The position numbers were made by a program, and so were the translations under genes. Positions 1-64,000 of a DNA stretch of 64,000 nucleotides are shown piece after piece (positions within the stretch are counted from its first letter, which is position 1; every line of letters starts with the position of its first letter). Source of the stretch: Acaryochloris sp. IP29b_bin.148 (GTDB taxonomy: Bacteria; Cyanobacteriota; Cyanobacteriia; Thermosynechococcales; Thermosynechococcaceae); NCBI RefSeq assembly GCF_028285565.1, contig NZ_JANQOY010000012.1, forward strand, positions 1 through 64,000, given 5' to 3'. The notes under the pieces are model-generated. The model was not told the DNA's origin and searched no databases. It was given only the letters and a program-made list of their open reading frames with translations.

Positions 1-163
1 AGAAGCCCTGAGTATTCTCAAGGAGAATAAGGAGCTGCTGGAGACGATTTCGGAGCAGTTGCTGGAGTCGGAGGTGATTGAGGGCGCTTCCCTCAGAGAC
101 TTGCTGGCGAAGGTGCATCCTGAAACCCATGTGCAGAACACTGAAGAGCCTGTGGCAGTTTAA
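1..163 (+). CDS. FtsH-like AAA metalloprotease, C-terminal end (partial)
   Basis: This is the 3' end of a gene that starts before the window; the frame is open from base 2 to the TAA at 161-163 and gives 53 residues. The peptide is a charged, leucine-rich helix (…KENKELLETISEQLLESEVIEG…) followed by a short acidic tail. It resembles the C-terminal helical region of FtsH membrane-bound zinc metalloproteases, which typically reads A..LL..NR..L…LLE.E.I.G. No catalytic part (AAA domain, HEXXH) lies inside the window, so the family call rests on this tail alone. A good terminator follows 25 bases downstream. Confidence 0.55.
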   Translation, partial: EALSILKENKELLETISEQLLESEVIEGASLRDLLAKVHPETHVQNTEEPVAV

Positions 164-188
164 CCACTAGCTAGTGATTCCTTTGGAT

Positions 189-216
189 GGCTCCCTGCTC
201 AGCAGGGGGCCTTTTT
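189..216 (+). terminator. Rho-independent terminator after the ftsH-like gene
   Basis: GGCTCCCTG (189-197) pairs with CAGGGGGCC (203-211) with one G-U pair, around a CTCAG loop, and TTTTT follows at 212-216. This is a textbook intrinsic terminator on the plus strand. Confidence 0.85.
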
Positions 217-300
217 CAATTTGGATGTCAATTAATAAACTTTTCTATTTCGGGTATGGGCATAGTGTTGAGATGATATAGGTGAACGCTTTACAGTTGA

Positions 301-354
301 TTACCCAAAGTGGTAACCCATAAGTAAGCGCGTGCATTACTTATAAACAAGGAA
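301..354 (+). promoter_or_regulatory. Two adjacent dyads upstream of the small membrane protein
   Basis: TTACC (301-305) and GGTAA (312-316) form one perfect inverted repeat. ATAAGTAA (320-327) and TTACTTAT (337-344) form a second, with a 9-base spacer. The second dyad ends a few bases before the AAGGAAGG ribosome-binding site (about 349-356) of the gene at 362. These may be operators or an mRNA hairpin that controls access to the ribosome-binding site. The dyads are seen directly; their role is inferred. Confidence 0.45.
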
Positions 355-361
355 GGTTAAT

Positions 362-724
362 ATGACTGCGAACGAAACCATGGCTCCAGATTTTCTGTTC
401 CTCGCTTTCATAGGGGCTATTATTCTCATCATCTTTTTACAATCTCGATCCATTGTTAAACAACAAGTAACAGACAAAGAACTGGAAGAAACACAAGACC
501 AAATTTCGTCATTAACTAACCAGATCGAAAATATGACGGAAAATCGAGAACAACTGGCGGAGGCGGTGCAGAAAACCCAAGAAAAATTGGTCGTTATGTT
601 TATGGCGTTGGAAGAGTCAAAACAGCTTGCCGGTCTTTTGCCTCAAGTTGATGGCGACCAACCCAATCTATTGGAAGGTGTGAAGGAGCAATTTGCAGGT
701 ATTCTCAAGCAACAAGACGATTGA
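362..724 (+). CDS. Small membrane-anchored coiled-coil protein of unknown function
   Basis: This 120-residue protein has one hydrophobic segment at about residues 11-28, followed by a basic patch (QSRSIVKQQ) that favours a cytoplasmic C-terminal side. A long Glu/Gln/Asn-rich stretch at about 35-90 has the heptad character of a coiled coil. A less charged tail (LLPQVDGDQPNLLEG) ends the protein. The ATG at 362 has a strong AAGGAAGG ribosome-binding site. I recognise no family. The layout suits a membrane-tethered scaffold or division-associated small protein, but no function can be assigned. It is transcribed alone, with the azoreductase gene convergent downstream. Confidence 0.75.
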   Translation: MTANETMAPDFLFLAFIGAIILIIFLQSRSIVKQQVTDKELEETQDQISSLTNQIENMTENREQLAEAVQKTQEKLVVMFMALEESKQLAGLLPQVDGDQPNLLEGVKEQFAGILKQQDD

Positions 725-842
725 CTTAACCCTTCGATTCAGTCTTGATGATTTTGCGGGTGAGGGGAACGACTGATTGGAATTAAAGAAATCAATGGGG
801 CTGGAAAGTATCTACTTGCCAGCCTTAATGCTATAGGTGCAA

Positions 843-1484
843 TCAAAAGGTCAAGGCAAGTTGGTGAATGGCAGTGGTTGCATCGGCGAGTGAGTGCTCT
901 CTTTCCATGTTGGATAGCGCTAGTTGGTCGGCATGAATATAGGTAATATCTGTCAGCCCTAATACATTGAAAATTGCACTGAGATAAGGGGCCAGAAAAT
1001 CTCGTTCTTCTCGCCCGGAGCCAACTCGGTAATTGTATTTTCGAGTGGTGATCACTAATAGCTTTTTATCTGCTAATTGCCCTTTGGGGATGCCATTGAC
1101 GATCTGCAAGGTGCGATCGCGTCTACAGACCTGATCCAGATATGCCTTAAACGTAGATGGCACCGTTAGGTTATACATGGGCATGCCCACCACATAGCAG
1201 TCGGCTGCGAACAGCTCATCGATCAGGGTATTGGAAAGTGCGATCGCAGCCTGCATCTCAGACGTACGGTCTTCTGGTTCTGACTCGTAAGCCGCAACCC
1301 AAGCCTGATCAATATGGGGGATAGGAGTACTGCCAATATCGCGATAGATAATCTGGTGATTGGGGTTGGCTAGTTGCCATTGGTTAACAAACGTCTGGGT
1401 AAGCTGGCGGGAGTAAGAGCCTTGAACGCGGGCACTGACATCCATATGGAGTAAGCAACGGGGCTTGGAATCTGGAGAAAGCAT
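843..1484 (-). CDS. azoR: FMN-dependent NADH-azoreductase
   Basis: This 213-residue flavodoxin-fold protein belongs to the AzoR/AcpD family, which reduces quinones and azo compounds with NAD(P)H through bound FMN, in the cytosol and as a dimer. The FMN phosphate-binding Ser-rich turn (SARVQGSYSR, about 17-26) and the FMN ring-binding MPMYN-LTVPSTFKAYLDQV stretch (from about residue 101) are both present. Length matches the family (about 200-210). The gene points away from the universal stress protein gene across 137 bases, so they may share a stress-responsive promoter region. Family assignment is firm; the physiological substrate, probably quinones, is inferred. Confidence 0.88.
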   Translation of the reverse strand: MLSPDSKPRCLLHMDVSARVQGSYSRQLTQTFVNQWQLANPNHQIIYRDIGSTPIPHIDQAWVAAYESEPEDRTSEMQAAIALSNTLIDELFAADCYVVGMPMYNLTVPSTFKAYLDQVCRRDRTLQIVNGIPKGQLADKKLLVITTRKYNYRVGSGREERDFLAPYLSAIFNVLGLTDITYIHADQLALSNMEREHSLADATTAIHQLALTF

Positions 1485-1621
1485 AGTTAATAGTCTACTT
1501 CTCTAGCCAAAATTAAGAATTGTAGTTAATAGAACCGGAAGACGACGAGACAATGCAAGTCTATTGGTTGGGATTACTAATTTGCGAATCGTAATTGTTG
1601 GTTCAACAGGAGTGACGTTGA

Positions 1622-2041
1622 GTGTTCAATACCATCCTGGTCGCCTTAGATAGCCCTGAAATTTCGGAGCGGGTCATGCAGGCCCTTAAGAGTTTCCAGT
1701 TGGATGCTGTGGATAAAGTGGTGCTCACACACGTAATTTCTACCAACGAAACGGGAGAAGAGCAGCCCGCAGATCGTCCTTATTCCGATCCCCAGGTGGG
1801 TTTATTTCGCCATATTGAAGAAGAATTACAAACCTACCAAGCGTCCCTCCCATGCGACAGTAGCCTAGAAATCGTTACGGGCGATCCTGCCGAAGAAATA
1901 GTTCGAGTCGCCAATATCTATAAAGCTGATTTGATTCTGATTGGTAGCCGAGGGCTAACAGGAGTGACTCGAATTTTACAAAGATCGGTCAGCAGTCAAG
2001 TGGTTAGTGACGCCTCTTGCTCTGTAATGGTTGTACGTTAA
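1622..2041 (+). CDS. Universal stress protein (UspA family)
   Basis: This 139-residue single-domain Usp starts MFNTILVALD. The Asp near the N-terminus and the C-terminal block LILIGSRGLTGV…SSQVV…CSVMVVR are typical of the family. The ATP-binding class carries GxxGx9G(S/T); here the last Gly is Arg (…ILQRSVS), so nucleotide binding is uncertain. The start is GTG at 1622, chosen because AGGAG at 1608-1612 sits 9 bases upstream. The gene is divergent from azoR and nearly abuts the convergent gene at 2044. Family assignment is firm; the specific role is unknown. Confidence 0.88.
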   Translation: MFNTILVALDSPEISERVMQALKSFQLDAVDKVVLTHVISTNETGEEQPADRPYSDPQVGLFRHIEEELQTYQASLPCDSSLEIVTGDPAEEIVRVANIYKADLILIGSRGLTGVTRILQRSVSSQVVSDASCSVMVVR

Positions 2042-2043
2042 GC

Positions 2044-2430
2044 CTAGGATTTTCCCCATTCTAGGAAAGTTTTCAATCGCAAAAGGGTCAGACTTTGACC
2101 TGCATTGAGGGGGAGCAAGGAAACGCCCTCCAAACGGGACTGCACCCACTGTTCGCCCCAGGACCATTCCTGAAACCCATCCACCCCTTTGCTCAAAATG
2201 AAACGTAGGGTGTTGCTATCCACCACATCGATATGGTGCTGGATTTCCACGGGACCCAGCCAACTGGTAAAGACGGCTCCTGGTTCTAAGGTTGTGGGTA
2301 AATCATCGGAAAAGGTCTGGGGCCATAGCCATTGCTTGATTTGGGATCCTTGGGTTAAGGCATCTCGCAAAGCGGCCTCTGAGGCATTAATTTCAATTCT
2401 GAGCTTGCTGGTTTGAAAGCTGCCAAACAT
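2044..2430 (-). CDS. SRPBCC/START-like domain protein
   Basis: This protein of about 128 residues has the look of the SRPBCC (polyketide cyclase/START-like) fold. It begins with a beta strand (SKLRIEINAS) and a helix (ALRDAL…IKQWLWP), followed by strands ending in the long C-terminal helix with LLRLKTFLEWG. The frame is open to 2562, but the first 44 residues look non-coding (Ser-rich, no conserved character). ATG at 2430 (MFGSFQTS) is therefore preferred, although no strong ribosome-binding site is visible. It may bind a hydrophobic ligand. Its stop is 2 bases from the stop of the convergent universal stress protein gene. Confidence 0.65.
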   Translation of the reverse strand: MFGSFQTSKLRIEINASEAALRDALTQGSQIKQWLWPQTFSDDLPTTLEPGAVFTSWLGPVEIQHHIDVVDSNTLRFILSKGVDGFQEWSWGEQWVQSRLEGVSLLPLNAGQSLTLLRLKTFLEWGKS

Positions 2431-2674
2431 AGGGGTTCTGTCAAAAATAGATACGGTTGGTTTATCTAACTTGAGGGATGAATAAGACAAGGACGGGCTA
2501 TAAGCTGAAAAAATAAATAGTCCTCTTAATGGTAGTCCTCTACAAGTGATGATGGTTTGCATAGAAAACTCTATTATTCTGTTCTTGCATTCTTAACTTT
2601 TTGGAGAACTACCTCTCGTTCCCCCAATCAAGCGGGTAGCTACGCTCAGACGTTAGATAGCATCTCCAGCACTG

Positions 2675-3304
2675 TCATATTTGCAGGTTCGCGTTCTGTT
2701 TCTTGATGCTATTCACCTGCAGAAACCTCTGCACAGGTATATCTGACCAAACTTGTACTTCGATATATTTTTCAAAGGATTTTTGAGCATAGTTAAAGTA
2801 GTCAGGATTAGGAGCATCTTCTGGAATTCCAAATTCTCTAATCAATTCAGAGAGTTGGGATAGAAGATAAATTTTCTCGTGATATGGCTTGAGTGGTTCC
2901 ATGGGTAGGCCATAAGTTTCACTGAGTCTCATTGCCGTAAAGCTGTCTGGAAAGGTGATGCTAGTCGTTAAACTGTCCAGCTCATCTAGAGGAAGGACAA
3001 CACTTTTTGTTGAGGGATAAAGCCCTTCGAACCATTTCGAGCTACCTAAAACAAAATAGTGAGGTGCTTTGCGCTCGGGTCTACCTCCAGCAGCCAAGAA
3101 TAATGATCTCAGTTTCTCTTCGGTTGCCAGTCTGAGCAAAATGTATTTAGCGCCGAATACTCTATGGGACCTTGGCTGTTGTTGTCGACGTTCGGCCAAC
3201 ATGGCAATTACCTTGTCACGTTCTGGTTTTGGTACCTCTGATAAATTCCTAAAGGGTGGATCTTCAGTGGGATGGTAATGGGTAACAAAGCTCGGTATGT
3301 TCAT
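2675..3304 (-). CDS. Conserved hypothetical protein
   Basis: This 209-residue soluble protein has no signal peptide or membrane segment. It starts with ATG at 3304 behind an AAGG motif. Notable stretches are the basic RRQQQPRSHRVFGAKY (about residues 39-54) and FLAAGGRPERKAPHYFVLGSS (about 69-89), which has the look of a folded core. The second half is mixed alpha/beta. I do not recognise a family or an active site. It lies on the minus strand next to an accessory stretch with a toxin-antitoxin pair, and has no operon partner. Confidence 0.65.
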   Translation of the reverse strand: MNIPSFVTHYHPTEDPPFRNLSEVPKPERDKVIAMLAERRQQQPRSHRVFGAKYILLRLATEEKLRSLFLAAGGRPERKAPHYFVLGSSKWFEGLYPSTKSVVLPLDELDSLTTSITFPDSFTAMRLSETYGLPMEPLKPYHEKIYLLSQLSELIREFGIPEDAPNPDYFNYAQKSFEKYIEVQVWSDIPVQRFLQVNSIKKQNANLQI

Positions 3305-3630
3305 GGCAGCCTTGATGCTTCAAAGTCTTTTGCCCAGGCGCGCGGAAAATAGCTGGTGTGCTTCCTCGTGGTTATGTCCACCCTATACGCCAGTCACACA
3401 CTTTTCCAGGTTAGTTTTCAGGAAACAACATAGTCCTGAAAATACTTCTACAACCTCTTTTCTGAATTTTACTGATGCCGATGATGCTAAACGTTAGATT
3501 TTAGCTAGCGGCGCTGAGTTCAGATGTTGCATATCAGCTTGCCCAAGTGTATTTTTTGAACAAATCTTGTGCGTTGCAACATTTGTAGTAACGTAGAGAA
3601 GTATAAGCACAGTCTACGCAGGAGGCGATT
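3305..3630. promoter_or_regulatory. Intergenic region with dyads upstream of the mazE-doc pair
   Basis: No convincing gene lies in these 326 bases. GCTAAA (3486-3491) and TTTAGC (3500-3505) form an inverted repeat around CGTTAGAT. ACAAAT (3560-3565) and ATTTGT (3581-3586) form another whose interior contains the palindrome GTTGCAAC (3573-3580). The second dyad lies 45-70 bases before the antitoxin start, where an autorepression operator would be expected. GGAGG at about 3621-3625 is the antitoxin ribosome-binding site. The operator role is inferred. Confidence 0.4.
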
Positions 3631-3852
3631 ATGCTTCTCAATGTGAAAAAGCGCGGTAATTCCCTAAGTGTCATTGTTCCTAAAGAAATGGCAGCGAATA
3701 TGCAGGTTGAGGATGGAGATAAGCTGTTTGCAACAAAAACGCCTTCTGGGTATGAAATATCAGCCTATGACCCTAATTTCGAGAAAAAAATGGAAGCCGC
3801 TCGGCGAGGTATGAAAAAGTATCGCAATGCATTAAATGAGCTGGCTAAATAA
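3631..3852 (+). CDS. AbrB/MazE-type antitoxin
   Basis: This 73-residue protein opens with the swapped-hairpin beta-barrel DNA-binding signature of MazE/AbrB proteins: KKRGNSLSVIVPKEM…VEDGDKL (about 6-31). The C-terminal third is basic and helical (EKKMEAARRGMKKYRNALNE), as expected for a tail that wraps the toxin. It should repress its own operon and neutralise the toxin encoded next to it. A GGAGG motif precedes the ATG, and the stop TAA overlaps the toxin ATG by one base (TAATG), so the two are translationally coupled. The unusual point is the partner, a Doc toxin rather than MazF. Confidence 0.85.
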   Translation: MLLNVKKRGNSLSVIVPKEMAANMQVEDGDKLFATKTPSGYEISAYDPNFEKKMEAARRGMKKYRNALNELAK

Positions 3853-4244
3853 TGGAGCCTTGTTGGTTAGACATGCACGATGTCTGTGCCATACAGGGTG
3901 AAATCCTTGCCGAATCGGGTGGTACATCAGGTGTACTGGATAAGGGAGCCTTGGAGTCAACTCTAAACCTTTATAACTATGGTGAGGATGTCACCTTGTA
4001 TCACCTAGCTGCATCTTATGGTTATGGGCTGGTTAAAAATCATTGTTTTGTAGACGGTAATAAAAGGATTGCTCTTATTGCTGTTTATACATTCTTATCA
4101 GTGAATGGAATTGAGTTAACGGCCTCAGAGGTAGATACAGCAAAATTTTTCCTCGCTTTAGCTGCAACTTCTGAGACACAGGAGAGCAGTATGGAGAAAC
4201 TAGCTTCTTGGTTGCAGCATAATAGTGAGATTCTCCCTACTTAA
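3852..4244 (+). CDS. doc: Doc-type toxin (Fic/Doc family)
   Basis: This 130-residue protein belongs to the Doc branch of the Fic fold. The catalytic motif HxFx(D/N)GNKR is present as HCFVDGNKRIAL (about residues 63-74), following an LYHLAASYGYGLVKN helix. Known Doc of phage P1 phosphorylates EF-Tu and stops translation; this protein probably does the same, though AMPylation cannot be excluded. The N-terminal ILAESGGTSGVLDKGALES… block is typical of Doc. It overlaps the MazE-like antitoxin by one base. All motif residues appear intact, so the toxin should be active if released. Confidence 0.88.
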   Translation: MEPCWLDMHDVCAIQGEILAESGGTSGVLDKGALESTLNLYNYGEDVTLYHLAASYGYGLVKNHCFVDGNKRIALIAVYTFLSVNGIELTASEVDTAKFFLALAATSETQESSMEKLASWLQHNSEILPT

Positions 4245-4280
4245 GAGCACAACTCCACCACCCACTATGTGCCATACATC

Positions 4281-4763
4281 ATGAACCCAAGTGTGTACCT
4301 CTACAATGCAACAGATGCAGGTTTTGAGCTGTATTTTGGGCAATTCTGCACTAGCGATGGCTTGTCGTTGCTTGAAAAAGAAAACGAAATCACCATCACG
4401 GCCCTTGGTGCGACTTGCTATAAAGACTATGGGTGGGCCACTGAAAATGATGTGCCGATAGTCAAAACTGTTGGGGCATTCTTATCGTTCTTAGGGAATG
4501 AAGGCGATATAGCTTTAATTGAGTGTGAGATTTTAATAAAGGATATAGGGATATTGAAGACCCATGATGATTGTGAATGTCACTTTACAATACAGAGGCA
4601 GGAGCAATTCATGAAATTACTGAGATCTGCTTGCCCAGCCCAACATAGAGACTTGCTTATTCATAAATTGCTCACCAATCCTGGTATATATCTAACCTGT
4701 GATAAGCATGGAAAAATTGAAAAGTATGATTCTTTTGAACGGTACTTAGCTGAAAATCCATAA
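4281..4763 (+). CDS. Hypothetical protein
   Basis: This protein of about 160 residues has no signal peptide or membrane helix. Recognisable features are a strand-rich N-terminal half (VYLYNATDAGFELYFGQF), a central acidic beta section, and a helical C-terminus (RDLLIHKLL…FERYLAENP). ATG at 4281 is preferred over an in-frame GTG at 4269; neither has a good ribosome-binding site. It follows the doc gene by 36 bases but is not obviously part of that operon. I recognise no family. Small acidic orphans beside toxin genes are sometimes immunity proteins, but nothing here shows that. Confidence 0.55.
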   Translation: MNPSVYLYNATDAGFELYFGQFCTSDGLSLLEKENEITITALGATCYKDYGWATENDVPIVKTVGAFLSFLGNEGDIALIECEILIKDIGILKTHDDCECHFTIQRQEQFMKLLRSACPAQHRDLLIHKLLTNPGIYLTCDKHGKIEKYDSFERYLAENP

Positions 4764-4859
4764 AACAAAGTGTTGTTATGGACATTCACTGTCCTGCGCC
4801 ACGCTAATGTCATACAGCTTTAACATGAGGGTTACTACTGAAGAACTCAGGAAGATCTG

Positions 4860-5612
4860 GTGGAGAATTTAGAACTTTTAATCGATCTGCATCAGAATAA
4901 CGACCGTCAAGGTCCTGGTGGAGCACTCGAAACAGAACTTGCCATTATGCTGGCCGCTCTCGACCAGTCACGACCTTTGAAAATCGCGGATCTTGGATGT
5001 GGGACTGGGGCCTCTACCTTGTGCTTAGCAAACCAGCTCAATGCAGACATCATTGCCGTCGACTTTCTACCTGAGTTTATTGAAATATTGCGACGGAACG
5101 CAGACACGAGCAATCTGAGCCAATGTATTCACCCCCAAGTTGGATCGATCGATAATCTGGCATTTGCGGATCATGAATTTGATGTTATCTGGTCTGAAGG
5201 GGCGATTTACAATATCGGCTTCGAGCAAGGCATTAACCTTTGGCGACCGTTTCTAAAACCCAAAGGCGTGCTTGCTGTTTCCGAAATTACCTGGCTGACA
5301 GACCATCGACCCGAGGAAATTCAAGCTTACTGGGATGCTCAGTACCCTGAAATAGATACTGCTTCGGTGAAAATAAAACTTCTAGAAAAAGCAGGCTACG
5401 CTCCATTCGGTTATTTTGTACTGCCAGAACACTGTTGGTTAGACAATTACTACTATCCACTCGAACAAAGATTTGATGCCTTTCTCGATCACTATGCCCA
5501 TAGCGATAGCGCAAAAGCCTTGGTAGAGGCTGAAAAACAGGAAATTCAAGTGTTTAAACAGTTCAAGGCGTACTTTGGCTATGGCTTCTATATTGCTAGT
5601 AAGCTTCCATAA
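4860..5612 (+). CDS. Class I SAM-dependent methyltransferase
   Basis: This 250-residue protein has a Rossmann-type methyltransferase core. Motif I is DLGCGTGAST (about residues 44-53), followed by AVDFLPEF (motif II acidic residue) and FDVIWSEGAIYNIGFEQG (motif IV). The C-terminal part is Tyr-rich (NYYYPLEQRF) and probably shapes the substrate pocket. The start is GTG at 4860, with AGGAAG 6-11 bases upstream. Its stop overlaps the ATG of a cytidine-deaminase-like gene by one base, so the two are co-translated. The substrate is unknown; the partner hints at a nucleoside or a nucleoside-containing natural product. Confidence 0.85.
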   Translation: MENLELLIDLHQNNDRQGPGGALETELAIMLAALDQSRPLKIADLGCGTGASTLCLANQLNADIIAVDFLPEFIEILRRNADTSNLSQCIHPQVGSIDNLAFADHEFDVIWSEGAIYNIGFEQGINLWRPFLKPKGVLAVSEITWLTDHRPEEIQAYWDAQYPEIDTASVKIKLLEKAGYAPFGYFVLPEHCWLDNYYYPLEQRFDAFLDHYAHSDSAKALVEAEKQEIQVFKQFKAYFGYGFYIASKLP

Positions 5613-6028
5613 TGATGAAATTAGATCAAACCCTCGTCAATGCTGCTATTGCGCTTCTAGAGAAGCGTTTCCCCGGGGCAGAAGGCATCGCTGCGGCTAT
5701 GTATACCGAAGATGGAGACATCTTGACCAGCGTCTTTTTTGAACCTGAATGGGGCAGTGCGATGCTGTGTGCTGAGACAGGTGCGATTTGTGAAGCTGAA
5801 AAATTGGGTAAACGGATTGTGGCGTCCGTTTGTGTTTCTAGACAAACAGGGGATTCGCCTATGGTGATCCTGACACCGTGCGGTATTTGCCAAGAGCGGC
5901 TGTTTCATTGGGGACAAGAGGTAGAAGTGGCAGTTCCCACGCCTAGTGATGCGACAAAGTGGGAGGTTAAGACCTTGAAAGAGGTACAGCCTTACTATTG
6001 GGTCAATGCATTCAAAACGATAGATTGA
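5612..6028 (+). CDS. Cytidine/blasticidin-type deaminase
   Basis: This 138-residue zinc deaminase has the HAE-type motif in its CAE form (LCAETGAICEA, about residues 52-62). The second zinc ligand pair is TPCGICQERL (about 89-98). The Glu of CAE is the proton shuttle and the three Cys bind zinc, as in tetrameric cytidine deaminases and blasticidin-S deaminase. It should hydrolytically deaminate a cytosine-containing nucleoside. The size and the short C-terminus ending …VQPYYWVNAFK recall the blasticidin-deaminase branch as much as housekeeping Cdd. It starts inside the stop of the methyltransferase gene (TAATGATG). Confidence 0.82.
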   Translation: MMKLDQTLVNAAIALLEKRFPGAEGIAAAMYTEDGDILTSVFFEPEWGSAMLCAETGAICEAEKLGKRIVASVCVSRQTGDSPMVILTPCGICQERLFHWGQEVEVAVPTPSDATKWEVKTLKEVQPYYWVNAFKTID

Positions 6029-6323
6029 GGGGATGAGATTGATAGCAATATCGATTAAGGCTAATTCAACGTCCTCCAATCAGTTCAACAGTAGATGTAT
6101 AGAAATGAGGCTACCAGCGGATTCAGAACTTCCTCTTCTTGAATATTTATTTGTCATGGCAGGACTTAATCAAGCTCCCCGTGCCCTTCGTGTCAAACCT
6201 ATGAATGATGGTGAGTTCGCCCCCTGCCATAGGAATGATCCTTAAATCCCCACATCGTTTGTATCGGCAGGGGTAGGCAGACTCTTAGAATTGAAAAAGT
6301 AGTATTAGAAAATCCCCTGGGCC

Positions 6324-7136
6324 TTGGCTAAACAGCGACTGGATACCTTACTGGTGTCATTAGAGTTATGCACCTCTCGACAGCAAGCCCAACGGGTCAT
6401 CCGGGCTGGGAAAGTGAAAGTCAATGACCAAATTATTGATAAGCCAGGGACCGAGGTTCAATTAACGGCAGAGATACAAGTCAAACAAAAATCTCCCTTT
6501 GTCTCTCGCGGTGGTCATAAGCTAGAAAAGGCTTTAGCTGAGTTTCCCATCCAGATACAGGATCGGATTTGCCTGGATGGCGGTATCTCAACAGGGGGAT
6601 TTACAGACTGTCTATTGCAGGCTGGAGCCAAACAGGTCTATGGCATTGATGTGGGCTATGGGCAGGTGGCTTGGGAACTGCGCAATGATCCCCGAGTCAT
6701 CCTTAAGGAACGCACCAATCTTCGCCATCTTCAGCCTGCCGATTTATATCCTGAAGACGCCTCCATTCCTGATCTAGGTGTGATTGATGTCTCGTTTATT
6801 TCCCTAACGAAAGTTTTGCCTGCCCTCTGGCAGCTCTTACAGCCGCCACGGGAAATGGTTTTGCTCGTGAAACCTCAGTTTGAAGTGGGGAAGGACCGAG
6901 TGGGGAAGCATGGTGTGGTAAGGGATTCCCAAGCGCATGGAGATGCGATCGCACAGGTTTACCAAGCTGCATCGGCTTTGGGCTGGCACTATGCAGGCGT
7001 AACTTGGTCTCCCTTACCGGGTCCGAAAGGCAACATCGAGTTCTTGTTATGGTTACAGCAGGAGGGCAATAGTTCTATTCCTTCGCCGCAAACATTTTTA
7101 GAAATGGCTATGGAGGCTCAAAAGACATTGCTTTAA
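6324..7136 (+). CDS. tlyA: TlyA-family S4/FtsJ methyltransferase (16S/23S rRNA 2'-O-methyltransferase, 'hemolysin A')
   Basis: This 270-residue protein has an N-terminal S4 RNA-binding domain (QRLDTLLVSLELCTSRQQAQRVIRAG, about residues 3-28). A FtsJ-like methyltransferase domain follows (FVSRGGHKLEKAL, then motif I at about 84-96, then DVSFISLTKVLP and LVKPQFEVG). TlyA enzymes methylate ribose 2'-OH groups of 16S and 23S rRNA using SAM. Motif I reads DGGISTGGFTDC where the family usually has DVGASTGGFTDC; the SAM loop still looks usable. The start is TTG at 6324 with a weak ribosome-binding site, and no better in-frame start precedes the S4 domain. Confidence 0.88.
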   Translation: MAKQRLDTLLVSLELCTSRQQAQRVIRAGKVKVNDQIIDKPGTEVQLTAEIQVKQKSPFVSRGGHKLEKALAEFPIQIQDRICLDGGISTGGFTDCLLQAGAKQVYGIDVGYGQVAWELRNDPRVILKERTNLRHLQPADLYPEDASIPDLGVIDVSFISLTKVLPALWQLLQPPREMVLLVKPQFEVGKDRVGKHGVVRDSQAHGDAIAQVYQAASALGWHYAGVTWSPLPGPKGNIEFLLWLQQEGNSSIPSPQTFLEMAMEAQKTLL

Positions 7137-7314
7137 CAAAGGTTGAAGCGTTGTAAGGTGTGGACTATAGGTTGTATCGAAGAGTACAAAATAACTCAAA
7201 CAAATTAATTTTGGCGTTTAACATTAATGCTGAACAGAAAAGAAGAGAAATGATTGAGTTATCAACTATTCTCTGTTTAGAATGTAAATGCGTTGTTACA
7301 CCCTTTCACTCAAT

Positions 7315-7587
7315 ATGTCTGAGCAAGCAGGCTTTTCTCATCATGATCGAACTCAAGAAATTGGTGTGCTGAAAAAGCAGCTAGCTATTGCGCTCAAATT
7401 TCATCACAGCAATACCATTGAGAAACTCCCTAAAGAGATTGCCATGCAAGTGATGCGAGAGGTTTGGACTTCTTGCCACCCAGAGGCTGAAGAACTGACT
7501 CATACCCCAAAAACAACCTATAGCGCGCCTGAGCCTGTGATTTGTGATGATGTTCCCATCACCAATAGCGAAACGATTTATCTGTAG
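7315..7587 (+). CDS. Small hypothetical protein
   Basis: This protein of about 90 residues begins MSEQAGFSHHDRTQ. The first 60 residues are helical and amphipathic (VLKKQLAIALKFHH…IEKLPKEIAMQVMREVWTSC) and the tail is low-complexity Thr/Pro. The open frame extends to 7288, but ATG at 7315 gives the more natural start. It lies alone between the tlyA-like gene and a convergent membrane protein gene. No family is recognised; coding status is moderately likely from composition only. Confidence 0.4.
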   Translation: MSEQAGFSHHDRTQEIGVLKKQLAIALKFHHSNTIEKLPKEIAMQVMREVWTSCHPEAEELTHTPKTTYSAPEPVICDDVPITNSETIYL

Positions 7588-7623
7588 GTTCGATTCTGAG
7601 ATGAATGTACCTGCTCGGGTGAG

Positions 7624-8085
7624 TTATGGAGCAAGTGAATTTGGAGAAAAGGGTTTAAGCCATCCTCGTTGGAGAGATAGATCGAGGAGGATGCGATCGC
7701 AACTAAACACCACCCAGCTCTCCACAGCCATCAGCACAAACGGCAATACCGTATCAGTGATACCAAATCCCGTATCAACCTGAGCCAGCCCTCGGACCAG
7801 ACTAAAAGCCAACACAACGCCTGACTTAAGTTGGGGGTTCGTATCTTGGCGAATGGCATAGCGATAGGTCACCCCAAATAGCAGCCCAGAAATAGCTACA
7901 CTCGCAAGAGAACCACTCAGGCTAATCCAGCTTCCAGGCAATCTTGAGGCCGCGATGGGCCATTGTGCTAGCCACTCATTCAGGATCAGCAAAATCGTAA
8001 AAACAAATATTGCCCCACTAGCGGACAATCCCCCGGCTTTGAGCGACTCAACCCGTTCTTGCGGCGTAAAAGGGGTTTGTTCCAC
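7624..8085 (-). CDS. Conserved membrane protein of unknown function
   Basis: This 153-residue protein has about four hydrophobic segments: FVFTILLILNEW (about 26-40), SVAISGLLFGVTY (about 61-75), GVVLAFSLVRGLAQV (about 88-103) and TVLPFVLMAVESWVVF (about 111-128). The N-terminus is soluble and carries TPFTPQERVESLKAGG. This looks like a cyanobacterial conserved membrane protein without a named function. It lies downstream of a DedA gene on the same strand with a 46-base gap, so they may be co-transcribed. Confidence 0.65.
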   Translation of the reverse strand: MEQTPFTPQERVESLKAGGLSASGAIFVFTILLILNEWLAQWPIAASRLPGSWISLSGSLASVAISGLLFGVTYRYAIRQDTNPQLKSGVVLAFSLVRGLAQVDTGFGITDTVLPFVLMAVESWVVFSCDRILLDLSLQRGWLKPFSPNSLAP

Positions 8086-8131
8086 GGGGATGATGAACCG
8101 TTTTGGTAGGTGTACTCGTTTGGCAGGTGTA

Positions 8132-8773
8132 CTAAGGCGCGTCAGACTCGCTCGCTTCTTGTAAGGCGGTGCGACGAATCAGGTTGTGGAGACGAGGCCA
8201 GAGTAGCCAAGCCGCAATTGCCAACAATACAAATAGTCCAAACTGAGACACGCTGCTAACCAAGCGGGATAGGGGAATGATTTCACCTGCAAAGTAAGCC
8301 AGGGTTACCATCACCAAAGCCCATAAGCAGGCCCCCAAAGTATTAAAAAACGCAAAGCGGGGAAAGGGCATCTCTGCAATACCCGCTAGAGGACTGGCAA
8401 AAATCCGCAGCAGCGCCACAAATCGTCCGATTAAGACGGTTCGAGCAGCATTCGTGCTGAACCCTTCTTTAATTTCTAAAAGACGCTCTTCAGACATATT
8501 GACGAGGCGACCCGCTCTCGATAACAAAGACCAACCGCCAAAATGTCCTACCCAGTAGCCACAGGTGCCGCCGATGGTTGAACCTGCGATCGCACTGCCC
8601 AATACGCCAAAATAATTCAGATCCCCTTCACCCGCCAGAAAGCCGCCCACTAGGACAATTGCTTCCCCAGGTAAGGGTAATCCCAAATTTTCAAATAAGA
8701 TGCCGAAGCAGACAACCCAATAGCCGTATTGGTGGGCTAATGTTTGCAAAGTGTCTAACGAAATCCAGTCCAT
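8132..8773 (-). CDS. DedA-family membrane protein
   Basis: This 213-residue integral membrane protein carries the DedA/SNARE-associated signature: FENLGLPLPGEAIVLVGGFLAG (about 27-48), with the conserved Glu and Gly-rich loop, and IGRFVALLRIFASPLAG (about 115-131), with the conserved Arg pair. DedA proteins act as proton-motive-force-dependent lipid (undecaprenyl or glycerophospholipid) flippases; some act in ion homeostasis. It has about five hydrophobic segments and a basic C-terminal tail. The start is ATG at 8773. Downstream on the same strand is another membrane protein gene. Confidence 0.85.
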   Translation of the reverse strand: MDWISLDTLQTLAHQYGYWVVCFGILFENLGLPLPGEAIVLVGGFLAGEGDLNYFGVLGSAIAGSTIGGTCGYWVGHFGGWSLLSRAGRLVNMSEERLLEIKEGFSTNAARTVLIGRFVALLRIFASPLAGIAEMPFPRFAFFNTLGACLWALVMVTLAYFAGEIIPLSRLVSSVSQFGLFVLLAIAAWLLWPRLHNLIRRTALQEASESDAP

Positions 8774-8881
8774 AGACCTTTATACAAACTGTTAACAATT
8801 TTACGTTTCTCAATCTTGGCTTGTGGACTTTAACTTTGTCAATCCAAGTCCATGTAAGCCTTAAAGCCACGTTAACTAATT

Positions 8882-9208
8882 TTACGAGATCCGGCGGTAG
8901 ATCGCACAAAGGCGACTGGGGGAAAATACTTTGGCTTGGAACATAAAGTTGGGTGGCACGTTAATGATCACGTAATCTTCTGACTCGTGATACTGCTCAA
9001 ACAGTTGGGGCATCCCTTTGGGGGTATTGGCGCTGTAGGGAACGGGCTGAAAAATCAATTCGGTAAACTCAACGGCTTCTGACTGAGATTCACGGGCGAC
9101 TTGCTGGAGGAATCCCTCATTGTTGAGCAGATTAAACAAAGCTGCTTTGATCTCAGGATCAAGGGTGAAACTGCCATCAAAGTTATCAATGATTTTAAGG
9201 TTGGCCAT
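8882..9208 (-). CDS. Conserved hypothetical protein (cyanobacterial type)
   Basis: This 108-residue soluble protein starts MANLKIIDNFDGSFTLDPE. It has a short helical middle (IKAALFNLLNNEGFLQQVA) and a well-defined beta C-terminus (DYVIINVPPNFMFQAKVF, LCAIYRRIS). The sharp start and conserved-looking blocks suggest a genuine family, but I cannot name it. It is followed on the same strand by the dedA gene after about 108 bases, probably under its own promoter. Confidence 0.6.
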   Translation of the reverse strand: MANLKIIDNFDGSFTLDPEIKAALFNLLNNEGFLQQVARESQSEAVEFTELIFQPVPYSANTPKGMPQLFEQYHESEDYVIINVPPNFMFQAKVFSPSRLCAIYRRIS

Positions 9209-9375
9209 GGGAAGTGACTAGCAAATATGATGTGGCTCACCCTCCCAGCGTAGAAGATTCTTGGATCCCTGTCAGCTGAGTGCTACGAATCATTGGAAAC
9301 TAGCCAAAATAATTCGAGCATCTATGGATAATCCCGCTACAGGTTAATCTGATTGGGTATGAATTTGATGGATTG

Positions 9376-9591
9376 ATGAGCCTGCTGCACCGTCCCTATT
9401 TTTGGTTTTTCTCGTTTACAATTCTGTTTTTGCTCTCCCTCGATTTTTGGCGATGGGATCAAGAGATACCCCTTTCTTGGTTCCAGTTACCGGGCTGGCT
9501 TTTTTACTTTGTGATCTTGCAAGGGGGGCTTGTCCTGGCCGTCGCAGGGGTCTCTTACACCCTTTGGCAAGAAGCGGAGAGGGACCAGTAG
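9376..9591 (+). CDS. Small two-helix membrane protein beside a sodium/solute symporter
   Basis: This 71-residue protein has two hydrophobic helices (FWFFSFTILFLLSLDFW and LFYFVILQGGLVLAVAGVSYTLW) and a charged C-terminus (QEAERDQ). The layout matches the small companion subunits often encoded directly before sodium:solute symporter genes. ATG at 9376 is chosen over the TTG one codon earlier. Its stop is 3 bases before the symporter ATG, so the two are co-translated. A role in stabilising or regulating the symporter is inferred from position only. Confidence 0.7.
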   Translation: MSLLHRPYFWFFSFTILFLLSLDFWRWDQEIPLSWFQLPGWLFYFVILQGGLVLAVAGVSYTLWQEAERDQ

Positions 9592-9594
9592 GTT

Positions 9595-11076
9595 ATGGAA
9601 ACACTGATTCCCTACATTGCCATTGCAATCTACCTACTCGTTACCCTAGGCATCGGCCTGATCGGGTATCGCCAACAAAAGAATACTGTCGAGGATTTCT
9701 TTTTGGCCAACCGCAACATTGGTCCTATTCTTCTCTTCTTTACCCTAGCCTCCACCAACTTCAGCGCCTTCTTTTTCCTCGGGTTTGCTGGAGCAGGCTA
9801 TCGCATTGGCATTAGCTACTATCCAATGATGGCCTTTGGCACGGGGTTTGCCGCCCTTAGCTTCTACTATATTGGCTACAAGGCCTGGTTGCTTGGCAAA
9901 CAGAAAGGCTTGATTACGCCCTCGGAACTGATTCAAGATCGCCTGCCTAGCCAGCCTCTCAAGCTCCTGTTTATGGCCGTAATGGTCATCTTTACTTTGC
10001 CCTATCTCACCCTCCAACCCATTGGAGCCGGATATCTCCTCGAAAGCCTAACGGGTGGAGCCATTCCCTATCTTTGGGGGGCCTCCTTACTGACCGTGGC
10101 CATCGTCTTCTATGTGTTTTTGGGCGGGATGAAGAGTGTGGCCCTGACGGATGTGCTGCAAGGAGTACTGATGTGCGTGCTGATGCTAGTGGCCGTATTT
10201 GCCATTGCCCAGGGGTTAGGGGGCTTCTCTGTCGCCAACCAAACCGTCTACGACCTCAAACCCGCATTATTTTCGCGGAGCGGCTTAGATCAGTCCTTTA
10301 CCCCCAAGACTTGGTTTAGCTACATGTGTCTGTGGTCCTTTACCCTGCCCATGTTTCCGCAGATGTTTATGCGCTTTTACAGCGCGAAAAGCCCTCAACC
10401 CTTAAAGATCTCGGTCTTGCTCTATCCGATAGTGGCTGGGGTGCTGTTTATTTGCCCGGTGTTGATTGGAGTTTGGGGACATATTGCTTTCCCGGATTTA
10501 GTGGGCAAAGCAGCGGATCAGATTTTCCCGATGATGCTAACTAAATATACGTCTGCTGGGCTATCTTCCCTGGTAATGGTGGGGGCATTGGCAGCCTTTA
10601 TGTCAACGATGGACTCCCAGCTTTTGGCCTTAAGTTCTATGCTCACCCGTGATATCTATACCGCCTACTTTCGTCAAGACGCTTCTTTAACGGAACAGAC
10701 GCTAGTCGGTCGAATTTGGGTCATTGTTTTAGCTGGCATCGGCTTAGGGATTGCTGCCAACCCTCCAGAGACCATTTTGGCCTTTGCCACCCAAGCCTTT
10801 ACTGGACTATCAGTGCTGTTCCCCACCGTGATTGCAGCGTTGTATGGCCGCAATATCAGGGCTTCGAGTTGTCTCGTCTCCATTGTCGTGGGTGAGTTGG
10901 CGGTATTAGGGGTGCAGACCAAAGTGATTCCCACTAGCTGGATGCTGGGCTTTTTACCCGTTGTCCCCATCGTGGCCCTGTCGGCCTTGATCATCATCTT
11001 GGGATCCATCTTTTCCCCAACCCCGGCGCAGCAGCCGAGCGACAATCACTACAGACCATCAGAAAAAACCTATTGA
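9595..11076 (+). CDS. Sodium:solute symporter (SSS family)
   Basis: This 493-residue protein has about 13 membrane helices and the SSS fold. It shows VTLGIGLIGYRQQKNTVEDFFLANRNIG near the N-terminus, a FTLASTNFSAFFFLGFAG helix (sodium-site region), and a late SSLVMVGALAAFMSTMDSQLLALSSMLTRDIY helix with the Ser/Thr residues that help bind sodium. Such carriers import small carboxylates, amino acids or vitamins with sodium; the substrate cannot be read. It is the middle gene of an apparent three-gene operon (small membrane protein, symporter, beta-hydroxyacid dehydrogenase 15 bases downstream), so a hydroxy- or keto-acid substrate is a reasonable guess. Confidence 0.88.
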   Translation: METLIPYIAIAIYLLVTLGIGLIGYRQQKNTVEDFFLANRNIGPILLFFTLASTNFSAFFFLGFAGAGYRIGISYYPMMAFGTGFAALSFYYIGYKAWLLGKQKGLITPSELIQDRLPSQPLKLLFMAVMVIFTLPYLTLQPIGAGYLLESLTGGAIPYLWGASLLTVAIVFYVFLGGMKSVALTDVLQGVLMCVLMLVAVFAIAQGLGGFSVANQTVYDLKPALFSRSGLDQSFTPKTWFSYMCLWSFTLPMFPQMFMRFYSAKSPQPLKISVLLYPIVAGVLFICPVLIGVWGHIAFPDLVGKAADQIFPMMLTKYTSAGLSSLVMVGALAAFMSTMDSQLLALSSMLTRDIYTAYFRQDASLTEQTLVGRIWVIVLAGIGLGIAANPPETILAFATQAFTGLSVLFPTVIAALYGRNIRASSCLVSIVVGELAVLGVQTKVIPTSWMLGFLPVVPIVALSALIIILGSIFSPTPAQQPSDNHYRPSEKTY

Positions 11077-11091
11077 GAAAGAGGCAGGGCC

Positions 11092-11943
11092 ATGCAGGTT
11101 GGATTTATCGGTACAGGATTGATGGGGGCTCCTATGGCGGCCCGGTTAGTGGAAGTGGGGCATGCCGTTACGGCCTACAATCGCACGGCTTCTAAGTTGG
11201 AGCCATTAAGAGAATTAGGAGTTGGGATTGCTCCCTCCCCCACCCAAGTCATTCAATCTGCAGACGTCATCATTCTGATGCTCACCAATGCTGCTGCTAT
11301 TCAGGAACTGCTGGCGCCCACGGCATCCGCCCTATCTGGACGGACCATTATTCAAATGGGCACCATTGCCCCCGCTGAAAGCAAAGCTATTCACGAACAG
11401 GTCCAGGCAGCCGGTGGCACCTATTTAGAAGCCCCGGTATTAGGCAGTATCCCCGAATCTAAAGCCGGAAAGTTACTGGTGATGGCGGGAGCTGCCTCCC
11501 AAGATTTTGAGACCCAACTTCCCCTCCTCAAAGCCTTTGGACCCGAGCCTTTATTAGTTGGCCCGGTAGGCACCGCCGCTGCTCTTAAACTCGCCCTCAA
11601 CCAGATGATTGGTGGACTGACCACGGCTTTTGCCACTAGCCTATCCTTCTGCCAAACCTATGGGGTCGAAGTTGAGACCTTTATGCAGATTCTGAGAAAC
11701 AGTGCTCTCTACGCTCCCACCTTCGATAAAAAACTGACCCGAATGCTGGATCAAAACTTTGAGAATCCCAATTTCCCCACCAAACACTTGCTCAAAGACA
11801 TGACTTTATTTCAGCAAGCAGCCCAGGCCGAAGGACTGCCGACCGAAAACACCGAAGCCATCCAAATCATAATCCAAAGAGCAATGGCTCAATTTGCTGA
11901 GGCGGATTATTCAGCTTTATACACTGCGGTGTTGGGGCAGTAG
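11092..11943 (+). CDS. NAD(P)-dependent beta-hydroxyacid dehydrogenase (3-hydroxyisobutyrate/glyoxylate reductase family)
   Basis: This 283-residue enzyme opens with the dinucleotide-binding signature GFIGTGLMGAPMAARL (about 4-19). It has the substrate-binding block EAPVLGSIPESKAGKL (about 117-132) and the catalytic Lys in LKLALNQM (about 165-172, KxxxN). Members reduce succinic semialdehyde or glyoxylate, or oxidise 3-hydroxyisobutyrate; the GLYR1-like subgroup fits best because of the GS(I)PES variant, but the substrate remains open. It lies 15 bases after the symporter gene, consistent with uptake and reduction or oxidation of a small acid. Confidence 0.88.
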   Translation: MQVGFIGTGLMGAPMAARLVEVGHAVTAYNRTASKLEPLRELGVGIAPSPTQVIQSADVIILMLTNAAAIQELLAPTASALSGRTIIQMGTIAPAESKAIHEQVQAAGGTYLEAPVLGSIPESKAGKLLVMAGAASQDFETQLPLLKAFGPEPLLVGPVGTAAALKLALNQMIGGLTTAFATSLSFCQTYGVEVETFMQILRNSALYAPTFDKKLTRMLDQNFENPNFPTKHLLKDMTLFQQAAQAEGLPTENTEAIQIIIQRAMAQFAEADYSALYTAVLGQ

Positions 11944-12088
11944 TCTATTGCAGTTTTCGATAGAGAGGGGGACCGCAATAGTTTTGGGTAGCCTCTGAAA
12001 AGGATAAATTACGGAACAATACCAGGCTATCGGTAGACGATATCTACGATGTCGTCACCCTTGGACACATCACGTATGAGGAGAGGCC

Positions 12089-13354
12089 ATGCAGATATTT
12101 TATGGGATGAGTTGGGGATGGGGACTGGCGATGGCCGCAGGCCAGTTGGGGACTATTGCACTTGGGTCTCCCGCCCTAGCCCAGTCTTCTGCGCCGACGG
12201 AATCCGCTCCTGAATCAGCCATTCCCGCCACTGTGAAAGGCGACTGTGGCACCGAGCAAACCTGTGATCAGCTCCTGCAAACTCTCCGCAGTCAATGGCC
12301 GACGGCGAAGCTGAATTGTACTCGCGATCGCATCCTATCTCTCCGCGTCTTTCAGAACACCCGAGGGGGACGACAGGTGCAAGTCACCTGCTGGGATGCC
12401 GAAGTCAAAAAAGGCGATCGCTATGGTTTATCTCGCTCCACTCTTCCCTACCCAGGCGATGAAGCCCAGTTTCTACCGCCGCTGCCCCGCCGTTCTCGCT
12501 ATACCGAACCCTTAAATGCTCGCTTCCCAGAGCCCGTTCGGGCGAGCCAAAATGAATGTGGTTTTCTAGGGGGAGATCTGCAATTCCGCGCCCGCAAAGA
12601 CATCGATCGGTTAGAGCTGCAATGTGTGTTTCCCGTGGGTGCTGTTTTAATTGATACGGATGGAGACTTCGTTGCCGATGGTGAGGCATCTAAAGGCTCA
12701 CTGATCAATAAAAGGGTCGGTAAATTCGCCATTTCGGAATTAGAAAAGCCTGTGGTTGCTCAGCCTCAAGCTTCTAGTACTCCGATTGGGACCTCTACAG
12801 AGACCTCTGTGGAGGGTGCTCCACTGCCAACGCTAAGCGGAGAAAACAGCGTTTCGGATGTCTTCCCCAATGCCTCGTCAACCCCCACGACGGATGGGGC
12901 AGTACCTGCGCAGACTACAGCAGCTCCCACTTCCCAAGGGTCAACCTCTGCTAACGCAGCTCTCCAGGCCATTGATGTTCAAATATTTAATCGTCTCAAG
13001 AATCAGCTTGTCCCCCTGAATCAGCCCTGGAATCCTTATGGTTTAGGGATGGACTTACTGATTGCTGTCAAAGTTAAACCCGGTACACAAGCCACTCAAC
13101 CCGGCACCAATCTAGTGCTGGCGATCAATGCCAAAGGGTATGATTCACCCGCCACAGGGCCTGTTCCTGCTTGGAATACGGTGCAAACGCGATCCATCGC
13201 TGTCAGTGCCAACGATCAGTTTAGCTATTCGTTTCCGTTCCTAGCGGAGTATCGGTGCTATTCCGAAGTGCAGTTGACTGCAACATTAATTCCGCCCGGA
13301 CAGCTTGCAAGTCCCAGCTTAACGAAAACGCTGGATTTGAGTTGTGCTGAATAG
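12089..13354 (+). CDS. Secreted hypothetical protein with low-complexity linker
   Basis: This 421-residue protein has a Sec signal peptide ending in ALA|QSS (about residue 31) and a GAGGAGAGG ribosome-binding site before the ATG. The N-terminal domain (about 50-220) has several Cys (DCGTEQTCDQLL, LNCTRDR, VTCWDAE, NECGFLGG, LQCVFPVG), probably paired in the periplasm. A Ser/Thr/Pro/Ala linker spans about 225-290. A C-terminal beta domain (about 295-421) has a further Cys pair (YRCYSE, LDLSCAE). I do not recognise a family. It stands alone upstream of a toxin-antitoxin pair. Confidence 0.7.
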   Translation: MQIFYGMSWGWGLAMAAGQLGTIALGSPALAQSSAPTESAPESAIPATVKGDCGTEQTCDQLLQTLRSQWPTAKLNCTRDRILSLRVFQNTRGGRQVQVTCWDAEVKKGDRYGLSRSTLPYPGDEAQFLPPLPRRSRYTEPLNARFPEPVRASQNECGFLGGDLQFRARKDIDRLELQCVFPVGAVLIDTDGDFVADGEASKGSLINKRVGKFAISELEKPVVAQPQASSTPIGTSTETSVEGAPLPTLSGENSVSDVFPNASSTPTTDGAVPAQTTAAPTSQGSTSANAALQAIDVQIFNRLKNQLVPLNQPWNPYGLGMDLLIAVKVKPGTQATQPGTNLVLAINAKGYDSPATGPVPAWNTVQTRSIAVSANDQFSYSFPFLAEYRCYSEVQLTATLIPPGQLASPSLTKTLDLSCAE

Positions 13355-13428
13355 ACGTTGATCGCGATGGAGTGTCTCTCAGAAAACCTTGGATAAGAGA
13401 GGCATTTGAGGCGTGGCTAAGGCAGAAT

Positions 13429-13446
13429 AGTACATAAGAATGTACA
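13429..13446. promoter_or_regulatory. YefM/Phd-type operator
   Basis: GTACAT (13430-13435) and ATGTAC (13440-13445) form a perfect inverted repeat with a 4-base centre. Read another way, an AGTACA (13429-13434) and a palindromic TGTACA (13441-13446) lie 12 bases apart centre to centre. TGTACA is the known core recognised by the Escherichia coli YefM-YoeB complex. The site ends 20 bases before the antitoxin ATG at 13466, an ideal place for autorepression. Confidence 0.65.
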
Positions 13447-13465
13447 TTTTTATGATCACTTTGTT

Positions 13466-13729
13466 ATGCCTAAGTTTTTAACCATTACTGAGACCCGTAA
13501 GCAATTATTGAACTTGCCCGAGCAGTTGAGCGATGAGCCTGTCATTATTACTAAGCACGGTAAGCCAGCAATGGTAGCGCTGGCCTATGAGCAGTTTGAA
13601 AGCTTGATGGAAACGCTGGATGTTCTCTCTGATTCAGACTTGATGGATGCTTTACGGCAAAGTGTTTCTCAAGCACAGAAGGGAGAAACGATTGCCCTAG
13701 AAGATGCGATCGCACGGTTGGGGTGGTAA
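13466..13729 (+). CDS. Phd/YefM-family antitoxin
   Basis: This 87-residue protein has the YefM/Phd DNA-binding N-terminus ([17 protein letters not shown]…[28 protein letters not shown]). An acidic helical C-terminus ([27 protein letters not shown]) should bind the toxin. The family represses its own operon and neutralises a RelE/YoeB-like RNase. A TGTACA operator lies just upstream. The RelE-like toxin begins 9 bases after the stop. Motif and context together make the call secure. Confidence 0.88.
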
Positions 13730-13738
13730 TGTCTCATC

Positions 13739-14056
13739 GTGGATTATCGCATTGAGTTAACAGAACTCGCGCTGGAAATGATGGGTAAGGTGCGAGATCG
13801 ACGTGAACAACAAGGCATTATTCAGCGAATTCAAAAACTTACGCATGAGCCCATTCAACAAGGTAAGCCGCTAACGGGCGATCTCAAGGGTTTGTATAGT
13901 ATTCGTGCTGTGGGTCAACGCTATCGAATTGTGTATCAAGTCAAAGTCGATCAAGTGTTAGTTATTGTTGTGGGCGTGGGACGCAGAAAGGATGGCGATA
14001 AAAAAGATGTCTATAGGTTATTAAAAAAGCTGTTGGGTGATTCACTTGCAGAGTGA
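13739..14056 (+). CDS. RelE/ParE-superfamily toxin
   Basis: This 105-residue protein has the RelE/ParE layout: an N-terminal strand (YRIELTELALEMM), a helix pair (RREQQGIIQRIQKLTHEPIQQGKPL), and the beta-sheet LKGLYSIRAVGQRYRIVYQVK…VLVIVVGVGRRK. The basic C-terminus (KDGDKKDVYRLLKKLLG) follows. Arg residues in RYRIVY and GRRKDGDKKD would serve mRNA cleavage if it is an RNase. The start is GTG at 13739; the ATG at the antitoxin stop (TAATG) is in another frame and terminates after eight codons. It is paired with the YefM/Phd antitoxin. Confidence 0.85.
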   Translation: MDYRIELTELALEMMGKVRDRREQQGIIQRIQKLTHEPIQQGKPLTGDLKGLYSIRAVGQRYRIVYQVKVDQVLVIVVGVGRRKDGDKKDVYRLLKKLLGDSLAE

Positions 14057-14230
14057 TGGATATCTGCAGAGACGAGCAGTGCGGCTTTGTTTCATGCATT
14101 TGATGCACTTTTAACTCAAATTGAGCCATTTCAATTTTGGAAACGAGACGGGTCATCCTAAATTCAACGACTAGGATGAAATCAATCCAGACTCGTGCTG
14201 GAATCCCTTGGAATTGAGGAGAAGGATGCA

Positions 14231-16282
14231 ATGAAGCAGTTTAACTGGCAGCGGTCTAGTGCTCTATCGGCTGCTCTACTGATGACGATGAGTGCTTGCC
14301 AACCACTCAATATTGCCCAGGCGAAATCACAACCCCAAACCCGAATCAAGGGTTGTAATGCTGAGTCGCTGCTGTTGCCTGCCCATAAGGATGTCGAAGC
14401 ATTACGCAAGCTCTATGAACAGTATCTTGGTCGTACACCAGTAGAGATCGAGTTAGGGCTATCCCGCACCGAATTTGCTCAAAGTTTGGCTCAACTGTCC
14501 GCTGGCCTAGAGCGTTTAACAGAGCAATCCCTTAGCTCCGAAGATGCAGCCCTCCTTAAACGCTTGCAGCAAGACTATGCCACCGAGCTTCGTCAAGTCG
14601 ATCAACCCCGTGATGATAGGAATCGATGGTTTGGGCTCCCGTCCCGTCGTCCTCGACCCACTGGCCTGCCCCCTGCCCTAACTGGAGCACAACCTGCTCC
14701 GGCAGAAGCCGTTGCCCAATCCAAAGTCAGTCGTGACCAAGTTGGACGAGCTCAGCCGATTGCCCCCACCAGCATTTCTCCACCCACTCCTGAACCCCGA
14801 TTCCAGGATAAGGATCGCCGTCATTTACCCGGTACCTTTAACACCGAAGACTATCAGCGCATCAACGAAAATCCGTTCTTTTTGCCGCAGCGCACGCCCC
14901 TGTCCACCTTCTCCATTGATGTGGATACAGCCTCCTATAGCAATGTGCGGCGCTTTATTCGCCAAGGTCAACTGCCGCCAAAAGATGCGGTGCGTCTCGA
15001 AGAACTGATTAACTACTTCGACTACGACTATGCCTCTCCCAAAGGTGATCAGCCTTTCTCTGTGAGTACCGAGGTCGCTACTGCCCCTTGGAATAACCAG
15101 CATAAGCTCGTGCATATTGGCCTTAAAGGCAAGGAACTGGAAAAAGAACAGCCCAGCAATTTAGTCTTTTTAATTGACGTGTCGGGGTCTATGAAACGCC
15201 CCAACAAACTGGCGCTAGTGAAGAAATCCCTCTGTTTGCTGGTCCATCAGCTCAAGCCTGAAGATCGGGTCAGTTTAGTGGTGTATGCAGGGCGGGCTGG
15301 CATTGTTTTACCGTCTACACCGGGCACCCAAAAAGCCACGATTATGAACGCCATCGATCGGCTAGAGGCCGGTGGCTCCACTGCAGGTGCTGCTGGCATT
15401 AAGATGGCCTACGATATGGCCGAACGCCACTTCCTCAAAAATGGCAATAATCGAGTAATCCTAGCAACGGATGGTGACTTTAATGTCGGCCAATCCAGCG
15501 ATGCTGAACTAGAGCGTCTGATCGAACAAAAACGAGATCGCGGTGTGTTTCTCACCGTCTTAGGCTACGGCACGGGCAATTACAAAGACAATAAAATGGA
15601 GCTATTAGCCAATAAGGGCAACGGCAACTATGCCTATATCGACACCCTGCTAGAAGCCCAAAAAGTTCTCGTCAATGACCTGCGGGGAACCTTGTTTACC
15701 ATTGCCAAGGATGTCAAAATTCAGGTGGAATTTAACCCTCAGAAAGTCCAAGCCTACCGCCTGATTGGCTATGAGAACCGTCTGTTGCGCGATCAGGATT
15801 TCAACGATGATCAGAAGGATGCGGGGGAAATAGGCTCCGGCCATACTATCACCGCCCTCTATGAGGTCATCCCCGCTGGTGTGAAAAGTGATGTCGAGCT
15901 TCCCGATATCGATCCGCTGAAGTTCCAAAAGCCGACGAGCAGTAGTAATAGCTCGGATCTAATGAACCTAAAGCTACGGTATAAGCAGCCCACGGGCAGT
16001 AAGAGTCAGCTGATCAGTACTGCGATCGCAGATAAAAACCGCTCGATTCAAGCTGCCACCGACAACCTCAAATTCTCTGCCGCCGTTGCCATGTATGGCA
16101 TGGTCCTCAGGGATTCAAACTACAAGGGTGAAGCCACCTTGAACCAAGTCCTGGACCTAGCGGAACAGGCTAAAGGGGAAGATCTCCAAGGCTATCGCAC
16201 GGCCTTTATGCAGTTGGTGGAACGCAGTCAAACCCTGCAGCAGGTTAGGGCGGAAGAGACGAAAGCTCAAGTGTCTCCCTAA
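14231..16282 (+). CDS. von Willebrand factor type A domain lipoprotein (YfbK-like)
   Basis: This protein of about 683 residues starts MKQFNWQRSS behind a GAGGAGAAGG ribosome-binding site; a longer open frame begins at 14195. The N-terminus is a lipoprotein-like signal with a Cys at MSAC|QP. The pre-vWA block TPLSTFSIDVDTASYSNVRRFI is characteristic of the YfbK family. The vWA domain carries an intact metal-ion-dependent adhesion site (DVSGSM near residue 316, and ATDGDFNVG). A C-terminal DUF3520-like region follows. Such proteins are probably envelope metal-dependent scaffolds; the function is not established. The convergent arsR gene ends 22 bases downstream. Confidence 0.85.
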   Translation: MKQFNWQRSSALSAALLMTMSACQPLNIAQAKSQPQTRIKGCNAESLLLPAHKDVEALRKLYEQYLGRTPVEIELGLSRTEFAQSLAQLSAGLERLTEQSLSSEDAALLKRLQQDYATELRQVDQPRDDRNRWFGLPSRRPRPTGLPPALTGAQPAPAEAVAQSKVSRDQVGRAQPIAPTSISPPTPEPRFQDKDRRHLPGTFNTEDYQRINENPFFLPQRTPLSTFSIDVDTASYSNVRRFIRQGQLPPKDAVRLEELINYFDYDYASPKGDQPFSVSTEVATAPWNNQHKLVHIGLKGKELEKEQPSNLVFLIDVSGSMKRPNKLALVKKSLCLLVHQLKPEDRVSLVVYAGRAGIVLPSTPGTQKATIMNAIDRLEAGGSTAGAAGIKMAYDMAERHFLKNGNNRVILATDGDFNVGQSSDAELERLIEQKRDRGVFLTVLGYGTGNYKDNKMELLANKGNGNYAYIDTLLEAQKVLVNDLRGTLFTIAKDVKIQVEFNPQKVQAYRLIGYENRLLRDQDFNDDQKDAGEIGSGHTITALYEVIPAGVKSDVELPDIDPLKFQKPTSSSNSSDLMNLKLRYKQPTGSKSQLISTAIADKNRSIQAATDNLKFSAAVAMYGMVLRDSNYKGEATLNQVLDLAEQAKGEDLQGYRTAFMQLVERSQTLQQVRAEETKAQVSP

Positions 16283-16304
16283 TAAGGTTTGTGATGGGCC
16301 AGAT

Positions 16305-16640
16305 CTATGGAGCGGTGGGCGAGGCGTACATCCGAGGGGGCATAATTTCTGAATTGCGGCGATATTCAGCTAAGTATTGCTCTAGGACAACAAACTGGGC
16401 CAAATTGAGGCTGTAATAGATCCAGCGACCTTCATGGCGTGTATGGACCAATTCAGCATCTTTGAGGACTTTTAAGTGGAACGATAGCTTAGATTGATTG
16501 ATATCTAGAGACTCGCATAACTCACCAACACAGAGTTCGCGGTGCCGTAATAGCTCTAAAACGTGGGTGCGGAGAGGGTCAGCGAGGGCATGAAAACCAG
16601 CAAAAACTAGTTCAGGAGAGGTAGAACAAACGTGTTGCAT
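16305..16640 (-). CDS. ArsR-family transcriptional regulator
   Basis: This 111-residue winged-helix repressor has HALADPLRTHVLELLRHREL (about 17-36), CVGELCESLDINQSKLSFHLKVLKDAELV (about 37-65, recognition helix) and RHEGRWIYYSL (wing). In arsenite sensors the start of the alpha-3 helix is CVCDLC. Here the middle Cys is Gly (CVGELC), leaving Cys37 and Cys42 plus Cys5, so an altered metal or thiol site is likely. No arsenic-resistance gene is adjacent; its target may be its own promoter or a distant gene. Confidence 0.88.
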   Translation of the reverse strand: MQHVCSTSPELVFAGFHALADPLRTHVLELLRHRELCVGELCESLDINQSKLSFHLKVLKDAELVHTRHEGRWIYYSLNLAQFVVLEQYLAEYRRNSEIMPPRMYASPTAP

Positions 16641-16741
16641 CAGAGGAGGTCAGAAGTTAGGTGAATCGTTGACAGCCGAATAAGGGGAACCGATTCATAT
16701 CAATAAGAAACTATACCTATTGTAAAATATTCTTCGCCATG

Positions 16742-17563
16742 TTAGGAAAAATCGTTCATTTGGTTGAGCAGCTTATGTACCAAGGGAATCTGTTCAGGAG
16801 AAGGGTTTTGGGCTAAATAGTCTTGTAAATCTTGTTGGGCTTCGGACCAACGGCCTACATGATAGTACAAGATACCCCGATCTCGCAGCTCTCCACCGCA
16901 CTTTGGATCGACCAGAAGAATTTGTTCAGAGATATTGAGGCATTTTTCCAGTTGGTTATTGTTTAGGTAAATTTGTTTGAGGTTGGTCAGCATCCGGACG
17001 AGAAACTGCTGCGGACTGATGACCTGAAAAAATTCAGGTTTGAGTTCCATAGGGTGACCAAAGACTTGAGTAATGCGATCGCAACAATCCTGCTCAAACA
17101 AAATTTCGCCCTTGTAAAAGGGATCGACATAGATACTCATATCTTCACGATCCGGACGAATCAGAAAATGTCCAGGAAAGTTAATGCCCACCATTGGGAA
17201 ATCAAGCCGATGGGCAATTTCCATATAAACCAAGGACAAGGTGATGGGAATGCCTAGACGTCGATCAATCACCTCATTCAGAAAGCTATTCCGGGGATCG
17301 TAGTAGAACTGAGTATTGCCCGCAAAGCCCAAATCCTCATACAAATAACGATTGATGGTTTGTAAGACCTTTAAAGGATAAAGAGAAGTGGGTAACCGCT
17401 CCTCCACTTCCAGCGCCATGGTATCCAGGGCATTGAGGTAAGCCGCTACCTCTAGAGTGGGATTATCTTCTTGAGCAATGTACAGCGCAGCCTCAGCCAA
17501 ATTCAGCTCAGAGGATTGACGGAGCAAACGGTAAAGCTGTTGGCGAGGGGCAGAAAATTTCAT
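16742..17563 (-). CDS. SirB1-family transglutaminase-like/TPR protein
   Basis: This protein of about 273 residues starts MKFSAPRQQLYRLL; a TTG eight codons upstream is less likely. It has the SirB1 N-terminal transglutaminase-like region (INRYLYEDLGFAGN…DPRNSFLNEVIDRRLGIPITLSLVYMEIAHRL…GINFPGHFLIR). C-terminal tetratricopeptide-like helices follow (FLVRMLTNLKQIYLNNNQLEKCLNISEQIL…DRGILYYHVGRWSEAQQDL). The family is common in cyanobacteria and proteobacteria but has no firm biochemical role. The Cys of classical transglutaminases is absent from the core motif, so peptidase activity is doubtful. Confidence 0.85.
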   Translation of the reverse strand: MKFSAPRQQLYRLLRQSSELNLAEAALYIAQEDNPTLEVAAYLNALDTMALEVEERLPTSLYPLKVLQTINRYLYEDLGFAGNTQFYYDPRNSFLNEVIDRRLGIPITLSLVYMEIAHRLDFPMVGINFPGHFLIRPDREDMSIYVDPFYKGEILFEQDCCDRITQVFGHPMELKPEFFQVISPQQFLVRMLTNLKQIYLNNNQLEKCLNISEQILLVDPKCGGELRDRGILYYHVGRWSEAQQDLQDYLAQNPSPEQIPLVHKLLNQMNDFS

Positions 17564-17864
17564 GGCACGCTCGATGCTACTTAGCAATCTTCTCGATGTT
17601 ACTCTGCAATTGCCACTGATGGAGGAATATCCTGATTCTCGCTCCGTATTTGGCGTTGATCACAGGGGTTGCTAGACATGAGATTCTCTCTCGTAGGATC
17701 TAAAAACCCTTGGCCCACCTGCGTTCCTGCCATCGTTGAGCCTGATGTTTTCAGATCATGCCAAAATAAGGAATGAGGCTAAATCCTTTCAGCACTCCTT
17801 GGGAATGGATGAATGAACTGGCCATATCCATGATGTTTTTAAGTTCATTTAGGTTCTATGTTTG

Positions 17865-19808
17865 ATGCAGCTCTTTTTTGAAAAGCTCAGAAAAGTTATT
17901 GTCAGTTGGTGGGCCGATTCTAATATTCAAACCCGGCTGATGGTGGCAGCGACCCTCGTCGTCTCGTTGCTGATGAGTGCCTTAACCTTCTGGGCCGTGA
18001 ATAGTATTCAGCAAGATGCTCGTTTACAGGACAACCGCTTTGGCCGAGACCTGGGACTGCTCTTATCCGCCAATGTAGCGCCGTTAGTAGCGGATCATAA
18101 CTATGGGGATCTAGCCAAACTCTCTCGGGAATTTTACAGCCGCACCTCTAGCATTCGCTACATGATCTATGCAGACGAGGAAGGCAGCATTTATTACGGT
18201 ATCCCGTATTCCGAAACCCAGGTTAACAGCTCCTTGACCTTAAGACGGTTAATGCAGCTACCGGATAACTTTTCACCCACCTCCGGGTCAGTCATGGTCC
18301 GAGAGCATGCCACTCCTGATGGGGAAGTGACCGATGTCTTTGTCCCACTGTTGCAAGAGGATCAATACCTGGGAGTGCTAGCCATTGGCATTAATCCCAA
18401 TCCGGCAGTGGTCACCTCATCCCACTTGACTCGAGACGTCACCATTGCGGTCTTTATTACCATTTGGGTGATGGTGATCTTGGGGGCCGTCTTTAATGCT
18501 CTGATCATCACTAATCCGATTAAAGAGTTAGTGCTTGGGGTGAAGACGATCGCCTCTGGCAACTTTAAGAAGCGAGTGGATCTGCCCTTTGGCGGGGAAT
18601 TGGGTGACCTTATTTTCAGCTTTAACGATATGGCTGAACGCTTAGAGCGTTATCAGGAACAGAATATTGAAGAGTTGACGGCCCAAAAGGCGAAATTAGA
18701 AACGCTCGTCTCCACTATCGCAGATGGAGCCGTGTTGTTGGATACGGACCTAGCAGTTATTCTGGCCAATCCCACGGCCCGCCGCCTCTTTAATTGGGAT
18801 AGTGAGGTGGTGGGGCAGAATGTTCTCAACCGGCTGCCCGAATCGGTCCAAATTGAGCTGACCCGTCCTCTCTACCAAAGTGCTGCAGGTCGAGAAGGCA
18901 GTGAGTTTCGGATTACGCTAGCAGGCCCAACGCCCAGAACGGTTCGGATTCTGCTCACGACGGTTTTGGATCAGCAGCGCGAAAAGGTCAAGGGTATTGC
19001 GATGACGGTTCAAGATATTACCCGCGAAGTTGAGCTAAATGAGGCCAAGAGCCAATTTATTAGCAATATTTCCCATGAGTTGAGAACCCCCCTCTTTAAT
19101 ATCAAATCGTTTATTGAAACCCTGCATGATTATGGTGATGATCTCAGTACCGAAGATCGTCAGGAGTTTTTGGATACCGCGAATCGGGAAACCGATCGCC
19201 TCACCCGTTTGGTGAACGACGTTTTAGATCTCTCACGGCTGGAATCCGGTAAACAATATCGGTTTGAAGCCGTTGACTTACTCCAACCCGTTGAACAAAC
19301 CTTACGCACCTATCAACTCACTGCTCGCGATCAAGGCATCGAACTCAGTCATGAAATTCAGGCCAACCTCTCTCCCATCTGGGGAAATTATGATCTACTC
19401 CTGCAAGTGCTCACCAATCTGATTGGCAACGCTCTGAAATTTACGCTCAAGGGAGGGAAAGTGGTGATTCGGGCCTATCCTCTGCTGGAGCATCGTGCCA
19501 GTCAAATTCGAGTAGAGGTTGCCGATACGGGCATTGGCATTGAACCTGATGATCAAGCTGCGATTTTTGATCGTTTTTATCGCGTGGAAAATCGGGTACA
19601 TACTTTAGAAGGCACAGGGCTAGGTCTCTCCATTGTCAGAAATATTCTAGATAAACACCACGCCAGCGTTAATCTGGTCAGTGAAGCGGGGGTCGGTACG
19701 ACCTTTTGGTTTGACCTCAATATCTATCGTGAAGATTTAGCTAAGAACACTTCAGATGTAGACCTTGACAATGTGGAAGAGGTGGACTCGTTGGGGATTT
19801 CGAGTTAG
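17865..19808 (+). CDS. nblS: NblS/Hik33-type sensor histidine kinase
   Basis: This 647-residue membrane kinase has two membrane helices (about 24-46 and 186-206) bordering a periplasmic sensor. A HAMP domain follows (TNPIKELVLGVKTIASGNFKKRV), then a PAS domain (about 280-390) and a HisKA box with the phospho-accepting His near residue 404 (SNISHELRTPLFNIKSF). The ATPase boxes NLIGNALKFT, VADTGIGI and GTGLGLSIV are intact. NblS/Hik33 is the conserved cyanobacterial regulator of high-light, nutrient and phycobilisome-degradation responses, acting with RpaB/NrrA-type regulators. ATG at 17865 is preferred over the preceding TTG. It converges exactly with the bilin lyase gene cpcS. Confidence 0.92.
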   Translation: MQLFFEKLRKVIVSWWADSNIQTRLMVAATLVVSLLMSALTFWAVNSIQQDARLQDNRFGRDLGLLLSANVAPLVADHNYGDLAKLSREFYSRTSSIRYMIYADEEGSIYYGIPYSETQVNSSLTLRRLMQLPDNFSPTSGSVMVREHATPDGEVTDVFVPLLQEDQYLGVLAIGINPNPAVVTSSHLTRDVTIAVFITIWVMVILGAVFNALIITNPIKELVLGVKTIASGNFKKRVDLPFGGELGDLIFSFNDMAERLERYQEQNIEELTAQKAKLETLVSTIADGAVLLDTDLAVILANPTARRLFNWDSEVVGQNVLNRLPESVQIELTRPLYQSAAGREGSEFRITLAGPTPRTVRILLTTVLDQQREKVKGIAMTVQDITREVELNEAKSQFISNISHELRTPLFNIKSFIETLHDYGDDLSTEDRQEFLDTANRETDRLTRLVNDVLDLSRLESGKQYRFEAVDLLQPVEQTLRTYQLTARDQGIELSHEIQANLSPIWGNYDLLLQVLTNLIGNALKFTLKGGKVVIRAYPLLEHRASQIRVEVADTGIGIEPDDQAAIFDRFYRVENRVHTLEGTGLGLSIVRNILDKHHASVNLVSEAGVGTTFWFDLNIYREDLAKNTSDVDLDNVEEVDSLGISS

Positions 19809-20399
19809 CTACCACCCCAGCCAAGAGTGTGCAGGAATAAGGGCATCGGCCGTTGTGGCGGGTGAGGAAGGTGGCGTCAGCGCCGATAGCTTGGATTCTG
19901 CACAGAAAGAAGTGGTGTTAAACCCACCCAAACTTTTTACCGTTGTGGTTCGCAGCCGTAGGTTGGGATTTGCAAACCAAAACCGTTCTTGAGAACTCAT
20001 CGTGTCATATTCAGTGGTTAGGACTAATCCGTTGTGGGCATCCACCTGATATTGGCCGATCACAGGAATATTTTCTGCGTAGCCGCGTTCACGCAACAGC
20101 TGGCCTGAGTGCCTATTGTCTGGGACGAGGACAAATACCGTTGATCCCTGATGGGTGTCCTCCTCGTCGCGATCCCAAGCCATTGTGCCTTTCCACTGGA
20201 CAAAACAGCCACCAATGGCCTGCTCCGGCTGCACAGTATGTAATTGACAAATTTCAATCACCTTCGGATCGTCAGGTGCTAAAACCTTGACTTCGATTTC
20301 TGTGTTGCCAGATTCTGATCGCCTCAGTAATAGATGATGCGTGATCCGATGGGAACGCCATATCCCTTCACTCATCTGAAAAAATTCTATGGCATTCAT
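19809..20399 (-). CDS. cpcS: CpcS/CpeS-type phycobiliprotein bilin lyase
   Basis: This 196-residue lipocalin-like protein starts MNAIEFFQMSEGIWRSHRITHHL, the usual CpcS/CpeS N-terminus; the longer open frame to 20558 is not needed. Other conserved blocks are AIGGCFVQWKGTMAWDRDEE, GSTVFVLVPD, LLRERGYAE and ERFWFANPNLRLRTTTVKSLGGF. CpcS attaches phycocyanobilin to Cys-82/84 of allophycocyanin and phycocyanin beta subunits. It lies 46 bases after the zam-like RNase gene on the same strand, so they may share a transcript. Its stop abuts the stop of nblS. Confidence 0.9.
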   Translation of the reverse strand: MNAIEFFQMSEGIWRSHRITHHLLLRRSESGNTEIEVKVLAPDDPKVIEICQLHTVQPEQAIGGCFVQWKGTMAWDRDEEDTHQGSTVFVLVPDNRHSGQLLRERGYAENIPVIGQYQVDAHNGLVLTTEYDTMSSQERFWFANPNLRLRTTTVKSLGGFNTTSFCAESKLSALTPPSSPATTADALIPAHSWLGW

Positions 20400-20445
20400 G
20401 ACTGTTCTTGGCTGACTAAGGTGTGTCCCATAACCGTGAGATACT

Positions 20446-22782
20446 TTAGCCATCGGCTGATTCTTCTGAATCATCGGTTGGCTGAGCATCGCCTGCTTCA
20501 TCTGGGGGAGTGGGTGTCTCCTCGTCTGCTGGGGCTTCACTCCCTCCGCCGACGACAATTAAATCAATTTGCTGGCGGTAGTAATCAACACTTTTAACTT
20601 CCACTTCAACGCGATCGCCCAGCCGATACTGACAGCGGTTCTTACGGCCGACTAAGGTCTGTTGACGAGACCGATACTCATACCAGTCATCCTTAAGAGA
20701 ACTAACATGGACCAATCCTTCGACCATTAACGTTTCAATGCGGACAAAGAACCCATAGGATTGAATCCCAGTAATGATCCCTTGTAAGACCTCCCCAGTA
20801 TGGGCTTGCATTTTCTTCGTTTTCTGTAATCCGGTTAAGTCTTGGGAGGTTTGTCGAGCCAGGGTTGCTTGTTCATTCAGCGTGGGAATTGCGTTCGTGA
20901 TTAGTGCCTCTAAATCCCGCTGGCTCTCTGGGGGCAGAACATTCCAACTGATTTGTCCATGACAAGAGCTATGGCGAAGGTTCACTCGGTCTTTGGCCCG
21001 GGACGTACGGCGATCTCGACCCTCGGTAAAGACCGCATGGAGGACACGTTGATTGATTAAGTCACTGTAGCGATTGAGAGGAGAGGTGAAGTGCCCGTAG
21101 TTATTAACCAACGCTAAGCCAAAATGGGGACCGGATACAGTGCTGTACTGGACGGGTTTGAGGGTCGCTTGTAAGAGTTCAAAAAGGATCGGAGACAACT
21201 CAGAAGTTTGAAAGGTCTGGCAAAAGGTTTGAAAATCATGAGGTTGAGCAGTATCTCCTTGCTGCAAGCTTAGAGATAGCTGGATATTATCTGCTAGTTT
21301 CAGTAAATCTTGTAGATCCTGAGCATCGGGAGGAGCCTGAATCTGGTAAATGACGGGGACGGCCAAGGCTTGCAGGTGAGAAATGACAAGATGGTTGGCA
21401 AGCGCTAAAAGATCGGCCACCATACTGTGGGCTGGGACTGGGGCCGACACAATAACAGCCCCTAAATCGCCTTCATCACCAATGATTTGCGGTGGCGGTG
21501 CGGGTAAATGGAGATCAAAACTACCGCGCTCATATCGATGTTGTCGGATCGCTTCGCTCATTTGATGGAGATGACCGATAGCGTCTGAAAGACTCTTTCC
21601 CTGGGTGCTGTCCCCATCTAGGATGGCTTGCACTTGCTCGTAATCCAAGTTCTGATCGACCTGTATAACGGAGGGTTGGAGCTCAAATTCCAGGACCTCA
21701 CCCTTTTTATTGAGGGTAATCAAGATGGAAATGGCTAAGTGTTCTTTCCCCGCGGTCAGGGCACCAATCCGCTCGATGCACACATCGGGGTAAAGAGGAA
21801 GCGTAGAATCTCCCAGGAACATTGAGGCACTGCGTTGATTGGCTTGCCGGTCAAGGGGAGACTCTAAGGGGATGTAATGAACTAAGTCGGTGACATGAAC
21901 CCCAACTCGCCACTGATTTCCTTTCAGTTTCTCCACAGAAAAGGCATGGTCAAGTTGCTTTGGATTGGGTTTACCATTGTCTTCTGCGGGTTGGAGATTC
22001 TCACAGATCGTAACGGTGGGTATATCTTGAAGGGCTAAGCGTTTCTTTTGATCGGCCTTTCTCAGTTTCTTTGGGAGTGCTTCTGCTGCTTCTAAGGCAG
22101 TGCCGGGAAACGAGCGTGGTAAATCATATTTACAAAACACTAGTTCGATATCAGCAGCAGACTTGGCATCACTCCCGAGGACTTGGGTCACCCGCCCTAG
22201 GGGAGACAATTGTCCCAATGGATAACGGACAATCTCGACATGCACCAGCTGATCAATCGCTGCCTCTAGATCAGGCCCTTCTGGCTCGGGGTGGAGCACG
22301 AGTTCAAAGAGCAGTCGATCATCGAGGGGAACGGCCCGAAATTCGCCAGCTTCCGTTTTCTTAACCCGGGCAATGACGGAAGGATTTGATCGCTCTAAGA
22401 TTAGCCGAACTTCTCCTTCTGGACTGCGCCGCCGTCGTCCTTCTTTTGTGACTTTGACTAAAACGCGATCGCCATTCCACGCTGTATTCAGCTGGCTTTC
22501 ACGAATATAAATGTCTTCTGTATCATCCTGATCTTGAATGGCAAAACAGAATCCCTTGCTGGAGCAGCGAAGTTTGCCTTCAACGATACCTTCTTCTGGG
22601 AGACGTTTATACTTTCCCCGCTCCTTTGTCAGGATGCCCACTTTTTCTAGGGCCTCTAGCGTAATTTGGAGCTGTTGGGCACTATTGATGGCTTGACAAT
22701 CTAGCTTTTTTTCTAAGGCTTTAGGAGCAAGTAGCTTATCCTCTGCAAAATTATTCAGTAGCGCGCTAATCGAGAATTCCAT
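20446..22782 (-). CDS. zam: RNase II/R-family protein with altered active site (Zam-like)
   Basis: This 778-residue protein has an N-terminal winged-helix region, cold-shock domains, an RNB domain and a C-terminal S1 domain (QGIITGIQSYGFFVRIETLMVEGLVHVSSL), then an acidic low-complexity tail. RNB structural motifs remain (GVHVTDLVHYIP, ERGSFDLHLP, HFTSPLNRYSDLINQRVLH). The Asp-rich catalytic motif ID…D.DDA is changed: around residue 278 it reads LDHAFSVE, with His for the last Asp and an apparent insertion before it. The first Arg of TSP(I/L)R is Asn. Length and these changes match the cyanobacterial Zam paralogue (acetazolamide resistance) better than true RNase R. It may bind RNA without degrading it. 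Confidence 0.82.
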   Translation of the reverse strand: MEFSISALLNNFAEDKLLAPKALEKKLDCQAINSAQQLQITLEALEKVGILTKERGKYKRLPEEGIVEGKLRCSSKGFCFAIQDQDDTEDIYIRESQLNTAWNGDRVLVKVTKEGRRRRSPEGEVRLILERSNPSVIARVKKTEAGEFRAVPLDDRLLFELVLHPEPEGPDLEAAIDQLVHVEIVRYPLGQLSPLGRVTQVLGSDAKSAADIELVFCKYDLPRSFPGTALEAAEALPKKLRKADQKKRLALQDIPTVTICENLQPAEDNGKPNPKQLDHAFSVEKLKGNQWRVGVHVTDLVHYIPLESPLDRQANQRSASMFLGDSTLPLYPDVCIERIGALTAGKEHLAISILITLNKKGEVLEFELQPSVIQVDQNLDYEQVQAILDGDSTQGKSLSDAIGHLHQMSEAIRQHRYERGSFDLHLPAPPPQIIGDEGDLGAVIVSAPVPAHSMVADLLALANHLVISHLQALAVPVIYQIQAPPDAQDLQDLLKLADNIQLSLSLQQGDTAQPHDFQTFCQTFQTSELSPILFELLQATLKPVQYSTVSGPHFGLALVNNYGHFTSPLNRYSDLINQRVLHAVFTEGRDRRTSRAKDRVNLRHSSCHGQISWNVLPPESQRDLEALITNAIPTLNEQATLARQTSQDLTGLQKTKKMQAHTGEVLQGIITGIQSYGFFVRIETLMVEGLVHVSSLKDDWYEYRSRQQTLVGRKNRCQYRLGDRVEVEVKSVDYYRQQIDLIVVGGGSEAPADEETPTPPDEAGDAQPTDDSEESADG

Positions 22783-23245
22783 GCAATTTTTAGTCCTTCA
22801 TTGTGGCTAGGGCTTGGTTTCTTAATCAGTGCCAGTCTTGCTTGATTATCTAGCTATGATTCGTAGAGTATTAGCTCTCCTAGAATGGTCCGCTTGTTGG
22901 GATCCAGCAAGAACTCAACTGCTGAGGCAACCCGAACTCAAGCACATCAGCATTGTTATTCCTTAGGCAATGGGTCTATCAAACCTAAGTGAGTAACATA
23001 TGCAGATTTGCGAACCAACGAGGTTTGTGATGATCCTCGCTGAACCTTTGGCGATTGCAGCATAAAGTTCAGAAGATGGGCAAAACTGCAGTGCTATGCG
23101 GGCATGAGTGTGAGAAAACCTAAAGTGCCCTATGAATATTGTATGCCCTATTGATCGTTCCTTACAGAGGAACAGCTGTCAAACAAAATTAGAACTATAT
23201 AGTCGAAATGCTTTAGACAATGAAGGATGAGCCTATTGCTGAACG
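22783..23245. other. 463-base intergenic region with one strong hairpin
   Basis: This region lies between the zam-like start and the phoU stop; both genes are on the minus strand. CTTGTTGG (22893-22900) pairs with CCAGCAAG (22904-22911) around a GAT loop. No U-tract follows on either strand, so it is not an obvious terminator. No ORF or recognisable RNA gene (6S, tmRNA, Yfr1) was found. It is long enough to hold the zam promoter and possibly a small RNA. Confidence 0.35.
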
Positions 23246-23917
23246 CTAACGTTGCCCGGTGACGATAAATGCAACTCTCTGACCAATGTTGGTGGCATGG
23301 TCTGCCATCCGTTCTAAGGACCGAATAACAAGCATAGATAACAATAAAGGCTCTGTTGTGTTAGGTGCCGATTGACTCGCGAGGATGGTGTATAGGCGAT
23401 CATAACAATCATCAACGGTATCATCTTCAACTTTGACCTGTAAGCCCACCTCTGCATCTAATTCGGTGAGCGCCGATAAACTTAGGGCTAACATGTCTTG
23501 GCATAAGGTTGACATCCGCTCAATTTCAGACATGTAGGTGGCTACTGGATAAGGAAACAGTTTGACTGCTACTTCACCAATATCTTCAGCATAGTCCCCA
23601 ATCCGTTCTAAATCCCGCACGAGCTGCATTAGAGTGCCAATTAATCTTAAATCACTGGCTACTGGAGATTGGAGAGCAATTAACTGTAGGCATTGCACTT
23701 CGATATGCTTGTACAGTCGATCAATTTCCTTGTCTTGCTTGGAGAGGGGATCGACCACCGATAAATTGCGACTAAATAAGGCAGTGTGGGCCAAGCGGCA
23801 AGATTGCTCAACCAACGTCCCCATTCGTAAGACATCTTTCTGAATGGTTTGCACTTGCCGCTCAAACTGACTTCTGATCGGTTTAGTCACTTTGGGCCAG
23901 GAGGATTGAATGAACAT
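23246..23917 (-). CDS. phoU: PhoU-type phosphate signalling protein
   Basis: This 223-residue protein is made of two three-helix bundles. The duplicated metal-binding signatures are present as LVRDLERIGDYAEDIGEVA (about 99-117) and VIRSLERMADHATNIGQRV (about 198-216), matching the E(R/K)xxD…(D/N)xxE pattern. PhoU connects the Pst phosphate transporter to the PhoR/SphS kinase and represses the Pho regulon. No pst genes lie nearby in this window. ATG at 23917 is the start. Promoter-proximal dyads lie just upstream in the adjoining gap. Confidence 0.9.
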   Translation of the reverse strand: MFIQSSWPKVTKPIRSQFERQVQTIQKDVLRMGTLVEQSCRLAHTALFSRNLSVVDPLSKQDKEIDRLYKHIEVQCLQLIALQSPVASDLRLIGTLMQLVRDLERIGDYAEDIGEVAVKLFPYPVATYMSEIERMSTLCQDMLALSLSALTELDAEVGLQVKVEDDTVDDCYDRLYTILASQSAPNTTEPLLLSMLVIRSLERMADHATNIGQRVAFIVTGQR

Positions 23918-24371
23918 TTTTGGGTTATATACTGATTATTTTTTTAATTTAAATCTTTTGCTAAAAGCTTACGATAGATTTTTATCGTCTTAAGGGATCC
24001 AGTCTAATCCGCAGTCCATATTGTGGAGATACAGGAAAAAAACGGTAAATTAATGCTTTCCATGATCTACGATCCTTGAGCTGATGCTGGTTTTGCCCAC
24101 TCAGTCTAAGAGTGGCAAAAACTGCCCATTCAATAGGGGGAAACTGACCCGTGCTCGGTTCCAGGCAAGTCTAGCGATTATGGGTCAAAGAATCACCTAA
24201 TATTAGAGTCTAGGCAAAATCTGAAAATGTGTTAGTTATTCAAAGCACATTCTGCTCCAATCCTGTACATAATGGATGGGAAAAGATGCAGGGTTAACGG
24301 TTGTCTATAGAGTTATCTTCTATGCCCGCCCTAATGTTCACTCGATCGACATGATTGCTGGGAGGCATTTT
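23918..24371. promoter_or_regulatory. Divergent promoter region of phoU with two dyads
   Basis: ACGATA (23971-23976) and TATCGT (23983-23988) form a perfect inverted repeat in a very AT-rich stretch 53-70 bases upstream of phoU, a promoter-like position. TTTTGCCCACTC (24091-24102) pairs with GAGTGGCAAAA (24110-24120), leaving one bulged C and a 7-base loop. The second hairpin lacks a following U-tract. GGGAGG at about 24359-24364 is the ribosome-binding site of the plus-strand gene. No CTTAACCT-type Pho box was recognised. Confidence 0.4.
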
Positions 24372-25052
24372 ATGTACTCGCAGTTTCGGGCTCAATATCC
24401 GACGGGGAGTCTTATATCTGAATTATTGAAAGCGGAGCCGGATCATTATATTGTCCGTGCTCTGGTTCAAGTGGGAGAAACAACGTTAGCGACTGGATTG
24501 TCTGCTGCTTCAACGGTGGAGGAAGCGGAGGACCATGCACGGGTGCGAGCCTTGGTGACTTTGGGACTAGAGCCGTCTCCCTTTGAATCACAGGCCCATT
24601 TAATGGGCAACCAAGATCCGGCTCGGCTCCAGCCTGCTTCTTCATCAGTGGATCTGCAAGATGTTGCCCAGCGCGCCCTAGCGGCTGAAGCAAATTGGGA
24701 GGGGGCTGATCCTGGCTTGCTACCTGAGATGTCTATACCCGAATTTGAGAATGAACCAGTTGCTCAGCAACGATCAACAAATGGGAGTCGTCGGGGAAAG
24801 ACGAAATCGACGTCTCCAAAGCGTAAAGCGGCTCAAGCTGCACCCGCTGCGAAATCGCCGATCGATTTGTCGGATATCATTGCTCAGACTGATGTGGAAT
24901 TAAAACGATTAGGATGGACGAGTACCCAAGGCCGTCGGCATTTGCAGCAGACTTACAATAAGCGATCGCGGCAGCACCTCACAGATCAAGAACTGCTAGA
25001 ATTTCTGGATTTTTTGCAATCTAACGTGAATGAGGATGAAGCTCCTTTCTAA
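24372..25052 (+). CDS. Conserved hypothetical protein (cyanobacterial)
   Basis: This protein of about 226 residues starts MYSQFRAQYPTGSLISELL behind GGGAGG; the open frame reaches back to 24276 but lacks that signal. The N-terminal domain (about 1-80) resembles a small alpha/beta domain (HYIVRALVQVGETTLATGLSAASTVEEAEDHAR). A basic Ser/Lys/Ala linker (about 145-170) carries RRGKTKSTSPKRKAAQ. The C-terminal block LGWTSTQGRRHLQQTYNKRSRQHLTDQELLEFLDFL recurs in cyanobacterial proteins, some linked to DNA handling. Function is unknown; the basic linker suggests nucleic-acid contact. Confidence 0.65.
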   Translation: MYSQFRAQYPTGSLISELLKAEPDHYIVRALVQVGETTLATGLSAASTVEEAEDHARVRALVTLGLEPSPFESQAHLMGNQDPARLQPASSSVDLQDVAQRALAAEANWEGADPGLLPEMSIPEFENEPVAQQRSTNGSRRGKTKSTSPKRKAAQAAPAAKSPIDLSDIIAQTDVELKRLGWTSTQGRRHLQQTYNKRSRQHLTDQELLEFLDFLQSNVNEDEAPF

Positions 25053-25267
25053 TACAAAATGTTAAGTTTTAGCGCTAGATGCCAGACTTTTACCTCTGGA
25101 GTTAGAAAAGAATCTGAAAGTTGTGTGCAAGAGTAAATCAAGCATATTAGGGTGGAAGGGTAGATCTGTTAAAATTGCAGACTCAATCAGGGTGGCTTAA
25201 CCAAGCGCTCTGAAATATACCCCAGAATGAGTTGGCTGAAGTTGTTAGGGCAATGGAAGAAAAACGC

Positions 25268-25882
25268 ATGAGTGAGCAAAATCCTTATGAAATCCTGGAA
25301 GTTGCAGAGAATGCTTCTTTCGAAGATATCCAGACTGCCCGCGATCGCATCATCCAAATGCATCCAGAGGACGAAAAATGCCGGCAGACTGTAGAAGCTG
25401 CCTATGACTCCGTGCTCATGGATCGATTGCGCAAGCGACAAGAGGGCAAAATTAAAGTGCCAGAAGGGATTCGCTTTGCAGAGCGTTTGGCGGAGAAAAA
25501 GCCACCCAAGCTGAGTATGCCGCAGCTCAACTCCTCTTCTAATTGGGTCCAACAATCCCTCGATCAGCCCGATTTACAGGAAGTGACGATTGTCGGAGCT
25601 TGCTACACCGCTTTGGCAGGATTTGCGCTGTTCTCTCAATCTGTAGACACCCTAGCCTTTCTGTTGGCCTTAGGGGTCGGTTTTAGCCTGTATTGGCTGA
25701 ATCGTAAAGAACAAAAATTGGGACGAGCCTTTTTGCTAACAGTGGCTGCTTTAGCTGTTGGGGCACTGGTGGGTTCAGCATTACTCCAAACGGGCTTGCA
25801 AACAGACCCTGTGAAGCCTGAATCAATCTTGAGCTGTGTGATGTTTGTGATGTTGTGGTTGGTAGATAGTTTTCTGCGGTAA
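25268..25882 (+). CDS. CPP1-like (J-like domain) membrane protein
   Basis: This protein of about 204 residues has an N-terminal J-like domain (NPYEILEVAENASFEDIQTARDRIIQMHPED…VEAAYDSVLMDRLRKRQEGKI). It resembles DnaJ but lacks the HPD tripeptide, having HPE. Three hydrophobic helices follow (TIVGACYTALAGFALF, TLAFLLALGVGFSLYW, AFLLTVAALAVGALVGSALL). This is the layout of chloroplast CPP1/CDF1, which stabilises protochlorophyllide oxidoreductase. ATG at 25268 (MSEQNPYE) is chosen over the upstream open frame at 25232. A thylakoid chaperone role for chlorophyll synthesis is inferred from the family. Confidence 0.82.
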   Translation: MSEQNPYEILEVAENASFEDIQTARDRIIQMHPEDEKCRQTVEAAYDSVLMDRLRKRQEGKIKVPEGIRFAERLAEKKPPKLSMPQLNSSSNWVQQSLDQPDLQEVTIVGACYTALAGFALFSQSVDTLAFLLALGVGFSLYWLNRKEQKLGRAFLLTVAALAVGALVGSALLQTGLQTDPVKPESILSCVMFVMLWLVDSFLR

Positions 25883-25967
25883 GGATTAGCGAGGGCCTGG
25901 TGTTGGCGATCGTATCTCTTCCCCAGTCCGCGATGATGGCAATATTATCTGTGATAAGAAAGCCAGT

Positions 25968-26480
25968 CTACTCTTGCGCAAAACTGACGATCCGGCCATC
26001 GGGAAGGACCGTATCTGCTAAGATCGCGTCCTCTAAAGATTGGAGATTTACTTGAGCTCCAGATAAATCAGCGCCTGTTAGGTCGGCTTCTCGCAAATCA
26101 GCCTTTTGTAAGTTAGCCCCTCGGAGATTGGCTCCTCGCAAACTGGCATTGGCAAAGACGGCTTGATATAAATTAGCCCCCCGAAGATCGGCGCCCGTCA
26201 AATTGGAGTTACTGAATAGAGCATTGCTGAGGTTCGCGTCTTTTAAGTTTGCCCCTGCTAAGTCGCCTGCAATGAATCCGGATGCCTGCAAGTTGGCTTG
26301 ATGAAAGGAGGTACCAATCAAGGTAGCCCCATGCAAAATAGCATGGCTGAGATTAGCTTTAGCAAATGAGGCATGAGTTAGATCTTGCAAGCTGAGATTA
26401 CTGGCCTCTAGGTTAATCCCAACAAAGGAGCGGTCACCTTGAGCGTATCTTTGGAGGATATCAGCACCAGAAGTAGCCAT
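25968..26480 (-). CDS. Pentapeptide-repeat protein
   Basis: This 170-residue protein consists mostly of A(D/N)LXX pentapeptide repeats (from about residue 25 to 150: …ANLSHAILHGATLIG…GANLKDANLSNALFSNSNLTGADLRGANL…), which fold as a right-handed quadrilateral beta-helix. Such proteins are very numerous in cyanobacteria and mostly uncharacterised; a few mimic DNA and inhibit gyrase. The N-terminal 20 residues (SGADILQRYAQGDRSF) are typical of this cyanobacterial type. No signal peptide is seen. Confidence 0.88.
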   Translation of the reverse strand: MATSGADILQRYAQGDRSFVGINLEASNLSLQDLTHASFAKANLSHAILHGATLIGTSFHQANLQASGFIAGDLAGANLKDANLSNALFSNSNLTGADLRGANLYQAVFANASLRGANLRGANLQKADLREADLTGADLSGAQVNLQSLEDAILADTVLPDGRIVSFAQE

Positions 26481-26550
26481 AGCATTAGGGTAAGTATTGA
26501 TCTATATACCCAGAGTTCCCCATTTCTCTATCAGTCCCCCTTCTCTGATG

Positions 26551-27489
26551 TCATCCATTGTCGCTAACATCCCTGTTGATGAGCTGCATGTAGGCCGCAT
26601 AAGCACTCTGCACCTGATACCAGTTGAGAAAAATCCGGGCAATGCCTAAGGCCATCTGCGAATGATGACGATTGATCAAAAATTGTAATAGGGAGGATAG
26701 GGTGTGTTCGTTTAACCAGCCATTAGCAGTGAGCATTCCCCAGAGGAGGCGGTGCCCAAGCGTCATTTGGATCATTCGCCTTACTGGAGCTGTCGGGTGT
26801 TTTAAGTAAAATTGCATGCCCATGCGGCCCCGCTGTTGCTCCTGTTCAATTAACTGAGGAAGTTGGTCTAGGGAAAAGGGTGGATGCCAGTGATAGCCTA
26901 CTGCCTTTGGGGTTTTGACTAAGACTAAACCAAGTCTTTTCAGACGCATTCCTAATTCCAAATCTTCCCAGCCATATTCCTTGAACCTGGGATCAAAGCC
27001 ACCTGCAACGTCTAACCAGTGCCGAGTGATCGCCACATTGCCTGTGGCAAAATATGCGGCTGAAAAGTCAGTGATTTTATAGGGTTCGGCAGTTGGGGTC
27101 TCAAAATTACAAGTTTGAATAACACGACCATAGGAAAACAGACGATCATGCCTCAACCGGTGTTGGGCTTGTTCTAATCCGTGGGCATGGGCTTGCAAAA
27201 ACTGCTCAGTAACGACTAAATCACTATCAATAAATACGAAGGTATCGCCCTGGGATGCCTGAATCCCTAAATTCCGAGCGATGGCTGCTCCTTGGTGGGC
27301 TTGGCAGATATAGCGAACGGGCCATGCCTGGTGTTGTAACCAGGCAACGGTATCATCCGTCGACCCATCATCAACCACAATCACTTCATAGGTATGATGA
27401 GCCGCTAACGCTTGGTAGGAAAGGGCATGCAAGCATTTCTGCAAGATGGGTAGACGATTATAGGTGGGGATGATTACACTGAAAAACAC
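26551..27489 (-). CDS. Glycosyltransferase family 2
   Basis: This 312-residue GT-A enzyme has the nucleotide-sugar motif VVDDGSTDDTVAWL (about 38-51), the metal-binding DxD-like FVFIDSDLVV (about 87-96) and the acceptor/catalytic block GWEDLELGMRLKRLG (about 172-186). It transfers a sugar from an NDP-sugar with inversion. There is no membrane anchor. The C-terminal helical part (LKHPTAPVRRMIQMTLGHRLLWG) recalls cyanobacterial cell-surface glycan enzymes. Substrate and product are unknown; no polysaccharide cluster is adjacent. Confidence 0.85.
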   Translation of the reverse strand: MFFSVIIPTYNRLPILQKCLHALSYQALAAHHTYEVIVVDDGSTDDTVAWLQHQAWPVRYICQAHQGAAIARNLGIQASQGDTFVFIDSDLVVTEQFLQAHAHGLEQAQHRLRHDRLFSYGRVIQTCNFETPTAEPYKITDFSAAYFATGNVAITRHWLDVAGGFDPRFKEYGWEDLELGMRLKRLGLVLVKTPKAVGYHWHPPFSLDQLPQLIEQEQQRGRMGMQFYLKHPTAPVRRMIQMTLGHRLLWGMLTANGWLNEHTLSSLLQFLINRHHSQMALGIARIFLNWYQVQSAYAAYMQLINRDVSDNG

Positions 27490-27618
27490 ATCAATGCAGT
27501 CAAGGTTATAGATTTACAGAAAGATCCCGAGGGTGTGCAGTCTGCTTGAACTGCTAACTGATTGCCGCTTTTCAGTGGTTCCTATCGAAGTGAAACGTGC
27601 AGTGGGAGATAAGAGACG

Positions 27619-29334
27619 TTAGGATGCTGATAGGTTAGGAATCGGTAACCATTCGGGAAGATTTGATTCTGAAAAGTCAGCTAAAGCCCCTAAGGCAACA
27701 TCAAACAGTTTTCCAGGCTGTAAATCATCTTTAATTAAGTGCCACAGCCGCTCGATTTCTTCGGTATGAAGTCGATCGTCTTCAATCAAAGCCAAAACCA
27801 CTTGACGGCGTAAATAAGCTCCCTCATCAGACATGAGAAACTGCATGCCTAAGCGAGCCGTGGGGAGGAGATCAAAGCTTTGATCCGTTTGTGCGATCGC
27901 AATCAGATTTTCCAGACGCTGCCATTGGAATTTGCCATCCTTAAACAGTACTTCCAGGAGGCGACGCTGAAATTCGGGCGTTTCTCCCGCTAGCAAGCGC
28001 TGAGCTACGTAGGGATAACTGACCTCAAGAATCTTGAAGTCGGGATTCAGGCAAAGGGCCACCCCTTCTTGCGTCACTAAGGAACGGATAATCAGCGCAA
28101 ACTTAGCCGGTACCCGAAAGGGATAGTCATACATTAACTCCGAGAACCGATCCGTAATGGTTTTGAAGTTGAAATCTCCCACCTTGGCCCCAATGATGTC
28201 ATCAAACACATCTTCCAAAGCTGGAATAATCGGGCGGATATCCGTTTCCGGCGTCAGAAAACCCAGTTTCACAAAATCAGCCGCCAGCAGTTCATAGTCT
28301 TTGTTAACCAAATGGACGACCGCATCGACCAAGGTATTCTTAGTCGTTTGATCCAGCTGATCCATCATGCCAAAGTCCACATAGGCCATACTGCCTTGGG
28401 AGGTGGCAAATAGGTTGCCAGGATGAGGATCAGCGTGGAAAAATCCAAACTCTAAGAGCTGACGCAAACTGGAAATCACCCCAATCTGCACTAGGCGATC
28501 TGGGTCCATATTGGCCTCAACGGCACATTGACTATCGGTCAACTTAAAACCATTAATCCACTGAAGGGTCAAGACCCTTGTGCTACTGTAGGCCCAGTGA
28601 ATCTTAGGCACTTCGACAGCAGGATACTCTTGGAAGTTGGTTGCAAACCGCTCGGCATTTTGCCCTTCATTGATATAGTCAATCTCTTCAAAGAGTTTGG
28701 TGCCAAACTCATCCACAATCAGCGTTAAATCATGGCCGAGATTGAGAGGCAAGAAACGGCCAAACCAAGCAGCCATCAGCCGCATTAGATAGAGATCTAA
28801 CGTTAGCTTCGGCTTCAGATTGGGGCGCTGGACCTTGATGGCTACCTCTTCTCCTGTGAATAGCCGACCTCGATAAACCTGGCCTAAACTGGCTGCTGCG
28901 ACAGGTTTTGCAGAGATTTCTTGATAGACGTCACGAGCAGGCTGCCGCAGTTCAGATTCAATCAGGGCAAAGGCTTTGTCGTTGGGGAAAGGAGGCAGTT
29001 GATCTTGGAGCAACATCAGCTCTGCCAAGAATTCCTTCGAAATCAAGTCAGGACGTGTAGATAAAGCTTGGCCGACCTTGATGAAGGTAGGACCCAAACG
29101 GGTCAGAATTTGCCTAATTTGAATGGCCCGTTGAGGAGAATGGGCTGCACTGGAATTCGTCCATCGGTCCCATAGCAGTCCCCAGACAAAGCCGCCGAAG
29201 GACCAAATAATGTAAAGTAAACGCCATAATGCTTTCCAGGGACGCCAGCGGTAGTAGGCTGCGATCTCACGAGCGTTGTACCGTTGCAGTGCACGATTGA
29301 CAGATGGGGGAGATGACATGAATTGTTGCTGCAT
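27619..29334 (-). CDS. ABC1/ADCK/UbiB-family atypical protein kinase
   Basis: This 571-residue protein has the UbiB-family core. KxGQ is present as IKVGQALSTRPDLI (about 86-99), the Ala-rich nucleotide loop as AAASLGQVYRG, the kinase Lys as VAIKVQRP, and the catalytic/metal segment as FFHADPHPGNLF…AYVDFGMMDQL. The family supports quinone synthesis (plastoquinone and tocopherol in cyanobacteria) as ATPases rather than true protein kinases. A hydrophobic, Trp-rich N-terminal stretch (WRLLYIIWSFGGFVWGLLWDRW) suggests membrane association. The start is ATG at 29334; GTG at 29337 and ATG at 29319 are alternatives. Confidence 0.88.
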   Translation of the reverse strand: MQQQFMSSPPSVNRALQRYNAREIAAYYRWRPWKALWRLLYIIWSFGGFVWGLLWDRWTNSSAAHSPQRAIQIRQILTRLGPTFIKVGQALSTRPDLISKEFLAELMLLQDQLPPFPNDKAFALIESELRQPARDVYQEISAKPVAAASLGQVYRGRLFTGEEVAIKVQRPNLKPKLTLDLYLMRLMAAWFGRFLPLNLGHDLTLIVDEFGTKLFEEIDYINEGQNAERFATNFQEYPAVEVPKIHWAYSSTRVLTLQWINGFKLTDSQCAVEANMDPDRLVQIGVISSLRQLLEFGFFHADPHPGNLFATSQGSMAYVDFGMMDQLDQTTKNTLVDAVVHLVNKDYELLAADFVKLGFLTPETDIRPIIPALEDVFDDIIGAKVGDFNFKTITDRFSELMYDYPFRVPAKFALIIRSLVTQEGVALCLNPDFKILEVSYPYVAQRLLAGETPEFQRRLLEVLFKDGKFQWQRLENLIAIAQTDQSFDLLPTARLGMQFLMSDEGAYLRRQVVLALIEDDRLHTEEIERLWHLIKDDLQPGKLFDVALGALADFSESNLPEWLPIPNLSAS

Positions 29335-29852
29335 CACGTCGCGTTGTCCTCACAACTCCAAAACTGTGTTCTAAATACCCTTAAGCCATTGCAAATCTAG
29401 CTTTTTTAAACGTTTTTGGCACTTCCCCAACCCTAAATTTGCAGCCCAAAACAAGCTGTCTGGCAACAGTGCTTAAGATTATCTTTTCTTAACTTAAATA
29501 TAGTATAAGAAAGTACAGATTAAATCCTTTTTAGGTAAAGATACATAAAGTCTTAAAGACTTCCCTCTGATGAAAGAGAGCGATGGTAGTCCGCCAAGAT
29601 GTCCTATTCTCCAGTACTACACCAGAGATAGCCATGACATTCCTGGCTTTAAAGCATGGAAAACTTAGATTGCCAAACTGACATTTCAAGCGGATGGAGG
29701 TCACCTTAATAATTCCCTGATGTCAGACTTGAGCTTCAACTTGTCTCTCGCTGTTGTAAAAACCAAGATTTACCAGCTATAAACGCTACGAAGCATGGTA
29801 AAAACAAGCCAAGTGTAAGACATTGACCAATTGTCTGAGGAAGATCCAACGA
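29335..29852. promoter_or_regulatory. Divergent intergenic region with a 15-base palindrome
   Basis: The gap between the UbiB-family gene and the cyclase gene is AT-rich. It contains AAGTCTT-A-AAGACTT (29548-29562), a near-perfect palindrome with 7-base arms, and promoter-like TATAGTATAA (about 29499-29510). GAGGAAG (29837-29843) lies 9 bases before the GTG at 29853 and is taken as the cyclase ribosome-binding site. The palindrome may be an operator for either divergent gene. No ORF is supported in the gap. Confidence 0.35.
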
Positions 29853-31952
29853 GTGCTGAAGAAATTAAGTATTCAATCCAAGCTGACCTTAATGCTGTTG
29901 GGGGTCAGTGTTAGCTCTATATTAGTCATTGCCCTGATTGGCTATAACAGGGGCAAAGCGGCTTTAACTCGCCGGATTTTTCACCAGCTCACCAGTTTAC
30001 GGACAACTAAGAGCTATGAGGTGCGCTCATTTTTTAATCAACTCAATCGCCAAGTCCGCTTTGTGAGCGATGACCCTACCACCAAAGAGGCTATGCAAGC
30101 CTTTAAGCAAGCTCATAAAGCGTTAAATAGCCAAAAAATTCCGAGCCAATGGCAACAGGCCATTCAGACCTATTATCAGCAGGAATTTATTCGCCCCTTA
30201 GCGGCCAATATTGAGGGAGAACCCCAGGTTCAGACTTATTTACCCCTTGCTAATAGTGGTAGCTACTTGCAATATCACTACACGATCAAGACGCCCGACT
30301 TTGACCAAAAAGTCAAAATAGATGACCCAGGAGACGGGAGCAACTATACCCAAGTCCATCGGCAATATCATCCTGCGTTTCGATCGTTAGTGTCAGAATT
30401 TGCCTATGAAGATCTTTTTCTAATCGATCCTGAAACAGAGAAAGTGATCTATAGCGCCTATAAAGGAGTGGATTTTGGTACCGATTTAGCCTCGGGTCCT
30501 TATTCTCAAAGTGTTTTAGCCCAAGCCTTTCGTAAAGTGATCCAAGAGGGAGAACCTAATTTCGTCACGTTCACCGATTTTGAACCTTATCGTCCTTCTC
30601 ATAATCAACCGGCAGCAATCGTTGCTAGTCCCTTATTTGAGGGGGGCACGTTGATTGGCGTCATGGCACTGCAAATTAATATCAGTGACATTGACCAAGT
30701 GATGACCAATGGTCAACGGTGGCAAGAGATGGGATTGGGGAAAAGTGGTGAAACCTACTTAGTGGGGGCTGATTCTCTCTTGCGATCCAATTCGCGCTTC
30801 TTATTGGAGAATTCTCCTGATTATTTCCGAACCTTAATTCAAAAGGGTGTCGAACCCACAAAAGTGGAACGGATGCGACGGCAGAAAAATTCAATTTTGG
30901 AACAGGAAGTCAAAACGACTGCCGCCCAGCGGGCACTGCTAGGCAATTCTGGCATTGATATTATCGATGACTATCGTGGCGTTGCGGTATTGAGTTCCTA
31001 TGGCCCCCTGCAAGTAGAGGGTTCCGATTGGGCTATCCTCGCTGAGATGGATGCTGAAGAAGCCTTTGCGCCTATCACTGAACTGCAGAAACAGGTGCTG
31101 ATTTCTACCGCCATCTTAATCCTATTGATTACAGTCTTGGCCCTCTTCCTCTCTCGTTTGTTTGTTAAACCGATTCAATCGTTGATGGCTGGTTTCCATC
31201 GGCTTGGCGAAGGCGAGACAGATGTGACGGTTACCGTGAATTCTCAGGACGAGTTCTATGATTTGGCCGTTTGCTTTAATCAGATGGTCGCGAATTTATC
31301 CCAGAAAGCCCAGCTTTTAGAAAATCAAAGCCAGGAAAATGCTCAATTACTCTCTTGCATTCTGCCTGATCCCGTTGCTCAGCGCCTTAAAAGTGGTGAA
31401 GAACAAATTGCGGATAGCTATGCCAATGTCACGGTACTCTTTGCCGATCTAATTGGGTTTACAGACTTATCAGAAGTATTGCCTGCTAATGAAATTGTGG
31501 CTTTATTGAATGAGTTGGTGCGGGCCTTTGATGAAGCTGCTGAACGCTATGGGGTGGAAAAGATCAAAACCATTGGTAGTGGGTATATGGCGGTCTGTGG
31601 TCTGTCTGTTCCTCGACTAGACCATACCAAGCGGATTATGGACTTCGGCATCGAAATTACTCGGCTTGTGCAGCGTTTTAATCAAACCCACCAGACGGCT
31701 TTGCATGCTCGTGTGGGGATTAATTCAGGGTCTGTTGTGGCTGGGATTGTCGGTCGCAGCAAATTTATTTATGACCTGTGGGGAGATACGGTCAATATTG
31801 CTCATCGGATGCAAACTGCGGGTGAGGGCGATACGGTCCAAGTGAGCCAGTCTGTTTACGATCAGCTTGGAGATATTTACGAGTTTGACAATGGCCGCGA
31901 GGTAGAAATTAGCGATGAGCATAAACTACCTGCTTGGTTGCTCAAGATCTAG
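29853..31952 (+). CDS. Sensory adenylate/guanylate cyclase (Cache-HAMP-class III cyclase)
   Basis: This protein of about 699 residues has a membrane helix (about 11-33), a large extracytoplasmic Cache/PDC-type sensor with LFLIDPETEKVIYSAYKGVDFG, a second helix (about 415-435), a HAMP-type linker and a C-terminal class III cyclase domain. TVLFADLIGFTDL supplies the first metal Asp (about 532). YDLWGDTVNIAHRM supplies the substrate Asp and the catalytic Asn/Arg pair, and EKIKTIG supplies the adenine-type Lys. The second metal Asp, normally in GD(A/G)Y, is Ser576 here (IGSGYMAV), so catalysis may be weakened. GTG 29853 is favoured by its ribosome-binding site; TTG 29823 is possible. The MscS channel gene follows after 46 bases. 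Confidence 0.85.
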   Translation: MLKKLSIQSKLTLMLLGVSVSSILVIALIGYNRGKAALTRRIFHQLTSLRTTKSYEVRSFFNQLNRQVRFVSDDPTTKEAMQAFKQAHKALNSQKIPSQWQQAIQTYYQQEFIRPLAANIEGEPQVQTYLPLANSGSYLQYHYTIKTPDFDQKVKIDDPGDGSNYTQVHRQYHPAFRSLVSEFAYEDLFLIDPETEKVIYSAYKGVDFGTDLASGPYSQSVLAQAFRKVIQEGEPNFVTFTDFEPYRPSHNQPAAIVASPLFEGGTLIGVMALQINISDIDQVMTNGQRWQEMGLGKSGETYLVGADSLLRSNSRFLLENSPDYFRTLIQKGVEPTKVERMRRQKNSILEQEVKTTAAQRALLGNSGIDIIDDYRGVAVLSSYGPLQVEGSDWAILAEMDAEEAFAPITELQKQVLISTAILILLITVLALFLSRLFVKPIQSLMAGFHRLGEGETDVTVTVNSQDEFYDLAVCFNQMVANLSQKAQLLENQSQENAQLLSCILPDPVAQRLKSGEEQIADSYANVTVLFADLIGFTDLSEVLPANEIVALLNELVRAFDEAAERYGVEKIKTIGSGYMAVCGLSVPRLDHTKRIMDFGIEITRLVQRFNQTHQTALHARVGINSGSVVAGIVGRSKFIYDLWGDTVNIAHRMQTAGEGDTVQVSQSVYDQLGDIYEFDNGREVEISDEHKLPAWLLKI

Positions 31953-31998
31953 CCCCTTGGCTGCTGTACCTCTTTTTTGACGTCTTATCCGCGCAAGT

Positions 31999-33450
31999 AT
32001 GACTCCATCTCTTTTTCAGCAACCGTGGTTTCTCTGGAGCTGCGGGCTTATGGTGGGTTTCCCCTTCCTGATGCTGGTCTTAAATGAATCCATCGTGTAT
32101 TTGCAAAAGCAAGGGAAACCTCTTGTCCATACGCTGAGGATTTTACGAAATCTGGTATTACCCATTTTCGTTGCGTTTATTGTGCTAACGAAAATTATTG
32201 GGTTAGATACCGAGCAAACAGCCCTTCGCTTACTACAGACGTCGCTTTGGGTCTCTTTGATCCATGCTGCTTTGTCCTTTGTCAATGTATTGCTATTTGT
32301 AGAGGCGGGGGGAAATACCTGGCAGGCTCAGGTGCCGAAGTTACTCAGAGACTTAACTCGATTTTTCCTGATTCTGATTGGGACGGCTTTTGTTCTGTCT
32401 CTCGTCTGGAAAACAGATTTAGGCGGATTGTTAACGGCGCTGGGGGTGAGCTCGATTGTCATTGGTTTAGCCCTCCAAGATACGCTAGGTAATTTATTCT
32501 CAGGGATTGCGCTCCTGTTTGGGCGACCGTTTGTGATCGGGGATTGGCTCAAGTTTGGGGACACTGTGGGTAAGGTGATCGAAATTAACTGGCGGGCGGT
32601 CCATTTAATTACCCGTGACCAGGAAATGTTGATTGTGCCCAATTCCGTGTTAGCAAAGGAAGTGTTTTACAACTACCGCCGTCCCCAACCCTTGCATGGG
32701 GAACCAATGGAAGTAGGGTTCTCTTATAATGATCCGCCGAATAAAGTCAAGCGTGTTCTCAGGCAAGCAGCGCTAGAGACGCCGGGTGTTTTGTCTGATC
32801 CAGAACCTGTGATTCAGACAACTGCCTATGCTGACTCATCGATTAATTATTATATAAGGCTGTATTTACGGGACTATGAGCGGGTTCCCCAAATCCGAGA
32901 TGCCTTTATGACCCGGATTTGGTATGCGGCTCAGCGTCATCACTTAACGATTCCATTTCCGATTCGTACCCTGATTCATGAGCGACCGCCCAGGGAAGAG
33001 TTGAATGGGAGTAATCGTCGGGTGGTAGAAGAGTTGCGATCGCTCCCTTGTTTCATCGCCACCCGCTCAGAGATTTTGGAGCAACTGGTCACCAATGCTG
33101 AGTTTAAGTCCTTTGGCCAAGGCGAGCGGATTCTTTACCAAGGCCAAGAAGAGGTCAAACTGCACTTCTTACTGGCAGGACAAGTGCAGATGAAGGTGCT
33201 CAATTATGCGAATCGTGAACAAGAGGTATTAACGCTGTCCAAAGGAGACTTTTTCGGTGCAACCGCTCTGCTATCACAAGAACCCAGCTCGAATTCGGTG
33301 GTTGCCTTGAGTGATGTCGACGTGATGATCTTAGAAATAGAAGCGATGCAGGTGATCATCGATCGCACGCCCCAACTGGCTCGCGAGATGGATGAAATTA
33401 TTGAAGCCCGTCGGAAAGCGATCCACCTGGCCCAACAGGCTTATGCTTAG
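31999..33450 (+). CDS. MscS-family channel with C-terminal cyclic-nucleotide-binding domain
   Basis: This 483-residue protein has about four membrane helices in the first 170 residues. The MscS pore/beta signature follows (SSIVIGLALQDTLGNLFSGIALLFGRPFVIGDWLKFG…VHLITRDQEMLIVPNSVL). A CNB-like domain ends the protein (about 355-470: FKSFGQGERILYQGQEEVKLHFLLAGQVQM…GDFFGATALLSQEPSSNSVVAL). This is the bacterial cyclic-nucleotide-gated (bCNG) MscS architecture. In the phosphate-binding cassette the usual FGE…PR(T/S)A is FGA…PSSNS, so the ribose-binding Glu and phosphate-binding Arg are missing. It is encoded directly after the cyclase. Confidence 0.88.
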   Translation: MTPSLFQQPWFLWSCGLMVGFPFLMLVLNESIVYLQKQGKPLVHTLRILRNLVLPIFVAFIVLTKIIGLDTEQTALRLLQTSLWVSLIHAALSFVNVLLFVEAGGNTWQAQVPKLLRDLTRFFLILIGTAFVLSLVWKTDLGGLLTALGVSSIVIGLALQDTLGNLFSGIALLFGRPFVIGDWLKFGDTVGKVIEINWRAVHLITRDQEMLIVPNSVLAKEVFYNYRRPQPLHGEPMEVGFSYNDPPNKVKRVLRQAALETPGVLSDPEPVIQTTAYADSSINYYIRLYLRDYERVPQIRDAFMTRIWYAAQRHHLTIPFPIRTLIHERPPREELNGSNRRVVEELRSLPCFIATRSEILEQLVTNAEFKSFGQGERILYQGQEEVKLHFLLAGQVQMKVLNYANREQEVLTLSKGDFFGATALLSQEPSSNSVVALSDVDVMILEIEAMQVIIDRTPQLAREMDEIIEARRKAIHLAQQAYA

Positions 33451-33599
33451 CCCATTCCGCTCTGAACGGATGACACTGGAGTTTGATTCAGTATTGAGGG
33501 TAGGTCAAAGTTGAAGATTTTGTTAAACTGGTTACTGCAAAAGTGCTCAAGTTTTCCACTTTGTCTCTCTAAGCAGTCGTCATAACCGGATCTTTTACC

Positions 33600-34307
33600 A
33601 TGACTCTATCTTCTTCACCCAAGTCGACCGTTATCTCTCCATCTATCCTTTCTGCGGACTTTAGCCGTTTAGGGGAGGAGGTTCGAGCTGTCGATCAAGC
33701 TGGGGCTGACTGGATTCATGTAGATGTCATGGATGGTCGTTTTGTTCCCAACATCACCATTGGTCCCTTAATTGTCGATGCATTGCGCCCCGTGACCCAA
33801 AAGCCATTGGATGTTCATTTGATGATTGTGGAACCAGAACGATACGTTGCTGACTTTGCCAAAGCAGGGGCCGATATCATTTCTGTTCATGCCGAAGCCA
33901 GTGCCACAACTCACTTACATCGAGCCTTAGGTCAAATTAAGGAATTAGGCAAAATGGCAGGGGTCGTTTTGAATCCCGGTACTTCTCTTGAACAGATTGA
34001 GTACGTTTTAGAACTTTGTGACCTCGTATTGATTATGAGCGTTAACCCCGGTTTTGGGGGGCAAAGCTTTATTCCTGGAGTTCTACCCAAGATTCGCAAG
34101 TTGCGCCAAATGTGTGATGAGCGCGGATTAGATCCCTGGATTGAAGTGGATGGAGGCTTGAAAGCGAACAATACTTGGCAAGTTCTCGAAGCAGGAGCCA
34201 ACGCAATTGTGGCTGGTTCGGCAGTGTTCAAGGCGGATGACTATGCTGAAACGATCAAAGCTATACGCAATAGCAAGCGACCTGAACCTGAATTAGTCAC
34301 AGCCTAA
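33600..34307 (+). CDS. rpe: Ribulose-phosphate 3-epimerase
   Basis: This 235-residue TIM barrel interconverts ribulose-5-phosphate and xylulose-5-phosphate in the Calvin cycle and pentose phosphate pathway. Signature blocks are [17 protein letters not shown] (about 13-29), [16 protein letters not shown] (metal His/Asp and catalytic Asp), [15 protein letters not shown] (phosphate loop) and [10 protein letters not shown] (second catalytic Asp). All expected residues are present. The start is ATG at 33600. A strong bidirectional terminator separates it from the convergent pilQ. Confidence 0.94.
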
Positions 34308-34338
34308 ATTTAGGGTCTTTAGTTTATCATTCCCAAAA

Positions 34339-34375
34339 CGAACCCTCCATCCTGAAAAACGAGATGGAGGGTTCG
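34339..34375. terminator. Bidirectional terminator between rpe and pilQ
   Basis: CGAACCCTCCATC (34339-34351) pairs perfectly with GATGGAGGGTTCG (34363-34375) around an 11-base loop. It lies between two convergent stops (34307 and 34399). The U-tract is short on both strands (TTTT on the minus side, TTGAT on the plus side), but stem length and position make a shared terminator likely. Confidence 0.75.
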
Positions 34376-34398
34376 TTGATATCTGCTTGGAGATGAAT

Positions 34399-36414
34399 CT
34401 AAGGCTTCAAGAGCTTTTGGGATTCTTCACCGGGAGTATAGCGATAGCCATAAGTGCTTTGATCCGAGTCATCCACAATCTGAGGAGTGACCAAAACAAC
34501 CAATTCACTTCTCTGACGAGTATTGTTCTCACGACGGAATAGGCGACCCAGTAAAGGAATATCACCCAGAATGGGCACCTTGGTAACGTCTACTCGATCT
34601 TGGTCTTGAATAATACCTGTCAACACCAAAGTTTGACCATCTCGCAGACGGAGTTTGCCTGTTTCTATGCGACGTTGTTGTAACAGTAGGGCTTCTCCGC
34701 CAAATTGATCTGTAAATTGCTGCCCCGATAAAGAGCTAACTTCAGGAGATAAGCTCAGGGTGACATAACCATTGTCATCAATATGGTCAACATCAATATT
34801 CATGATCACCCCAGCATTTTGGATGATGGGTTTTAAGCTGGATACAGCACCACCGGCTGCGGTCGATTCAGTTTCTGCTTCAAATCCAGAGAACACCTGT
34901 TGAGTTAAGTTAACTTGAGCAGAACTTCCTTCCTGGACGAGTAGGGTAGGATTAGTCAGGATCTTGGCATCTTGGTTGGTGACAGAGACTAACAGATTTC
35001 CCAAAAAAGTTTGAGTCAATGTGACAACATTTTGATTCGCTAGAGCATTACCTGTGCCAAAAACCGCGCCCAGGGTACCATTCTGAATGCCAATGCCTAG
35101 TGAATTATTGGCACGGAATTGTAAATCAGCATTAGAGTTTTTACCTTTTAGCAAGTTAACATCAATAAACTTGACGTTGATCGCTACCTGGCGTTGCCGT
35201 ACATCTAACCGTGTCAAAATTGCTGTAGCCGTTTCCACCTTTTTGGGAGTTCCAATCAGGGTGACAGAGTTCGTCCGCCCTTCTGCAACCACTTCTAACC
35301 CTTCTAACAGGGTAGAGCTACCGGCCTCTCCTGAGCTACTGCCGTTGGCACCATAGGATTCTAAAATTTCCTTAGCGCCCAGTAATTTACTCGTCTCTGT
35401 ACTATCTTTCTTGCGGGTAATCCCTGTGGTGGTGGTTGATGATTCATTTTCAGAGCCAGTTGGGGTAATATTGCCGCCAGTAACCGCCTCAGTTGCAAGT
35501 GAACTCGTTCTTTCAATATTCGCTGTTGCCTTCATCTGGTTAAGGCGAATCGTTCTCACAACTCGGTTTTGAGCATCACCAGGCAGTGTCTTACCGACAA
35601 AAACGGTTTGACCGACTCGGTTGGCTTGCATGCCAGATAAGCGCAAGACGTAGTTGAAGACATCATCTACAGATTCGTTCTCGATGTCTAAGGTAATGGT
35701 AGAAGAAGCAGCCCCTTCCTCTCCATCTCCGCCATCTTCAGCGAAGGCAACGTTGACATTTGCTGCTCTTCCTAGAAGCGTGAGAACTTCGCGAACAGGC
35801 GCTTCACGCAATAATAATTTAGGAATAATTTGATCGCTACCTAAATCGATCCGCTCAGGCTCAACATTGAGTGGCGCAATTGCCATATCACCGACGGGGG
35901 GTGCCTTAGCCCGACTTCTAAAGGGTGGTACAGCGCTCGCCCGAGAGCGAGGATTAGTGGGCTGAGAGGACGTTGCTGTGGCATCGGTGCTGCCGGGTGC
36001 ACCATCAAATTTAATGGCTAATACCCCATCTCGATTATCATTACGAATGGTTTCGGCAATGGGGGCAGCGTGAACCCCTTCCACCGTGATCCTAACGGTA
36101 TCAGGATCCAGTTGACGCACTTCTACAAATTTAATGCCAGGGGCCGGGTCTTTTTGTTGAAACGGACCTGATTCAGACAGGCGGAGGAGTGAATTACTGA
36201 CATCTGAAATGGATGTATTCCCCCGGTTCACAGTAAAGATGGGTGGACGATTGTCGCCCTGAGTGCCCAGGACCAGCTCAAACCCCTTAGATGTGGGATT
36301 CAATTGAACGTTGGTCACTTCAGTTTCGGCAGCCCAGACCGGCTGAATCATTGCCCCGAGAGCGGCGGCTGTGCAGCCCATCACAATTCCAGATTTTCCT
36401 TTGTACCAGTTCAC
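34399..36414 (-). CDS. pilQ: Type IV pilus secretin PilQ
   Basis: This 671-residue outer-membrane secretin has a signal peptide (…AAALGAMIQPVWAAE). Two N-terminal AMIN-type peptidoglycan-binding segments follow (about 30-130: VTNVQLNPTSKGFELVLG). An STN/N0 domain comes next (DQIIPKLLLREAPVREVLTLLGRAANVN), then N1-type repeats, then the secretin core (LVSVTNQDAKILTNPTLLVQEG…VPILGDIPLLGRLFRR). It forms the gate through which the pilus leaves the cell. It is the last gene of a pilM-pilN-pilO-pilQ operon, 79 bases after pilO. No pilP is present, as usual in cyanobacteria. Confidence 0.93.
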   Translation of the reverse strand: MNWYKGKSGIVMGCTAAALGAMIQPVWAAETEVTNVQLNPTSKGFELVLGTQGDNRPPIFTVNRGNTSISDVSNSLLRLSESGPFQQKDPAPGIKFVEVRQLDPDTVRITVEGVHAAPIAETIRNDNRDGVLAIKFDGAPGSTDATATSSQPTNPRSRASAVPPFRSRAKAPPVGDMAIAPLNVEPERIDLGSDQIIPKLLLREAPVREVLTLLGRAANVNVAFAEDGGDGEEGAASSTITLDIENESVDDVFNYVLRLSGMQANRVGQTVFVGKTLPGDAQNRVVRTIRLNQMKATANIERTSSLATEAVTGGNITPTGSENESSTTTTGITRKKDSTETSKLLGAKEILESYGANGSSSGEAGSSTLLEGLEVVAEGRTNSVTLIGTPKKVETATAILTRLDVRQRQVAINVKFIDVNLLKGKNSNADLQFRANNSLGIGIQNGTLGAVFGTGNALANQNVVTLTQTFLGNLLVSVTNQDAKILTNPTLLVQEGSSAQVNLTQQVFSGFEAETESTAAGGAVSSLKPIIQNAGVIMNIDVDHIDDNGYVTLSLSPEVSSLSGQQFTDQFGGEALLLQQRRIETGKLRLRDGQTLVLTGIIQDQDRVDVTKVPILGDIPLLGRLFRRENNTRQRSELVVLVTPQIVDDSDQSTYGYRYTPGEESQKLLKP

Positions 36415-36493
36415 CCTACACTCCTCTGTTGTTCGTTGTAAAAATAATGGATGATGAATGTTTGTCGTCGATTAAGCTGCATGGGGCAGCATA

Positions 36494-37219
36494 TTAATTC
36501 GCCTGCGCCTCAGATTTGGCTTTCGCAGCAGCAGCAGCCTGGGCGGCAGCAGCAGCCTCCTCTGCGCTTAAAGGGACATAAGCATGCAGATTGAAAGTGG
36601 ATTTCACCAGATTACGCGGTTGCCCTGGTTTGTCCGTTTGTTGCAACTCCATAGACAAATCCCGCACAACTAAGACGGTTTGCAGGCGATCAATGGCTTG
36701 CATAATCTGCAGGGTTTGATTGAAGTTTCCTTGAAAGGAAACAGACGTGACTTGTCGCTTAATCTTATTGTTAAGCGGGGCACCCAATGAACTATCTTTG
36801 ACAATGCCAGATGTTTGATAATTCGGCTTGAAGGTTTGTAATTGGGCATTACTAGAGACAATCACCCGGTTTAAATCCAGCAATAATGTGTCTAATGCTT
36901 GCTGATCAGAAAACAACGTACGCACGTCATTATTTTCTCGCTTGGCACGATTGAGTTGAGCAACAATCTCGTCAACTCGCTGGGTGGTTTCTTCTTTTTG
37001 CTCTAGGTCTGTTTTCTTTTGGTCTACAGCTTCCTGGAGTTCCTGGTATTCAGCATACTTAGGGGAAACCAGTTGAGTCCCGACATAGGCGGCTAGACCT
37101 ATGCCCACGACTGCTGCCAAAATTCCTGACACGGTTGGGGTAAAGGTAATCCCAAACAAGGTGGGATAGGAAGGCCCCAATAACTCATCTTCTCGTGCAA
37201 ATCCGCCCGTGGCCGTCAT
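36494..37219 (-). CDS. pilO: Type IV pilus assembly protein PilO
   Basis: This 241-residue inner-membrane protein has one membrane helix (about 24-48), a long coiled coil (about 52-95), a ferredoxin-like periplasmic domain, and an Ala-rich tail (EEAAAAAQAAAAAKAK). It pairs with PilN and links the PilM-bound cytoplasmic machinery to PilQ. It overlaps the pilN stop by 4 bases (ATGA), which indicates translational coupling. Function follows from architecture and position; sequence motifs are weak, as expected for PilO. Confidence 0.9.
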   Translation of the reverse strand: MTATGGFAREDELLGPSYPTLFGITFTPTVSGILAAVVGIGLAAYVGTQLVSPKYAEYQELQEAVDQKKTDLEQKEETTQRVDEIVAQLNRAKRENNDVRTLFSDQQALDTLLLDLNRVIVSSNAQLQTFKPNYQTSGIVKDSSLGAPLNNKIKRQVTSVSFQGNFNQTLQIMQAIDRLQTVLVVRDLSMELQQTDKPGQPRNLVKSTFNLHAYVPLSAEEAAAAAQAAAAAKAKSEAQAN

Positions 37220-37971
37220 GGATTCATTACTCCTTTTTGTTTCAGTACCCCAATTCGTGCAGCTAGACCTGATGCTCCTTTTGCATTTAGAACTTGCAAT
37301 AATTCAGAGGCAGGAACATCGTTAATGGTGGTCTCTAATTGATGCTCGACCAATGAGACTTGGGTTCTGTCGTTCGTTTTGCGCTCTGATGACATTAGTT
37401 GTGTTTGTGCAACTGTCAGAAAAGGAGACTTTCTCAAGGTCAATACAAAGTCGTTGACATCGTTAAAGGAAATCGCATTCCCGGTAATGCTTAACTGAGT
37501 CGGTGCTGATAAGGCGGCTACAGCCTGAGTATTGGGTTTGCCAGCCTGTTGAGGTTGGCTAGGAGGCGTTGCTGCCTTTTGCTGAATCTTTGTGATTTGC
37601 AACGTGGGAGGGACGCGATCGCGGATATCCTGCAACGTTGCCGACCAGGGTTTGATTTGATTAAAAATCGTTGCCAAGGCTTTGGTTTCAGCTTTGACTT
37701 GCTGTTCCTGCGCCTTGAGGCTGTCTACCCTTGAAAGGTCCGGTGCGAGTTGAGCCAGCTCGTCATCGAGTTTCTCTTCTTCCGCTGTGAGCCGCTGATT
37801 CATAAACGTCATCACGCCGAAGCTAACCAAAACGAGTCCGAGTGCTGCGGCACCGACCCCCAATCCAATAAACATCGGTGTTTTATCGTCACTGTCGTAA
37901 CCACTGGCGGCGACAATTTGCTGGCTATACTCTGGGCGATCATTTAATAGGTTGATATCAATTGAATACAT
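37216..37971 (-). CDS. pilN: Type IV pilus assembly protein PilN
   Basis: This protein of about 251 residues starts MYSIDINLLNDRP; the Asn-Leu-Leu-containing N-terminal peptide is the known PilM-binding motif. One membrane helix (about 37-57), a coiled coil (about 58-95) and a periplasmic alpha/beta domain follow. A longer open frame starts at 38010 but would overlap pilM and lacks the family N-terminus. It ends overlapping pilO by 4 bases and starts 4 bases after pilM. Confidence 0.9.
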   Translation of the reverse strand: MYSIDINLLNDRPEYSQQIVAASGYDSDDKTPMFIGLGVGAAALGLVLVSFGVMTFMNQRLTAEEEKLDDELAQLAPDLSRVDSLKAQEQQVKAETKALATIFNQIKPWSATLQDIRDRVPPTLQITKIQQKAATPPSQPQQAGKPNTQAVAALSAPTQLSITGNAISFNDVNDFVLTLRKSPFLTVAQTQLMSSERKTNDRTQVSLVEHQLETTINDVPASELLQVLNAKGASGLAARIGVLKQKGVMNP

Positions 37972-37975
37972 GCAC

Positions 37976-39064
37976 TTATACCTCTCGCATCCCAAGACCC
38001 ATAACAACACTTAAAGCAGGACGTTGTGCCGCTGGGATGCTTTCCGAATTCTGAATACCGAGCGTATTAATGGGGTCGACTAAAGTGGTCGTTAGTCCTA
38101 AACGCTGGGTTAAAAATTCATCAATTTGTCCTAAACTGGCGCCTGGTCCTGAGACAAAGACTTGCGTAATGTCCAGATTCTCACCTTGATTCAAGTAAAA
38201 ATCGATTGAGCGACGTAATTCATCTGATAAGTCGCTTAACATCCTCAAAATTGCAGCAGAGCTGGGATTATTAGCCGTGTTGTCTGTGACATCCAGAGGG
38301 ACCGTCATGCCTTGTAATAAATCTGCACCCATGGCACCCGGTAGGTTCATGGCTCGGCTCAGTGCGTTCTGGAGATGGTGCGTCCCAATCGGTACTTTCC
38401 GATTAAACTGGGGAATCCCATCCATGACGATACTAATTTCTGTGCCGTCAAAATCGATATTAACTAAGGCCACTGCTTCTCCTTCCATAAATTGGAGAAG
38501 CTGGCTTCGTAGGGTTCTAATCAGAGAAAAGCTGCTGACTTCTAGAACTTTAAGATCGAGGCCTGCTTGTTGAAAAACGTTGAGGTAGTTTTCAGTAATG
38601 TCCTTAGGAGTTGCGACTAATAGGACTTCGACCCGCTCAATCCCGTCTTCATCAATGTCTGTTCCCAACCGTTGGAAATCGACATCGGCTTCTTCTCGTG
38701 GGAAGGGAAGATAAATAGCGGCTTCTTGGTTCAAGACCATATCCCGCAGTTCCATTTCATCGAGTTCGGCAGGCAATCGAATCAACCGAATGACGGCTTC
38801 TCCAATGGGGACAGCGCTAATAGCCGTTTTGGCTTTGATTTTGTGTTCAGTAATTCCTTGGCGGATCGCATCGGCAATGGCATCTGGATCGGTGATCCGT
38901 CCGTCTTGAAATGCGCCTTCCGGGATAGGAATAGCGGCAAAGGTGTTGAGGTTTGTCCCTTGCTTTTGCTGCTTGAGTTGAACGATATTCACGCTGTCTG
39001 GGGTTAACTCTACGCCTACCCCCTGATTCGAATTCGAAAACAGACTTTTAAATGAAGTCACCAC
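37976..39064 (-). CDS. pilM: Type IV pilus assembly protein PilM
   Basis: This 362-residue actin-like ATPase docks to the N-terminal peptide of PilN on the cytoplasmic side. Blocks typical of the family are VGVELTPDSVNIVQLKQQ (about 17-34), TAISAVPIGEAVIRLIRLP, MVLNQEAAIYLPFPREEADVDFQ and VNIDFDGTEISIV (second phosphate loop), followed by VFVSGPGASLGQ. It is the first gene of the pil operon. The divergent fumC starts 302 bases upstream. Confidence 0.92.
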   Translation of the reverse strand: MVTSFKSLFSNSNQGVGVELTPDSVNIVQLKQQKQGTNLNTFAAIPIPEGAFQDGRITDPDAIADAIRQGITEHKIKAKTAISAVPIGEAVIRLIRLPAELDEMELRDMVLNQEAAIYLPFPREEADVDFQRLGTDIDEDGIERVEVLLVATPKDITENYLNVFQQAGLDLKVLEVSSFSLIRTLRSQLLQFMEGEAVALVNIDFDGTEISIVMDGIPQFNRKVPIGTHHLQNALSRAMNLPGAMGADLLQGMTVPLDVTDNTANNPSSAAILRMLSDLSDELRRSIDFYLNQGENLDITQVFVSGPGASLGQIDEFLTQRLGLTTTLVDPINTLGIQNSESIPAAQRPALSVVMGLGMREV

Positions 39065-39366
39065 AGGTATGTCCGCTACAGGCTGAATAACAATATGGGC
39101 AAAATATGCAAATCTAAATTTTTGATGCTTGAGGAACAGTTTGATTCTGTTGGGAGGATACCCACTTTTTTGGGCACAATCAACACTTCCCGGTCTGAAA
39201 GACCACTACTCAGATAACATCATTTTAGATCTGGGAGGATGGAGCCAAAATTGAATATTTGAGTTGATTAAATTCCTCCTCTCAGTCAGGATACCCACGT
39301 TTACCGTAAGGTTGTACCATACTCCAAAATTTGCTGACATTTCTCGAAAAAAGGCCAGAACTGCCC
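39065..39366. promoter_or_regulatory. Divergent pilM/fumC promoter region with direct repeats
   Basis: AGGATACCCAC occurs twice in the same direction (39155-39165 and 39288-39298), 133 bases apart. A related GGGAGGATG lies at about 39234-39242. One copy lies nearer pilM, the other nearer fumC, so they could bind a common regulator. No gene is supported in the gap. Confidence 0.35.
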
Positions 39367-40782
39367 ATGTCTACCCCCGCTGAGATCGACAATCAAGTTC
39401 GGATTGAAACCGACAGTATGGGTTCAATTGAGGTGCCGAGCCATCGGTATTGGGGCGCACAAACCCAGCGGTCTTTAATGCATTTTGCGATTGGAGATGA
39501 CCAGATGCCGAGGGCCATGATTCGGGCTTTAGGTCTGGTTAAACAGGCGGCGGCAATGGTGAATCTTTCTCTGGAACGGTTAGCACCAGAGTTAGCAAAT
39601 CTGATGATTGTGGCGGCGACGGAGGTGGTCAAAGGCCAGTGGGATGATCAGTTCCCCTTACGGGTATGGCAGACCGGCAGTGGTACCCAAAGCAATATGA
39701 ATGCCAATGAGGTCATTGCCAATCGAGTGATTGAGCTAGTGGGAGGCACGTTGGGCAGTAAAGTGCCTTGTCATCCCAATGACCATGTCAATCTGTCGCA
39801 GTCGTCCAATGATGTTTTTCCTACAGCGATGCATATTGCGGCCACAGAACAAGTCGTGCATTGCTTAATTCCTCAAGTAACAGTACTTCGAGATGCGCTA
39901 GCGGCTAAGGCTCAGGAATTTGAAAGCATTGTCAAAATTGGCCGCACCCACTTGATGGATGCCGTACCGTTAACCTTGGGACAAGAGTTTTCCGGTTATG
40001 TCACCCAACTCGATCACAATCTAGAGCGGCTTCAAAGTACGCTCCCCCATTTGTATGAATTGGTCTTGGGGGGGACCGCCGTGGGGACTGGACTGAATAC
40101 TCATCCTGAGTTCGCAGAACGGGTTGCTGGTCAGCTAGCGGACTTGACCGATTTGCCTTTTGTGACGGCTGCCAATAAGTTTGCTGGCTTGGCTGCTCAT
40201 GATGCGTTAGTGATGGCCAGTGCTGCCACCAAAACGTTAGCCTGTAGCCTGCTGAAAATTGCTAATGATATTCGATGGCTGGCATCGGGACCGCGGTGTG
40301 GGTTAGGTGAGTTAAGGCTGCCTGCGAATGAGCCAGGGTCATCGATTATGCCGGGTAAGGTCAACCCCACTCAGTGCGAAGCCTTAACGATGGTTTGTGC
40401 CCAGGTGATGGGCAATGATGCGGCCGTTAGTTTTGCGGGCAGTCAGGGTAACCTAGAGCTGAATGTCTTTAAGCCTGTGATTATTCACAATCTCTTACAT
40501 TCGATTCGTCTGTTGGCAGATGCCTGTGGTGCCTTCACCCAGTATCTTGTGGTTGGCATTGAGCCGAACTCGTCTCAAATTCAAGCCTATTTGAATCAGT
40601 CTCTGATGCTGGTGACTGCTTTGACCCCTCGAATTGGATATGATCGCGCGGCGCAAGTGGCCAAGCAAGCCCACCAAACGGGGCAAACATTGCGAGAAGC
40701 TTGTGTTGCCCTGGGCTTTTTAACTGCAGCAGAATTTGACCAATCGGTGCAGCCCGCCCAGATGACTCATCCCACGGGTTAA
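39367..40782 (+). CDS. fumC: Fumarate hydratase class II
   Basis: This protein of about 471 residues hydrates fumarate to malate. It shows [17 protein letters not shown] (about 101-117), the catalytic-His loop [14 protein letters not shown] (about 142-155), [18 protein letters not shown] and the superfamily signature [16 protein letters not shown] (about 325-340). ATG at 39367 ([10 protein letters not shown]) is preferred over the TTG at 39331. It is divergent from pilM and followed after 51 bases by an exported-protein gene. Confidence 0.92.
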
Positions 40783-40833
40783 CGGGCGGCACAATCTGGA
40801 CCTTGCCATCATTCACTATTTTTGGTTAATGCT

Positions 40834-41445
40834 ATGACTCAACTTTGGATGTTGCCGACTGCGATCGCAAGCTTATTGGCACTGACGACTCCCCTAGTGC
40901 CGCTCTCCAGCTTGGCCCAGGAAGCGCCAGCCACAGAAACCCAAGCCCGGCGGCAAACCCAGCGACAAACCCACGCTGCCAATGGTCTGATCTTTGAGAC
41001 ACCTAAGGGGTTTTCCGAAGTCAAATCCTTGGGCAATGATACGGTGGGCGTGGTGGCTCAAAAAGGCAGCCGCAAACTCAAAATTCGCATGGCAACGCTG
41101 AATGCTGAGTGGTTAGAACTGCTCAATATGGAAGATGAAGAGTTACTGGGATATGTCAAAACCACTTATCTCAGTATCAATGCCCCGGCTCGTGAATATC
41201 ATCAACGCCGATTTCTGGGACAAACGCTGACCGGAGAGCTGCAATATAAGCGGACGAATCGGGGCTATAACATTGTAGAAATCTATCTAGTGCCCTTGAG
41301 TGATGGCAGTAGGGTGATGCTGGCCCTGGAAGCCGATACCTATTTGCCCTTACCCCATGTTGAACATGCGTTTCGTACGGTATCTCGGACAATGCGGGAA
41401 GATCCAGAATTTCTCAAAGAACTGAAGAAAAAAAAGAAGCGCTAG
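40834..41445 (+). CDS. Exported hypothetical protein
   Basis: This protein of about 203 residues has a signal peptide (MTQLWMLPTAIASLLALTTPLVPLSSLAQ|EA). The mature part contains FETPKGFSEVKSLGNDTVGVVAQKGSRKLKIRMATL and a C-terminal beta section, and ends in a striking run of lysines (KELKKKKKR). ATG at 40834 is chosen over TTG 40822. It may be co-transcribed with fumC. I recognise no family. Confidence 0.65.
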   Translation: MTQLWMLPTAIASLLALTTPLVPLSSLAQEAPATETQARRQTQRQTHAANGLIFETPKGFSEVKSLGNDTVGVVAQKGSRKLKIRMATLNAEWLELLNMEDEELLGYVKTTYLSINAPAREYHQRRFLGQTLTGELQYKRTNRGYNIVEIYLVPLSDGSRVMLALEADTYLPLPHVEHAFRTVSRTMREDPEFLKELKKKKKR

Positions 41446-41718
41446 CTGGCAGCCTGTTCTTGAATTGATTATTCAGAGCTTCTGATCCAGAGCTGTGGTA
41501 CGCCTGAGAGCATCTGGTCACCTGACAACACCAGCGAAAGTTTGATGGAGAGATTGTTGAGCAACCTGTCGCGTATGCCAAACTAATGGTATTCGCGAAG
41601 AGTGGTGACTGGCTCACTGATGCTGCGTATCGTTTTTAAGCAGATCACTCTATCCAAGCGATTCGAAGGTTGGTTTGGCACTGTTAGTGAATCACAGCCA
41701 TAGGCTGGGGAGGCAAAA

Positions 41719-43395
41719 ATGGTGTTCGACTATATTGTAGTTGGCTCTGGAAATGGAGCTTGTGGATTTCTGAGTCGGTATATAGATTCTCAATCCCAGG
41801 GTAAAGTTCTGGTTTTAGAAGAAGGCGAGAATTTCTTCTACAGCAGTGATATTGCCCATCAGCTCAATTGGCTTAAGTCTTTTGCTGAAGGAAAAATCTA
41901 TAAGCTGCATAATGCCCAGACGCCTAATGGCATTCCCATTATTTCTGGGCGGGCTTGCACGATGGGGGGTGGTGGATCGATCAACTACACAATGATCCAT
42001 GAATCCTCGGAATGGTTGTCGGCCCATGTGGGGCAGCCGGTTAACTATTGGCAAGCGTTGAAGCAGTCGTTAAATCAACGATTCAAAAGAGAGGATCCTA
42101 CTAAGGATTTGTCTCCTATCACTGAGCAGGTCTTGCAGGCAGCTGAGCAGGCTGGCTTTCGACAAAGTAAGGACGGATTGGCGAATATTCCCAATCATCC
42201 AGAACAGGACGAAAAGCTCCTCCACCTGTTTCCCACGCTGTTTAATCCCTTTGGTCAGCGCACCCACAGTGGCGTTTCTATTGTCAATTGGTTTGATGAC
42301 CGGATTACGCTCAGAACCCAATGTCGTGTCCAGCAACTAGAGTTTGAGACAACTGATATGGGTGAGTTGCGGTGTTGTGCAGTCCATGCCAGCAATCTAG
42401 TGGAAGAAACGACTGAATCCTTTGCCCTAGCAGAGGAAGGGAAAGTCATTCTTTGCGCGGGAGCAGGCACGCCTCGCTTATTACTGCCCCACAAAGACAA
42501 AATCGGTCAGGGTGAAATCGGTCATCAGGTAAGTGACCATATCCTGTTACCGCTAGGGCTCTACCTCCCCAAGGACGGGATTGATACGACACCCAAGGAT
42601 AATTACGTTCCCGTATTTGCAACGACCTTATGGCGAGAGGATCCCAGTGCGGAAGCAACCGTTTGCACCTTTGACTTCTTTGCGGGGGAATTTGATCGTC
42701 TGATCTTTTTAGTGTCCCATCTGTTTCTTGCCCTCCTGTTACCGAATTGGCTTAAACGGCAGGTGATTAAATATCCCAAGCTCTTCTTTATCACCAAAAA
42801 TGCGGTGCGGATTTTGATTCAGATAGTCGCCTTTTTGATTAATGGGATACGGATTGTATGGAATTGTCTCACCAGGAAACCGAAACATCACGAATTGGAA
42901 CTGGTCACGGCCATCCTCAAGTTCAAACCTCGCTCGGCCGGATATTACGTTGAGGATCAATCACAAATTACGCTAGATTTCTTTGCTCAAGATCCGGACA
43001 CTCGCTTTAACCAGGATAAAGAAGTCGCCAAAACGGTAATCAAGGATCATATGGACTTTTTGAATGCACTGGGCGATCAACCCCATTGGTTGGTGAGAGG
43101 GTTGCTGCGATGCTTGACTCGGATTCCCTACACCCCAGAACAAGTAGAAGACTATGTGGAAACCTATAGTCGCAAATTTCTCTTGACCGAGCAGCATTTA
43201 GCCGGTGGCTGTCTCTATGGCTCAGTCCTGAACCAGGGCTTAGACAACCCCGAAGAGACGGGTAAAGTGGTCGGAACCCATAATGTCCATGTCGCGGACT
43301 TGTCTTCGGTGCCCTTACCCCGTGTAAGTCCGCAAATGACGGCCTATCTTCTGGGCTTTCATGTCGCTGAACAACTGTGTTGCGGGGGACGATAA
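41719..43395 (+). CDS. GMC-type FAD-dependent oxidoreductase with embedded membrane segments
   Basis: This 558-residue flavoprotein starts with the FAD-binding signature DYIVVGSGNGACGFLSRYI (about 4-22). GRACTMGGGGSINYTMIHE (about 77-95) matches the GMC (glucose-methanol-choline oxidoreductase) flavin loop. A late AGGCLYGS…VHVADLSSVPLPRVSPQMTAYLLG block carries the active-site region. Unusually, hydrophobic helices interrupt the substrate domain (about 325-385: LIFLVSHLFLALLLPNWL, AVRILIQIVAFLINGIRIVW), suggesting a membrane-bound enzyme acting on a lipid-like alcohol or sterol. A ribosome-binding GGGGAGG precedes the ATG. Its last 51 coding bases are duplicated just downstream. Confidence 0.8.
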   Translation: MVFDYIVVGSGNGACGFLSRYIDSQSQGKVLVLEEGENFFYSSDIAHQLNWLKSFAEGKIYKLHNAQTPNGIPIISGRACTMGGGGSINYTMIHESSEWLSAHVGQPVNYWQALKQSLNQRFKREDPTKDLSPITEQVLQAAEQAGFRQSKDGLANIPNHPEQDEKLLHLFPTLFNPFGQRTHSGVSIVNWFDDRITLRTQCRVQQLEFETTDMGELRCCAVHASNLVEETTESFALAEEGKVILCAGAGTPRLLLPHKDKIGQGEIGHQVSDHILLPLGLYLPKDGIDTTPKDNYVPVFATTLWREDPSAEATVCTFDFFAGEFDRLIFLVSHLFLALLLPNWLKRQVIKYPKLFFITKNAVRILIQIVAFLINGIRIVWNCLTRKPKHHELELVTAILKFKPRSAGYYVEDQSQITLDFFAQDPDTRFNQDKEVAKTVIKDHMDFLNALGDQPHWLVRGLLRCLTRIPYTPEQVEDYVETYSRKFLLTEQHLAGGCLYGSVLNQGLDNPEETGKVVGTHNVHVADLSSVPLPRVSPQMTAYLLGFHVAEQLCCGGR

Positions 43396-43513
43396 TGGGA
43401 ATGGGGCCGAGTGCTAACTGCATAGCTGCCTATCTTCTGGGCTTTCATGTCGCTGAACAACTGTGTTGCGGGGGACGATAATGGGAATAGGGCCGAGTGC
43501 TAACTGCATAGCT
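43342..43513 (+). repeat. 86-base tandem duplication at the end of the GMC oxidoreductase gene
   Basis: Bases 43342-43427 are repeated directly at 43428-43513 with a single difference (G at 43403, A at 43489). Copy 1 contains the last 17 codons and the stop of the oxidoreductase gene; copy 2 is an untranslated remnant. The near identity points to a recent duplication by slippage or unequal exchange. Confidence 0.95.
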
Positions 43514-43571
43514 AGAACGATTAGTGAGCTACGCTATAGATCCCACTCATACCCTTTCTGGTGGCTACTGT

Positions 43572-45041
43572 ATGATGTCTGGATTCCCCAACCCTTATGC
43601 CTTTGACCATTCTGATCCGGATGCGCTAGAAGCCGAACTAGAACAAACCATTCAGGATTTTGAACAGATGCAGGCTGAGTTGGGATATCAGCAGGCCCAC
43701 TCTTCGCTGCAACATTTGGTGCAAAAACTGGATTTGTCTCCACGGGAGCGGGCAGGGCTGGAAGCAGAAATTCATTCGCTGCAATCCATGTTGGACAAAC
43801 TGGAAAAACAGGTGGTGCATATTGCCGTGTTTGGGATGGTCAGTCGGGGCAAATCCTCTCTCCTCAATGCTCTGTTGGGGCAGTCTGTGTTTGCGACGGG
43901 TCCCGTACATGGGGTGACCCAACAGAGCCAACAGGCCAGTTGGTTTGTGGAGCAGGAAACGGGAGAAGACGCCGATACCATTCGAGTTTCTTTGCAAGGC
44001 GTGGGGCAATCCCGGATTGAATTGATTGATACCCCCGGTATTGATGAAGTGGATGGTGAAGTCCGAGAGCGATTGGCTCGCCAGATTGCTCAGCAGGCAG
44101 ATTTGATTTTGTTTGTGATTGCCGGAGATATCACCAAGGTAGAATTTGAGGCCCTAGCAGCATTACGGCAGGCTAGCAAACCAATCCTGCTGGTGTTTAA
44201 TAAGGTGGACCAATACCCGGAAGCGGATCGCAATGCTATTTATGAAAAAATTCGGGATGAGCGCGTGCGAGAACTGCTCTCTGCGGATGAGATTGTAATG
44301 GCTTCGGCAGCGCCGCTGGTGGCGCAAGCAATTCAATATCCCGATGGCCGCTTGGGGGCTGAACTGGTACCAGGGCCACCCCAAGTTCAAGATCTAAAGC
44401 TAAAAATTTTAGAAGTACTGGAGCGAGAAGGTAAATCCTTAGTCGCCCTGAACACGATGCTCTATGCCGATGATATCAACGAGCAACTGATTGAACGGAA
44501 GATGCAGATTCGCGATCGCAGTGCCAACCAAATCATTTGGCGGGGGGTAATGGCCAAAGCCGTGGCGATTGCACTTAACCCAGTCACCGTGGTTGATGTC
44601 CTGAGTAGTGCGGCCATCGATATTGCCATGATCTTGACCTTGTCTAAGCTCTACGGGATTTCCATGACCCAAAAAGGAGCCGTTGATTTATTACGGAAAA
44701 TCGCCCTGACCATGGGTGGCGTGGGGGCAACTGAATTATTGACCACCTTAGGTCTCAGCTCCCTCAAAGGTCTACTGAGTATGGCTGCACCCGCAACGGG
44801 GGGAGCCTCTCTTTTACCCTATGTTTCGGTTGCCGTATCGCAAGCTGCGGTAGCAGGAGTATCCTCCTATGGCATTGGTGAGGTAACGAAACGGTATTTG
44901 GTTAATGGAGCGTCTTGGGGGCCTCAGGGGCCTAAAACAGTGGTGAACGAAATTCTCTCCTCCTTAGACCAAACCACTATCCTGAACCGCATCAAAACGG
45001 AGTTGCAAGACAAACTCCAGATCACCCATTCTTCTCCTTAA
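43572..45041 (+). CDS. Dynamin-like/Era-type GTPase with C-terminal membrane region
   Basis: This protein of about 489 residues starts MMSGFPNP; GTG at 43524 is an alternative. A helical N-terminus (about 20-85) precedes the GTPase domain. P-loop is GMVSRGKSSLLNALLG (about 91-106), G3 is DTPGIDEVDG, and G4 is NKVD. The C-terminal third is hydrophobic (VAIALNPVTVVDVLSSAAIDIAMILTLSKLYG…GGASLLPYVSVAVSQAAVAGVSSYGIG) and resembles DUF697. Such GTPases probably remodel or sense membranes. It follows the GMC gene after the tandem repeat. Confidence 0.82.
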   Translation: MMSGFPNPYAFDHSDPDALEAELEQTIQDFEQMQAELGYQQAHSSLQHLVQKLDLSPRERAGLEAEIHSLQSMLDKLEKQVVHIAVFGMVSRGKSSLLNALLGQSVFATGPVHGVTQQSQQASWFVEQETGEDADTIRVSLQGVGQSRIELIDTPGIDEVDGEVRERLARQIAQQADLILFVIAGDITKVEFEALAALRQASKPILLVFNKVDQYPEADRNAIYEKIRDERVRELLSADEIVMASAAPLVAQAIQYPDGRLGAELVPGPPQVQDLKLKILEVLEREGKSLVALNTMLYADDINEQLIERKMQIRDRSANQIIWRGVMAKAVAIALNPVTVVDVLSSAAIDIAMILTLSKLYGISMTQKGAVDLLRKIALTMGGVGATELLTTLGLSSLKGLLSMAAPATGGASLLPYVSVAVSQAAVAGVSSYGIGEVTKRYLVNGASWGPQGPKTVVNEILSSLDQTTILNRIKTELQDKLQITHSSP

Positions 45042-45134
45042 CGCTATGCTCAATTCTGGTGCTGGATATGCCCCATAGATTGAACAACGAACCTTGAACT
45101 GCAATGGGGCAATCACCCTGAACTCAAACGGCTA

Positions 45135-46421
45135 CTATTTCGGTTCCTTAGAGGATTCAGTGCCAGCAATTTCAAGGGTGTCTTGGACTTGCAGTTGGCC
45201 TTGCTGATCGATGGTCCAGACATCATAGCTGCCCGTCACATCTCCTTGGGGATTGAGATCGACCGTGCCGCTAGCGCCTTGGTAGTTGATAGCCTTGCCT
45301 TCGCGGAGTAGGGCTAAAGCCTCACAGACATCGGTCACTTCTTGTCCAGGTGCATTGGCGACGGTTTGTAGCTGATCACGAATATCAGGACCAGTATTTT
45401 TTTTTGCAGCTTCAGCCGCTAGGACTAAAAGTGCTGCAGCATCCCAGGTATTGGGGTCATACACACTGGGGTCTCGTTTGAAGGCCTCTCGATAGCGGGC
45501 TTGGAAGGCATTCAAGGCCGGGCCACCCGCACTCGATGCTGTGCCTAGCATGCCGGTTACAATAAATTTCCCTTGGGCGTCTTTGCCCACCAAGTTGGCA
45601 ATATTGGCTTCTTTCATGCCGTCCGTGGCAATCAGCTGGGTTTTGCCGCCTAATTTGCCCAGCTCTTGGGCTGACTTGAGAATTAAACTGCCTGTTTCGG
45701 GATAGGCAACGAGCAACACGGCATCGGGTTGCCCTTTAAACACCTGATTCACCTCTGAGTCGAAGGTAGACGTATTGGGGTCGTAGAAGGTGGGGCGGGT
45801 TTCATTGGCAACGGTGCCCCCTAACGCCTTGAAGGCTGGGATAAAGGCACTCACTAATCCATTGCCATAGTCATTATTAATCGCCAGAATGGCGACGGTC
45901 TTGAACCCTTTTTGATGGGCCAGTTGGGCTAAAGCCTGACTTTGAAAGGTATCAGGGGGGGCAGTGCGAGCCCAAAATCCTTTAAATTCTCCTTTTTCGG
46001 CCCGCTCTGTAAAGACGGGACTGGTGCTAGCGGGTGAAATTTGCACCACTTGATTGCGCACAGCAATGGGAAGCGCGGCACTGGTGGATGCGCTAGAGGC
46101 CGCTCCGATCACGCCCACCACCCGATCGGCTTCTGCTAACTTAGTCATAGCTTGCGTGCCTTGGGCTGGATCTGTCTGGGTATCTGCACTGACTAACGTC
46201 ACGGGTTTACCCAAGACGCCATCGCAAGCATTAACGGTTTTGACCAGTAAATTAGCGGTCTCTTGCATGGGCGTTCCATACTGAGACAAATCACCTGTAA
46301 TCGGTAACAAAGTGCCAATTTTGAGTGTATCTTCTTCTGTCGACTGAGGAGCCAACTGGCAGCCTGCCAGCACAGCATAAACGCCGAATAGGCTCCACGA
46401 AAATAGACGTTGATGTATCAT
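45135..46421 (-). CDS. ABC-type branched-chain/amino-acid-binding lipoprotein (LivJ-like)
   Basis: This protein of about 428 residues has a lipobox signal (…AVLAG|CQLAPQ). The Peripla_BP_6 fold is shown by KIGTLLPITGDLSQYGTPMQETANLLVKTVN, VGVIGAASSASTSAALPIA and VVQISPASTSPVF. ATG at 46421 has GGAAGG 6 bases upstream; TTG 46427 is less likely. No permease or ATPase gene is adjacent, so it works with transport proteins encoded elsewhere or as a receptor. The disulfide-type Cys (NACDGVLG, VTDVCEAL) are typical of the family. Confidence 0.86.
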   Translation of the reverse strand: MIHQRLFSWSLFGVYAVLAGCQLAPQSTEEDTLKIGTLLPITGDLSQYGTPMQETANLLVKTVNACDGVLGKPVTLVSADTQTDPAQGTQAMTKLAEADRVVGVIGAASSASTSAALPIAVRNQVVQISPASTSPVFTERAEKGEFKGFWARTAPPDTFQSQALAQLAHQKGFKTVAILAINNDYGNGLVSAFIPAFKALGGTVANETRPTFYDPNTSTFDSEVNQVFKGQPDAVLLVAYPETGSLILKSAQELGKLGGKTQLIATDGMKEANIANLVGKDAQGKFIVTGMLGTASSAGGPALNAFQARYREAFKRDPSVYDPNTWDAAALLVLAAEAAKKNTGPDIRDQLQTVANAPGQEVTDVCEALALLREGKAINYQGASGTVDLNPQGDVTGSYDVWTIDQQGQLQVQDTLEIAGTESSKEPK

Positions 46422-46675
46422 GGCCAACCTTCCTTATCATCTCTTAGTAAACTGACTGATTGCTCAGGAAAGGTACTATCAAGCTTAGTGGACTCGCTTC
46501 TCGTTCCTCTATTCCTGCTACAAAGCTTTATCAAGCGTTAGCCAAGCGCCTGGCTGTGATTCCCTCTCGCTGAAGACAAAAAACTGCATCTAGCGCTGTT
46601 CACCACATTTTCACTGAATTTTTGTATCTTCGTACACAGTTTTTTATTGATTCATCCTATGGAGGATCAGCAAAT

Positions 46676-47050
46676 ATGAATATCAAAACACTGACTGCGG
46701 TCAGTTTAGGGTTGTCCTTACTGTTATCCACGTCTACCGTGTTGGCGCAGTCTAGCCCTGACTCTATACCCGCAAGTCCCGACGGGACCCTGTCTCCTTC
46801 TCCAGATGAGACGATGACGCCTGAATCTCAGCCAGACGCCGCTTCACCCGAGGAGACCATTACGCCTGATAGCACTGCTCCTGCTGATGCGACAGAATCA
46901 GATACCAACATCGGTGGAGTTGAAGGGAGTGATGATGCAGACGGGATTAAGCTAGTGGCCTGTGGTCCGAATGGGGCTGCCATCAGAGCAACATCCGTTC
47001 GTCCGGGCTGCCATCATCTAAAAGTTAATTCTCCTCCTGGTGTTCAGTAA
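46676..47050 (+). CDS. Small exported Ser/Pro/Asp-rich protein
   Basis: This protein of about 124 residues starts MNIKTLTAVSLGLSLLLSTSTVLAQ with a clear signal peptide and a GGAGGA ribosome-binding site. The mature chain is a disordered repeat-like stretch rich in Ser, Pro, Asp and Thr (SPDSIPASPDGTLSPSPDET…). A conserved-looking Cys-containing C-terminus follows (LVACGPNGAAIRATSVRPGCHHL). No family is recognised; it may be an envelope or matrix protein. Confidence 0.6.
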   Translation: MNIKTLTAVSLGLSLLLSTSTVLAQSSPDSIPASPDGTLSPSPDETMTPESQPDAASPEETITPDSTAPADATESDTNIGGVEGSDDADGIKLVACGPNGAAIRATSVRPGCHHLKVNSPPGVQ

Positions 47051-47622
47051 AATGCCCAGGCTGTCGGAGCTTTGGATCTCACCTGAAGCTCCGATGTTTA
47101 TGGAGTAGCGTATTCAGCGGGATAGCCGAGCTGGGTTAGGCCATCAACACGTATCTTTCTACCCTAACTTTGCAACTGAGTATGCTGTGATAATCAAGTA
47201 TGTAATCTCAGACGATTCAGGATGCCTCTTGGATCGATAAGTAAACTGTTATTTTAGTGTTATTAACGATTACTATTCCTGACTATAAAAGTTGATAGGT
47301 AAAGCTATTCTTCTTGCATGACGCACCGTGTTTGAGCGATTTCAGCAGTCTCATATTTAAGAGAACGATAGTTTTAGTAAAATTTCATTTACAAAAATAA
47401 ATAGAGACCTTCAATACATCTTGCCTCGCGGAAATCAAGTTATGATTTCCTGATTCCCTAAGAAAATTCTAATTTTATCCCCTGAATATATTTGTTAGGC
47501 TAGGAGGAGTGATAAAAATTTGCATCATTTTGAGGTCAGCACTAAAGGAAAACGCTTCTCTCCATTTGATCTGACGATTGGTGAGTCCGTTACATGTCCT
47601 ATACAGACCAAGGGGTATGACT
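47051..47622. other. 572-base AT-rich intergenic region with a hairpin
   Basis: TCGGAGCTT (47064-47072) pairs perfectly with AAGCTCCGA (47086-47094) around a 13-base loop, 13 bases after the stop of the exported-protein gene; it may terminate it, although no U-tract follows. The remainder to about 47510 is AT-rich and gene-free, and should contain the promoter of the PadR/Pex-like gene. AGGGG at 47611-47615 is that gene's ribosome-binding site. Confidence 0.4.
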
Positions 47623-47997
47623 ATGAATGTCCAAGATATCTATCAATATTTCAAGAACCCTCCCCCGATATACATCACCAAGGAAGTAGCTGTTTGCTAC
47701 ATCCTATCTGTCTTAATTGATGAAGGGGATACCTATGGCACGGCCCTCCTCAAACATATTCGTGCCAATTATCCACCCTATCGGATCTCTGATACCGTCC
47801 TGTATGCAGCGCTCAACTTTCTGATTGATGAGCAGATGTTGAGTGGATACTGGCAAAATGAGTCGGGCCGCGGTCGGCCTCGACGGATGTATCAAGTGGC
47901 TGAGGGCAGAGAGGAGGATGCTCAACAGTTAGCCCAACTGTGGCAAAAATTCTTGGGTAAAGATCCTGCACCGGTTAAGTCTCTCGCGTTGAATTAA
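47623..47997 (+). CDS. PadR-family regulator, Pex-like
   Basis: This protein of about 124 residues starts MNVQDIYQYFKNPPPIYITKEVAVCYILSVL. It has the PadR winged helix: GDTYGTALLKHIRANYPPYRISDTVLYAALNFLIDEQMLSGYW (about 41-83) and the wing GRGRPRRMYQV. The single-domain layout, lacking the PadR C-terminal dimer helix, and the N-terminus resemble cyanobacterial Pex, which binds the kaiA promoter and lengthens the circadian period. No kai genes lie in the window. ATG at 47623 has AGGGG 7 bases upstream; an ATG two codons earlier is possible. Confidence 0.75.
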   Translation: MNVQDIYQYFKNPPPIYITKEVAVCYILSVLIDEGDTYGTALLKHIRANYPPYRISDTVLYAALNFLIDEQMLSGYWQNESGRGRPRRMYQVAEGREEDAQQLAQLWQKFLGKDPAPVKSLALN

Positions 47998-48251
47998 TAT
48001 CTCGTCTTTGTCCTTAAGATTGGACCTTTGCGGCTGGAACATGGGATCGTTTCAGCCGTCTTAGTATAGATAACGCAGAGATAATGATGTCCGTCATTTC
48101 AACGCATAACTTGACAGAAAAGTGATCGATGTTAAGGTTTAACTTTACTTAGTGCATCCTCAACGCATATCTGCAATCGCTTGAGGTCACTAACGTCGGG
48201 TTTGCTTGGATTTCAATGTCAAATTTGCTGAGCTATTTATAAAGAGGAGCT

Positions 48252-49064
48252 ATGAAAGGATTAATTCGCTGGGGCCTGATCTTTAGCCTGGCTGGAGGTG
48301 GCTTTGTCAGTACCTCGCTCGTGCGACAATCGGCTGCGATCGCAATTCCCGAAGCTGAGGCAGTTAAGCGCTTAGAAAATATTCCCACGTTTATGGTGAC
48401 GGGTGAGCAAGGAGAGCCATTACTAGCGGTTGTCCCTAATCCCAAGGACAAGTCCAAGAAGCTGCAATTGGCCCCCTTCTATATGAGCCATACAGATGCT
48501 CAGAATGCGGTCACTAACCTAAAAAAGCAAAAACCAGAACTGGGTAAATCGGCTAAAGTCACGGTTTTCTCCCTTAAAGGTGCGCTTGAAATTGCGAAGC
48601 AAAATAAAGATAAGCAGAATGAGCTTGTCTTTCAATTTATTCCGACCCAAGAGCAAATTGATTTTGCCATGACCATTTTGAAAGAAAGTGGGCAAGAGGT
48701 GAAGCAGTTTAATGGCGTGCCTATGTTTTTTGCCGTTTTCGGCGAAGAGAAGGAGAAAAAGCCCTTATTTATTGAAAAAGATAAAAAGTCGGTCATGCCC
48801 GTCTTCTTCCGCCAACAAGACGCGCAAAACATGGTGAATAATTTCAAGAAAAGTGACCAAAAACTAGGTCCAACAGCTGCAATTCAGGTCACGTCCCTGA
48901 ATAATATGCTGGGATTTCTACTCAAGGCGGATCAAACCTCCGTACAGCAAATTGAGTTTGTGCCTGATCTAGACTCCTTGCAATACGCGGTTAACCAGCA
49001 GAAGGGAAGTGGTACTCAACCCCAGCAACCCAGTGCAGCCCCAGAAAAGCCTGAATCTAAATAA
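48252..49064 (+). CDS. Tic22-like periplasmic protein
   Basis: This 270-residue protein has an N-terminal signal (MKGLIRWGLIFSLAGGGFVSTSLVRQSAAIA). Two Tic22-type repeats follow, each with a PxFFA/PFYMS-like strand and a helix (LAPFYMSHTDAQNAVTNLKKQKPEL…MPVFFRQQDAQNMVNNFKKSDQKLG). Cyanobacterial Tic22 is a periplasmic chaperone-like protein that supports outer-membrane biogenesis, and is related to the chloroplast import factor. The last 56 bases overlap the start of prmC in another frame. Confidence 0.85.
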   Translation: MKGLIRWGLIFSLAGGGFVSTSLVRQSAAIAIPEAEAVKRLENIPTFMVTGEQGEPLLAVVPNPKDKSKKLQLAPFYMSHTDAQNAVTNLKKQKPELGKSAKVTVFSLKGALEIAKQNKDKQNELVFQFIPTQEQIDFAMTILKESGQEVKQFNGVPMFFAVFGEEKEKKPLFIEKDKKSVMPVFFRQQDAQNMVNNFKKSDQKLGPTAAIQVTSLNNMLGFLLKADQTSVQQIEFVPDLDSLQYAVNQQKGSGTQPQQPSAAPEKPESK

Positions 49065-49971
49065 CAGGTTCCAAGTCTCGGGTCAGAGGCTTTGGCAGTG
49101 GTACCAACACGCGATCGCAGATCTGTCTCAAGAGCAGTTGCGATCGCGTGTTGATTTAAAGCAGGAACTGGATTGGCTTTTACTAGAGGTTTCAGAGTTG
49201 GAACCTCTGGATTTAAGATTGACCCCTTCTGAGTCTCAGCAGATTCAGTTGCAGATGCCCTTAACAGAACTGCAGCAGCTCTGGCAGCAACGGCTGGCAG
49301 AAAATAGGCCCGTTCAGCATCTGACGGGAACGGCCCATTGGCGTCAGTTTCATTTACAGGTGTCGAAGGATGTTTTAATCCCTCGCCCGGAAACGGAATT
49401 GCTAATTGATTTGGCAATGGATGCCGCTCACAACTCTGCTCGTCTTCAAGAAGCCAATTTATGGGCCGATCTGGGTACGGGGAGTGGAGCCATTTCCTTA
49501 GGGCTAGCAATGGCTTTTCCGCAAGCGACGGTTCATACCGTGGACTGTAGTCAAGCAGCCCTAGCGATGGCCCAACGCAATAGCCAAACCTATGGCCTAG
49601 ACCAGCAAATTCACTTTCATTTGGGGGAGTGGTTTCAACCTTTAGTCGGTCTAGAAAGCCAGTTCTCTGGGATTGTTAGTAATCCACCCTATATCCCCAC
49701 GGCGGTTTTGCCGACTCTGCAACCTGAAGTGTTTGAGTATGAACCGCATTTGGCGTTGGATGGCGGCACAGATGGGTTAGAGGCGATGCGGGAGATTGTT
49801 GCGATCGCACCTCAATACCTCCAACCTGGTGGTGTGTTGCTCCTAGAGATGATGTCTGGTCAAGATAAAGCGGTTGAGGCACTCCTTATAAACCAAGGCC
49901 AATATGAACAGATCCAAATTTATCCAGATTTAGCGGATATTCCTCGGTTTGCCCAAGCGTATCGAATATAA
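49009..49971 (+). CDS. prmC: Peptide chain release factor glutamine methyltransferase
   Basis: This enzyme methylates the GGQ glutamine of release factors RF1/RF2 using SAM. The 320-residue product has the helical N-terminal domain (LWQWYQHAIADLSQEQLRSRVDLKQELDWLL) and PRPETELLIDLAMDAA. Motif I is LWADLGTGSGAISLGLA, and the NPPY catalytic motif is SGIVSNPPYIPTAVLPTL…EPHLALDGG. The only usable in-frame starts (GTG 49009 or GTG 49033) lie inside the tic22-like gene, so the two genes overlap by up to 56 bases and are probably translationally coupled. Confidence 0.9.
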   Translation: MVLNPSNPVQPQKSLNLNNRFQVSGQRLWQWYQHAIADLSQEQLRSRVDLKQELDWLLLEVSELEPLDLRLTPSESQQIQLQMPLTELQQLWQQRLAENRPVQHLTGTAHWRQFHLQVSKDVLIPRPETELLIDLAMDAAHNSARLQEANLWADLGTGSGAISLGLAMAFPQATVHTVDCSQAALAMAQRNSQTYGLDQQIHFHLGEWFQPLVGLESQFSGIVSNPPYIPTAVLPTLQPEVFEYEPHLALDGGTDGLEAMREIVAIAPQYLQPGGVLLLEMMSGQDKAVEALLINQGQYEQIQIYPDLADIPRFAQAYRI

Positions 49972-50004
49972 GTTACGGTTCGAGTAGAGGTATGAGGGAC
50001 GACC

Positions 50005-50400
50005 ATGACGATTCTGGAGCGACTGCAAGCAGACTACGACCGTTTCCCTGAAAACCAGTCTTTTGACCTGTATGCAGAGGATGTCTACTTCAAGGATCCC
50101 CTCAACCAGTTTCGTGGTGTTGCCAAGTATCGGGACATGATTGGCTTTATCCAGAAGTGGTTTATCAACACCCGCATGGAAGTGCATGGGATTGAGCAAC
50201 AAGACAACGAGATTAACACCCGTTGGACCTTGTATTGGCAAGCGCCCTTCCCCTGGAAACCACAGATGGCCATTACGGGGCGTAGCGAACTGAAGCTCAA
50301 CGAGGCTGGCTTAGTCTGTAGCCATATTGATTATTGGGATTGTTCGCGATTCTCGGTGTTTAAACAGCTGTTTTTCCCAGTTGCATCGTCTACCCTTTAG
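50005..50400 (+). CDS. DUF2358-family protein (SnoaL/NTF2-like)
   Basis: This 131-residue protein starts MTILERLQADYDRFPENQSFDLYAEDVYFKDPLNQFRGVAKYRDMIGFIQKWF, a layout of cyanobacterial and plastid DUF2358 proteins with an NTF2-like cone fold. A WTLYWQAPFPWKPQMAITGRSELKLN strand region and HIDYWDCSRFSVFKQLF end follow. No catalytic residues are established. It lies 33 bases after prmC and 23 bases before the alanine dehydrogenase start, probably in one transcript. Confidence 0.8.
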   Translation: MTILERLQADYDRFPENQSFDLYAEDVYFKDPLNQFRGVAKYRDMIGFIQKWFINTRMEVHGIEQQDNEINTRWTLYWQAPFPWKPQMAITGRSELKLNEAGLVCSHIDYWDCSRFSVFKQLFFPVASSTL

Positions 50401-50423
50401 ATAGGCGGTTAATGAGGTGGGGA

Positions 50424-51521
50424 ATGGAAGTTGGTGTGCCGAAGGAAATCAAAGATCAAGAATTTCGGGTTGGTCTGAGCCCCGCTAGCGTGCAAGCGTT
50501 AAGTCAACAAGGTCATCAAGTTTTTGTCGAGACCAGCGCTGGGATAGGGGCAGGCTTCCCCGATCAAGATTACCTGCAAGCAGGGGCCAAGATCGTCACC
50601 AGCGCCGAGCAAGCTTGGAGCCGTGAGTTAGTCGTCAAAGTTAAAGAGCCTTTGCCCGCAGAATATGGTTTGCTGCAGTCGGGGCAACTCCTATTTACCT
50701 ATCTGCACTTGGCGGCCGATCGCACCTTGACGGAGCAGTTAATGCAAGCCAATGTCAGTGCGATCGCCTATGAAACCGTAGAAGTGACCTTGCCCGATCG
50801 GATTTCCCTCCCCTTACTCACCCCCATGAGTGTAATCGCGGGTCGCCTCTCCATTCAATTTGGCGCACGGTTTCTAGAGCGGCAGCAAGGCGGACGAGGT
50901 GTCTTACTCGGGGGAATTCCCGGGGTTAAACCTGGCAAAGTGGTGATTCTGGGCGGCGGAGTCGTGGGCACCGAAGCGGCTCGCATCGCCGTGGGCATGG
51001 GGGCTCAAGTCACGATTTTGGATATTAATGTGGAGCGGTTGTCTTATTTAGAGACCCTGTTTGGCTCTCGGGTAGAGTTGCTCTACAGCAATCCTCGGCA
51101 TTTAGAACAGGTGCTGCCCACGGCGGATTTGTTAGTCGGAGCGGTATTAGTCCCGGGTAAGCGGGCACCCATATTAGTCTCCCGTTCACTGGTCCAAACA
51201 ATGATGCCGGGTTCGGTGATTGTGGATGTGGCCGTCGATCAGGGTGGCTGCATTGAAACCCTACACACGACCTCCCACACCGATCCCGTTTATGAAGCCG
51301 AAGGAGTTCTCCATTATGGCGTTCCCAATATGCCAGGGGCAGTGCCGTGGACAGCGACCCAAGCCTTAAATCACAGTACCTTCCCGTTTGTTGCCAAGCT
51401 GGCAAAGGATGGCTTACAGGCCCTAGAGCAGGATGTTGCTTTGCAAAAGGGATTGAATGTTTATCAACAGCGTTTGGTTCACCCTGCCGTTCAGCAAGTC
51501 TTCCCCGACTTAGCTGCCTAA
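50424..51521 (+). CDS. ald: Alanine dehydrogenase
   Basis: This enzyme of about 365 residues starts [18 protein letters not shown] behind GAGGTGGGG. It interconverts L-alanine and pyruvate plus ammonia with NAD. The substrate-binding Lys ([12 protein letters not shown]), the catalytic His ([12 protein letters not shown]), the NAD loop ([24 protein letters not shown]) and the Asp-containing [11 protein letters not shown] are all present. GTG/ATG choices upstream (50412) add only four residues. In cyanobacteria it supports nitrogen metabolism and alanine breakdown. Confidence 0.92.
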
Positions 51522-51586
51522 ATTAGCTGAGGGAGAGTGGAGCAACGCTATGCTGAAGGGGATGTCTTGATTGGTTTGGCCCTAGC

Positions 51587-52414
51587 ATGTCGCATTCTGG
51601 TGAATTAAATCCTGATTCTGATCTGGTTTTAGTGGTGGGTGCCACAGGCGGTGTGGGGCAGTTGACGGTGGGAGAGCTTCTGGCTCAAAACATCAAGGTG
51701 CGTATCCTAGCCCGCAGTGAAGACAAGGCTCGGCAGATGTTTGCCGAGCAAGTCGATGTTGTGGTGGGAGACACCCGAGAAGCAGACACCTTACCAGCGG
51801 CGATGCCCGGTGTAACTCATATTATTTCCTGCACGGGTAGCACGGCTTTCCCCACGGCTCGGTGGGAATTTCGAGCAGCCTCAACTCGGTGGGAATGGTT
51901 TAAGCGATATGCCCGACCCAGTTATTGCCGAGCCCAGGCAGACAATAGCCCGGAGAAAGTAGACGCAGTGGGGGGACAGAATTTGGTTGATGCTGCGCCT
52001 CAGGATCTGAAGCGGTTTCTGCTGGTGTCTGCCTGTGGCATTGAGCGCAAAGATAAGCTGCCCTTCAGTATTCTTAATACTTTTGGGGTGTTGGATGCCA
52101 AGCTGGTGGGTGAAACGGCTCTTCGTAATTCGGGCTTGCCCTATACGATTGTGCGTCCTGGTCGCCTAATTGATGGCCCCTATACCTCCTATGATTTGAA
52201 TACGCTGCTAAAAGCCAAGACGGAAAGTCAATTGGGTATTGTTGTGGGTACAGGAGATCAGCTGTCAGGAGAAACCAGTCGGATTGATTTGGCTGCTGCC
52301 TGTGTAGCCTGTCTGCAAAATTCTCTCATGGATAATAAAATTTTTGAAATAATGAGTGAGGGGCCTCGACCTAGCACCCTTGACTGGAACACTATATTGG
52401 CGACACTGACCTAG
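51587..52414 (+). CDS. Atypical short-chain dehydrogenase (NmrA/TIC62-like NAD(P)-binding protein)
   Basis: This 275-residue Rossmann protein has the glycine motif VLVVGATGGVGQLTVGELL (about 14-32), typical of atypical SDRs. LARSEDKARQMF suggests NADP binding. Unlike classic SDRs it lacks a clear YxxxK; SACGIERKDKLPFSILNTF may replace it. An aromatic insertion (TARWEFRAASTRWEWFKRY, about 86-104) is unusual. Plant and cyanobacterial relatives act in photosystem assembly or redox sensing. The next gene starts 9 bases downstream, so they form an operon. Confidence 0.78.
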   Translation: MSHSGELNPDSDLVLVVGATGGVGQLTVGELLAQNIKVRILARSEDKARQMFAEQVDVVVGDTREADTLPAAMPGVTHIISCTGSTAFPTARWEFRAASTRWEWFKRYARPSYCRAQADNSPEKVDAVGGQNLVDAAPQDLKRFLLVSACGIERKDKLPFSILNTFGVLDAKLVGETALRNSGLPYTIVRPGRLIDGPYTSYDLNTLLKAKTESQLGIVVGTGDQLSGETSRIDLAAACVACLQNSLMDNKIFEIMSEGPRPSTLDWNTILATLT

Positions 52415-52422
52415 CCTCAACA

Positions 52423-53187
52423 ATGCAACGCTTAGCCCAATTTTTTTCGAGGCAACCCCCTCCTACTTACAACATCTTGAGTATTGGGTTTCGGGGGGCT
52501 GGGAAAACTGTTTTTCTGGCAGGGAGCTATACCTCTTTGCACTTCAACCGTAAACAGGCCCGACTGCACCAAGAATGGCTGGAGTGCCAAGATCCTGCGT
52601 CTCAGGAGAAGATGGATCGATTGTTGCACCATATTTCTCAAACCCAACAGTATCCACCGCCAACTCTGAAAATTACAGATTTTAATTTTAGTGTTAAAAC
52701 TCGAACGTTATGCGGGATGAAAACGCGTTGCCATTTGCATTGGTGGGATATGCCGGGGGAATTTTACCAGCCCAATAATGCTGATTTGCAATTATTGCTA
52801 TTGAGTTCCCATGCTTGCTGTTTACTGATTGATGCCCCAGCCTTTGTTAGGGAGCGTTCCTATCAAAAAAAGGTAGAAACGGTAATGGCGCAATTGGCGC
52901 AATTCCTGCCCCAGTCCCAGTCGAATCGCCCTCATTATCCTTTAGCCGTTATCCTCACCAAGTTTGATTTATTGCCAACAGAGCGGAATCGAGGTCAACT
53001 GAAGCAGCAGCTCCAACCGTTTGTTCAGGATTTACGCAGTCATCAGATTAACGCCCACGGGTTTACCTCTGCAATTCCATTGATTTCTTTCGGGGCCAGT
53101 GTGACGTTGCATCCCCAAGGGACGGCTGCCCCTTTTCGGTGGTTGATTGCTGAATTGAAAAAAACTGAACAGGAACGATCTCACTGA
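52423..53187 (+). CDS. P-loop GTPase-like protein
   Basis: This 254-residue protein has a Walker A motif SIGFRGAGKTVFLAG (about 21-35), a switch-II-type HWWDMPGEFY (DxxG) and a G4-like ILTKFDLLP (TKxD). The layout matches the double-GTPase/TRAFAC-like proteins that monitor cell state, but it cannot be named. No membrane helix is seen. It follows the SDR gene by 9 bases. Nucleotide binding is well supported; the role is unknown. Confidence 0.72.
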   Translation: MQRLAQFFSRQPPPTYNILSIGFRGAGKTVFLAGSYTSLHFNRKQARLHQEWLECQDPASQEKMDRLLHHISQTQQYPPPTLKITDFNFSVKTRTLCGMKTRCHLHWWDMPGEFYQPNNADLQLLLLSSHACCLLIDAPAFVRERSYQKKVETVMAQLAQFLPQSQSNRPHYPLAVILTKFDLLPTERNRGQLKQQLQPFVQDLRSHQINAHGFTSAIPLISFGASVTLHPQGTAAPFRWLIAELKKTEQERSH

Positions 53188-53309
53188 ATCTGTTCTGCCC
53201 TTGGGCGCAAGGATAAGATAGGGGAACTAAGATTCTGATGCTTCTCTTCTGGGTTTGAGTGGGATTTTAGAGAACAGAATGTTGCAAGATGCTTTTAGCG
53301 TGACAGTGG

Positions 53310-53648
53310 ATGGCGAAGGCTAATAACCGAATTCGAGGTACTATCCCTAAGGTTGAGCGAGCGGCTCGCCAACTTCGTCACCATCTAACTGAAGCAGAAG
53401 CATTGTTATGGAAGGCCTTGCGCAATCGTCAGCTCAAGGGGCTTCGCTGGCGACGACAACATCCTATTGGCCACTTTATCGTCGATTTTTATTGTCCGTC
53501 CTGCCGGTTGGTGGTAGAGGTTGATGGCGAAATTCATCAGCAGCAACAGGACTATGATTTGGCTAGAACAGAGCATTTGGAGAAGTATGAGCTTACCGTA
53601 CTCCACTTTAAGAATGCTGCAGTGGAAACCAGTCTTCAAGAGGTTTGA
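53310..53648 (+). pseudogene. DUF559 (Vsr-like endonuclease-fold) protein, stop codon before the usual end
   Basis: The 112-residue product has the DUF559 core: LRHHLTEAEALLWKALRNRQLKGLRWRRQHPIGHFIVDFYCPSCRLVVEVDGEIH (about 22-76), including the Asp/Glu-x-Asp catalytic-type residues of the restriction-endonuclease fold. The C-terminus stops at …VETSLQEV with TGA at 53646-53648. The next codons in the same frame read AAICHYISSQG to a second stop at 53682-53684, which matches the expected ending of the family (…EVL.AI..YI). A TTA/TTG to TGA change therefore seems to have removed the last helix. It may be functional but shortened, or a young pseudogene. Confidence 0.65.
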
Positions 53649-53704
53649 GCGGCGATTTGTCACTATATATCAAGTCAAGGGTGATGAGTGGTGCAGGATA
53701 TTTT

Positions 53705-53819
53705 GGCCCTCACCCCCCGGCCCCCTCTCCCAACCTTGGGCGAGGGGGAGCAATGCAGCATGTTTGTGATTTCTTGCTCCCCTCTCCCAAATCTGGGAGA
53801 GGGGCTGGGGGTGAGGGCC
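53705..53819. repeat. 115-base interspersed inverted repeat with self-complementary arms
   Basis: The left arm (53705-53753) and right arm (53774-53819) are imperfect inverted copies bounded by GGCCCTCACCCCC and its complement. Each arm is itself a hairpin built on CCCCTCTCCCA…TGGGAGAGGGG. The whole could fold as a long stem or as two adjacent hairpins. It resembles the CCCTCACCCCCAGCCCCTCTCC family of cyanobacterial repeats. It lies between two convergent genes and may act as a terminator. Confidence 0.85.
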
Positions 53820-53824
53820 ATGGC

Positions 53825-54697
53825 TTACGCAGCTGCTTGCATTTCGGCAATACAATCCTGAAGCCGCTGAGGCATTTCATCCAAACTGGCATGATATCGA
53901 CGTCCATGCCCCGGCAAAATCCATTCAAAGTTGTAATTGAGGAGTTTGCGCATCGATTGAATTTGTTCATCCCAGGAGTGCCAACAATAGCGCCGAAAAC
54001 CCACTAGGCGCTTAGCCCCTGCCGACCAAGCCAAATGGTCTCCTGTAAATAGAAAGTTTTTATGCAGTAATACCGTATGGCCTTTGCTATGACCCGGTAC
54101 GGGAATAATTAGCAGGTCTGGAGCCAAAGGATAAGGTTCAGTTCCTTCAATCTGTAATTCCACATCTTGGGTTCCGGTGGATATGTCGTCTTGGTGCAAG
54201 ATCCGCGTACAGCCAAAATGGGATTGGAACTGGGCATGGTCGGCCACATCATCCCGATGGGTGAGATACATATACTTGATACCTCCCATCGCTTCTAGCT
54301 GTTTCACCAAGGGCGGTGAAAATCGAGGTGAATCCACTAGAACATTGCCCTGATCCCGTTGAATAAAATAGCTGGTAGCGCCAAAGGATTTTTCAGAATG
54401 GTAGCCACAGTGATAGACATTCTCGGCAATTAAAATGGGTAGGCTTTGGTGGACCTGTCGAATCTCCGTGGGTCTATCTACAGTGCCAATTGAAGCTGTG
54501 GGGCAAGCGAGTAACGCTTGTAAGGCATGCAATCGCGCTTTCTCGTGCGTGGGCTGGGCAAAGACTGCGGACTGACTACCATCCCGATGAAAAATATTGG
54601 GGGCCATCCATCGGCAGGTATCACAGTCAATGCAAGTACTATCAACGTACACATCACCCGTAACGTTTTGCGATCGCCTTTTCTGTATCTGAGCCAT
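53825..54697 (-). CDS. Ferredoxin/metallo-beta-lactamase-fold fusion protein
   Basis: This 290-residue protein begins with a single-cluster ferredoxin domain (about 15-72): CIDCDTC…LLACP supplies four Cys spaced CxxCxxC…CP. A metallo-beta-lactamase fold follows (about 88-285). Metal residues are changed or spread (LTHRDDVADH for the usual HxHxDH, VPGHSKGH, FTGDHLAW, LPGHG), so a two-metal hydrolase site is plausible but non-standard. Fusing an iron-sulfur domain to this fold suggests a redox or sulfur-handling enzyme. It is divergent from the DUF39 gene across 103 bases. Confidence 0.85.
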   Translation of the reverse strand: MAQIQKRRSQNVTGDVYVDSTCIDCDTCRWMAPNIFHRDGSQSAVFAQPTHEKARLHALQALLACPTASIGTVDRPTEIRQVHQSLPILIAENVYHCGYHSEKSFGATSYFIQRDQGNVLVDSPRFSPPLVKQLEAMGGIKYMYLTHRDDVADHAQFQSHFGCTRILHQDDISTGTQDVELQIEGTEPYPLAPDLLIIPVPGHSKGHTVLLHKNFLFTGDHLAWSAGAKRLVGFRRYCWHSWDEQIQSMRKLLNYNFEWILPGHGRRYHASLDEMPQRLQDCIAEMQAAA

Positions 54698-54800
54698 CGT
54701 TAAAACCTCTTGAAACGCCGCCTGCCTTTAGCCTAGCGTGAGTCTCCAATCTTCAGCCGCAGTGATAGGCTGTAACCGTCCGTGACTTCCCCTCTCCCCT

Positions 54801-56000
54801 ATGCGCACGATTGCTGAGATTAACGACAAAATCGAGGCGGGCAAAGCCGTGGTTTGGACGGTAGAAGAACTAAAAGCCAAAGTGGCCGATATAGGGATTG
54901 CCAAAGCTGCCAAAGCTGTTGATGTGATTACCACGGGTACTTTTGAACCGATGGAATCCTCTGGGGCCATTCTTAACTTGGGACATACGGATCCACCGAT
55001 CAAAATTCGCCAATGCTGGTTGGATGGAGTGGCTGCCTACTCAGGATTTGGGGCCGTTGATCTTTACTTAGGGGCTTCCCAAGCCCCGGATCGCAAGCAG
55101 CCCTCCGAGCTATTTGAAACGGAAGATATCCAAATGCAAGGGGGCGGCCATGTGATTGAGGATTTGATTGCTGGGAAAGCGGTGCATCTACGGGCGTTGG
55201 GGCAAATGACTGATTGCTATCCTCGGGCCACCTTGGACACGATGATTACCAAGGAGACTATCAATCAGTTTTATCTGTTTAATCCCCGCAATCTTTACCA
55301 AAACTTTATTGTGGGGGTGAATGGCGGTGATCATCTGCTGTATACCTATTTAGGGCCGTTGCAACCCCGCCTGGGGAATGCCATCTACTCCAATCCGGGG
55401 GCCTTATCGCCCCTTCTCAATGACCCCAAATTACGGCTGATTGGCGTAGGCACTCGCATTTTTTTAGGTGGGGGAGTGGGCTATGTCACTTGGGAAGGCA
55501 CCCAGCATTTTCCACTCCAAAAGCGGTTGCCCAACGAGACTCCCATTGGCCCAGCGGCGACCCTGGCACTGATTGGAGATGCCAAGCAGATGGAGCCGCG
55601 ATGGGTGCGGGGCTGCTATTTCAAGCAGTATGGCCCCTCCTTGATGCTGGGGGTCGGCATTCCTTTACCTGTGATTGATGAAGAAGTCGTCCGCTGCTGT
55701 GCAGTCACGGATGAGGACTTAGTGGCCCCCATTATTGATTTTTCAATTCCCCGTCGCGTACGCCCTACCTTTGGCTTAGTCAGCTATGCCCAACTGAAGT
55801 CTGGAAAAATTAAGGTAGAGAATACTAAAGTTCGGTCTGCCCCCTTAGCCAGTATGGCCCTGGCTCGGCAGGTAGCGCTGGAACTGAAGCAGTGGATTGA
55901 GTTGGGGACCTTTACCTTAACGGAGCCGGTAGCGTCTATTGCGTGCGATCGCACCTTTCTGCCTCAAGATGCCTGGGGGTCCCATATTAGTTTGGATTAA
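54801..56000 (+). CDS. DUF39/homocysteine biosynthesis (HcyBio) family protein
   Basis: This 399-residue protein matches the DUF39 family (INDKIEAGKAVVWTVEELKAKVADIGIAKAAKAVDVITTGTFEPMESSGAILNLGHTDPPIKI). In Methanosarcina the relative MA1821 reductively adds sulfur to aspartate semialdehyde to make homocysteine, working with a ferredoxin-type protein. Cys residues are QCWLDG, DCYPRA, GCYFKQ, RCCAV and IACDRT; a conserved one is expected to carry the sulfur. No second ferredoxin-domain partner is fused here. The nearest iron-sulfur protein is the divergent MBL-ferredoxin. A cyanobacterial role in homocysteine formation is inferred. Confidence 0.82.
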   Translation: MRTIAEINDKIEAGKAVVWTVEELKAKVADIGIAKAAKAVDVITTGTFEPMESSGAILNLGHTDPPIKIRQCWLDGVAAYSGFGAVDLYLGASQAPDRKQPSELFETEDIQMQGGGHVIEDLIAGKAVHLRALGQMTDCYPRATLDTMITKETINQFYLFNPRNLYQNFIVGVNGGDHLLYTYLGPLQPRLGNAIYSNPGALSPLLNDPKLRLIGVGTRIFLGGGVGYVTWEGTQHFPLQKRLPNETPIGPAATLALIGDAKQMEPRWVRGCYFKQYGPSLMLGVGIPLPVIDEEVVRCCAVTDEDLVAPIIDFSIPRRVRPTFGLVSYAQLKSGKIKVENTKVRSAPLASMALARQVALELKQWIELGTFTLTEPVASIACDRTFLPQDAWGSHISLD

Positions 56001-56212
56001 GAATGGCTGGCTCAACCAACCCATATTTTTGTCGCAAAGTTAAAAAAAATAGGGTCATCCACTCACTCTAATTCAGTCAAAAATTAGCATAAACAACATT
56101 GAGTGCTTTGATTTCAGACTAGAAAAACTAACTCAAAGTATCGATAGAAAAGTGTACCTGCCTAAATCATTCAACGGCAGTATTCATCCCATCAGTGCAA
56201 GGGGACGTTAGT

Positions 56213-59200
56213 GTGAGTGAACCTTTAGCTTCGACCGAAACCACAGCAGGGCCTTATTTCCCTAGAGCCCTCTTATCGGTTAGCCGCCAAGAACATTATC
56301 AGCAACCGCTGGGTCTTAATATCTTTTCCAGAAAGAATGATGCGCTGCAAGCAGATAACGTTGATCCCAGTAGTTCTGCTTTCCTCGATCCTAAGTATTG
56401 GCAGCGACATTCCCCCCAGGAATCAGAGGATCAAGGACCGCTGCCCCCGGCATTAAAAGGCCATGTTTTTATCATCGGTACTGCTGCTTCTTTTGACTCT
56501 CATCCGGTCAACAAGTCTGAGAAAATTTATTACCCCAACCAAGAGGGCTGGCAGCATATTTACTCCGGCGATGGCATGATGTACCGTCTAGATTTTCACA
56601 CCTCTCTCCGCCATGCCAAGCATACAGGTGCGGTTTCTGGTCAAAACGCTTATCTCCCGCTCCACAGACCCGGGTGGGCACATTTAGCAACCCGATTGGT
56701 TAAAACCCCTGATTATTATGCTGATGAAGCACTAGAAACAAAGCTCAAATATCAAGCCTGGCCGGACTATACGCAAGTGATGTTTAAAGATGCTGCCCTC
56801 ACCCGTTTATCTTTGAAGTTGGGGGGCCGCAATTATCTCAACACGGCTTGGCTCCCTTTAAAGCCTAAACAAGGAGAGAGTGAGCGTCTGCTCGCAACTT
56901 GGGATGCGGGTCGTCCCTATGAAATTGATCCGTGTTCTTTGGGATTACTAGCGCCAGTTGGTTTGAATAAAGACTGGAAACCCGTTTTTGATATGACCAG
57001 TCTGCCCGATGGCTTCCCGATCTTGTCCCAAGTGTTTCCGATGATTCTGGCCACGGCTCATCCTGTTTATGATCAGCATGAGGATGCAGTCTATCTGGTG
57101 AATGGGACGAAATCCTTGAAGAGTATGCTCCAGATTCCACGACTTATTCCCTATTTTATTCAGGGGTTTTTGCAGTTTCTGGACTTACTGCAGGCAGAAC
57201 ACGAGGCAGAACGCGCTGATGTATCCACCTGGGCGGACCTACTGGCAAAGGCAAAGCAAACCGATCCTCACCCCTCTCTTCTAGACCGTTTATTGGCAGG
57301 TCTCTTAAGGTTGGTGTTGTGGATCGCGCACTGTTTTATTTCTATTTTGAGTGCGTTTGGTATCGGCGGGAAAGATGGGTTATTTCTCTACCGCTGGCGA
57401 GGACAGCAGACCGAAATTCAAGCCTCAGATAAATGGGAAATCGTGGATGAACGGGGGTGGCCCATCCCCATCTTGCAATCGGCCCACCAAATGGCCCTCA
57501 CCAAGGATTACATCATTATCTCCGACTCTAGTTTTAAGTTTGTGGTTGCAGATGTCTTACCCAGTCTGCTTAATCCTCAGGATCTCGCCCAAAATTTACG
57601 TGAGGTTGTCAATCGTGCGGTGAGTGTGAGGAAGTTGGCTACCAGGTTGACTGAGCGATTACCTATACCCACCGCTCGCCCAGCCACGCCCTTGCCTAAC
57701 TTTGAAGAGAAAGTTCCTGAGGGACAAGACATGCCTGAGGGGAAAAAGACCGCTAAGGAGACAGTGAGAAAACAGTTGCAGTTTCTGTTCTCATTCTTAA
57801 ACTATGCTCAATCGCCCTACACTGACATCTATGTGGTTCCCCGTGCGGCCTTAGAGGTCGCTCATCAAGCAGATCCTTATGCCCGAACGTTAGGCTCTCA
57901 TCCCCCTAAAGTCAAGGCCAAGCACTTTAGGTTAAGACCTGAAACCGCCCACTTCTTGGCGAGCTATGACAATCCAGACCACCAAGTTGTGTTGCATGTC
58001 GGCCATATTCAAGGGTCAGATCCCGCGGAATTCGTTAATCAAATTGATCAGGCGGTTTGTAACTACTCTCCAGATACCAACTCCGCTCAACCCTGCTCTG
58101 AGGAGATGAATGACATCTTGCAGGCGCGAGCGGGGGCGCTAGCCAATAGTCTGGCTCCGAATCATCTGGGCCTGTGGACCTTAGATATGAAAACAGGACG
58201 GCAGCAACAAGTGCCGTTAATTGAAGATGATAAATTTCAACTCTTGGCGTTTTTTGCCTTCAATGAGCAAACCTCACACCAGGTAACGGATGTGTACTGG
58301 AATTGTGGGGGGGCTTGGCCGTATCACCATACGATCAATCACCTGGATCTCTATAAACATCAGATTGATCCACAAGTGATGGATCAGCAAATTAACCAGA
58401 TCGCCAAGGACGGTCGCCCTGCCAACTTGCTACGGGTCAGCCAGAATACTGGTGATCCAGGCAAGATCGAGCTAGAAGACTTCTATGCGTTTCCGCCAGG
58501 CTATTATTCTAGTTCGCCTCAATTTATTCCTCAGGACGCGAGCGATCCGTCCGCGACAGAGGGCTACCTGGTTTGTGTGGTGGTTGCCACGGACCACTTT
58601 GAAACCAATCGCCCAGCGCCACACAAGGTGAGTGAGCTGTGGATTTTTGATGCTGCCCAGCTGAGTCAAGGGCCGTTGTATCGTCTTCAGCATCCTGAGC
58701 TCAATGTTGGACCGACGCTGCATACCGCCTGGTTAACCAAACTGGAACCGCCTCCTTCCCGCGTGGATTATGACGTTCAGGAAGACTACAAAGCCGTCCT
58801 AGACCAGGTGGAACCGCCAGAGTTTAGGAAGCGAGTGCACAAGCTTTTTGAGGAAGACGTTTTTCCCCAGGTGATTCACGACAGTTTTGATGCGATTGCT
58901 AAGCAACGGTTCAGAATTAGGATTTTTGACGCCTCGCTGTCAGCGATCGCATTGCAAAACATCCACCATGCTATTGATGGGTATGCGTCAGCCTGCGGGT
59001 ATGGCGATTCTGATCTGATGTGGGATGAACACCATTCACGGTTCAGAGATATCCAGTATCGAATTCTCGAAACCCTGCCCTCGGAGCAACATACTGAGAT
59101 TGCCAATACTGGCGTTGCTGTATATCAACAAAGAAAATCGAATTCGCAAGTCGTACAAGACCCAACATTAAAAGCTTCTTCGGCATCCGTTGCGACCCTT

Positions 59201-59440
59201 TTACAAACCCTGGAAGGGGTGAATAATGCCGTATTACTGTTAGGTCAACTGTTTGTGAGTAAATTTACAGCGCCAGACCAGCCGTCAAAGACGTTTATCA
59301 AGGTTCTTGCATCAGAGTTGCAGGACAAAATTGACGAGACACCTGAGCTTTTGGATAGTGCGCAAGCTATGATTAACTTCCTGTTCAACCGCGCAGAATT
59401 ACCGGATGCAATTGCGGATTCGCTTGCTGACCGAGTCTAA
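56213..59440 (+). CDS. Carotenoid-oxygenase-family protein, very long
   Basis: This protein of about 1,075 residues has the RPE65/carotenoid-cleavage oxygenase layout. YSGDGMMYRLDF recalls the family's GDGM block. Candidate iron ligands (numbered from GTG 56195) are His289 (ATAHPVYDQHED), His431 (SAHQMALTKDY), His601 or 604 (VLHVGHIQGSD) and His843 (GPTLHTAWL), so all four expected His are present. A hydrophobic insertion (about 362-390, AGLLRLVLWIAHCFISILSAFGIGG) and a C-terminal extension of about 230 residues make it roughly twice normal length. GTG 56213 has AGGGG 8 bases upstream. Substrate is unknown; apocarotenoid formation is a guess. Confidence 0.7.
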   Translation: MSEPLASTETTAGPYFPRALLSVSRQEHYQQPLGLNIFSRKNDALQADNVDPSSSAFLDPKYWQRHSPQESEDQGPLPPALKGHVFIIGTAASFDSHPVNKSEKIYYPNQEGWQHIYSGDGMMYRLDFHTSLRHAKHTGAVSGQNAYLPLHRPGWAHLATRLVKTPDYYADEALETKLKYQAWPDYTQVMFKDAALTRLSLKLGGRNYLNTAWLPLKPKQGESERLLATWDAGRPYEIDPCSLGLLAPVGLNKDWKPVFDMTSLPDGFPILSQVFPMILATAHPVYDQHEDAVYLVNGTKSLKSMLQIPRLIPYFIQGFLQFLDLLQAEHEAERADVSTWADLLAKAKQTDPHPSLLDRLLAGLLRLVLWIAHCFISILSAFGIGGKDGLFLYRWRGQQTEIQASDKWEIVDERGWPIPILQSAHQMALTKDYIIISDSSFKFVVADVLPSLLNPQDLAQNLREVVNRAVSVRKLATRLTERLPIPTARPATPLPNFEEKVPEGQDMPEGKKTAKETVRKQLQFLFSFLNYAQSPYTDIYVVPRAALEVAHQADPYARTLGSHPPKVKAKHFRLRPETAHFLASYDNPDHQVVLHVGHIQGSDPAEFVNQIDQAVCNYSPDTNSAQPCSEEMNDILQARAGALANSLAPNHLGLWTLDMKTGRQQQVPLIEDDKFQLLAFFAFNEQTSHQVTDVYWNCGGAWPYHHTINHLDLYKHQIDPQVMDQQINQIAKDGRPANLLRVSQNTGDPGKIELEDFYAFPPGYYSSSPQFIPQDASDPSATEGYLVCVVVATDHFETNRPAPHKVSELWIFDAAQLSQGPLYRLQHPELNVGPTLHTAWLTKLEPPPSRVDYDVQEDYKAVLDQVEPPEFRKRVHKLFEEDVFPQVIHDSFDAIAKQRFRIRIFDASLSAIALQNIHHAIDGYASACGYGDSDLMWDEHHSRFRDIQYRILETLPSEQHTEIANTGVAVYQQRKSNSQVVQDPTLKASSASVATLLQTLEGVNNAVLLLGQLFVSKFTAPDQPSKTFIKVLASELQDKIDETPELLDSAQAMINFLFNRAELPDAIADSLADRV

Positions 59441-59566
59441 CCCAGGTCAGCATGGATTGGGATTGAGTTTAATATTCCAGCCAGGAGAAATGTTTAAAAC
59501 AGTGGGTACCTCATGCTTTTACTTATAGTTTGATAAGCTAAAAAGCAACTTTATTGAAAAGTCCCA

Positions 59567-62107
59567 TTGTTACCGACAACTGCTTTGGTTAGATTGATTG
59601 TTCGAACGTCTCAAAAAACATTATTCGCGTCTGCCTGCATCTTGGGAGGATTACTGCCGTTGACTTCAGCGTCGGCTCAAATCCGTCCAGATGCGACTTT
59701 GCCGAATAATTCGATTGCCCGTCCAGAGGGAACCACCACTCGCATACTAGGTGGAACGCAGGCCGGGTCTAATCTGTTTCATAGTTTTCAACAATTTGAT
59801 CTGCCGACAGGTGCAACGGCTAACTTTGACCAAGCCCCAGATATTACCAATATCTTGGCACGGGTAACAGGGGGGCAGCAGTCGACTTTAGATGGGGTGA
59901 TTCAAGCCAATGGCACGGCCAATTTGTTCTTAATCAATCCCAGTGGCATCTTATTCGGCCCTAATGCCCAACTCAACCTGGGTGGCTCGTTTTTAGCGAC
60001 GACGGCGAATCGCTTTTTATTCCCGGATGGCACGGTTTTTAGTGCCACGCCAGACCCCCAAGCTGCTCCTTTGTTATCTGTTCGCAGACCCGTGGGACTG
60101 GCCTTTGATGCGCAACCCGGCAATATTAGTGTGCGATCGCAACCTGGCCTCGTTGTGCAACCCGGTCAAACCTTAAGCCTACTGGGTGGACAGGTCAACG
60201 TGGAGGGTAACCTGACGGCCCCCGGCGGTCGTATTGAGCTGGGCGCGGTGGGCGCCAATCAGCAGGTTCAGTTCGATCTCTCAGGGACTCGTAGCCAGAT
60301 CACCTATGATACGGCTCAACAGTTTGGTGATATTCGCATCGATAATTTGGCTGTGGTGGATACGAGCGGTATCGGCGGCGGCGATATTGATGTTCAAGGC
60401 AGGCGCGTCACCCTAGCGGAGGGGAGCAGACTCCAGTCTATTACCTTTGGGGATATAGATGGGGGGGCCATTACGGTCAAGGCAACCGACTCTCTCGACC
60501 TATTGGGCAATCGCGTTACGAGTGGTCCCATCGATCCCTTTTTTGCTCGACAGGGCTTTGTGCTCCCCCAGAAAACAAGGATCGTTTCAACAACGAGAGG
60601 AATGGGGCAGGCCAGTGATATTAGGGTGCGTACGGGGACCTTGCGGGTGACGGATGGTGCTGATATTACTGCCGCGACGGATGGCTTAGGTGACGGTGGC
60701 GATCTGTCGATTGATGCGACTCAATCGATTGAGGTAGTCGGGGAAACGATCCTCTTGGACTTTGCTCCCAGCGCAATTCCGTTTACTGAGCCTGTGACGC
60801 GCAATTTTCTGATCGACCAAACGAGCGTCAGCCAAATTAATGCTCGTAGTGCGTTTATTCCCAATAGCGGCGCCAGTGGTGATATCACCATTCAAACGCG
60901 TGATTTAACGCTTCGGAACGGGGCGAGTCTGGCGGCCGGTTCCAATGTGGGTCCAGGGGGATCGATTACCGTTAAGGCAACGGGAACGGTCGAAATTGTC
61001 GGATCGACCCAGAGTGGAGACTCTACCAGTAACTTGGTGACGGCTTCGATTAGTAACAATAATGCCCTGAATACGGTTCTCCAGGCCAACAAGCTGATTC
61101 TGCGAGAGGGGGGCTTAATCTCTGCCAGTACCTTTGGGGCGGGGCAAGGGGGCACGATTAAGATCAATACCACTGAATCTGTGGAGATTTCAGGGGTAAG
61201 TCGATCGGGGCAGATCGAGAGCCAGATTGACTCGGGCACCTTTGGTCCAGGTAATTCCGGTGATATCCAGATCGAAACGGGCACCTTTAAGCTGCAAGAT
61301 GGCGCATCAGTTGAGCTGAGTAGCATTGCCCAAGGCCAGACGGGTTCCTTTAGCTTAAAGGCCAATTCCGTCATTCTAGAGAACCAGGGGCGGATTAGCA
61401 GCAATGCGGTTGCTAGCCCTGCGGGGAATATCAATATCGAGACTCAACGGTTACTCCTAAGCAATGGCAGCAATATTACGACCAATGCTCTGGGGACAGA
61501 AGCAGGCGGCAATATCAGGATTAATGCTGATTTGATCGTGGCGTTGCCGCTAGAGGGAGATAGTAATATCACGGCCAATGCGCTGAATGGGCCAGGGGGA
61601 CAAATTAACATTACGACGCAGGGACTATTTGGGATTGCGGTGCGAGATCGCAACACCCCTCTCAATGACATTACAGCGATTTCACAAAATAATCCCCAAT
61701 TAAATGGTGTGGTTACGCTCAATACCCCCGAAGCGGACCCCAGCCGCAACTTGTCTGAACAGCCTGAGGCTGTGGAACCGCCCCAGGCCGTATCCCGAGG
61801 ATGTCAAGCCAACCGGTTTGCCAATCGGAGTAGCTTTAAACATTCAGGTCGAGGCGGTTTGCCAACGATGCCGAATGAGGATCTCTCATCCTTAGCCCTT
61901 TGGCAGGATTTGCGCGCCACTCGATTGCCAGACCCCCAAGCGCTTAGTGATGCAGAACCGCTGCCTTCAAGGACAATGGAGGAGACTGACACTGAGATCG
62001 TTGAAGCCAAAGGCTGGACCCAGGACACCCAAGGCCGCACGATACTAACAGCGCAACAATACAGCCCCTCGGATCAACAGTCTTGGCAAACCGCATCTGC
62101 TTGTTAG
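59567..62107 (+). CDS. Filamentous haemagglutinin-type secreted exoprotein (two-partner secretion)
   Basis: This 846-residue protein has a signal peptide ending ASA|QI. The TPS secretion domain follows (about 45-165: NLFHSFQQFDLPTGATANFDQAPDITNILARVTGG…NGTANLFLINPSGILFGPNAQLNLGGSFLATTANRF). A right-handed beta-helix of repeated NGASL/GGNI/IETG units continues to about 710. The C-terminus (SRGCQAN…EAKGWTQDTQGRTIL) is typical of cyanobacterial members. It would be exported by a TpsB pore; none is encoded in the window. TTG at 59567 is the only start that keeps the signal peptide. Confidence 0.85.
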   Translation: MLPTTALVRLIVRTSQKTLFASACILGGLLPLTSASAQIRPDATLPNNSIARPEGTTTRILGGTQAGSNLFHSFQQFDLPTGATANFDQAPDITNILARVTGGQQSTLDGVIQANGTANLFLINPSGILFGPNAQLNLGGSFLATTANRFLFPDGTVFSATPDPQAAPLLSVRRPVGLAFDAQPGNISVRSQPGLVVQPGQTLSLLGGQVNVEGNLTAPGGRIELGAVGANQQVQFDLSGTRSQITYDTAQQFGDIRIDNLAVVDTSGIGGGDIDVQGRRVTLAEGSRLQSITFGDIDGGAITVKATDSLDLLGNRVTSGPIDPFFARQGFVLPQKTRIVSTTRGMGQASDIRVRTGTLRVTDGADITAATDGLGDGGDLSIDATQSIEVVGETILLDFAPSAIPFTEPVTRNFLIDQTSVSQINARSAFIPNSGASGDITIQTRDLTLRNGASLAAGSNVGPGGSITVKATGTVEIVGSTQSGDSTSNLVTASISNNNALNTVLQANKLILREGGLISASTFGAGQGGTIKINTTESVEISGVSRSGQIESQIDSGTFGPGNSGDIQIETGTFKLQDGASVELSSIAQGQTGSFSLKANSVILENQGRISSNAVASPAGNINIETQRLLLSNGSNITTNALGTEAGGNIRINADLIVALPLEGDSNITANALNGPGGQINITTQGLFGIAVRDRNTPLNDITAISQNNPQLNGVVTLNTPEADPSRNLSEQPEAVEPPQAVSRGCQANRFANRSSFKHSGRGGLPTMPNEDLSSLALWQDLRATRLPDPQALSDAEPLPSRTMEETDTEIVEAKGWTQDTQGRTILTAQQYSPSDQQSWQTASAC

Positions 62108-62130
62108 AATTCACAAAAGAGGTCCGAGAC

Positions 62131-64000
62131 CTACTCCACCGGGCCAGCGGACACAATCACTAAGCGATCAGGGTGGATCAACGATTGAATCGCCTGATCG
62201 ATGTCAGCCATAGTGATGGCAGCAATACGTTGGGGAAGCTGACGAATTTCAGCGATTGGCAATCCCAGCACTTCATTCATCAGTAATCGCTGGGCGAGGG
62301 TATCGGGGTCGGCCAAATCAACGGGATAGCTATTAAGAATAGACCGTTGAGCCGTTTGTAACTCCGATGTTGTAATTCCCTCTGTTTTTACCTGTTTAAG
62401 CAACGCAATCGTGCTGGAAATAGCTTGTTGGGTATCCTCCGGGGAGGTTTGCATTTGAATCGCAAACGGCCCCGCATGGAGACCTGCGGCAAAATAGCTA
62501 TAAATGCCATAGGTGAGTCCTTGGCGATCGCGAATTTCTGTCCCCAAGCGGCTGGAGAGGGTGTCGCCGCCGATAATCTGATTCAACAACATGGCGGCAT
62601 AGTAGAGGGGATGATGGCGCTCAATACCGGGATAGCCCATATAGGTCACCACTTGCGCTTTCCCCGGCAACGGTGCCTGGAACCGCTGAATGGTATTGGG
62701 TAATTGGGGGTCTGGGAAGTTTAAAGCAGCGGGAGATTCGGGATTATGCCATTTTCCTAGGGTTTGTTCGAGCTGCGATCGCACCGCCGCTACTTCAAAA
62801 TCCCCCACTAAGGTCAGAATGAGATTGGCTGGGCAATAGTGCTGTTGATAGAACCGCAAGATGCCTTCGCGACTAATATTCTTGAGACTATTGGCCGTTG
62901 GGAACCCATGAAAAGGATGGTTTTGGGTATAAATTTTTTGCTGAAACATCCGCCGGGCCAAGGACCCCGGATCGTCCAGCTCTAGCTGGAGATGGGTGAG
63001 CATCCGCTGGCGGGATAAATCCAGCAGATGTTGGGGAAAGGTGGCCTGTTGGAGGACATCCGCCAGGGTCTCCAGCATCACGGGTAGGTCAGGCGATAGG
63101 GCATAGCCGGAAATATCGACGCCTTCCCGCAGCGACAGAAAATCTAAACTAGCACCGCGATCTTCTAGGGCTTTGGCCAGGGCCAGATCGTCCTGACGGG
63201 TGGTGCCACTCATGAGGTTGTCTGCGGTTAAGCTGGCGACCCCCGCAAGGGTCAGATAATCCCACTCGTTCCCCGCTCGCAGGAGCCCACTCAGGGTGAC
63301 GGTGGGGGTGCTGTGATCGGTCAGCAACAATACCGTGAGGCCGTTATCTAACTGGAATCGTTCAGGCAGGGTTTGGGTGTCTGAGCCTTCTACATGGGGC
63401 AGATCGGGTAAATATCGTGCCACCTGGGCTGGATCGACCGGCTCACTGGGCGTAAAGTCTTCTGTGGTCTGGGTGGCTGGAATCCCGCCGATGGGTTGCC
63501 CCTCAAACTGAGTCGGTTCAAAAAAACCAAGGGTTCGCTGAGTCGGTGTCAGGTAGGTCTGAGCGACCCGCAACACATCTTCCGGCGTTACAGCTTCAAT
63601 ACCTGCCAGATAGCGATCGCTAAAGCAATGATCGCCCGTGACAATCTGGTTATAGGCTAGCTGGCTGGCCTGGTTCTCAATCTCCCGATTACTGAGAATA
63701 AAGCCTGCTTTCAGTTGGGTTTTAGCCCGCTCCAGCTCTTCCGCTGCGATCGGTTGGCTGCGGAGTTGTTCTAAGGTAGCTTCTACGACCTGTTCAACCT
63801 CAGGTAGTGGAGCTGCTGCAGTCACGGAAATGTTGTACCAGCCTGAATCCATCAGCGCCGCAACGTATGCAGTCGCATGGGTCGCCAACCCAGACTCGAT
63901 TAAAGCGGGATAAAAGCGAGAGTTACGTCCTGCCGATAAAATGGAATCTAGAATTTCCAGTGCTGGGATATCAGGGTGCTGGGCATCGGGCAGGGGATAC
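62131..64000 (-). CDS. M16-family zinc peptidase (partial, 5' end beyond the window)
   Basis: The frame is open from the window end (minus strand) to the stop at 62131-62133, giving about 622 residues. It covers the end of the first M16 half and the whole second half (VRSQLEQTLGKW…GGDTLSSRLGTEIRDRQGLTYGIYSYF). The Arg/Tyr pair in RDRQGLTYGIYS is the usual substrate-binding element of the inactive M16 half. The zinc motif HxxEH should be in the missing N-terminal part. The apparent start at 63888 is internal, since the same frame continues upstream (YPLPDAQHPDIPALEILDS…). Confidence 0.88.
   Translation of the reverse strand, partial: YPLPDAQHPDIPALEILDSILSAGRNSRFYPALIESGLATHATAYVAALMDSGWYNISVTAAAPLPEVEQVVEATLEQLRSQPIAAEELERAKTQLKAGFILSNREIENQASQLAYNQIVTGDHCFSDRYLAGIEAVTPEDVLRVAQTYLTPTQRTLGFFEPTQFEGQPIGGIPATQTTEDFTPSEPVDPAQVARYLPDLPHVEGSDTQTLPERFQLDNGLTVLLLTDHSTPTVTLSGLLRAGNEWDYLTLAGVASLTADNLMSGTTRQDDLALAKALEDRGASLDFLSLREGVDISGYALSPDLPVMLETLADVLQQATFPQHLLDLSRQRMLTHLQLELDDPGSLARRMFQQKIYTQNHPFHGFPTANSLKNISREGILRFYQQHYCPANLILTLVGDFEVAAVRSQLEQTLGKWHNPESPAALNFPDPQLPNTIQRFQAPLPGKAQVVTYMGYPGIERHHPLYYAAMLLNQIIGGDTLSSRLGTEIRDRQGLTYGIYSYFAAGLHAGPFAIQMQTSPEDTQQAISSTIALLKQVKTEGITTSELQTAQRSILNSYPVDLADPDTLAQRLLMNEVLGLPIAEIRQLPQRIAAITMADIDQAIQSLIHPDRLVIVSAGPVE

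Follow-up and report, generated by a model that had tools for sequence, protein, structure and literature searches.

A receptor-type cyclase homologue and an MscS-family channel ending in a cyclic-nucleotide-binding (CNB) domain lie side by side in the window, the whole stretch of 64,000 nucleotides of Acaryochloris DNA analysed here, and both belong to a family of gene pairs for which degeneration of the nucleotide sites on both sides is, by alignment, a well-supported common trait. The loss of canonical chemistry in the window's own pair is likewise well supported by its residues, and it is unlikely that canonical cAMP signalling runs through the two proteins in this organism. We lean slightly towards the reading that the genes encode a dedicated receptor–channel module, with a pseudocyclase domain passing the signal, most probably through contact, to a pseudo-CNB domain.

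The cyclase gene occupies positions 29853..31952 of the forward strand and encodes a receptor-type class III cyclase homologue of 699 amino acids from a GTG start. An alternative TTG start upstream, at 29823, gives a frame of 709 amino acids in which Ser576 becomes residue 586; translation probably begins at the GTG (29853), because the frames of two Acaryochloris relatives (L131 and L132) open only from the preceding residue. The predicted protein begins with a first membrane helix and an extracytoplasmic dCache-like sensor (29880..31100, forward strand, limits approximate), for which the AlphaFold (AF2) model shows a helix at residues 7–72 and an alpha/beta domain. The Pfam family dCache_1 scores 37.6 bits here, below its cut-off of 45, and 45.3 bits in the relative L079. 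A HAMP domain (PF00672; 31146..31301, forward strand) and the cyclase-homology domain (PF00211, Guanylate_cyc, E 7e-49; 31413..31943, forward strand) follow, both well above cut-off. The mean pLDDT of the cyclase model is 87, and in a Foldseek comparison the predicted cyclase domain matches solved ones with TM values of 0.85–0.93. An active class III cyclase carries two metal-binding aspartates: the first is kept in the window (31446..31448, forward strand; Asp542 of the 709-residue frame), and the second is serine by alignment (Ser576 in GTG numbering; codon AGT, 31578..31580, forward strand). The lysine that would hold the triphosphate is also absent from its place. K582 and D651, the base-specifying Lys/Asp pair, are retained, as are the transition-state residues N658 and R662.

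After an intergenic gap of 46 bp (31953..31998), the channel gene (31999..33450, forward strand) encodes 483 amino acids. MS_channel_2nd and MS_channel_3rd both score above the Pfam cut-off, and the protein has the MscS pore and the beta/alpha-beta domain; the AlphaFold model (mean pLDDT 80) shows five membrane helices and an MscS fold, then a CNB fold. The five predicted helices span residues 9–175 (32023..32523, forward strand), the last one lining the pore according to the model and the MscS match, and the CNB-like domain comprises residues 340–480 (33016..33438, forward strand), where cNMP_binding (PF00027) reaches 53.2 bits against a cut-off of 27.5. Its phosphate-binding cassette SKGDFFGATALLSQEPSSNSVVAL (33238..33309, forward strand; cassette sequence of the window channel, FFGATALLSQEPSSNS) lacks both residues expected of a bCNG channel: Ala421 (33259–33261) stands in the Glu position and Ser430 (33286–33288) in the Arg position. 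The initial annotation, which gave the gene order, strand and gap, the replacement of the second metal Asp by Ser576 and the missing cassette Glu and Arg, was borne out on each of these points when the open reading frames and alignments were re-read. A missing metal Asp or cassette Arg would, as is general for these families, disable the cyclase and CNB sites. The cyclase domain of the window's lineage probably no longer makes cyclic nucleotide at a useful rate, and its channel's CNB-like domain appears to have lost its grip on cyclic phosphate. The window's genome encodes a second MscS-CNB channel (L010; G000:C233:3892-5040), which has an intact FGE...R cassette, FFGEISLLTGAPRTA.

A search with the channel alignment through one genome per species (~85,000 species) returned at least 80 loci. 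In a channel tree computed without the CNB columns, the window-type channels among the loci listed form a clade of 66, whose members come from the cyanobacteria and from at least three further phyla, an Acaryochloris MAG being the nearest named relative of the window. The cassette Arg is missing in all 66 of these listed channels, and two changes of the Arg state suffice on the whole tree. Sixty of the 66 have a dCache-HAMP-cyclase upstream on the same strand, mostly within 200 bp or overlapping and in one pair 4.5 kb away. Among the remaining six, the cyclase is encoded elsewhere in the genome in four Crocosphaera/Cyanothece and one Pseudanabaena, and L074 lies at a contig end; the orphan Crocosphaera channels are thus no proof that the cyclase is dispensable, and we rejected that idea. 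In G352 the channel and the cyclase are unlinked and both present, and the G352 match has an in-frame stop.

With the unlinked cases included, 17 of 292 cyanobacterial genomes carry a channel of the clade, and exactly these 17 also carry a cyclase of the family, so that no genome has one without the other. The count excludes G292, whose CNB channel is more distant (231 bits, with its N-terminal part left unmatched), and G323 (a sensor-HAMP match only). The Fisher value for this co-occurrence, 7e-28, is indicative only because related species are not independent; the unlinked pairs weigh more. Outside the cyanobacteria, pairs were found in MAGs labelled Gammaproteobacteria, Kuenenia (Planctomycetota) and Actinomycetes/Acidimicrobiales; in the actinobacterial phylum, matches came from 5 of 150 genomes, the query's own among them. 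Gene neighbours of the pair are conserved only inside Acaryochloris, and a wider operon was accordingly rejected. The earlier proposal that cyclase and channel are a real functional pair is supported, the pairing extends beyond this strain, and orthologues 85–88% identical retain both features, by which a chance or strain-specific mutation was rejected.

Some individual loci depart from this arrangement. In a Xenococcaceae MAG (L052:665-3406), sensor and HAMP run straight into the channel (from its residue 65 or thereabouts) in a single frame of 914 amino acids without a cyclase domain, and no further copy was found in that genome. This frame may be an assembly error or a real fusion; we set it aside as proof of direct contact because it comes from a single short MAG contig and because a cytoplasmic HAMP would meet a supposed outside loop. 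At L249:2604-3556, the cyclase gene is interrupted within its catalytic domain by a transposase-like insertion, and the downstream channel is intact.

Six active-site residues were read in 61 paired cyclase domains and in 59 unpaired ones, solely cyanobacterial cyclases from relatives of the window; the tree divides the two groups with full support. At least one of the six residues is lost in 55 of the 61 paired and in none of the 59 unpaired domains, a contrast that may be inflated because the paired cyclases have diverged further from one another (mean identity 0.50 versus 0.60). Among the cyclases close to listed channels of the clade, the figure is 54 of 60. Of the paired domains, 19 lack the first metal Asp, 20 the second, 8 the Lys, 7 the base Asp, 19 the Asn and 50 the Arg, compared with 0 for every residue in the unpaired group. 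With all 59 controls intact, a general looseness of cyanobacterial cyclases was rejected. On the cyclase tree, a minimum of 3 to 6 changes is needed per residue, a count that does not polarise the changes and by which repeated loss and regain are formally indistinguishable.

What is lost depends on the lineage. In the Acaryochloris neighbourhood the second metal Asp has become Ser; in most other cyanobacteria the transition-state Arg is missing (Ala, Asn or His in Pseudanabaena, Leptolyngbya and others), and the Synechococcus/Cyanobium cyclases have Lys for Asn in addition. The Crocosphaera-type cyclase reads NSTNKF at the six positions and keeps none of the residues in open frames of 712 amino acids, and the actinobacterial paired cyclases have a DRNDNQ-like site. 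A complete DKDDNR site is found in Nostoc, Hassallia, Tolypothrix, Microcoleus, Tychonema and an Oscillatoriales MAG, with the channel still lacking its Arg, and within this group the cyclase Arg becomes Lys or Ser between near neighbours. Two genomes (G374 and G431) hold second copies of the pair (L251 and L253) with cyclase sites almost fully eroded; in G431 a complete cyclase copy stands beside the eroded one. Whether the substitutions in the two proteins co-occur had been raised as a question from the window. The two exact substitutions are not what goes together: the cassette Arg is lost in the whole clade, the loss of Glu is patchy and the cyclase losses are lineage-specific; Ser576 and the loss of the cassette Glu are found together mainly near Acaryochloris. 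Across the pairs we found no link between Glu loss and loss of the second Asp: L024 and L059 combine IGSGYM with FGE, and L083 and L086 show the reverse. The accompanying view, that with both nucleotide sites degenerate the window's organism is unlikely to run an ordinary cAMP loop through the pair, agrees with our own. Of the two alternatives it offered, a different signal molecule or a direct relay, the complete erosion seen in some lineages would favour contact, although the sequences alone do not decide between them.

Between Acaryochloris species dN is lower in the catalytic domain (0.042–0.049) than in the sensor (~0.10) or the HAMP domain (0.10–0.19), and dN/dS is ~0.02–0.03, a rough figure given saturated dS. 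The paired cyclases share the signature residues N535, C592, S595, L599, K603, R604 and W705, which are absent or rare in unpaired ones; the cluster 592–608 together with 705 is a candidate contact surface.

The co-inheritance of both genes despite the lost cAMP-site residues points to control of the channel by the receptor that does not involve ordinary cAMP. As a single mechanism, contact accounts best for the lineages in which nothing is left of the cyclase's nucleotide site and both genes are nevertheless kept. In such a module, the dCache domain would sense a ligand outside the inner membrane and HAMP would transmit the change in the sensor to the dimeric cyclase-homology domain. The latter, as a pseudoenzyme, would serve as the switch by touching the CNB-like domain of the channel, directly or within a shared complex, and this contact would bias the opening of the MscS pore. 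We infer the catalytic inactivity, the physical contact, the gating and the ligand of this module, which probably arose from a real circuit of cyclase and cAMP-gated channel. The mismatch in symmetry between a cyclase dimer and a channel heptamer counts against this reading, as do the Popeye domains, which are of the CNB type and bind cAMP without the Arg, the base-specifying Lys and Asp retained in most members and the complete sites in several Nostocales and Microcoleaceae members. More broadly, the pairs may constitute an undescribed class of modules in several phyla, in which the receptor gates the channel by direct contact between pseudocyclase and pseudo-CNB domain and a messenger circuit has become a hard-wired relay; this we put forward tentatively, at somewhat less than an even chance. 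We found no published account of such paired degeneration in the open literature.

The main rival to the contact relay is an altered nucleotide circuit, in which little cyclic nucleotide would be made, or ATP bound as a switch, and the remodelled cassette would read the nucleotide differently. This rival, whether as non-catalytic binding of ATP or as a nucleotide signal that is weak or altered, draws its strength from the Lys/Asp pair: the base-recognition Lys is kept in 53 and the Asp in 54 of the 61 paired cyclases, so nucleotide binding or slow catalysis may persist. Many cyanobacterial members have lost the Arg alone (DKDDNA), and DKDDNR is complete at eight loci, some of uncertain independence. 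However, two-metal catalysis of the usual sort requires a metal ligand that is missing from the window's cyclase, as is the triphosphate Lys, and the pair is retained in Crocosphaera, in Acidimicrobiia and in second copies whose cyclases are nearly siteless (NSTNKF, NRSESG, NNTKYS). Moreover, the Arg is R, K or S among close relatives, as though it were unimportant, and on balance we consider this circuit unlikely. It is less probable still that some other small molecule is the ligand of the CNB-like domain and that the receptor, as a separate partner, has a different target: CNB folds can change their ligand, as in NtcA, which senses 2-oxoglutarate, but the joint inheritance of both genes would be left unexplained.

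We give very little credence to a heterodimeric cyclase, in which the window domain would be a C2-like half and the metal site would come from another cyclase. The window retains the residues of the C2 type (Lys, Asp, Asn, Arg), and the C2 domain of AC9 aligns to it at IGATYMA. However, the other cyclase domains of the window's genome are distant and of a different subfamily, and no close paralogue was found there; other members have lost the C2-type Arg instead, so that a single scheme fails for the family, and the channel cassette is degenerate regardless. Decay, with the function of the circuit lost and both genes drifting, can be dismissed almost entirely: broken copies exist (the transposon insertion at L249, an apparent frameshift at L069 and the in-frame stop in the G352 match), but full-length frames across phyla, co-inheritance and a catalytic domain under strong purifying selection argue against it, and the conservation of that domain contradicts it for the window's lineage.

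Annotated by their domains, the two genes would be called a cAMP maker and a cAMP-gated channel; on the evidence of the family, this label probably misdescribes most members. Should the contact relay be real, a pathway with a diffusible messenger has turned into direct receptor–channel contact, living intermediates of the change survive (complete, one residue lost, fully eroded) and an MscS-type channel has gained a chemical input from the cell exterior.

Among known systems, the bCNG channels are members of the MscS superfamily with a CNB domain (Caldwell et al. 2010 and Malcolm et al. 2012, as cited in PMC4560390). The window channel resembles them in that a CNB fold comes after the MscS pore and cytoplasmic domain, but differs in its cassette without Glu and Arg, the clade-wide absence of the Arg and the receptor dedicated to it. 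Receptor-type class III adenylyl cyclases (dCache-HAMP-cyclase) are alike in architecture and fold, and it is the channel-paired members whose site is mostly incomplete. The C2 domains of mammalian adenylyl cyclases, with IGS/A-YMA, likewise lack the second Asp, but there the C1 half supplies one. Outside the window's clade, the channels among the loci listed have FGE...R cassettes nearly throughout, and cyclases with a complete site adjoin intact-cassette channels with overlapping frame limits (L110, L114, L117) or within 1.5 kb (L089, L095, L098, L100). These loci are candidates for genuine cAMP-gated channel circuits, and the canonical cAMP loop thus probably exists, in another branch. A CHASE2-cyclase was present in all four canonical-looking loci tested (L095, L098, L110, L117). 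Such CHASE2-cyclase and MscS-CNB pairs, from Planctomycetota, Fermentibacteria and Eisenbacteria, resemble the window's pair in that a cyclase gene precedes the nearby CNB channel in the same orientation (in Planctomycetota the genes are 0.7–1.4 kb apart), but differ in the CHASE2 sensor, another cyclase subfamily, a complete active site and an intact FGE...R cassette. Mycobacterial Rv2435c is probably a receptor cyclase with non-canonical residues that adjoins the MscS-CNB gene Rv2434c, and the two may be a pair of the window's kind; the actinobacterial pairs of the window type in our own set are L245–L248. Rv2435c is described as a mycobacterial dCache adenylate cyclase (PMC4822843), and both genes are named in a 2004 survey (PMC2447327). 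If they are indeed of the same kind, an example of the module has been visible for two decades.
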